DNA from: Artemia franciscana
Taxonomy: Eukaryota > Arthropoda > Branchiopoda > Anostraca > Artemiidae
Assembly (NCBI RefSeq): GCF_032884065.1
Contig: NC_088864.1
Coordinates: 22,496,994-22,560,993 of the forward strand
DNA length: 64,000 bases
Direction: 5' to 3'
Of this stretch, positions 1 through 64,000 are shown one piece after another. Within the stretch, counting starts at the first letter, position 1. The number at the start of each line of letters is the position of its first letter. A program made the translations under genes and the position numbers. The notes under the pieces are model-generated. The model ran no database searches and was not told the origin of the DNA. It worked only from the letters and a program-made list of their open reading frames with translations.

Positions 1-205
1 CCCACGCTCTTTACGCTAAAGTTTTTAATTGTTTTAAAAAGTAGAATTGTGGCAAAGAGTCAAACTTTAGCGTAAAGAGCGTGGGACTGCGGAGGGGACA
101 ACCCATTTCATATACGGAGTAATTTCTGTTCGTTTTAAGTTCTAATGTCGCTCCTTACTTTCAGTTAAAAAAACTAGTTTTTTTTTATTTAATTGAATCA
201 AAAAA
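1..205 (+). repeat. R1 family element, hairpin end (body lies left of the window)
   Basis: Both arms of an inverted repeat are visible: bases 3-21 pair with 66-84 (core CTCTTTACGCTAAAG and its complement). The outer right arm continues to about 180 and ends in ACTTTCAGTTAAAAAAACT followed by a T-rich run. The same terminal hairpin ends the fuller copies near 48650 and 54516. The flank after 190 resembles the outside of those copies, so the element body should lie to the left of position 1. Confidence 0.75.
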
Positions 206-1080
206 CCAGCTAGACAAATGTAAGAAAATTCACTAATTAGATTGGATAAGTATTATTTGCTTTCCAATTGGTTTTGCCTGTCTGCAACCTGGATTTTCAT
301 TAGATATGCGGACAGGTTGTCTTAAATTAGAATGGGCGAAAACATTGATTATGTTTTTTAATATTAAGTTATTGTAATTGGGCTTAAGGAAATATCTCCT
401 GTGTTTCTATAGAAAAATTACTGTTTATATATTTTTTTTCTCAATTGCCTCTTTAAAAGATTGTGGTAGGCCATTTACAGTAGATATTAAAGTTGCCTCT
501 TCAAAAAAAACTAGATGATCAGAATTTTCAAAGATATGGAGGGCCAAAGCAGAATCAATGTTGTCATTTTTTTTCAAATCTCAAACTTGTGTATCAAAAT
601 TTTGTGTTCATGCAATCGCTCCCCCAGTTGTTGATTTGTCCTCCAATGTAAAATTTCCCACATCAACATGGGACTCTGTAGACACCACTACCCAGTATTG
701 GGTCAGTTTTATCCTTTCCCGAGTTGAAAAAATGCTCGTCTTTTTGTTCAGTTTCCAGTTTGTCGCTGAGTTTCAAGATGTATGGTAATGTGGTGAAAGT
801 TTTGTTTAAATTGCCGGAGTAACTGAAACAAGGGGGACGGGTTCCCTAGTTTCCTGTTTTATATTTTTTTAATCGTCTATATATGATATTTTCAATAAGG
901 TTGATCGGGTAGCCATTACAGAGTAGAGTATCTTTAACATAACTGTTTTGCGAGAGCAACACTTTGGTTTTATCTTTGTTTGTTTTTTTTTTTGGTTCAG
1001 CTTATTCCTAGAAAGTGGTAAGGGTCTAACCTCTGCAGTTTTTGCGGAAAGTTTGGACCTTAGGCTGGATTGATGAATAT
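206..1080. other. no recognisable feature
   Basis: AT-rich sequence with short homopolymer runs. A 76-codon open frame at 558-788 has no recognisable motif and I do not treat it as a gene. Confidence 0.4.
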
Positions 1081-1084
1081 GACT

Positions 1085-1290
1085 TGAATATGAGCTCTTG
1101 CCTGGGGCCAAAAAGGATGGTTTTTGCTTGTCCTTGAGCCAGAGCCAATAGTGTGCGTGAAATATGAAGTCGAGTTTTGTAGCCATGTCAGAGAGAACTA
1201 TCTGAAGTTATGCAATCAAGCTTTCGTTTCATCAAACCATGTTTCTGCTTTCGAGTGGAAAGCTCCGTTCTAGCAGGCAAGCAGCTAGGC
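1085..1290 (+). repeat. dispersed repeat R3, copy 1
   Basis: Shares a diverged match with the reverse complement of about 61300-61490. Common blocks include GCCTGGGGCCAAAAA and GTCAGAGAGAACTA, and both end in a run of similar GCAAGCAG motifs. No coding content or terminal structure was recognised, so the class is unknown. Confidence 0.5.
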
Positions 1291-2315
1291 ACCAGTTTCA
1301 AATTGATGATGGACTATAATCTGTAAGTGTTAAATGTATGCGGCAGTTATCCGCCCCACAGACAATATAACTTCTTTCAGTTATGAATAGAAAAATCTAC
1401 TGAAACAAAAAAATGGCATTTTCCCACAGGTCCGAAAGTGCTGCCATCTATTGTTTCTACCCATTTCTGTTTGTGATTTCAGCTGAGTTTATTTTTTGAT
1501 TTTTCACTCTTGGGATTGCAGTAGAGAAATGGTATCTGATGTGCTTCTTACAATTTAAAAGTTCTCTCATTGCTAAAGACATTAGAGTTTATCCTTTGCT
1601 CCTTTCTAAGTGATAACGTTAGAAACTTGGCCTACGGCAAAAAAGTCGACTTTTGAAGTAAGACAGATAGATTTTGTTTTTTCGACGTCAGTTGATGGCT
1701 CTTGATCAGTTGATCAAAATATATGTCATCCTTTTTTTAGTAGAAAAATTCCTTTATGAGATATACCAGTTTGAAAGTTTAAAGGGGTTGACAACTTCAG
1801 TAGTAAGATACACAGTGAAACCAAAAATAGGCCTATATCAATTGTGAGACATCTTGGGGAGTTTTAAGCAACAGTCGGCTGTTAGCAAATAATCATCTTT
1901 GGCAATGAGGGGTTCGCAACTTTTTCTAGTTTGTGTGCCTATTATTTGTTTCAGGTGTATTTGATGGTAAGACCAATTTGGTTTCAGTGGTAAGACATGT
2001 AGGTAACCTGTTTATTTTAAGATCCTCACAGATTAACAACTTCAGCGTTTGATCGAAGCGAGGAAATAAAACCAAAGCGTTGCTCTCTCAACACCTAACT
2101 CGGTGAAGTCGAACAAACGTTGCCGCAACACCTCACGTTGCCCATGCAACATAGATCTAGTTTAATTCTGACCTTAAATGATTACGTGAACATACTTTTA
2201 GAACTTCATCGACTAAAGAGATTATTACCCCTCTTTTTAAAGAAGGAGGATGATTTGACGAGAAATGTAGATACAGATAATTATGGGTCAGTTTTTTATA
2301 TATAGAAAATTCAAG
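1291..2315. other. no recognisable feature
   Basis: No gene or clear repeat recognised. A 61-codon frame at 2120-2305 lacks any family motif. Confidence 0.4.
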
Positions 2316-2319
2316 ACAG

Positions 2320-2640
2320 TGAGTTTTTTTTTATCATTAATAGATCCATGATAGGGAGCTTTCCTAGATCTTATAGTTCTATTGTGGACTGAAGATTCAA
2401 ATCAAAAGTATTCAAATGTGCCAAAAAATCTTTTAAACAGTCCTTTCAATGTTCCCAAACAGACAGAATGTCATCAACTAAATGAAACCAGAGACAGTGT
2501 TTCAAGGGAAAACTAATTAAACCAGATCGTTTTATGAAATCCATATCAAATTTACCCCATAAGGAGACTAAACAGTGCCCATCGGTAGACCCATGATCGG
2601 AAGGAAAATTTATTCTCGGAACTTAAAATACAAAGAGAAC
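2320..2640 (-). pseudogene. Penelope-like retroelement reverse transcriptase remnant
   Basis: Minus-strand conceptual translation, with stops and at least one frame change, gives MGLPMGT (compare the MGSPLSP-type block of Penelope-like RTs), then FHLVDDILSVW (compare RYVDDIFVIW, the catalytic block C with two aspartates), then FLAHLNTFD and a LP(I/F)MD-type segment in the expected order. This spacing is characteristic of Penelope-like RTs rather than LINE RTs. The copy is clearly dead. I see no GIY-YIG part. Family assignment rests on motif recall only. Confidence 0.5.
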
Positions 2641-2744
2641 TTGTTGCAAAGACAAAAAAGCGTCATTATTATATCAATTTCCAAGGTTTTATAATCTGAA
2701 CAGGCTGAATTTTCTTTGTGAGGCCTTTTCACATTTTTTGATAT

Positions 2745-3025
2745 TGCATATCCAGGTTTTCTGATACGTTGAATCTAATGGTGTGTTTTTTGTTAAGATT
2801 CTATCACTTTTAAAGAGTGTTTCCTCCTATTTTCTAAAATAAGGAAAATGTTCTCAGGCTCGTAACTTTTGGTGGGTAAAGTTAGACTTGATGAAACCTA
2901 TATATTCAAAATCAGCATTAAAATGTGATACTTTTGATGTAAACTATTGGTATCAAAATTATTATTTTTTAGAGAGTTTCGGTTACTTTTGTGCTGGGCC
3001 GCTCCTTACTACAGTTCGTTCCCAT
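2745..3025 (-). repeat. R1 family element, head end, truncated
   Basis: The reverse complement matches the heads of the R1 copies at 46989 and 52811: an AACTGTAGTAAGGAGCG-type terminus followed by CATTTTAATGCTGATTT and GTTACGAGCCTGAG. The match fades near 2745. Its outer terminus lies about 55 bases upstream of the ENPP initiator ATG, so this copy sits in the gene's promoter or 5' untranslated region. Confidence 0.7.
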
Positions 3026-3080
3026 CAACTGTATGACAATTGTTAGTGTTTGAGCGAAGATTTCAAATTGTGGCTAGCAC

Positions 3081-29370
<26,290 letters not shown>

Positions 29371-29484
29371 ACTAGTCGAATGAAATGGCATGTAGTAATT
29401 TCTTAGTCGTCATGACGTATGTTAAAATTAAGCTACGGAATTTTAGTTATATATTTTGTTTTATTTTATACACTATTTAATCTA

Positions 29485-29490
29485 AATAAA
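29485..29490 (+). terminator. poly(A) signal AATAAA for the ENPP-like gene
   Basis: Canonical AATAAA 115 bases after the tail-A stop codon, followed within 30 bases by a T/G-rich stretch (TTTTTGTGATTTTAATTTTC). Confidence 0.75.
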
Positions 29491-30611
29491 TACACTTAAA
29501 GAAGAATTTTTGTGATTTTAATTTTCTTGAAAAAAAAAGAATGAAGAAATAAGAAGAGATATTAGGTAATTTGAAACTGTAAGGAATTGTGCAATGGAGT
29601 GTCATTTCCTAAGTTGTTGAAAAATGGCAGTCGTAAGTAAGTTTTCAATACCATACTCTTTCCTCGTACATTTAATGTTTCTGAATACATGGGGACCCTG
29701 TAGGAGAAGTAAGTCGTTAGTATGCTAGTTGATTACTGACAAGTTGATTTTGAGATTCCATTGTTGAGTTACTTCCAAAGGTGTTACGTGAAAACTTCGT
29801 AATTTTTATGCTACCGTTGAGTCTTTTTACTATTCTTAGTTATCACTGAGAACCTTTGAGAAAAAAAAACGAATTCTGCAGTATTTTTGGGTTATTTTCA
29901 ACTTAAATCAGAAAGAAGAAGGGCATATAATCTGATCATCACGACCCACGCCTTAAAATGGTACATTCTTGTTTCGTTTTTTTAATTTATGTTACACTTT
30001 TGAATAATGACTAAGACATTTTCTGAGTACTCTATTTTTTTTTACCGTGAAAAAATTCCGCTGTTCCCAGTTTAATTACACTGACATGAGTATCGACATT
30101 CTTTCACATTGCTGTCATTTAGTATTATCACTCACTCATTAATATGAAAAAATACCCACTTCCCTTGCTCTTATAGTAGATTAAAATAACATTCACTTTC
30201 GTGAGATTATCATTCTCTGTGATATGAGAATATTGAGAAAGCAAATAGACCTTGCACTATATTGTCAGTAACCACCAAATTGCATCAATTGAATTTGAAT
30301 GTTGTTCAGTCAGTAGTCATACTGAAATTACATGGAGATGGAGAAAGCTGAAACGAGAAAGAATAATTAATTAAAAAACATTAGTAAATACTAAAAGGAG
30401 CTATTTTCTCTATGATTTATTTTTGGTACTTATCTATTAGCCAGTAGACACTCGAGAATTTGGATCTATAAAATCAGACAATGACCAGTTTATTGCTATT
30501 TCTCTACGGAGACAATTAGCTTCTGTTTAGTCGAAAACTACATTGTAGCTATATTTTGATAAATATTTAGTTGGTAGTTTGGTTAGGTTCCGCTTACAAT
30601 TGATTTTTCAG
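29491..30611. other. between the two candidate ENPP last exons
   Basis: No recognisable gene or repeat. Ends in acceptor TTGATTTTTCAG. Confidence 0.5.
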
Positions 30612-30786
30612 GTCCTCGAAACTTCAGGAATATGGTGTAGGATTTCAACTACACGAGATTGAAAGCACCGGAAATAATGCGGTCGATGTGCGCCAAGAGC
30701 AAGAGTTGAAAAAAGCTGTTGAGTATTTTATACCAAGCTATAGGCCAAGTTACAATTGTGAATCAACTCAAAAGACCCTTTTTTAG
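30612..30786 (+). CDS. candidate alternative last exon of the ENPP-like gene (tail B)
   Basis: Acceptor TTTTTCAG|G gives the same phase-2 join as exon 7 and an open frame of 57 further codons to TAG: SSKLQEYGVGFQLHEIE, then VRQEQELKKAVEYF, ending in a Pro/Tyr/Ser-rich end. Splicing exon 6 to it would make a 520-aa protein with a longer acidic/basic cytosolic tail. The composition looks coding, unlike the surrounding AT-rich sequence. No homolog recognised. It could instead belong to an unannotated transcript. Confidence 0.55.
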
Positions 30787-31538
30787 ATTTAGTTAAAATT
30801 ATTCCTCCAGGTGTCGCAAAGGACGGGTAGGAAAAGGCAATTGTTCCTCTGTTTAAGATGGTTACAGAATGCTTTCCCTCGTGTTAACTTTGAGACGTTA
30901 TAAACAGAGTGAAGACGTTTTACTTTTAATCTTTCCTTTCTATTTTTAAAAAATTTTATGCTGAGAATGATGTGTCTATCCTATTCCAATGCTGAAGTAG
31001 AGCGTCAGTCTTCTGAGTTAAAAATAACAAAGACCCCACTCTGCAATAGACTCAATCCGAAAGCTGTTTCTGATCTTTTGCATGTCAGATGAGCGATTCT
31101 TGACCCAAGCTCCTGGGAAATCCCAAATACCCTTTTAAGTAAAAGAACAAAGTAAAAAGAGTAAACTCTCAAGTTACCTATTAACAGAAAATAATAATAA
31201 AAAAGATAATAAAATAATGATAAAAAAATAATTCCTTGCTTATTTTCCGTTATTTTAATTTCGGTGCTTGTTTTATTCGCTGCAAGAGTATCTAATGCGC
31301 GGTGTCTTATATCTAGATAAAAGTAAGTTTTAAAATTCAGATATTTTTCAAAGTATACAGATAGAAACTCCCCCTTCCTCTCCCTATAAGTGCCGCTTTT
31401 AATAGTGAATTAAACGAACCCTGCCTTTAAAAGAGTACTTCATTGTCAAAAGTTATGAAAAGTTACATTTGTAAGAGTTTGAACGTTACGAAATATTTTA
31501 TTTTTCAGCAACCCTGCTGGCGATTGACAGAAGCTCTG
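30787..31538. other. intergenic region upstream of the AKAP7-like gene
   Basis: No element recognised. An acceptor-like TATTTTTCAG ends at 31508, with an open in-frame stretch from 31509 to the ATG, so a 5' untranslated exon may lie upstream. Confidence 0.45.
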
Positions 31539-31583
31539 ATGGAGCCAACACATTTTTTTGCAGTTAGAATAGATAGCAAAGAA
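31539..31583 (+). CDS. AKAP7-like exon 1
   Basis: Codes MEPTHFFAVRIDSKE; donor GAA|GTAATA, phase 0. Upstream in-frame sequence is open for at least 10 codons to the 31509 acceptor, so the protein could start further upstream. Confidence 0.7.
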
Positions 31584-34500
31584 GTAATATTTTGATGTCT
31601 TTATTTTCTGCTTATCATATAAGAAAACATATATTAGGTCCACATGACCTAGACCATGCAGAATTTGTAGTTCATGCTTATTTTAGGACATAAACTAGAT
31701 AGGAAAAAGAAATAGGCTACAATGCCTAATTCTTACAACTGGGAAAAATGATTGGTTTTTCCTCTAAATAGATTTTGGCTTCAAAGATAAGATTTTGGTT
31801 TACTTTTGTTCTAGAAAAACCTAAGGTTTTTGGTTTTCTTCTTCTGGTCTGGATAGGAATTATCTGAATAGCCTATTTTTTAGGAGGAATGCATTTAATT
31901 ATATGGTCTTCCAGTAAAATTCTAGTTTAGTGACTTCTTGCTATCTTAGAAAGGGGTTAGGTTAGGAAAATGAAACTTTTGGGGATGGGTCTACAGGCTA
32001 AAGTATATCTTAAAAATTACCTTAAATTGCAGCTTGGAGTGATATGAGGATTATCCATCCTTGTGATGCTCCATGAGAAAAAAAAAAGAATTCGTTTGGT
32101 GTAGATTGTGGCTGTTAGATTAGACTCTTGTGGAGGACTCTGCAGCTTCCCAATTGTAAAGGAACTCCTGGCAGAGCCATTCCCTATCAAGGTGGGACTT
32201 GAACATGTCAATTGAAGTAGCAGAAACTGTTTCTTCAGAGAGCTGGTTCCACATATTGATGATTCTTTGGCTGAAGAAGTGGCTTCTATGTCTACTCGTG
32301 GAATGCTGCATGGAGAGCTTCAAAGAATGTCCTCTAGTACCAGAATGCAAGGACTGTGCAAAGAGACTGGGAGGGTATTTTTAGAGAGGATTTTTTTGGT
32401 TAAAATAATGTCACCCCTTTTCCGTTGGTATGTCAGTGTTGGCAGCTTCAAACAACATAGTCTTTCCTCATATGGAAATTTATTCATGTTGGTAACCATC
32501 TTAGTGGCACAATGCTGGACATCCTCAAGCAACTTTCTATCTTTTTTGAAGAAAGGGGCTGCCAATGACATTCCAACCTCCAGGCGTGGACGCACAAGCG
32601 CCTTATATAGCTTCATAAGAACTCTAGGGTGTTGGCTGGAGATGGTTCTTTTTATGATACCAAGGGTTTTATTTGCAAAAGATGAAACAGACTTAGCATG
32701 GCTGCTAAACTTTAATTGGTGATCTACAATAACCCCAAGATCTCTTTCATCAGAAACAGCAGAAAGGAAGTTGTCTTGAAGGAAATACTTATGATGCTTG
32801 TTATTTTTGCCAAAATGAATTGCATGGCATTTGTCAACATTGAAAGTCAGAAGCCACATGTTAGCCCATCTTTCTAGACTATCAAGATCTGTTTGAATTG
32901 ATTGCTGGTCAGAGGGAGTAGCCGCTTTTCCAACTAGTTTTGAGTCATCAGAGTAAAGAGTAATAAGATTTGAAAGAAGGGTGGGTAATTCATTAACATA
33001 GAAGTTGAAAAGTGTTGGTCCAAGAATAGTGCCCTGGGGCACGCCACTTAATACAGTTGTGGGAGAAGAGAAATGAGAAGTTCCTTGCAAATCAAAAACT
33101 CTGACACTCTGTGATCTTTCAGAAAGGAAGCCCATAATCCACTGTACAACACCTTTGTTGACACCTGCAGCCCTCAATTTGATTATGAGGAATTCATGAC
33201 AAACTTTGTTGAATGCTTTGGACAGATCAAGAAGAATCATCTTGACAGGAAAACCCTCATCAAGCAGTGTAGTCACTAATTCATATGTTTGGATAAGGTT
33301 AGTGTCCACAGATCTACCAGATCTGAAACCATGTTGTGATGTGGAAAGGATATTATTGACCTCAAGATGTTCAATTAGAGCTTTATTAACAAATCTCTCA
33401 AGCACCTTAACAACTGCAGAGGTGATGCTTATGGGATGGTAATATCCTTAGAAGGTATTTTAAAGTACCCATCTCCACTCCTTCTCCCTCTAGAGGGTCC
33501 TGAAATTCGCCTACATAACAGGTCTCTATACCTATTGAAATTTTGACAAAACAATATTTTACCTTAACTTTCAGTAAAATTGGTGCAACAGTATTACTGG
33601 CTTTCATATAAAGTGAATATACTGCTTGATGCCTTTTTTAATGCTGTTTACAAATATAATAATTGTTTTTACCACAAATTCAGATTTAAGCACTTTTTGA
33701 CCTCTTAAAAATGACCTATATATGGGGTCATTACAAATCTGGAATAGTTTAGAAACAAATTTGGGCTATGTATTTGCACATCAGGGGGTGGGGGTAAAGC
33801 ATAGCATATATTAAATATGTAAACTAACCATTGCTGTATTTTTTTATGTGTTTGTGCTGTTACACTGGTGATTTCTCTTCTCATTAAAATTTGATGCTGT
33901 TCCACTGGTGATTTCTCTTTTCATTAAAATTCAGTGTGCACAAACATATAAAAAAAAATACAGCAATGGTTAGTTTACATATTTAGTATATGCTATGCTT
34001 TACCCCCACCCCCCTGATGTGCAAATATATAGCCCAAATTTGTTTCTAAACTATTACAGATTTGTAATGACCCCATACATAGGTCATTTTTAAGAGGTCA
34101 AAAAGTGCTTAAATCTGAATTTGTGGTAGAAGCAATTATTATATTTGTAAACAGCATTAAAAAAGGCATTGAGTGGTATATTCACTTTATATGAAAGCCA
34201 GTAATACTGTTTGCACCAATTTTACCTAATTTTCAGGTACCAGTTGCTTTTTCTCTGCCTTTAGTTCTGAAAATGTAATTCCTGTTATTGGAGTAGAATT
34301 CTGAGCCATATCAATGTGTTTTTTTCAAAATTTAGGAAATGTATTTGCATATCTTTAAAACCTTATAAATTGGGATTGAGCAAAGCTGTGAAGCTGAAAA
34401 CAATTTTGTTTTACTTCATTCAAGCAGAAGATCTATTTTGCAAGGTTTGGCTTTTATAAACACACATATTGTTAAAGGTCATCAAAGGTCAGGGCCCTCT

Positions 34501-37500
34501 AGAGGGAGAGGGAGTAGAGGTAGGTACTTCAAAATACTTTCCTGGGACATACTTTAGCCTGTAGACCCATCCCTGAAAGTTTTATTTTCCTAACCTAACC
34601 CCTTTCCAAGATAGCAAGAAGTCACTAAACTAGAATTTTACCAATTTTGGCTAGGAACAAGTCTTGGGCTTTTTCTTTTGGTTTTCCAGTGGGAAATCCA
34701 AAGCAGGTGAATTTGGCATGACCTAGAATTTAGTTTTTCATCCATATTAACTAAAAATTTGTTTTGTTTCCTTAGGTTATCAAATTTGGTAAGTTTCCTT
34801 AAAGTCCTAGTAGTCAAGGTCTATGCAAGGCTATACAGTAAAATTCTAGTTAATTGACTTCTTGCTATCTTGGAAAGGGGTTAGGTTAGGAAAATGAAAC
34901 TTTCAGGGATGGGTCTACAGGCTAAAGTATGTCCTGGGAAGGTATTTTGAATTACCTACCTTCACTCCTTCTCCCTCTTGAGGGCCCTGACCTTTAAAAA
35001 TATGTGTGTTATAAAAGTGAAACCTTACAAAATAGATCTTCTGCTTAAAAGAAGTACAACAAAATTGTTTTCAGCTTCACAACTTTGCTCAATCCCAATT
35101 TATAAGGTTTTTAAGATATGCAAATACATTTCCTAAATTTTGAAAAAAACATTGATATGGCTCAGTATTTCACTCAAATAACAGGAATTACATTTTCATA
35201 ACTAAAGGCAGAGAAAAGGCAACTGGTAACTGAAAATTAAGGTAGAATGTTGTTTTGTCAAAATTTTTATAGGTATAGACCTGTCATGTAGGCAAATTTC
35301 AGGGCCCTCTAGAGGGAGAAGGAGTGGAGATGGATACTTTAAAATACCTTCCTGGGGTATACTTTAGCCTGTAGACCCATCCCTGAAAGTTTCATTTTCC
35401 TAACCTAAACCCTTTCCAAGATAGCAAGAAGTCAATTAACTAGAATATTACCAGCTATACAATTTGGTTGAATATTTTAGCTACATACTATGCTAGATTT
35501 TGAAAAAATTAGCATAGGTAATAAAAAATTCTAAAATACTTACTTATATCATCCTAAAAGTGCTCCACTTTACTTTTAGGCCCTTTCCCTAAGTGCAAAT
35601 ACAATGCCCAATTATACATTATTCTGTGTCCTGATTATGTAACTCTTTTGTTCAAATAGATTTAACAGCAAATAGCATGATGCCAATCAAATCAAGAAAT
35701 ATATAATTTGGGCTATGTATTTTGTCTTTAGGGGGTGGGGATAAAGTAAAGTGAAGCACTTTTAGGGATGACATAAGTAAGTATTTAGGATTTTGTATTT
35801 AGACTTCTATATTGTTTTCTTTTGTGTATGTCTAACTAAATTAGTACCTATGATGATTTTGGTCTTAAGTTTGAACTAAAAAAGTTTTCCAAGGCTAAAT
35901 TGTAGTCAGCCAAATCATCTCAACTATCTATACCATGTCCATGATTAGGAACATGCTGTCTCTGTTTAGGAAAAATAAATTTTAATTAGGATAGTTAACT
36001 GACATTAGACACTCTGTAAGTAGTAGAGGCCTTAAACTAAAAAGCAAAATTCAAGTTTTTTTTGGCACTATGAACCAGCTATTGCAAAGTAATAAGCATA
36101 AAATATGCCTGTAAACCCATGAAGTTAGTCAACTTTTATTTGTAGCCCATATCTTGCCCTATTAGGAGAGAATTGTGAAATGTTGTAATGATAGCACTTA
36201 TTATATTTAGAAAATAGGTTAACCATTTACTGCATGGGCTCTTAAAAAAAAGAAACTACTTAAAACAATCTTAAACACTTACTCACCTCAATTCCTTCAC
36301 ACAACATAAATACCTATAGTGGGCTATATATTGCTCTATTAGGGAAATATATGTAAAGCAAATCAATATGCTATTAAGAGTAATGTATGTAAGTAGCATA
36401 TTTGTATTTTTTTAAAGCAGGTTTCTGAATTTCTTGGGCTTCCTTTAACCCTGCACTTAATGTTAACTAGAAATAGCATTAAGTAGAGAACCTAATTGAA
36501 AATCTCTTTGGTTTCAGTGCAATCATTCACATAATCTTTTTAGAAGCACTATATATAATAACAGGAGGAGCTTGTTGATTTCCCAATCAATGCTCTTTCC
36601 ATATATAATGGTTACTACCATGATAACTCTCTTCTTCCCTAATGGGTTCAATTGCAACCCTAGATTATTTTGCAGATCTCTAGTAAAATTCTATAGTAGT
36701 GAAGTTCTTACTTAATGATATGTACCAATTTTATTTTAATCAGATTTCATATTTGCTTTCATTTTTGTCCACATTTTTAAACATTACATTAATCCAACTC
36801 ATTTCAGTTCTTTGGAATGACATTATACTGCAGATAGGAAAAACAGTAGAAAAATATACCATTTAGGGCAACATCTGGCACCACTAGAGGGATGGGGTCC
36901 ATTATCAAAGCAGCAAATATTAAACTTGGGAAGAATGTTAATTAGATAATCAAATGGTATGACTCTTTTATTGTTGTAGTGGTTCCTTCAAAAGAGGAAG
37001 TGGACTGCACTGATGCCATTTCTTTTTTCTTTTGGATTTCTTGTTGTAAATGTAACCTTAATCAAATTTATGTTATTGGTTACTATGTAAGTAATTCATT
37101 TTTTTTAGTATACTGTACAACTAAATAGTAATTTTCCTTTTTTTTAAATTAATATACTAGTAAGAATATGAATACACAATTTGATGCATCTTTTTATTGT
37201 CCTTTTTGAATTAAGAATGATTCTTAGTGTGCCTGCTGTAAGCTGCATAGGAGAAAGATCCTTCTCTACCCTTTATTGGGCAAAGACCTACTTAAGATCT
37301 TCAATCAGCCATAACATGTTGCCATAATTATTCCTGCTCACTATTGAGGGAAGGCTGACTCAAGAGATGCAGTATGATGACCTCATAGACACCCTTGTGC
37401 AAAGAAAAGGAAGGAGGAAATAAAAAGTCCCACAAAGATAAATAGTTTTACAAAATAATGTATGATGCCTACAATTATTATTATACCACAATTTATAAAT

Positions 37501-40500
37501 TAAAATTATAACATGTATTGACATCTGACAGTTTGGTAATTTAAGAAAAACCTCCACCACCCATTACCTTGTACACTTGATTCACACAATCCTAAGTGAA
37601 CCAGAGAAACGAAATGTTTGGCTAAACATGGTCTTAGTCGATTTCCAAAAAGTGTTTGACTTAGTTGACCACAATATCCTAATTCGTTTACTACACAATA
37701 ACTTTGAAATTGACCCACTTTTAGTAAATATTGCCCCCTCCCTAGGTACTGTGGAATACCTCAAGGAACCTTATTGGGACCACTATTATTTCTTGTCATG
37801 ATTAACGAAATTGGCAAGGAATGCCAATTTCAATCCTTGTCAATCCTTGAAGTATGTCATAGGAATATTAAAAGTAACCCCATTGAAATCCTAACCCAAT
37901 GTGTGGATTAATCTAGAATCTAAATATGACAGTAAATCCTACTAAATCACAGATAATGACGATCAACTTCTTGAAATATACTCCTACCTTTTGCAACCCG
38001 ATCCCATGTGAAATGCTAGTGAAACATGTTAAGCTTCTTGGTCTCACAATTTCTAATGATCTTAAGTGGGACACACATGTTTCCAACATTGTTAAACAAG
38101 CAAATGTTTCACTATCCATTTTAAGCTGCTAAACAAATTTAATTGTCCTAAGATACATTCCCTCCATCTTTACTTATCCTTTATCATCCCGTTATTGGAA
38201 TATGCATGTCTGGTCTGGCATTTGCAACTTTCAAATGAACTTAGTGACAAAATCGAGTTGGTCCAAAATCGTTCACTCAGGCTCATTTACAAAGAAGGCA
38301 AAATTCCATACTCCTTCCTCCTTAAAGCTGCACGCATCACCACCTTAAAAGAAAGGAGGGAAAAAATTTGCCTGCTTTTTGCTAAATCAGTCATTTCCAA
38401 TCCCTGTACTGAGGACATACTCCCTGATTTTCACAATCCCATTAGACTTCAGCTCCCCTGGTCAGCCTCCTTAGCAATCCCAACTTACTCTCTGATCCAT
38501 GCTGTTACAGAGAGGTTTCGTAAAAGTTTTATACCCTTTATTCTGGAACACCTTAATAATAATTCGTGACTATGTACTTGCCAAATTCCCCTTTTCCTCT
38601 ATTGCCGTTTTTATTTTTTGATTTACTGCAATGTTTTTGTAATTTAATTGTTAAGTTTACTGATTTGCCCTTTATCTTTGATGATTTTGCTTTTTTAATT
38701 TCTTTTTAATTTTAAGTGCTTGACTTAATGTACTGTTTTGATTTTTTTTTCTTAGCTTTTACTGACATATAAAGCGAATTTGGCTCTATAGAGCTTGTGA
38801 TAGTCTTTTGAAAATAAATATTATCTTATCTTATACATGAGTTTATGTGTTGCTATCTACCAAAAGATTAAACTTATTTCCTATACCTTGTTGGTTTATT
38901 TAATTTTATTAATAGCCTAATATGTACATATTTGATTCTCAAATTATTAGTATAAGTGATGTAATTTTGTAACAAATAAAATTGTCATCATACAGATTAT
39001 TTTCTTAAGAAAAATTGACTTTCCCTCCTATGATATGAATACAGAGCAGCAAAAACACTTAGACCTAGAAGCATCAAAGCTTTAAATCCAGCCTTGATAA
39101 AAAACCTACTGTTACAATTCAAAATCCAATGCTGTTATCATGCATGCCATATGGATTGATTTAACACACTCAAGTTCAATAAACTTTATACTTTTAAGTC
39201 TTTTGATTCTGACATTTGTTTTTCAGTGTTAATAATTATAGATGAATTTTGTTCCTTGGAAAAAAGAAAAAAAGTTCCAGGTCCATTGCTCCCTTGTCAA
39301 ATAGTATTAAATGGTTAATTTCTTCTTCTGGCTGGTACTTCTTTTACCTAAAGCTCTTGTACCATATTTAAATTATAGATACACATAGGTCCAATCTTTA
39401 GAAGACATCATAGAATTGTTTTTTATAAAGGCCAGATATACAAACAAAAAATGTTTTTCCTTGCTTTTCAAGATGGAGGCTTGGAACTACCAGTTGAGGG
39501 TTAAAACCATAAGAAATCAATTGACTATCTTAGAACCTGTATTCCCCAGCATTTTGGCCCTTTTGGGGCAAAATGCCTTCTCTCTTCTACCAAGCCTAAA
39601 TCGTTTTTCATCAATGTTTTTAGCTGAATTTAAAACACTCCTCCCTAATATTTTTGGGATTGTTTTCAAACTGGGCTTTTTGCCATTACTATTTTCTGAT
39701 TCTCAAAAAAAAAAAAAAAAAAAAAATCATAGGCAATTTGGAATTGGCAAGTCTGCTGAATGAGGTTCTTTTGTTTGAATTCAAGGGTTGCTATTTACTT
39801 ATAGTTTGATACTATGAGCTGTTTGATCCAAGACTGTTAAATGTGAAGGAGGGCTACTACTCCCAACTTCAACCCTTATTTTTTTTTTCAAGATTAATAT
39901 TTTAAAGACGATGCTTTGAAAATGATCAACATCCATGAATAAATGTACCCAAATAAAAAGATTTAATAAGAAGGGGTCTGAAATAAAAAAAAAAAATACT
40001 GTAGGTTCTTCATTTTGACAGTTTTCAAGGCAAGGAGTTCTTTGAATTGATCCTTTTGTATAGGAATTTTCTCATGGATGCCAGAGGAGGGGCAATTCCC
40101 CCTTGGAAACAAGAAGTCATTAAGCAATGTATATAAAAATGAAGAATGAAATATATTACCATTAAAATCTTGGCCGAAAAGCTCCTTAGAGCACTTGTCA
40201 AGCCTCTCTTCTCACCTCAAGAAAATTCCTGGTCAAACTGATGACCTCCTACCCAACCCTCCACCTATGTGCTGGGAATGAAATTTGTTGTATTTACTTA
40301 GAAAAAAGTTTTTATGTAACAGCCATTCCCAATACCAATATTACAGGGACGGTTGAAAAATATTCCCAGAAATCAAGAGGGATTAGAGATTAACTCCCCC
40401 TCCTCTCCCCAAAATCTTCTTTTATTTTTATGTGAAATGTCACAGAAAGTTTTAAAATTTGGGCATAGAGCCACATTTTTTGAGGCTTCACGCACTCCCC

Positions 40501-43500
40501 TCATCTACACAAAGATTCACTAACCCTCCATTCCAATGATTTATGTGAATTTATACATCATGGTATAAAATTTTATCAAGCTTCAAATGAATGATTTTAG
40601 TTACATGAAGGTTTTAAAAGTAAATATTTATACTATCTTTCTTATTTTCTGTACAGACTACATGTTTCTAAAGGAACAAATTCATGACCATGTGTTTTTA
40701 CTAAAACTGGAAAGCTCGAATGCTAAGTCTTTCAATAATTTTAAAACAATTGTCTGTCTCAAAATTTTTGCTCAATGGCTTTTTGTCTTCTTTTGGTCTT
40801 TGTCAAAATGGCTTTTAGCCTTTGGGTCAAAATTGTCATTTGGCACCACAAAATGGCTAAAATACCACTTTTTATGGGACCAGACAGGACCAAAGGTTTG
40901 ATATGATTACCCTTGAGGAAAGAAAAAGCAACAGCAAATTAGCACAAATCTGTGATTATCTTTCTTGGAAATATAATACAAAGTTTCACTTTTTGAAGAT
41001 ATGGCTTGAAACCTCTACAATAGAGTTTTCTGTTATGCTGAATTTTACAGTGAAACCTTCAAAGTTTCATCAAAACTTTCAACAAAAAGACTAAGAAAAA
41101 AGGTATTTCTCAAAATCCAAGGAATGGGGAAGGACATTTTCTTATTTTTATTGCATATTTACTTGTGGTTTATAGGTACCATATCAGATGTTCATGTGAG
41201 AGATTCATATAATGGCTTAATGCAGTTGCACAGTAACAATTATTTTACCTTTTATAATGTTTCTGTTTTAAATATTTTGTTCTTTAATTGTAGATACAAA
41301 ATCAGGTCTTGAATGTTCAAAATCACATATGCAGCTTAGACAACAGAGTACAATCAACAATAATAGATGTGAAAGAGCTTCATTTGACTTGCTGTGTTGT
41401 CAATATCTCTCAGCCAGACATTTTAAGTAGGTAAAAATGAAATCTGATTTGTAATTCACCCTGCGTCTGTGATTTGTGCCTTTACTTATTGGTTAGAATT
41501 ATTGAAAAAATAATTGATACTGAATAGTTTCTATAATCTGAATTAAAAATACTGATGAACAGAACTAATTGCAAAATAAATTAATATCAATACATACATT
41601 TTGATTATATTTGTAATTGAAAATCTTCTATTTAAAAAGTTAATGTCGATTGAGACCCTTCTCCCCATCCACTTAAAAATCATTTGTTGATATTTAAGAA
41701 GGTTTTGTTTTTGCTGTTTTAAGCTGGAAATGAGGTAAAATATGTTTCCTCTGTTGTTACAATAGCAGTTCTGTAATAAACAAAACAGCCAATATCTTTA
41801 GTGTGTATTAAGGTTTTTTTTGTGGTATAAGTTTGCATTCCAGCAGTTAAAATGTCCCCCATTGTTCCCCAACAATTGTTGAAATGATCTTTTTTACAAT
41901 GATGCTTGAAAATGTTTATTTCTTTTCTGTTGCACATCCCCTCCTTACAACTTTTCTCTTTTTTATAAACGAAAATCTATGTACACTCTCATCTTAAAGT
42001 ATATTTATTTGCAAACATCCAACACATAAAAGGAGGGCTATCCCATTGCCAAGCCAAAATAAGCTCTCAATGGCTGAGAAAAATTGTATAAATGTTATTA
42101 CGCTAAGACTTGTAAGTTTAGCATCTACATAATATATCTTGCGTATATGGTACACTTTGTGCTGTAATTGTATTGATGTGGAATAAGTTGTTTAAGTTTT
42201 AAAGCACTAAGGAAAGTGAAAATGAAATCTGATTGCTTGAATTGGTTCAGTGGAAACTTACAAAACCATGCATAAGTCATTAAAAATTAGGAAAAATCAG
42301 CAATTCAACTTTTAGTTAAGAAAGACCTCTGAAAGCAGTTACAGAGATTTCAGTAATAATGTTTGCCAAATAAAAAAAAAAACTTGGATGGAAAATTTGC
42401 TACAAATTCATAGTACAGCGCAGCTTAAGGAGGTATAGCTTTCCTTTAAAGGTTTAGTTATCTTTGGAAATGAACACACTGTTAATGTTTAATTTTTACA
42501 TATTAAAAGCATTGTCACAATTAACGTGTTAGTTTTCCTTATTTGTTTTCATGGTTCTATGTGCCAGCACTGAGGAAAATATTGTGCTGCCTGAAGTATT
42601 TCATAATTTTGAAACATTAAGTTTTTCAGAAAATTATAGTTTTCAGGTGTGGATAGACCTGTGATAGGTTCAGGTCTAAAACATGTTTTTATTTTGGTAT
42701 TTTTGGTACAAAAGTTAGAAGCTATCCAACTCAGTTAAAAAATTCTATTTTTCTCTTAGTAATGAACCACCCCTGACTTTAGAATGAATCAACTAGATTT
42801 TAAGATTGTAGTTATGTCTGTAGTAATGAACCAACCTTGACTTTAAAATGAACCAATTAAATTTTAAAATTGTATTTTTGCCCTTAGTAATGAACCAGCC
42901 CTGAACTTAGATTCCAGTATGAGATGATACTGGAGTTTGGCATAGTTTGGCATAATCATTGGCAGCACAAGTGCTGCCTAAGTAAAGAGCAATGTTGGCA
43001 TTATGTATTATTCAATTTTTTTGGTTTGTTTAAGATCAGGGACTTTGTATCAAAGGAGTTGTCACAGAAATTTAGACAATGGCTTAATCGATTTGAAATT
43101 GAAAGGGCGATTGCCCTTTTTAATAGTCAAAAGGGATCAGAGGACAGCTAACCCCCTCCCATGCCCACCATTTCCCCAAACACATCCAGTCAAAATTTTG
43201 AGATAGCCATTTTATTCAGCGTATTTAAAAGGTCCAGGAATTTTTTGAGGATGAAATTTTTTTTGGGGAATTTTTTTGAGATCACCATTTGTTTTTGTAG
43301 AAAATTTAAAAAAAGGCTCTCTCGTTTGGAATTCGGAAGGGCTAGTGCCCTTTTTAATAGTGAAAAGTAATCAGAGGGCAACAAGTCCCCCCACGCCCAT
43401 AAATTCCCAAAACATATCTAATAAAAATTTTGAGATAGCTAATTTGTTCAGCGTAGTTGAGAGGTCTAGAACTTATGTCTTTGAGGATGACACCCCCCCC

Positions 43501-46500
43501 ATAGCCCTTAGTGCAAGGGCTATAAGTTATGCCCAGAGGGCATATAAGGTTTTTATGGAAAAGATGGTCATATAAACTCCGGAGGGGTTCATTGGATTGG
43601 AAATCAGATGTTCTAGTGCCCTTTTTAAGAGTCATAGTGATCAGGGGTAGCCACCCCCTACGTCGTACTTTCCATGAATGCATCCTATAGAAATTTTGAG
43701 ATAGCCATTTGTTCAAAAATACTCAAAAGATCATATAGTAATGGCTTTAAGGTTGACAGAATCACTCAGTATCTGGGGGTGAGGGTTGTAAGTAACTGCC
43801 CTAGGGACATATAAGGTTCTTATGGAAGGGGTGGTCGTGTGAACTTAAGAAGAGGCTTTATTTGATTGGAAATATATTGTTCTAGTTTCCTTTTTAAGAG
43901 TCAAACATGATTACACATTTAATGACACTAACAGGACCCGTTATCACCCACATAAATTGTACCCCTCACTTTCAAAAAGGAAAATAGGCCAACATTCATT
44001 TTACAGCAGGGTGTGGAAGCCATGGAATGGCCTTCCACTTAAAACATTTCTAACATATGACATAAACAGATTCAAAACAAAACTGGCAGAAACAAATTTC
44101 CAAAGTAAATCATTTTTAAATAATTTATAGTGTTATTTGTCAGTGTTTGTTGTAGTTGTTATTTTCATTGATTTGTATGTGTGTATTATGTTGTCAATAT
44201 TGTCATAATTTCTATTTATTATGTTTATTGTGACAAGTTAGAAAGCTTACCGTATTTGGTATTAATAAATAAATAAATAAATGATGGAGAGAAACTAGCC
44301 CCCCTCGTTTGCACACTTTTTTTCCAAAACGCGTTCAATTGAAATTGTGAGATATTGATCTTGATGAGGGGATATTTGAACTAAATCAGAAGACGCTATG
44401 TGCATGTACATTGTTACCAATAGTCCAAAAATCATATAACAATGTCTTTAGGGTGGACACAATCCCCGAGAGCCCATGGGAGAGGGTTAAAGGCCCTGGG
44501 ACACATAAAGTTCTTACAAAACGGGTGGTTGTATAAACTTTCGACTGAATGGAGCTGATTTGATTGGAAGTCGGGAGTTTTAGTGCTCTTTCGAGAGTCA
44601 AAAGTGAATGGAGGCAATCAGTCCCCCCAAGCCTGTTATTCCCCAAACACATTTGATCGAAATTCTAAGATTTTGTTCAGGATTGTTGAGAATTCCAGTA
44701 ACTATGTCTTTGGGGATGCCAACCTTCCCACAGTCCTCAGGACAATGGATGTAAGTAAGGCAATTCGTTCATTGTTTACACATAGTATGTATTATTGTGA
44801 AAGGTATATATGGTTGAACGTTACTTTTCAAGAAGACAGAGGGCATTTAGGTGAGCCTATCAGAGAATATTGAGGGAAGTGTTGAACTAAATCAAAACAC
44901 ATTATGTGTATCAGAATTGTCAAAAGTGGGTTAACACAGGGATAACTGAGTACAATAATTTGGAAAATTCAGGAAATGATAAGGTAGATGATAAAAAGGC
45001 AGTATTTGCCTGCTACCAATGCTACTATAACTACCATCACTACTACTACCATACTACTTCATTTACTGCATTGAGGGGATATTTGAACTAAATCAGAAGA
45101 CGCTATGTGCATGTACATTGTCAGAATGGTGTACCTCAAGAATTGAGTTGGGTATTAAGTTGTAACTTTTAGAGAATGTTTAAAGGGGAAGATCATCTCA
45201 CCAAAAGGCAGTATGTACACTACTGCTAATAATACTGTTACTGCTACATTTACAACTACTACTTTTATTGTAACAACTTGTAAGGCTAAGAGCATTCAGA
45301 TGAAGATTTCAAGAAGTATATGAACATACAGGTTATCAAAAGGACATATCAGCATTGTCATGGCAATGGCTAATTGTATTAAATTGAAACTTCTAAGACT
45401 TGATGAGAGGGATGTTCTACTGACCAAAAGGCAATATATTCATACTATTACTGCTACTAGTGCTACCGCTATTTCTACTAATACTATTAGTAGTAATATT
45501 AATCCTACTACTTTGACTACTGTTACAACTATGCCTAAGAGTATGAAGGTGAAATTTTCAAGGATTTTGAGGGGAGAAGGTGAGCGGAATCACAACACGC
45601 CGTCTGTATGGAAGTTTTCAAAAGGGTGTAACAGCAATATCTTAGGAACAGTTTGGTGTGTGAAGTTGAAACTAACTGGGCTCGTTTAGAGGGATGTTGA
45701 ACTAATCAAAAGAAAATATTTGCATCCTAATGCTATTGCTACTACTGTTACTATTTTTACTACATCTATAACTACTACTGCCCCTAAAAATTAGCCTACT
45801 ATAATTAATTCTACTACTATTAAAAGTAAGGATTTTAAGGGGAAGAATTTCGGAAATATAGAAATTGTATGGAGCTAATTCGAAACAAACTATCGCCACA
45901 CAGGACGTATCTGATATTAAGCTGATACTTTCAGTGTGTGTTGAAGGGGATATTGAAGAAACCAGAGGTGCTATGTGTATACTGCTACTAATGCTGCTAC
46001 AACTATTGCTACTGTGCAAGCTAAGGGTATTAATCTGAAGTTTTAAAGGAATATTTAGCCGGGTATTGAACTAGATCAAAACAAACTATGAGCATGTGGA
46101 CTTTCAAACAGGTGACAAAGCAATGTCTGATGAACAACTTATATTATTAAGTTAGACCTTTAAGGGTGAGTTATGGGAATTTTGAATTTAAGTTTAATAT
46201 TAACACTGCAGGTACTGTAACTAATGACGGAAAAGTATTAAGGTGAGACTTAGGGAAAGTTTAGGAGGAGTTCCAACTAAACGAAAAAACTGTATGCGCG
46301 CAGGTTTTCAAAAGCGCATATAAGCAATATCGTAGACAGCACCACTCTATAATCGCTAGAAATTATCATTGACAATTTTAAAGGAGCTAATTTGATTCAA
46401 AATTGAAAGTTCTGACGCCTTTTTTTTAAGAGTAAAAGGATATTGGAGGGCAAGCAGCCCTTCTCTCAAACCCATTCACTTTCCAAGTGCATCCAGTCAA

Positions 46501-49500
46501 AAGTTTGAGACAGGCATTTTGTTCAGCATAATAGAACAGTTTAGCAATTATTCTTTAAGGGGTATTGGGCATGTCAGCCCCCCACAATTATGCAGTTAGT
46601 CTATTATGTTTTGAAACTAAATATTGCTTTAAACTAAATCAAAAGGCATTGTGTTTATGGGTGTCAATAAGACACCCAAGCAACATATCGAGGATAACTG
46701 GGGGTATTAAGTTGAAACTTTTGGGGCTACTACTATTACTACTGTTCTTACAGTTTAACTAAATAAAGAGTATAAGTGTATCTAGGTTGTCATCTTTTGG
46801 TTGTCATCATCCTTTGGGAAATGATATGAAGTTTTACCTTAGGTCAACTTCAGGAGTTTTAAAATTAAATTAAAAATTCTGTTTTTGTTAGGATTAAAAA
46901 TTGTTGAAAAAGTTTCTCCATGCAAATAGCAACTCAGACTATGAATTATTATAGAAAAAGACTAAAAGGATGTGTAATACTATTTCCAAACAGTTCGTGG
47001 TAACGAACTGTAGTAAGGAGCGACCCGGCTCAATAGTAATCGAAACTCTAAAAAATGGAATTCTGATACCAATAGTTACATCAAAAGGATCGCATTTTAA
47101 TGCTGATTTTAAATATATAAGTTTCATCAAGATCAGTTATACCCATCAGAATATACGAGCCTGAAAAAAAATTGCCTCATTTTAAAAAATAGGGGGAAAC
47201 ACCCCCTAAAAGTCATACAATCTTGACGATAATCACACCATCAGATTCAGCGTATCAGAGAACCTTATTGTATAAGTTTCAAACTGCTATCTAAAAAATG
47301 TGGAATTTCGCATTTTTCGCCAGAAGACAGATCACGGATGCGTGTTTATTTGGTTTTTTTTCCCAAGAGTGATCGTATCGACCCATTTGTCCTAGAATGT
47401 CGCAAGAGGGCTCATTCTAACGGAAATTAAAAGTTCTAGTGCCATTTTTGAGTGGCCAAAAAATGGAGGGTATATAGGCCCCCTCCCACGCTCATTTTTT
47501 CACAAAAGTCACCGGATCAAAATTCTGAGATAGCCTTTTTATTCACCATAGTCGAAAAACCTAATAACTATGTCTTTAGGGACGACTTACTCCCCCGCAG
47601 TCCCCGTGGGAGGGACTGCAAGTTACAAACTTTGACCTGTGTTTACATATAGTAATGGTTACTGGGAAGTGTACAGACGTTTTCAGGGGGATTTTGTTTG
47701 GTTTAGGGGGAGAGTTGAGGGGGAGGGATTACGTTGGAGGATATTTCCTTGGAGAAACTTCTAATGGGGGAAGATAATTTCAATGAAGGGGGCGCCGGAT
47801 TTTCTAGCATTATTTGAAAAAAAAACAATAAAAAAATAAATATAAAAGTTTTTTCTACTGAAAGTAAGAAGCAACATTAAAACTTAAAACGAACAAAAAT
47901 TATTACGCATATGAGGGGTTTACCACCTCGTTATACCTCAGTCTTTACGTTAAAGTATTTTTAGTTTTCAACTATTGATTCCACGGCCTTTGTGATTCAG
48001 AGGTCATTCTTAAGGAATCGGGACAAAATTTATGCTTTAGGGTAAAGAGCGAGGTATCGACGAGGGTTGAACCCCCTCATATACGCAATAAAAACATACG
48101 AATATAGAAGTTCGTTACGTAAGTTAATTCGTAAGTTACGTATATTTTTTATCAATGAAAACATTTGTAAAAAATTAAAAGTTCTAGTTGCTTTTTTAAG
48201 TAATCAAAAAATGGGAGGGCAACTAGGCCTCCTCCCTTGCTCCTTTTTTCTTCAAATCTTCCGATTAATTGCAATTAATTAATGCGCAAATTTCGTTTTA
48301 ATTATTTATGTGCGGAGAGCCAAGATCAAAACATGCATTAATTCAAAAACGTCCAGAAATTAAATAAAAAAACAAGTTTTTTTAAATGAAAGTAAGGAGC
48401 AACATTAAAACTTAAAACGAACAGAAATTACTCCGTAAATGAAAGAGGCTTTTCCTCCTCAACGCCCCGCTCTTTACGCTAAAGTTTCTTACTGTTTTAA
48501 AAATAGAGTTAAGAGAAAGAGTCAAACTATAGCGTAAAGAGCGGGGCGTTAAGGAGGAAAAGCCCCTTTCATATACGGAGTAATTTCTGTTCGTTTTAAT
48601 GTTGTTCCTTACTTTCATTTAAAAAAAACTCATTTTTTTTTATTTAATCCATAAAAAAGACTATGTCATTAAAAAACCTTTTCCACAAAACAAGTTTTTC
48701 AAAGAAAAGCAAAGAGCTCCATTAAGCCAAAAATGAGCAGATATAAAGTTAAATAATCTTTCAAGCGAAAAGTACCACAAATCACTATCAATAAATAAAT
48801 GGAACTCGAAATGAGCAAAAGTTAATATGAGCAGGGCTGATAATCCCCATGTCTTTTCAAGACCAGAACATAATTTGCGCTTTACTGAAAAAAAGAAAAA
48901 AAAAACACATGATCGTCGATTGTTAGTTTTATATACATATTCTGATATTTATCCCTTAAAGTCTTAATAGTTCTTTAGTTATTTAAGTCAAAAAAGTGAA
49001 AACATTCAAAACATATTTTGTTTTCAGTTTAGCTCAAATTATGTTCTGGTCTTGAGAATGCATGGGGGTTATCAGCCCTGCTCATGTTAATTTTTGCTCA
49101 TTTTGAGTGTTAATTGGCTATTTATTGTAATTTCTGTTCTTTTTGAGTTTTATTTATTTATTAACGGTGATCTGTAGTAGTTTTACGCTTGGAATATTAT
49201 TTAGCTTTATTTCTGCTCATTGTTGGCTTAATGGAGCTACATGGAAAAGATTAAGAACTATTGCTACAAAAGATATAAACTTGGAACTTTGTTCTGTCTT
49301 AAATACCTTCGTATAGTGAAAAATATTACTTAGTTCTGTATCAGCTTATAAGTATGCTTTCTTTTTGCAAGCATTTTGTGAATGTTATGGGGAATCTTTT
49401 AATCAGTGTTGGTGATAGGGTTAGTTCCCAGGTCAAATATTATAGGTGCATTACTCAAATGAAGAACAATTCGACCTCAAAATTTGGATGCACCATTGGG

Positions 49501-52500
49501 TTTAAAATAACATATATTTGTTTTTGAAAGCCTTTTTAGTTTTCATCTTTCTATTTTAAGCAGTTAATGTTGCTTCAAGTGCTAGATAGTTTTACGTGTA
49601 TTTGGGCCTCAAGCGTTTTTGCGAATCCTTTTATTGTTTCCCAACGTTCTTTTATTGTAAATTTATCACGATTAATTAATAATATTATGTTTATCGATCC
49701 AGAGCTATCCATGCCCTTGAAGAAACTATTTTGGTACTGAGAGAGTCTCTATTATCATATCCTATATCAATGAACTTTGCTGGCATTGGACATTTTCGTA
49801 ATAAGGTAGGCAAAAGGTTTATTTCACCATTAGGTTTAACTCTTGAAAATTACATGACCTCTTACTTTGAATAGGGTAGCGGCTACCCTATTCAAATTTT
49901 TCCTGGTATTAAAAAAGTTCCAAAACTGTCAGAAGCAGAATTCGACAGAATTCCATAAGCTGGCAACGCTTTAGCAGGACAACTTGTGTTTTGACAGCTT
50001 TTATTTGAGCGAAAAGTATTTTATATATAAAAACGCATTTTCACACAAAATCTGCCAACAAATTTCACTTGGCCTTAAAACCTGCCGAGTAGCTTTCCTA
50101 CTATGCTACTCCAATTTTATATGACCGGGGTAGCCCAATGGTTTGTTCTTTACTAGGCTGACCCTAAGAGGGTAACCATGATGTTATCTGTGCAAAATAA
50201 CCAGAAATAAAGCATGAATTTAGATGTCCTTATAATTTCCTTGCTTCATTCTCCAGTACTCATGCTTGCAAACGGGGTATTCAATCCATTAAACTTGGGA
50301 AAATTCAGGTAAACGCATAACCGTTCATGTTGAATGGTTGAAACTCATCATCTAGAATTATCCCTTAGTGTTAAACTCCCTTGATGTGGAGAAAACTGTC
50401 AAAATTGTGTCAATCCTTATTTCTGAAGTCAGTGAGCATCTTAAGTCGGATTAACTCTCACAAAGTTTTTGACAAAACAACAACCAGAAAAAGAGAATTT
50501 ACAGGTGGTGGAATGCATTAAAAACCAGGGTAAATTTGGATATTTTTGGTGTGATTTGTCTTGTCAAAAGGATTGGCGTGAAGCTGAATTTATTGAAAAT
50601 TAGACGAAGGCTGGCATGTCTATAAATAAGAAAGGTAGTAACAAGGTAACATCTTTTTAATTACTTTATAATTAACTGAGATGTCTGGAGAATTTGAAAT
50701 TAAAGGACTTGCGCTAGCCAAATTTCGAGGTTACCCTAAATGGCCAGTTCAAGAGAGTCAACAGGAAGAACGGCATATGCTTTGCCATTTGAACGGCATT
50801 TGTTACGGGACTCATGAGGTGTTAAAAGTTCAACATTCTCAATTTGAATCTTAACAAGATAATTTCGAAGAAGCTGTTAAGAAAAAGACCAAAGGAGAAG
50901 CAAATGTATTCAGCGAAGTTGCTACTTTTCCATATATCTATTTAGAAAAGTTAAAATTGGAACAAACTTCTTTTGCTTCTGCACACAAAAAGATATAGAA
51001 AATCTCTGAAGTGGTCTGCGTAATGAAATTGAAAAAAGAGTACATGATAGCCTGTGCAGGATTCCTCCCTCGGGGCTAGACTCCGCAACTGTAGAAGACA
51101 TAGTGTCCAAAATCAATGATGCTATCTTGGTGGAATATTCAGTAAAGTTTACCGCTTTCGAAAAAATGCTGTCTGGACCAAAAAATCAAACCGGGTCCTT
51201 GGAAGACCGAATTGAGGTAATTGAATTAAAAATAGATGACATGGGCCAGAAGACAAGAATGGGCACGCATATTTTTAGTGGTGTAAAGCAAACACAAGAA
51301 GTAGTGTTGAAACGGCGGCTAAACAAATTGTCAGTGATAAAATGAGGCTAACAGATATTGAAAACTCACGCATATTGAAAACTCGTCAATTCCAATCTGC
51401 ATCTGATACAACCTCCAACGTGCCTCCCGTAATTGCTGTGTTCAGTAATACAGACGCTGCAAAAACCGCGTTCTTGGCTAAATCTAAGCTAGCGAAAACA
51501 GGTATATTCGTGTCTGAGCAACTTACTAAAAAGCGGAAGCAGTTGCTTGACCTGGCTCGCAATAAGTACGGTCCAAAAAACGCATGGTCAGTGACAGGAA
51601 TGATCTGTGTTATATACAGTCCGAATATAAGAAAACTCCTGAGTGCTAGTGATCTTGTCAGTCTAGGATCAACAACATAAAATTCTTATTTATTCGAATT
51701 AATTTCGTTTCTCATGCATATCTTTTGTTTATATTTCTTTCTCTCTTCTTTGTTTCCTTTTTTGCTTTTGCAAAATTTACTCTTACTGTTATTTCATTGC
51801 GTTTACTGTTTCTTCTCCTTAATCAACATTTTTTTATCTGTTAGTACGTGTAAGGGTCGTCTCACGATCGTTTGAAAAATTTTTGAAAAAAATTGGTTAG
51901 TTCTAGATGATGTGTTTTCGAACTTGTCGATTCAGGGGTCAGATTGTAAAGATGGTCTAATCAACTCCGCAAAGGATAGTTCATATGTTCAGATTGAGAG
52001 TCTTTCTGAATGAGATGCTAATAATGGTCACTCTTTACTTTTTTGGAACTGTCAAGGGTTTAGATCGGCTAAATCGTCCCTCCTGTCGGCAATAGAGTGT
52101 CTAAATTCCCAACCTTTGTTTGTTGGGCTATGTAAAAGTTTCCTAAATGATGAGGACGTGAATGAATATATTCCAGGGTATAAATTTGAATATAAAGGTC
52201 GTTCTTTCATACAGAGAGGCGGATTAGCTGTCTTGATTAGAAGAGATGTTGATTATAATGTAAGGCATGACCTTTCGCTCTGACTTGAAGGTAAAGTTGA
52301 AACTTAATTTATTGAAACACAGACTTCTGGTCCAGAAAAGTTGATATTGGGAATAGTATATATAGTAGCATCATTTTCGTATAATGATTTTATTGATGCA
52401 TTGGAAGATTTTCTATCTCAAATTACAAGTGAGGATAAAAGGATGGTTTTGATGGGTGATTTCAATATTGATTTGTTTTAATTCGGATGGGTGCGATGAC

Positions 52501-55500
52501 TTCCTTAACAGTATTTTGTCATCTTATTTATATCCTCTAGTGTCTATTCCTACGAGAATAACACAGTCTTCGGGAACTTTAATTAATAATTTTTTGTTGA
52601 TGGTTGATTACTAAATGGTTGTCTGACTGATGGATCAGACCACCTTATTCTAATTAGTAAAATTAATAATTGCAGTAGCAAGCCGACATTCTTGTGACAT
52701 CGTCCAAGAAGCGCCCTCAACAAAAAGAGCTTCTCTATTAATTAGAGCTTTTGCGCCAAATATTGGGAATCTACTATCATTCGATATCCGGTATTCAAAT
52801 AATCTTATCAAACAGTTCGTGGTAACAAACTGTAGTAAGGAGCGACCCGGCTCAATAGTAACCAAAACTCTAAAAAATAGAATTTTGATACCAATACATA
52901 CATCAAAAGAATCGCATTTTAATGCTGATTTTAAATATATAAGTTTCATCAAGTTTAGTCTTACCCATCAAAAGTTACGAGCCTGAGAAAATTTGCGTTA
53001 TTTTAGAAAATAGGGGGAAACGCCCTCTAGAAGTCATAGAATCTTGACGAAAATCACACCATCAGATTCAGCGTATCAGAGAACCCTACTGTAGAAGTTT
53101 CAAGCTCCTATCTACAAAAATGTGGAATTTTGTATTTTTGCCAGAAGGCAGATCACGGATGCGTGTTTATTTGTTTTTTTTTTTTTTTTTTTTTTTCTTT
53201 TTCCCAGGGGTGATCGTATCGACCCAGTTGTCCTAGAATGTTGCAAGAGGGCTCATTCTAACGGAAATGAAAAGTTCTAGTGCCCTTTTTAAGTGACCAA
53301 AAAAATTGGAGGGCACCTAGGCCCCCTCCCACGCTAATTATTTTACCAAAGTCAACAGATCAAAATTCTGAGATAGCCATTTTATTCAGCGTAGTCGAAA
53401 AACCTTATAACTATGTCTTTGGGGACGACTTACTCCCCCACAGTCCCCGTGGGAGGGGCAACAAGTTACAAACTTTGACCAGTGCTTACATATAGTAATG
53501 GTTATTGGGAAGTGTACAGGCGTTTTCAGGAGGATTTTTTTGGTTGGGGGAGGGGTTGAGAAGAGGGGGATATGCTGGGGGAACTTTCCATCGATAGTTT
53601 GTCATGGGGGAAGAAAATCTCCATGAAGGGAGCGCAGGATTTACTAGCATTATTTAAAAATAAAAATGAAAAAATAAATATGAAAAAGTTCTTTCAGCTG
53701 GAAGTAAGGAGCAGCATTAAAACTTAAAACAAACAGAAATTATTACCCATTTGAGGGGCTCACCTCCTCCTAATACCTCGCTCTTTACGCTAAAGTATTT
53801 TTAGTAATTTCAACTATTTATTCTACGGCTTTTCTGATTCTGGGGTCATTCTTAATGAATTGGGACAAAATTTAAACTTTAGTGTAAAGAGCGAGGATCT
53901 GACAAGGGGGGAACCCCCTCATATATGTAATAAAAATATGAGAATACAAAAGTTCTTTACGTAAGCTAATTTATAAGTTACGTAAATATTTTACTAATAA
54001 AAATATTCGTAAAAAATTAAAAATTCTAGTTGCCTTTTTAATTAACCAAAAAATCGGAGGGCAACTAGGCTTCCTCCCCCCCTCCTTTTTTCTCAAAATC
54101 ATTCGATCAAAATTATGAGAAAGCCATTTAGCCAAAAAAAAAATGCAAATTTTGTTTTAATTATTCCTCTGCGGAGAGCCAAAATCAAAACATGCATTGA
54201 TTCAAAAACGTCCAGAAATTAAATAAAAAAAACAAGTTTTTTTAACTGAAAGTAAGGAGCGACATTAAAACTTAAAACGACCAGAAATTACTTCGTATAT
54301 GAAAGAGGCTGCTTCCTCATCAACGCCCCGCTCTTTACGCTAAAGTTTTTTACTGTTTTAAAAAGAAGAATTGAGAGAAAGAGTCAAACTTTAGCGTAAA
54401 GAGCGGGGCGTTGATGAGGAAGCAGCCTCTTTCATATACGAAGTAATTTCTGGTCGTTTTAAGTTTTAATGTCGCTCCTTACTTTCAGTTAAAAAAACTT
54501 GTTTTTTTTTATTTAATTTTGTTCAAGCGATCAGCGTAAGGTCATTACAAGAAAACCTTGTCTTTTCATTTAGACCCCCCCCCTTTTATTTATTTTTAGT
54601 ACATTTTTTCCATAATTTCCTTTTTTTATGTAAAGTTATAACTTAGGTTATTTTTTTCCTTTATTTTTTTTTTAGTGTTCAGTTGGTTTATTCCATTTGT
54701 TGTTTGCTGTTTAATTAATACTAGTTATTTCCCTGCCCTAGCCAATCACTCATTCCATGCTTTCCTAGCAGGAATGTCATATTTTGTAGTTTTTTTTTGC
54801 GTTTAAATAAATGAATATGGAAAAAAAAAATCGTGAAATCGAACAAGAGTCCTTTTCTGCTTGCCGTTAAGCATACAAGCCTGGTCTGTTTTTGAATCTA
54901 ATTCAAGAGGTCATGGTTGACGCGGCCTGTTAGGCTGAGCTTGTGTCAGGTGGAAAGGCAGCCTCAAAAAGTTTCTGGACATGCTGACATCACAATTGTG
55001 GGCATCGCTAACAACAAGGTTCAAGTCTTTTTCCCATTTTACAAGCCTATACTTGCAAGAAGTCAAGTAAGTAAATGCTTGACTCTGTAACACTTAACGA
55101 TTCAACTCTAATCTCCTTTTTCAACTCAAAATTATCAATTTGGCTGTCGAGACTAATGTGTTCTAATATTTGCATAAAAGCAAAACTATGCCCTGGAACT
55201 TAAAAAAATTTGTGTATTTTGAGTAACAATTTTATACACCTAAATTCGGTTTGTTATGATTTTGGAGACGCATCTCCTAAGGTTAAAACATAAAATTAGA
55301 AGATATATTTTTGCCTTTTTTTTTGGGGGGGGGGGCTTTGTTTTGTTATTATTTTGGAGATGCATCTTCTAGGGCTAGGAAACATGATATTAGAAGATAT
55401 AGAATGTACTTGCTCGAGTAGAAAGAATGGGGTATTTATGACTTAAAATGCAAAGTATCTGTCATAGTGGTGTCCGTCCCCTAGATTTCACTGATTGACA

Positions 55501-58500
55501 CAGTAGTAGAATCGACTATGGCAAATTTTACAGGTAGTTTCAGGACGAAATAGATGATATCCTGCATAAAATGTAGAATATCGCATAGAAATACGTAATA
55601 TCCCATGTAGATTCTAGTTCTATTGTTTTTCTCACTTTGATTGTCAATTACAGGGCAACAGAAAAAGTTTGTGAAGAATCTCGATATTCAGACCTAAAAA
55701 ATTATCATTCCTGTCTGGTTTTGAAAAAAATGTTCTGATGGTCCAGCATTGTTGACTTTGTGTATGTCTATTGAAATTAGTCATTATTTTCTGGTCCTTG
55801 GTCAGAAGGATTGAGAGGAAGAATTAGCATCAGGGGCACTAATTATGGAGGGAGGAAAAATTACCCCCTATTTTTTTGCACCCTTCCTTGATTTTCAAAA
55901 ATACTGTTCCTTTCTCCTTTCAAAAATCCCATTTTTTAAAAAGGAGAGAAGTGTGATAAGAGGAAAGGGTATTTATTTATTTAGTATTTAATATTAATTA
56001 TTTTGTTTTTTTACCCCCCCCCCAAGGATTTTTTTCTTTCTTCAAAATCATTTGAAGAAAATCATTCATGGTGGTTAGAATTTGCGGCCACAGTCAGGAC
56101 TCTTTTGTCTTAAGAGTGGCCGTTAATGGTAAATTCTTTGTTTAATTTATATGTTTTGGATAAAAATAAAAAATGTCTATGTCTATGTCGGCATTTTTAA
56201 TTGGCAAATATCCTTTTTAAATAATTAGTTGTAAAATAATGTATTGTTTTTCTTCCTTTGCTATTATGTCGTTGTAGCAAAGTGGTTAGCATGCTGGTCT
56301 TGAAATCCATTGTCCTTGGGGACATGTGTTCGATTCCTGATGCTCCGCGGGTCAGTGGTGTGACTCTGTAAGCTCATCCAGACCAATTTCTAAATGGGTA
56401 CCTAGAGAAATCTGGCGAAGGTCTGGCCTCCCATTGCATTTCTTGGCTGAAGGGCCGTAAAACGGAGATCAGCACCACCGGTAGAGGTTGCAAAGTCCAA
56501 TGCCGTGATCTTTACCTTTACCTATAATTTGTATTTCAAATTCAGAAAGTATGCTAACCCAACAAAATATTCAATCAATACTACTCGTATATTGACTTCT
56601 TAACTAGATTGAACTTGTTAGTTTTTTTCAGAAAAAAAAATGTTATAGTATGAGTTTTAAAAGTCATGCCACAGCCATATTAAATAGCATGTATGCATTA
56701 TTGCTTTCCTTTTAGGTCCTTTATGCCAATTTACTTGAAGATGCTCATGGATCTCGTAGTAGAATGCTACAGCTTTCAGAGATTTTAAAGGAGAAGCTCA
56801 TTCAGCGTGGTGTTTATGTTGTTGACAAGAGACCAATGACACCTCATTTAACGATTATCAAGCTGTCTAAGGATGAAACTATTTTCTCAAAGGTGTACTT
56901 TTGTGTGTGTTAAGGTGTTCATTAAGTAGGTCTATCGATAAGGTCTATGTGGTGCCTATAAAGAACTTGCTATGGAAGATTAAGGGCCTGTTGTTTCAGT
57001 GAAGACGTTTCTATCTAAAGGAATGTTCTATTTTCATAGTCTGACAGAATATGGCTCTGAACATAAAAATTCTTAAGAAGAGTAATACAGCTATCTATGG
57101 AAACAATGTAACCTCTGACTTTTTTCAGCTAACTAAAAGAAAAATAATTAATGACAACAAATTAACTAACAACATCAAGTATTATACAAATCATTTTTTT
57201 TTGGAATGTTAGATCGTCTCTATGTTGCTAGAGAAGGGCAGGCAAAGAATTTTATGTGTCTTTAAAGGCTTTTGAAGCGAGGTACCTTACCTTATTCGTA
57301 ATTTTTATGAAAAGTGTTACTATTTCCAGCTATCCGTTTGTTCTAACTGGAAAAAGATTGTCTCCACATGGATACCTAGCTTACTTGGGTAAACATTTTA
57401 GTACGAACCTTTAACCATAAAGCTTTAGTTGGTTCAATATAGCTTTAAACCCATACAAGCTTTATTTGCTGTTCGTAATTTCTGAAGTTCTCTTTACCTA
57501 ACGTAAGATTTGTAGGGTGCATTTCAAAACCGCGCTAAGAGCGTCAACCTGAAAGCTCTATAATCAATTTTGTTCCTCCGTAAGACTAATTCTTTCCTAA
57601 TAAGTTTTAGTGGAGTTCTACGGGATGTCAACGACATTATAAATGCTTGTTTATCCTCATTTGATTAAATGTGGGCATAAGTAATAGCTAGAAATTTTAT
57701 ACCAGAAGACTTTTTTCCAAGGCATTGGTTACTGCCCCTTCTCTTGCCGTTCCCTTTTAATCTTACTTGTAGGTTTCAGAAAGGATAAGGAGGAATTATG
57801 TGCTTTAGGTTATGTTGAGTTTTTTTTTCGAGCATTAAGTTTGTAACATTGGCTTCTACAAAAGATTCTTCAGACCAAGTTTTTTTTTTATTTTTTTTTT
57901 ATTTTTGCTGTTCAATAGTTTTCAGAAAGCCAGTCTTAATTTTGAGGAAAATTTTGGATTTCAAGCTTATGCTCGCATGCTGAATTTGAAGTGTGCTCTA
58001 TTTTGTCCACAAGTTTTACTTTGATGTTAAAAAAAAAATGCTTATAGTAATAATCAAAATGTTTTTATCAGCTTTTGTGGATTACTGCTTTGATTTCCTG
58101 TGTTTTGAGATTTTCGTTTGAACAAACTATGATTAAAGGCAAAAGTCTTAAAAAGCTTGTGGAAATAAAAAAAAAAAATCATACAAAGCTATAAGTATGA
58201 GCCGAGATGAAATTGATTTTCAGAATAAATTTGATTTACAATGCTAAGGTAGATGTAACAATAGCTGAGAGCTCATATGGCACTTGTGACGAGGTCGGAA
58301 GAGCCAAGAACCAAGAGCTCATATGGCATGAGCTCTAGCAAAATTTTAAGAATCGATGGATTGATTTAAAAGGAAAATCAGAGGCTTAATGCCGGTCGGG
58401 ATTTAAAATAAGAGCTTTGAAGCACAAGATCCTTCTAAATATCAAATTTTATTAAAATCTTATCACCCGTTCGTAAGTTACAAAGGCCTCAACTCTTATT

Positions 58501-60431
58501 TTTCTCAGTTACCCCCCCTCCCAACTCCCCCAAAGAGAGCGAATCCGGTCCAGTTGTGACAGTCACGTATCTCGGACTTGTGCTTATTCTTTCCACCAAG
58601 TTTCATCCTGATCTCTCCGCTCTAAGCGTTTTCCAAGATTTCTGCCCCCCAACTCCCCCCAATGACACTGGATCCAATCGATAATTAAAATAGAAGATCT
58701 GACTTACGAGGTCCTTCTAGATATAAAATTTCATTAAGATCCGATCACTCCTTTGTAAGTTAAAAATACCTCATTTTTTCTAATTTTTCAAAATTGACCC
58801 TCCCCCCCCCAACTCCCCCAATGAGAGTGGATCCACTCCGGTTATGTCGATCACGTATTTAGGATTTTTGCTTATTTTTCCCACCAAGTTTCATCCCAAT
58901 CCCTCTACTCCAAGCCTTTTCCAAGATTTCCGGTCCCTGCCCCCCCCCAATCCCCCCAGTGACACTGGATCCGGTTGGGATTTAAAGTAAGAGATCTGAG
59001 TTACGAGGTCCTTCTAAATATGAAATTTCATTAAGATCCGATCACTCCTTCGTAAGTTAAAAATACCTCATTTTTTCTAATTTTCAGAATTAATCCTCCC
59101 CAACTCCCCCAAAGAGAGCGGATCCGTTCCGGTTATGTCAATCACGTATCTAGAACTTGTGCTCAGTTTTTCCACATAGTTTCATCCCGATCCCTCCACT
59201 CTAAGCGTTTTCCAAGATTTTAGGTTTATCCCTCCAACTTCCGCCACTGTCGCCAGATCCGGTAGGGATTTAAAATAAGATTTTTGAGACACAATATCCT
59301 TCTAAATATAAAATCTCATTAAGATCCGTTCACCCTTTCGTAAGTTAAAAATACGTCATTTTTTCTAATTTTTCCGAATTAACCATCTCCCCACTCCCCC
59401 CCCCCAGATGGTCGAATCGGGGAAAAGACTATTTCTAATTTAATCTGGTCTAGTCCCTGATACGGCTGCCAAATTTCATCGTCCTAGGTTATCTGGGAGT
59501 GCCTAAACTAACAAAATCGAGACAGACATACCGACCGACAGAATTTGCGATCACTACATGTCACTTGGTTAATACCAAGTGCCATAAAAACTAGGTCATT
59601 TCTGGGTTGAATATTCTAAAATTAATATCTTTTTATATTTTTCGTTAATTTTTTGTGCATACATTTCTTTTTTATGTAGCAACTGCCAGATGCGAGAAAA
59701 TCAGTTTTCATAGACGTAACTTAGATAAGCATTGTATTGGTGTTTATCTCAATAGCTAGGAACAACGTGTTTACATTCGTCTTTGTATATATTTTCTAAA
59801 TGCTACTTTACAGCTGAGAGGAAAAACCTGTTAACAGTTTCGAATATAGCACACTAAGTTACATTATAACTTTATAATGTAGCACACAAAATTTTGGTAT
59901 ACTTAAAAAGGTGAAAGTATCAAAATGCACAAAAATAAAAAAAAAATAAAATTTACCAAAGTTATTAAATTTTGAATTCAATAACGAATGAATTAAAAAA
60001 AATTAATTTCTAGTAAAAAATTGAATTAGAACCACATTGCTTAGTTCCTAAGGAAAAACAATAAATTATTTGCGTTTGTTAGTATTATCTGAAGATTGAA
60101 TCCCTCTATTTCTTGCAGCGTAAATATCATTCTTGCAAATAACCTTCCTCCAGAATAACGTCGATTTTTTTTTCAGGGACTCAAACAAATTCATCCATCC
60201 CTTTATAAAGTCTATTCTACTGTTTCATTTGGTGCTTGCGTCATAAATAGTATTCAGCTCTGTGAAAGGGGGGAGAGAGACTCAAGTGGGTATTATAAAG
60301 TAACTAGAGAAGTTCGCATAATACCTACGGTTCCTAGAGCTTTGACCGTGTCCTTGGAAAGGAGTGAACCTGCTAGGAAAGTAAGGAAGATCTATCCAGT
60401 AGAGGAAGATAATGTTACTATAATTAACTAA
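31539..60431 (+). CDS. AKAP7-like 2H phosphoesterase (spliced, 5 exons)
   Basis: Exons 31539-31583, 41294-41430, 54934-55018, 56716-56892 and 60177-60431 join in frame (phases 0, 2, 0, 0) to 232 aa. Residues 4-12 (THFFAVRID) match the opening beta strand of the AKAP7 central domain. H45-x-T47 (LHLTC) and H133-x-T135 (PHLTIIKLS) are the paired HxT motifs that form the 2H phosphoesterase active site. ADITIVGIANNKVLY and the later LYKVYSTVSFG and GYYKV segments follow the AKAP7/LENG9 order. In vertebrate AKAP7 this domain degrades 2-5A and can bind nucleotides. The PKA-RII binding helix found near the C-terminus of AKAP7 is not recognisable here: the last 35 residues are basic, then acidic. So an enzyme-only role is the simpler inference. 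Introns of 9.7, 13.5, 1.7 and 3.3 kb are packed with transposons. Confidence 0.8.
31584..31912. other. start of AKAP7-like intron 1
   Basis: No element recognised. Confidence 0.4.
32030..33440 (-). mobile_element. LINE (CR1/jockey-type) ORF2 3' part, nested in F copy 1
   Basis: Minus-strand frame 33405-32320 (361 codons, open upstream to about 33440 with YHPISITSAVVKVLERF) carries RT blocks: LLDLSKAFNKV (A), LSGVPQGTILGP (B), TLYSDDSKLVG (catalytic YxDD variant), FNVDKCHAIHF (D) and ERDLGVIVDHQLKF (E). The C-terminal region continues after one frameshift near 32340 as SHFFSQRIINMWNQLS and ends about 32145. It is 5'-truncated at the start of RT, so the endonuclease and ORF1 are missing. Flanking F sequence resumes on both sides with ATATC-TTA-like junctions, suggesting a short target duplication. 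Confidence 0.9.
33574..34225. mobile_element. fold-back element G nested in F copy 1
   Basis: Starts GTAAAATTGGTGCAACAGTA and ends with the inverted partner TTTGCACCAATTTTAC. Arms of about 280-300 bp (33574-33870 and 33930-34225) are nearly complementary, including CCCCCACCCCC/GGGGGTGGGGG. Flanks AACTTTCA (33566-33573) and AATTTTCA (34228-34235) look like an 8-bp target duplication with one change. The empty site is visible in F copy 2 as CTGAAAATTAAGG. No coding capacity. Confidence 0.85.
34838..35453. mobile_element. fold-back DNA element F, copy 2 (intact ends)
   Basis: 616 bp with inverted terminal repeats of about 155 bp (34838-34990 and 35300-35451). The left end reads GTAAAATTCTAGTTAATTGA and the right end is its complement with small changes. 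Both arms contain AGCAAGAAGTCA/TGACTTCTTGCT and TAGACCCATCCCTGAAAG/CTTTCAGGGATGGGTCTA. Perfect 8-bp flanking repeat GCTATACA at 34830-34837 and 35454-35461. An 8-bp duplication suits a hAT-like mechanism, though such long arms are unusual. Confidence 0.88.
35520..35806. repeat. smaller fold-back repeat
   Basis: Left arm about 35525-35610 (AATACTTACTTATATCATCC, then AGTGCTCCACTTTACTTT) pairs with right arm about 35715-35800, with mismatches. The central part shares AATTTGGGCTATGTAT with element G. Exact ends and target duplication not resolved. Confidence 0.65.
35807..37180. other. AKAP7-like intron 1, no recognisable feature
   Basis: AT-rich. Nothing assigned. The last part may belong to the decayed hAT transposase that follows. 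Confidence 0.35.
37205..37422 (+). pseudogene. hAT/ZMYM-type transposase C-terminal (dimerisation) remnant
   Basis: One frame reads RMILSVPAVSCIGERSFSTL, then AKTYLRSSISHNMLP, a stop, then LFLLTIE and LIDTLVQRKGRRK. This is the order of the hAT C-terminal dimerisation domain (consensus ...P.....AERSFS.L...KTYLRS.M...RL..L..L.IE). One internal stop; the N-terminal part of the transposase is not seen. Confidence 0.8.
37545..38835 (+). mobile_element. LINE (jockey/CR1-like) RT remnant with TTATC tail
   Basis: Frames at 37577-37801, 37926-38132 and 38195-38569 give LVDFQKVFDLVDHNIL (RT block A), then, after a deletion, TVNPTKSQIMT (block D), VKLLGLTISNDLKWDTH (block E) and the C-terminal MEYACLVWHLQLS, LVQNRSLRLIY and ICLLFAKSVI. 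The catalytic FADD block is lost in the deletion between 37800 and 37900. Ends with ATTATCTTATCTTAT near 38835, a typical short-repeat LINE tail. Confidence 0.88.
38836..41293. other. AKAP7-like intron 1, last part
   Basis: No gene assigned. Includes an A-tract near 39707. Several 60-115 codon frames (39416, 40587, 40903, 41124) have no recognisable motif. Ends with acceptor TCTTTAATTGTAG. Confidence 0.4.
41294..41430 (+). CDS. AKAP7-like exon 2
   Basis: Codes residues 16-60: VQNHICSLDNRVQ, then VKELHLTCCVV with the first HxT motif. Donor AGTAG|GTAAAA leaves phase 2. This frame is too short to stand out as an ORF and was found by its motif. Confidence 0.8.
41431..43040. other. AKAP7-like intron 2, first part
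   Basis: No gene assigned. A local threefold repetition of a TAATGAACCANCCNTGA-type unit occurs at about 42760-42905 (spacing about 65 bp). The minus-strand 72-codon frame at 41719-41937 is unassigned. Confidence 0.45.
43045..46600. repeat. diverged tandem array related to the R1 middle region
   Basis: Units of roughly 250-290 bp recur at about 43100, 43340, 43600, 43870, 44570 and 46400. Each has a block like TAGTGCCCTTTTTAAGAGTC, a C-rich stretch, and TTGAGATAGCCATTTNTTCA; the same blocks occur in R1 at 53270-53400. Between 44880 and 46060 a second unit type (TTGAACTAAATCAAAA, then TAAGTTGAAACTTT, then ACTACTACT triplets) repeats about every 290 bp. A 49-bp block is identical at 44366-44414 and 45073-45121. 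Confidence 0.65.
43916..44283 (+). mobile_element. 5'-truncated LINE 3' end nested in the tandem array
   Basis: Codes YTFNDTNRTRYHPH, then FYSRVWKPWNGLP and INRFKTKLAE, the usual C-terminal end of CR1/jockey-type ORF2 (compare FFSQRIINMWNQLS in the LINE at 32030-33440). Ends in (AATA)n at 44264-44283. ATGAT occurs on both flanks, a possible short target duplication. Confidence 0.8.
46989..48648 (+). mobile_element. R1 family element, nearly full copy (about 1.66 kb)
   Basis: Head: short hairpin CAGTTCGTGGTAACGAACTG, then GTAGTAAGGAGCGACC. Middle: AGTTCTAGTGCC, AATTCTGAGATAGCC and a CCCCG-rich block. Then two hairpin modules, a loose one at about 47865-48090 and a tight terminal one at about 48370-48645 whose arms contain CGCCCCGCTCTTTACGCTA and its complement. 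The terminal complement AAAGTAAGGAGCAAC mirrors the head AGTAAGGAGCGAC, so the ends are imperfect inverted repeats. No long open frame. Class unknown; probably a non-autonomous DNA element. Confidence 0.75.
48714..49242. mobile_element. fold-back element, about 530 bp, with arms of 180-230 bp
   Basis: Left arm from AAGAGCTCCATTAAGCCAAA, through ATGAGCAGGGCTGATAA, to about 48895. The right arm carries the complements TTATCAGCCCTGCTCAT and GGCTTAATGGAGCT and ends near 49242. The loop is about 110 nt. Small insertions (for example TAATTGGCTATTTATTG) distinguish the arms. No coding capacity and no clear target duplication. Confidence 0.8.
49243..50235. other. AKAP7-like intron 2, no gene
   Basis: Only a perfect short hairpin at 49866-49896 stands out. 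Confidence 0.4.
49866..49896. repeat. perfect hairpin, 15-bp arms around a single G
   Basis: TTTGAATAGGGTAGC, one G, then the exact reverse complement. Isolated in this window. Confidence 0.9.
50681..52675 (+). mobile_element. LINE with PWWP-like domain, ORF1 C-domain and AP endonuclease (3' part lost)
   Basis: From an ATG at 50681 the frame reads GLALAKFRGYPKWPV, then GICYGTHEVLK and (after one stop) DNFEEAVKKKTKG, the layout of a PWWP domain (compare AKMKGYPHWPA and FFGTHETAFL in HDGF-type proteins). A helical, probably coiled-coil region follows (51091-51260), then TGIFVSEQLTKKRKQLLDLA and KNAWSVTGMICV (51480-51620), typical of the C-terminal domain of LINE ORF1p. ORF2 then begins with LFWNCQGFRSAKS, GGLAVLIRRDVDY and MGDFNIDLF, the AP-endonuclease blocks. 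RT is absent: the copy stops near 52675, before the R1 element at 52811. Several stops and frame changes mean it is dead. Sequence from about 50240 may be its 5' end. Confidence 0.8.
52811..54516 (+). mobile_element. R1 family element, nearly full copy (about 1.7 kb)
   Basis: Same layout as 46989-48648: head hairpin CAGTTCGTGGTAACAAACTG (one mismatch), middle region with a long T run near 53180, hairpin module 1 (about 53745-53945, long loop) and tight terminal hairpin 54221-54348 / 54386-54515 with a 37-nt loop. The terminal arms match almost perfectly over about 128 bp. The short open frame 53280-53495 has a counterpart in the other copy, but it shows no motif and I do not call it a gene. 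Confidence 0.78.
54517..54933. other. end of AKAP7-like intron 2
   Basis: T- and A-rich sequence, no element recognised. The acceptor CGGCCTGTTAG before 54934 has a weak pyrimidine tract. Confidence 0.45.
54934..55018 (+). CDS. AKAP7-like exon 3
   Basis: An 85-base exon that restores phase 2 to phase 0. Codes LSLCQVERQPQKV, then SGHADITIVGIANNK; the last part aligns with the LPFQGIGTFGNQ-type strand of AKAP7 and continues directly into VLYANLL of exon 4. Donor AACAAG|GTTCAA. The weakest exon of the model because the acceptor is poor and the first half is not conserved. Confidence 0.6.
55019..56269. other. AKAP7-like intron 3, first part
   Basis: No gene assigned; poly-G run near 55325 and poly-C run near 56016. 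Confidence 0.4.
56270..56522 (+). mobile_element. tRNA-derived SINE, family S2 body with a different head
   Basis: A tRNA-like head (GTAGCAAAGTGGTTAGCATG as A box, TGTTCGATTCC as B box) is joined to a body shared with the SINE at 13138-13454: CTAAATGGGTACCT, GGCTGAAGGGCC, AACGGAGATCAGCACCACCG and a CTTTACCTTTACCT tail. Target duplication not resolved. Confidence 0.82.
56716..56892 (+). CDS. AKAP7-like exon 4
   Basis: 59 whole codons, residues 90-148: VLYANLLEDAHG, a helix SRMLQLSEILKEKLIQRG, then RPMTPHLTIIKLSKD with the second HxT motif (H133, T135). Acceptor CTTTCCTTTTAG, donor TCAAAG|GTGTAC. Confidence 0.88.
56893..58256. other. AKAP7-like intron 4, first part
   Basis: No gene or repeat assigned. 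Confidence 0.4.
58257..59594 (+). mobile_element. R2 (Helentron/HINE-like) element with intact 3' end
   Basis: Starts about AACAATAGCTGAGAGCTCAT and carries about four tandem units (complement of those at 18857-21005). Ends with hairpin CACTTGGTTAATACCAAGTG at 59562-59581, nine bases, then CTAG at 59591-59594. Subterminal ATGGCACTTG near the start pairs with CAAGTGCCAT at the end. No coding frame. I see no TC start, so Helentron-type is more likely than a canonical Helitron. Confidence 0.78.
59595..60176. other. AKAP7-like intron 4, last part
   Basis: AT-rich, nothing assigned; ends in acceptor TTTTTTTTCAG. Confidence 0.5.
60177..60431 (+). CDS. AKAP7-like exon 5 (last)
   Basis: Residues 149-232 and stop TAA: GLKQIHPSLYKVYSTVSFG, INSIQLCERG, SSGYYKVTREVRI, matching the end of the AKAP7-type domain (compare KIDPDLYEKF, RIDLCSM, NGYYHCE). 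The tail carries VRKIYPVEEDN with no amphipathic RII-binding helix. Confidence 0.88.
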   Translation, partial: GLKQIHPSLYKVYSTVSFGACVINSIQLCERGERDSSGYYKVTREVRIIPTVPRALTVSLERSEPARKVRKIYPVEEDNVTIIN

Positions 60432-60520
60432 GATATGCTGCCTTATTGTATTTATATATTCTTGAATGTATTTATATATTTTGCGTTTTTGATAAAGAGT
60501 ACAAATTAAGTTGTTAGTGG

Positions 60521-60526
60521 ATTAAA
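60521..60526 (+). terminator. possible variant poly(A) signal ATTAAA
   Basis: ATTAAA 90 bases after the AKAP7-like stop, followed by T-rich TTTTTCTTGC. No AATAAA is seen in the same interval. Confidence 0.4.
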
Positions 60527-60531
60527 CAGCT

Positions 60532-61299
60532 GATTTAGTCTTTTTCTTGCTTTGAACTTTCGTTTACTAGCAAAAAAACAAATAGTACATTTGTCTACAA
60601 ATCGAAAAGAATACGTACATATAGATACTTTTTTTTTAATGATGATACGGTTGCCAGCTCTGATCTCTGGCCCTAGCATGACACATAAATGACTATCCTA
60701 AATAGATTTTTCTGGGTGTGTCTGGGTCGATTTCATTACTATAAGATTATTTTGCAAAGTTTTAATGTTTTTACCATGATTATCTGCTTATTTGCGTGTA
60801 CGGAAATGCTTACACACAAACACATGTGCATGAATTGTATTTTAAGATGTTTGATAGATATAATTGGTAGTTTTGGTAAGATTAATCAGTACTTCAAATT
60901 TGTTGCCACTTCAAATTTGTTTGCATTGATCTTACTAGCCTGTACAATCCTGCTTGACCTTATTTTCATCTAATATGATTCTTTTTCTTCCATTTATTTT
61001 CTTTTGATGTCACTTCTATCCAAGTTTTCTTCGTTTTAGTCTGTTACGGCTTGCGTTGCTTAGAGATTAAGATGTTTCCTAAGCTTGATAAAATAATTAT
61101 GTTTAAAATATTGCGGGTTTGTCTAACGTCTAGCACAATGATAGACAACAACTACAGGCCCTTATTTGTCTAAAAAAAAAGTTGAATAGTGGAAATAGTT
61201 TGACGATGAAACGGATTTGAAATATCACAGAGTCAAACTAAAACCTAAAACATTGAAATAATATCCAACTGTTTGCTGATGTCTGCTTGCTTGCCCGCT
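60532..61299. other. intergenic, nothing assigned
   Basis: A 94-codon frame at 60689-60973 is rich in hydrophobic residues but shows no family motif or neighbouring splice pattern I can support. Confidence 0.4.
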
Positions 61300-61490
61300 T
61301 GAATGTAGCTTTCTGCTTAAAAAAGAGAATCATGGATCGAAGTTCTCTTGGACGAAACCATGCCTTGATGGAAAAACTTTAGGTAGTTCTCTCTGACATA
61401 GACAGTGAAAATCTACTTCAACTACCACATTGTAGGGTCTAGTTCAATAAAAGCAAGAACCATCCTTTTTTGGCCCCAGGCTAGAACTAC
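61300..61490 (-). repeat. dispersed repeat R3, copy 2
   Basis: The reverse complement matches 1085-1290 (GCCTGGGGCCAAAAA, TGTCAGAGAGAACTA). It ends at the left border of the hAT-like element. Confidence 0.5.
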
Positions 61491-61491
61491 A

Positions 61492-63975
61492 CAGGGGCGG
61501 ATCCAGGATTTTCTTTAGGGGGGGGGGCGTATAATAGGTTGGTTCGATAAGCTTTGCGAACAAAGAAATACCCACAATTAAAAGAAAACCTCGACAATTA
61601 TGTGTTGTAGGTAGGTAGTGGAAATGGGGTTTAAGTTCTAATAAATCTGTTAAAATTAAAATGGTATAAAAATATTAATACAAAAAATAGTAAGTTATAA
61701 AAACCATAAAAAAATTAAAAAGCTATCCACCATTTATAAAAAAAATATATAATATTTAATAGTTTCTGCATAGTTTTTTGCCTTTGCACTTCTGACCACT
61801 ATAGCGAGTGAGTCAAGCTTTTATTGTAAAAAAAAAAAAAAAAAAAAAAATGGTCTTGAACCATCTTTTGGGGTCATGCACTCTTTGTGACAATTTGTAT
61901 CGGTCGAACCATATAGTAGGTTGCCTATCTTTATGGCATCGCTTAGTAACTATGATAGTAAAGAAGTGTGGCAACTGAGGATAAACACAGAACTTGTATA
62001 TTCGCAAAAGATATATTAAACATTAAACACTAGTTCTTTTATGGGTGTAACAAGAAAAACAGAACGAAGAAATAGAAATGCATAGAAGACATATAAAATG
62101 AGAGTTTTGAGTATAGGCAATAAAGCAATAACTAATCCCTGTTTCTTTTTAAAAAATAGTATTTTAATAAACAGTGTCAACTTTGAAAAAATCTCAAAAG
62201 TTTACTAATCAAAATTTTACTTTCATAACAACGTAGTGTATCTTTCCCCTTTTTAAAGTTCAATATATTTTGCTTAAATTAAAGAATTCATAATTTTATA
62301 AGAAAAAGTCTAATTCTCTATTTCCATTATCGCCACATCTATTTATTGCACAGTCGATGTCTACCTCAATATTTCAGTGATCGTTCGTAATGGCCAGTCC
62401 TGTCAGTTTAGAGCTCCTCGTTAGTATTTCCTCCTCTATTCATCCTGAAATATTCGGATAAACACCAAAATCGTCAGAAAAATAGGAACTCTAATAAAGA
62501 TGCATGTAGGTATGTGCTTCATACTAAGCATATGAGTTGAAATACTCCTTAAAAAACAAGTTATTATTTGTTCGTTGTCTTTGTATTTGATAGGTACAGA
62601 TTGGTGATTTAAATTTTCAGAGTTTCAGGCTGTGGAGATTTCTAATTAATGTTTTTTTTTAGTCTTAATATTTTCAGATATTCAATTCCAACATTTAAAT
62701 CTTGGTATGTCTGTTGAGCACAAAACAGGTTTGAAATTTTACTCAGATTTAGCATTAAGCAAGAGAATTTTCCTGTAAAAGTTTAACAACTACTCGTGGA
62801 AATATGATTGGATGGCATGTATCAAAATAAGTATAAAAAACCTCATTGGTATATATAGCAGTTTTGACAATTTTATGGACAAATATATGCAACCCCTATA
62901 CAAGAACATAACTATATTTTGTGACTGGTTGGTATTGAGAAGGTGAGAAATTCTGAAGTAATATTGCAGTTGCATTCTGTTTCTGTGGTTAACTCAAGTT
63001 ACGTGAATTTCCCCTTTTTATCATTTATTTTTTATTTTTAAATGTTTGAAAAAAATCAATGCCATTCCACTAATTCAAACTGAAAAATCAGAGACCCATC
63101 TATACCAGCTAGCTAAAAAATAAATAAACACATAATTATTTGCCCTCTTTTATAAAAAATTTTTCGAAAATCTATTCTTCTTAAATGATTACTCCAACCT
63201 TTGAAGGAGTATTTTGCCTCATATACTTAGTTTTAAGAATATATTTATGCAATCCTGTATTAAAGTTTAAAGAGTATGGCCTTTATTTTAATGTATTATG
63301 ATGAACAGAGGTGATTTGTCATATAATATAAAGCTTTAATTGGATGAAAATAGGCAGTAAAGTGGCCACCATTTGCTCACTAAAATCCAAAACTTAAATT
63401 AATAATTTTTATACTTCCCCTAAAAAATCACAATGTTGTAAAAACCACCCTGCTTTGCTGAAAAGGCAAAACCAAAACAGACAGCCAAAAAAAGTAATGA
63501 TATCAATTTCTTTTCCTCAGTGCCATAGTAAGATTCGAAGACAAAATTTTTGACAGTAAAAAGAATTAAATATTTTGCTTTTCAGCCCGGTTGTGACAGC
63601 ACAATCCTGAAATATCATATTGACAGCCTAAAGAAGTTAGGATTTTAAATTTCCCCACCTTGTTATTACGAAATGAAGATTTTCGCCTCCCTGTTGGCTT
63701 TAGTGGTAAAACGGACAGATTCCCTTGATAAACCTAAATTCAATTTAATACTTTTAGGCAATATGTGTCATCAGTAAAATCTAACAGAGACCGTACAAAG
63801 TAACTAAAACCTTGTTTCAAACTTGTTTGCAAAAAAGAAACAGTCTTAGTAGTTAAGAACTGAACTATTAAAAACCAATTAAAAAAAAAAAAAAACTTTC
63901 TTTCCAAACCAGAGCGAGCGGACCAAACCACAAATCCACCACTACGTCAAGCCCCCCCCCCTGGATCCTCCACTG
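61492..63975. mobile_element. hAT-like DNA element, 2.5 kb, no surviving transposase
   Basis: The left end CAGGGGCGGATCCAGGATTT and the complement of the right end, CAGTGGAGGATCCAGGGGGG, are hAT-type terminal inverted repeats. Flanking octamers GAACTACA (61484-61491) and GAGCTATA (63976-63983) differ by two transitions and fit an old 8-bp target duplication. The inside has no open frame over 64 codons and no hAT transposase motif, so the copy is non-autonomous or badly decayed. Confidence 0.72.
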
Positions 63976-64000
63976 GAGCTATATGGAGCTTTCCAAAATG

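Follow-up and report, generated by a model that had tools for sequence, protein, structure and literature searches.

Does a LINE of Artemia franciscana begin its ORF1 with a PWWP domain and, if so, what might the domain do there? The question is raised by a locus in a 64,000-nucleotide stretch of the genome, here called the window, for which the first-pass annotation had described a LINE remnant at 50681-52675 whose ORF1 region starts with a PWWP-like sequence. The remnant is real, while its limits had to be redrawn: a decayed LINE copy occupies the + strand from ~50429 to 52807 (Table 1).

The window contains a decayed LINE copy

The window element belongs to a LINE lineage of Artemia franciscana and is no longer alive. 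Its 5' leader also matches the genomic copies L031 and L032 (84-85% DNA identity from ~50450), and the leader segment 50589-50663 is common to most other fetched copies. The upstream peptide at 50445-50657, which precedes the PWWP, matched no Pfam family. The PWWP-like open frame extends from 50672 to 50851, with a Met at 50681, and the PWWP-like sequence resumes in the same frame past the stop codon. The coil-like and ORF1 C-terminal pieces that had been noticed on the PWWP strand were recovered there in frames 1 and 3, respectively, and the latter can be aligned to the C-terminal end of ORF1 in five relatives whose frame is unbroken. The AP endonuclease held up as well: with stops read through it scores 26.2 bits for Exo_endo_phos (Pfam cut-off 24.5), and it is, piecewise, 65-84% identical to that of L014 at the amino acid level.

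Judging from the mapping to three relatives, the reverse transcriptase (RT) of the window copy has been lost through an internal deletion at 52683/52684. These two positions map to 3394 and ~6207 of L014, which holds ~2.8 kb there, and 52671 and 52684 map to 3570 and 5654 of L011 and to 4011 and 5434 of L012. Downstream, likeness stops at 52807/52808 in L011, L012, L013, L014 and L016 among the matches listed. PDB sequence searches with the window endonuclease (EN) and the window C-terminal domain (CTD) returned only matches that we judged unrelated, scanning the window for tRNAs and Rfam families gave no match, and an NCBIfam search gave nothing useful. Scans of viral contigs with three LINE pieces and an RT from the window, and of genome contigs with the EN, confirmed no relative.

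Table 1. Parts of the LINE copy in the window.
Feature	Position	Strand	Basis or remark
5' leader of LINE	50429..50680	+	87.5% DNA identity to L014 over 50429-50699
ORF1 N-terminus, PWWP domain (frame 2)	50681..50965	+	broken by TAA 50852-50854
ORF1 coiled-coil part (frame 1)	51010..51345	+	82% amino acid identity to L014, order kept
ORF1 RRM-like part and CTD (frame 3)	51279..51680	+	70% amino acid identity to L014
ORF2 N-terminus, AP endonuclease, several stops	51900..52683	+	frame 3 to 52481, then frame 1
Internal-deletion joint, RT removed	52683..52684	.	judged from mapping to L014, L011, L012
ORF2 C-terminal end	52684..52807	+	89% DNA identity to L014 6207-6332; cut at 52807 by another repeat

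The ORF1 start resembles the PWWPs of HDGF and LEDGF

When the unbroken PWWP piece was searched against PDB sequences, 16 of the 17 matches at E<=1 were chains of HDGF, HDGF-related proteins, LEDGF or LD23804p, the remaining one being a sorting nexin (best E overall 0.0046). All 12 matches of the piece with the stop read through belong to the same four groups (best E=0.0049). LD23804p is presumably a PWWP protein. A profile made from two solved PWWPs ranks the frame first among the 631 ORFs of the window (18.8 bits, E=4.3e-5; runner-up 4.6). The window copy yields modest E-values, as it might if the likeness had arisen by chance. Against this, the same profile gives 18.6 bits for the read-through frame in the window versus 12.2 bits for the best of 100 shuffled windows, and the relatives described below yield a profile E-value of 1.6e-12 and five Pfam matches over the cut-off. 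A chance likeness, whose probability we put at next to nothing, is therefore rejected.

Pfam PWWP stays below threshold on the window copy (no match for the unbroken piece; 11.9 bits, E=0.33 when read through), and a single-sequence AlphaFold2 model of the window piece, with a mean pLDDT of 35.8, is of no use. By itself the window copy is weak evidence for a PWWP, and it is the genomic copies that settle its identity. Between them, the PDB matches, the two-PWWP profile and these copies confirm the PWWP-like start of ORF1 and assign it to the HDGF/LEDGF-like type.

PWWP-bearing ORF1 proteins occur across the genome

Five families with an unbroken ORF1 frame pass the Pfam PWWP model (PF00855) with 28.1-38.7 bits at a cut-off of 25.6. 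L009, whose ORF1 has 348 amino acids, scores 34.9 bits and matches HDGF at E=1.3e-7; L042, L043, L044 and L045 score 38.7, 35.4, 36.4 and 28.1 bits. A 23-row ORF1 profile searched against PDB finds HDGF (E=1.6e-12) with HRP2 and LEDGF next, and the closest solved PWWPs by sequence are HDGF, HRP2, HRP3 and LEDGF. Directly 3' of the L042 ORF1 (L046) lie an EN (Exo_endo_phos, 36.2 bits) and an RT (RVT_1, 113.5 bits), the RT matching LINE-1 ORF2p at E=1.1e-13. With an AP endonuclease and an RT in ORF2 3' of ORF1, the PWWP lineage qualifies, on its sequence, as an APE-type non-LTR retrotransposon. The C-terminus of ORF2 we take to be L2-like in look.

Colinearity was surveyed in 33 long stretches, in L004, L005 and L007 (~3.2 kb, PWWP only) and in the window; L001, L002, L003, L006 and L008 were left out as repeats of others. 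PWWP, coil, CTD, EN and RT follow each other on one strand in 20 of the 33 long stretches, which are not 20 independent events, since L012/L016, L031/L032 and L021/L027 are probable duplicates and L033 overlaps L012. The first-pass annotation had held that the link between PWWP and ORF1 must be proven in other copies, and these colinear stretches together with the five unbroken frames provide the proof. The architecture is thus PWWP, predicted coiled coil, RRM-like part and CTD in ORF1, with AP endonuclease and RT in the ORF2 behind it. The first-pass annotation had named full-length copies that lack the PWWP as evidence against the link; this objection does not hold for the five families with PWWP-bearing ORF1.

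The window PWWP has 56 matches in the host genome, the window itself included, 17 of which lie outside the fetched set. ORF1 is unbroken from the PWWP through the C end in 36 of 124 ORF1 matches. To the PWWP of one LINE family there are at least 150 dispersed matches at E<=9.3e-17 (best 150 of 1511 candidates); 23 of these 150 share 96% or more of their protein sequence, which makes the family look young. Some PWWP LINE families are apparently young, with near-identical copies in those whose frames have 354, 373 and 387 amino acids. All copy numbers are minimum values, since scoring was confined to the top candidates (116 of 3024; 150 of 1511; 150 of 1795). Among the pairs between families or subfamilies, the three least saturated give low PWWP dN/dS values of 0.24, 0.23 and 0.25.

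The PWWP piece might instead be a host exon or processed pseudogene lying next to a LINE by accident, and the broken frame and sub-threshold Pfam score of the window copy would suit such an origin. The dispersed, LINE-linked copies are at odds with the host PWWP gene exon that had been considered initially: the domain is fused in frame to ORF1 in five families, with EN and RT colinear. On these grounds we reject this explanation, which we hold to be very improbable.

Thirteen of the 33 long stretches are not colinear, of which 12 were tested and L033 was left out. In all 12, LINE likeness runs for at least 295 nt and beyond the PWWP end, for which reason the notion that PWWP-only stretches form a separate unit was dropped; they are, in our view, LINE copies that were truncated or suffered deletions. 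For 8 of the 12, the 300 nt that come after this likeness are also present in other stretches (a common repeat or a later LINE part); for the remaining 4 they are not. Seven of the 12 break at 295-366 nt, soon after the PWWP, two pairs of these being duplicate-like. A sister class with a 271-amino-acid frame (best 150 of 1795 candidates scored) may lack the PWWP.

The rest of ORF1 probably follows the order of L1 ORF1p

An AlphaFold2 model of an ORF1 relative has five strands (9-12, 20-28, 40-45, 51-55 and 59-61) and helices (62-71, 75-86 and 90-94) in residues 1-95, with block pLDDT values of 82-90 in this region except for 31-40 (64) and 91-100 (76). The N-terminal domain is thereby predicted to have the strands and helices expected of a PWWP. 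Long predicted helices at 115-151 and 159-224 are followed by a beta-alpha-beta-beta-alpha-beta arrangement at 227-299 and a C-terminal domain at 303-347.

Profile searches for PWWP and RRM domains in intact relatives, proposed by the first-pass annotation, bore out the PWWP in five families; for the RRM they gave 2ykp (L1 ORF1p) at E=0.13 with the 23-row profile. Further along this profile, the LINE-1 ORF1p coil 6fia matches at E=0.027, and unrelated coils such as that of reovirus sigma-1 do better (0.00093). Baculo_FP_2nd reaches 22.9 bits in L043, under its cut-off of 24. A heptad test on the decayed coil piece of the window is weak, 29 of 500 shuffles reaching its score. Human L1 ORF1p (2yko/2ykp, 6fia) has the order of coiled coil, RRM-like part and CTD that is predicted here, and the profile matches to it keep this order, if weakly (E 0.027-0.14). 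To our knowledge, it has no PWWP head.

Three of four aromatic cage positions are kept

We compared the positions corresponding to PSIP1 M15, Y18, W21 and F44. In the five unbroken families the first is F (5/5), the second Y (4/5, plus one F) and the third W (5/5), while all five carry Cys where LEDGF has F44. The 23-row alignment, whose rows were hand-chosen, gives F 20/20, Y 17/20, W 19/20 and Cys 21/21. Because this choice had passed over copies in which the F44 position is not Cys, a wider 33-row tally was added (F 28/31, Y 26/31 and W 27/31, counting rows with a letter), where the F44 position has 26 Cys, 2 Trp, 2 Leu and 2 Ser in 32 rows. PSIP1 no longer bound nucleosomes when mutated to F44A or W21A, perhaps through misfolding (PMC3663649). 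The Cys tells somewhat against a classical H3K36me3 reader.

The domain could accordingly be a general grip on nucleosomes, DNA or RNA that reads no mark and keeps the RNP nuclear or on chromatin with no preference for gene bodies. This unlikely, though not negligible, explanation draws on the lack of F at the F44 position in 32/32 rows and on the binding of PWWPs to DNA via a surface separate from the cage (PMC3663649, PMC6877644). It fits less well with the other three positions, aromatic in 5/5 unbroken families beyond what a bare DNA grip needs, or with the domain tail, which is not clearly basic (K+R 4-6 vs D+E 4-7 in the five families). A role in protein assembly or in docking to a non-chromatin partner such as a host factor, with no nucleosome contact, seems to us rather improbable: PWWPs were originally put forward as domains for protein interaction, yet three cage positions are kept. 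Among the nearest solved relatives, HDGF, HRP2 and HRP3 are chromatin proteins. The fourth, LEDGF, is one too (PMC3663649).

Discussion

We favour, by a little, the reading that the window holds a copy of a LINE lineage whose ORF1 comprises PWWP, coil, RRM-like part and CTD and whose PWWP is a built-in LEDGF-like tether. ORF1p would multimerise through its coil and coat the element RNA with its RRM/CTD, as L1 ORF1p does, and the N-terminal PWWPs would then hold the RNP on nucleosomes, probably of transcribed chromatin, ahead of target-primed reverse transcription. Holding the RNP in this way, the element would carry its own LEDGF-like tether, and the ORF1 PWWP could influence its insertion sites. 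That the lineage took up an HDGF/LEDGF-type PWWP specifically as a tether to H3K36-methylated or otherwise marked chromatin is a more tentative proposal, which we rate somewhat short of even.

Chromodomain LTR retrotransposons are mobile elements that likewise carry a histone-reader type domain of their own. They differ in being LTR elements with a polyprotein fusion and in having a chromodomain rather than a PWWP; one Ty3-family polyprotein has its chromodomain at the C-terminus (PMC5906684). In the type II ORF1 LINEs of L2 subgroup 6 and CR1 subgroup 5, described by Metcalfe and Casane (2014, PMC4120745), a chromatin-reader type domain also stands N-terminally in front of coiled coil, RRM and CTD; it is a PHD zinc finger there and a PWWP in the Artemia franciscana element. 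Metcalfe and Casane already suggested that the PHD is perhaps involved in integration targeting, and knew of no functional study of PHD fingers in LINEs (section 12); the word PWWP does not occur in the main text of their article. None of the papers that we searched reports a PWWP in a LINE ORF1. LEDGF/p75 (PSIP1), HDGF, HDGF-related proteins and JASPer are host proteins, whereas the Artemia LINE encodes its own PWWP, with Cys for LEDGF F44. The LEDGF PWWP tethers the retroviral intasome to H3K36me3 chromatin (PMC8149907), and Drosophila JASPer anchors a kinase to H3K36me3 (PMC6877644).

If the tether reading is true, a LINE achieves alone what lentiviruses achieve with a borrowed LEDGF, the cage Cys of all five families would point to a specificity of its own, and the sister class, should it lack the PWWP, would be a natural control. 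The site choice of LINEs with a relaxed endonuclease has yet to be explained. Much is known about the nearest PWWPs, and their usual mark, H3K36me, sits on active genes, which makes the idea of ORF1 as a guide testable with the PWWP. Young PWWP families and a sister class that may have no PWWP apparently occur together in this one genome, where their insertions can be compared site by site.

A broken LINE in the window has a PWWP-like ORF1 start

The first-pass annotation had described a LINE remnant at 50681-52675 whose ORF1 starts with a PWWP-like domain, followed on the same strand by coil, C-terminal and endonuclease parts. PDB matches and window-wide controls agree with a broken element of this kind; its limits, however, had been drawn too narrowly, since it runs from 50429 to 52807. 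The frame covering the ORF1 N-terminus (50681-50851) has a best PDB match of E=0.0046, and 16 of its 17 hits are HDGF-related PWWP proteins. Once TAA 50852-50854 is read through, the PWWP likeness spans the domain (PDB E=0.0049; 12/12 hits at E<=1). In a Pfam search with unbroken and read-through pieces the window copy stayed below the cut-off for PWWP. A profile built from two solved PWWP domains placed the frame first among 631 window ORFs (18.8 bits; runner-up 4.6), and the read-through frames of the window reached 18.6 bits compared to a top of 12.2 across 100 shuffled windows. This ranking and the shuffling control argue against a chance likeness. The repeat that cuts the element has its left end at 52807/52808 in at least five matched loci, among the matches listed.

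Features of the window and of related Artemia franciscana LINEs (L, fetched stretches; positions are those of the window unless a contig is named)
Feature	Position	Strand	Observation
LINE element	50429 to 52807		leader from 50429 common to L014
Coil, C-terminal and endonuclease pieces	3' of PWWP	same as PWWP	spread over more than one frame
Internal deletion joint	52683/52684		RT lost
Common repeat adjoining and cutting the LINE	52807-54499		at least 7 other loci matched, among matches listed
RT of another retroelement	32323-33447	-	RVT_1, 97.4 bits
RT of another retroelement	24967-25428	+	RVT_1, 41.9 bits
Possible host exon, type I phosphodiesterase domain	3078-3479	+	Pfam, 86 bits
L009 ORF1			348 aa, single frame; Pfam PWWP 34.9 bits; HDGF E=1.3e-7
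L042 ORF1			363 aa; Pfam PWWP 38.7 bits
L043 ORF1			347 aa within stretch, start outside it; Pfam PWWP 35.4 bits
L044 ORF1			348 aa; Pfam PWWP 36.4 bits
L045 ORF1			360 aa; Pfam PWWP 28.1 bits
271-aa-frame class, example	G000:C12:38855-39244	+	13 others alike; most copies equal in score

The PWWP belongs to ORF1 in other copies

In the 1.27 Gb assembly (window, G000:C2:22496994-22560993) the 57-aa PWWP piece of the window has 56 matches at E<=1e-3, the window copy counted. Thirty-three long stretches were fetched; L033 overlaps L012, and some resemble duplicates of one another. The link between PWWP and LINE, which had been left to be sought in other copies, is found both in stretches with PWWP, coil, C-terminal domain (CTD), endonuclease (EN) and RT in order on one strand (20/33: L009-L014, L016-L018, L024, L028-L032, L034, L037, L038, L040, L041) and within one-frame ORF1s of five families. 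The other 13 stretches are without at least one part (L015, L019, L020, L021, L022, L023, L025, L026, L027, L033, L035, L036, L039). LINE likeness ends 295-366 nt into ORF1, right after the PWWP, in L020, L021, L022, L023, L026, L027 and L039; downstream LINE parts are present in L021, L022 and L027, with coil and CTD missing. In L012 and L016 the PWWP occurs twice in tandem, each time with a portion of the coil, before a single CTD.

The search for intact relatives, combined with profile scans of translated ORF1, yielded these five unbroken families, whose PWWPs score 28.1-38.7 bits versus a cut-off of 25.6. The ORF1s of L042-L045 can be aligned to that of L009 along their length. Used as genome query, the L009 ORF1 has at least 124 matches (best 116 of 3024 candidates scored). 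Residue 15 or earlier through 345 or later is covered in 59 of the 124 listed, 36 of them stop-free; another 21 begin past residue 95 and extend to at least 336, as 5'-truncated or broken copies would. In L046, downstream of L042, EN (36.2 bits) and RT (113.5 bits) share a frame that is interrupted between the two by one stop or more; this RT matches LINE-1 ORF2p (E=1.1e-13), and R2 more weakly. A run of about 30 T separates ORF1 from ORF2, at the start of L046 directly after the L042 ORF1.

A profile from a 23-row ORF1 alignment matches HDGF (1.6e-12), then HRP2 and LEDGF, over residues 1-87. Its later residues match the LINE-1 ORF1p coil (0.027) and 2ykp (0.13); coiled coils of unrelated proteins also match the coil region, reovirus sigma-1 at 0.00093. 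The AlphaFold2 model from this alignment (mean pLDDT 79.8, pTM 0.48) predicts, at the N-terminus, a domain with five strands and then helices, followed by long helices (115-151, 159-224), a beta-alpha-beta-beta-alpha-beta part (227-299) and a C-terminal domain.

The first-pass annotation knew of no LINE ORF1 with a PWWP, which agrees with the literature searched; this search did not extend to Repbase and most subscription journals. None is described in the accessible parts of PMC3978060, PMC5906684 and PMC6877644, and PWWP is absent from the main text of the assembly paper (PMC11492255), which gives LINEs as the most abundant transposable elements of Artemia franciscana (12.75%). Type II LINE ORF1s bearing a PHD are already known (PMC4120745); the Artemia LINEs differ in that their ORF1 carries a PWWP.

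Age and selection

The L044 PWWP part alone has at least 150 genome matches at E<=9.3e-17 (best 150 of 1511 candidates). Among those listed, 23 are at least 96% identical to it, and for 16 of these the surrounding open frame measures 354 aa; because of this near-identity and the open frames, the family looks young. By a simple counting method, PWWP dN/dS is finite in 19/28 pairs (0.13-0.64, the top being L042-L043). The synonymous distance is near 1 in three pairs that span families or subfamilies, most of the remaining pairs being saturated: L009-L042 (0.24, dS 1.19), L042-L010 (0.23, dS 1.17; not independent of the former, as L010 is nearly L009) and L014-L017 (0.25, dS 0.81; both decayed). 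CTD values are 0.18, 0.22 and 0.25. The closest pair, L009-L010, has zero synonymous and few nonsynonymous PWWP changes and is uninformative. We read these ratios as purifying selection on the PWWP during family divergence.

Aromatic cage and possible function

The PSIP1 (LEDGF) cage consists of M15, Y18, W21 and F44, flanked by H48 and E49 (excerpt of PMC3663649); Y23 and W26 are cage residues of JASPer (PMC6877644, in part). In the 23-row alignment the LINE PWWPs have F (20/20), Y (17/20), W (19/20) and Cys (21/21) at the four cage positions; the flanking positions hold H (18/21) and an acidic residue, D or E (20/21). A wider tally of 33 rows, which includes decayed and locally out-of-frame copies, gives F 28/31, Y 26/31 and W 27/31 for the first three. 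At the F44 position (n=32) it gives Cys 26, Trp 2 (L024, L030), Leu 2 (L031, L032) and Ser 2. Unlike PSIP1, the LINE PWWPs mostly have Cys and in no row F there, and all five unbroken families share this Cys (residue 45 of L009 ORF1). Mainly because F44 is missing, we do not claim H3K36me reading. Since the closest relatives tether to chromatin and three cage positions are kept, we put first the reading that the LINE PWWP may serve in chromatin tethering.

The C-terminal 133 aa of L043 have at least 150 genome matches (best 150 of 1795 candidates), 16 of which, among those listed, lie in a 271-aa frame: 14 form a single class (51-52% identity) and 2, with a TAA, belong to another family. No PWWP match lies near any of the 14 among the best 150 of 1511 L044-PWWP candidates, and L043-family copies do have one nearby in that listing (e.g. 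C12:12084813). The four ORF1 parts together would not fit into 271 aa. This class likely lacks the PWWP, and it is a possible natural control for the PWWP families.
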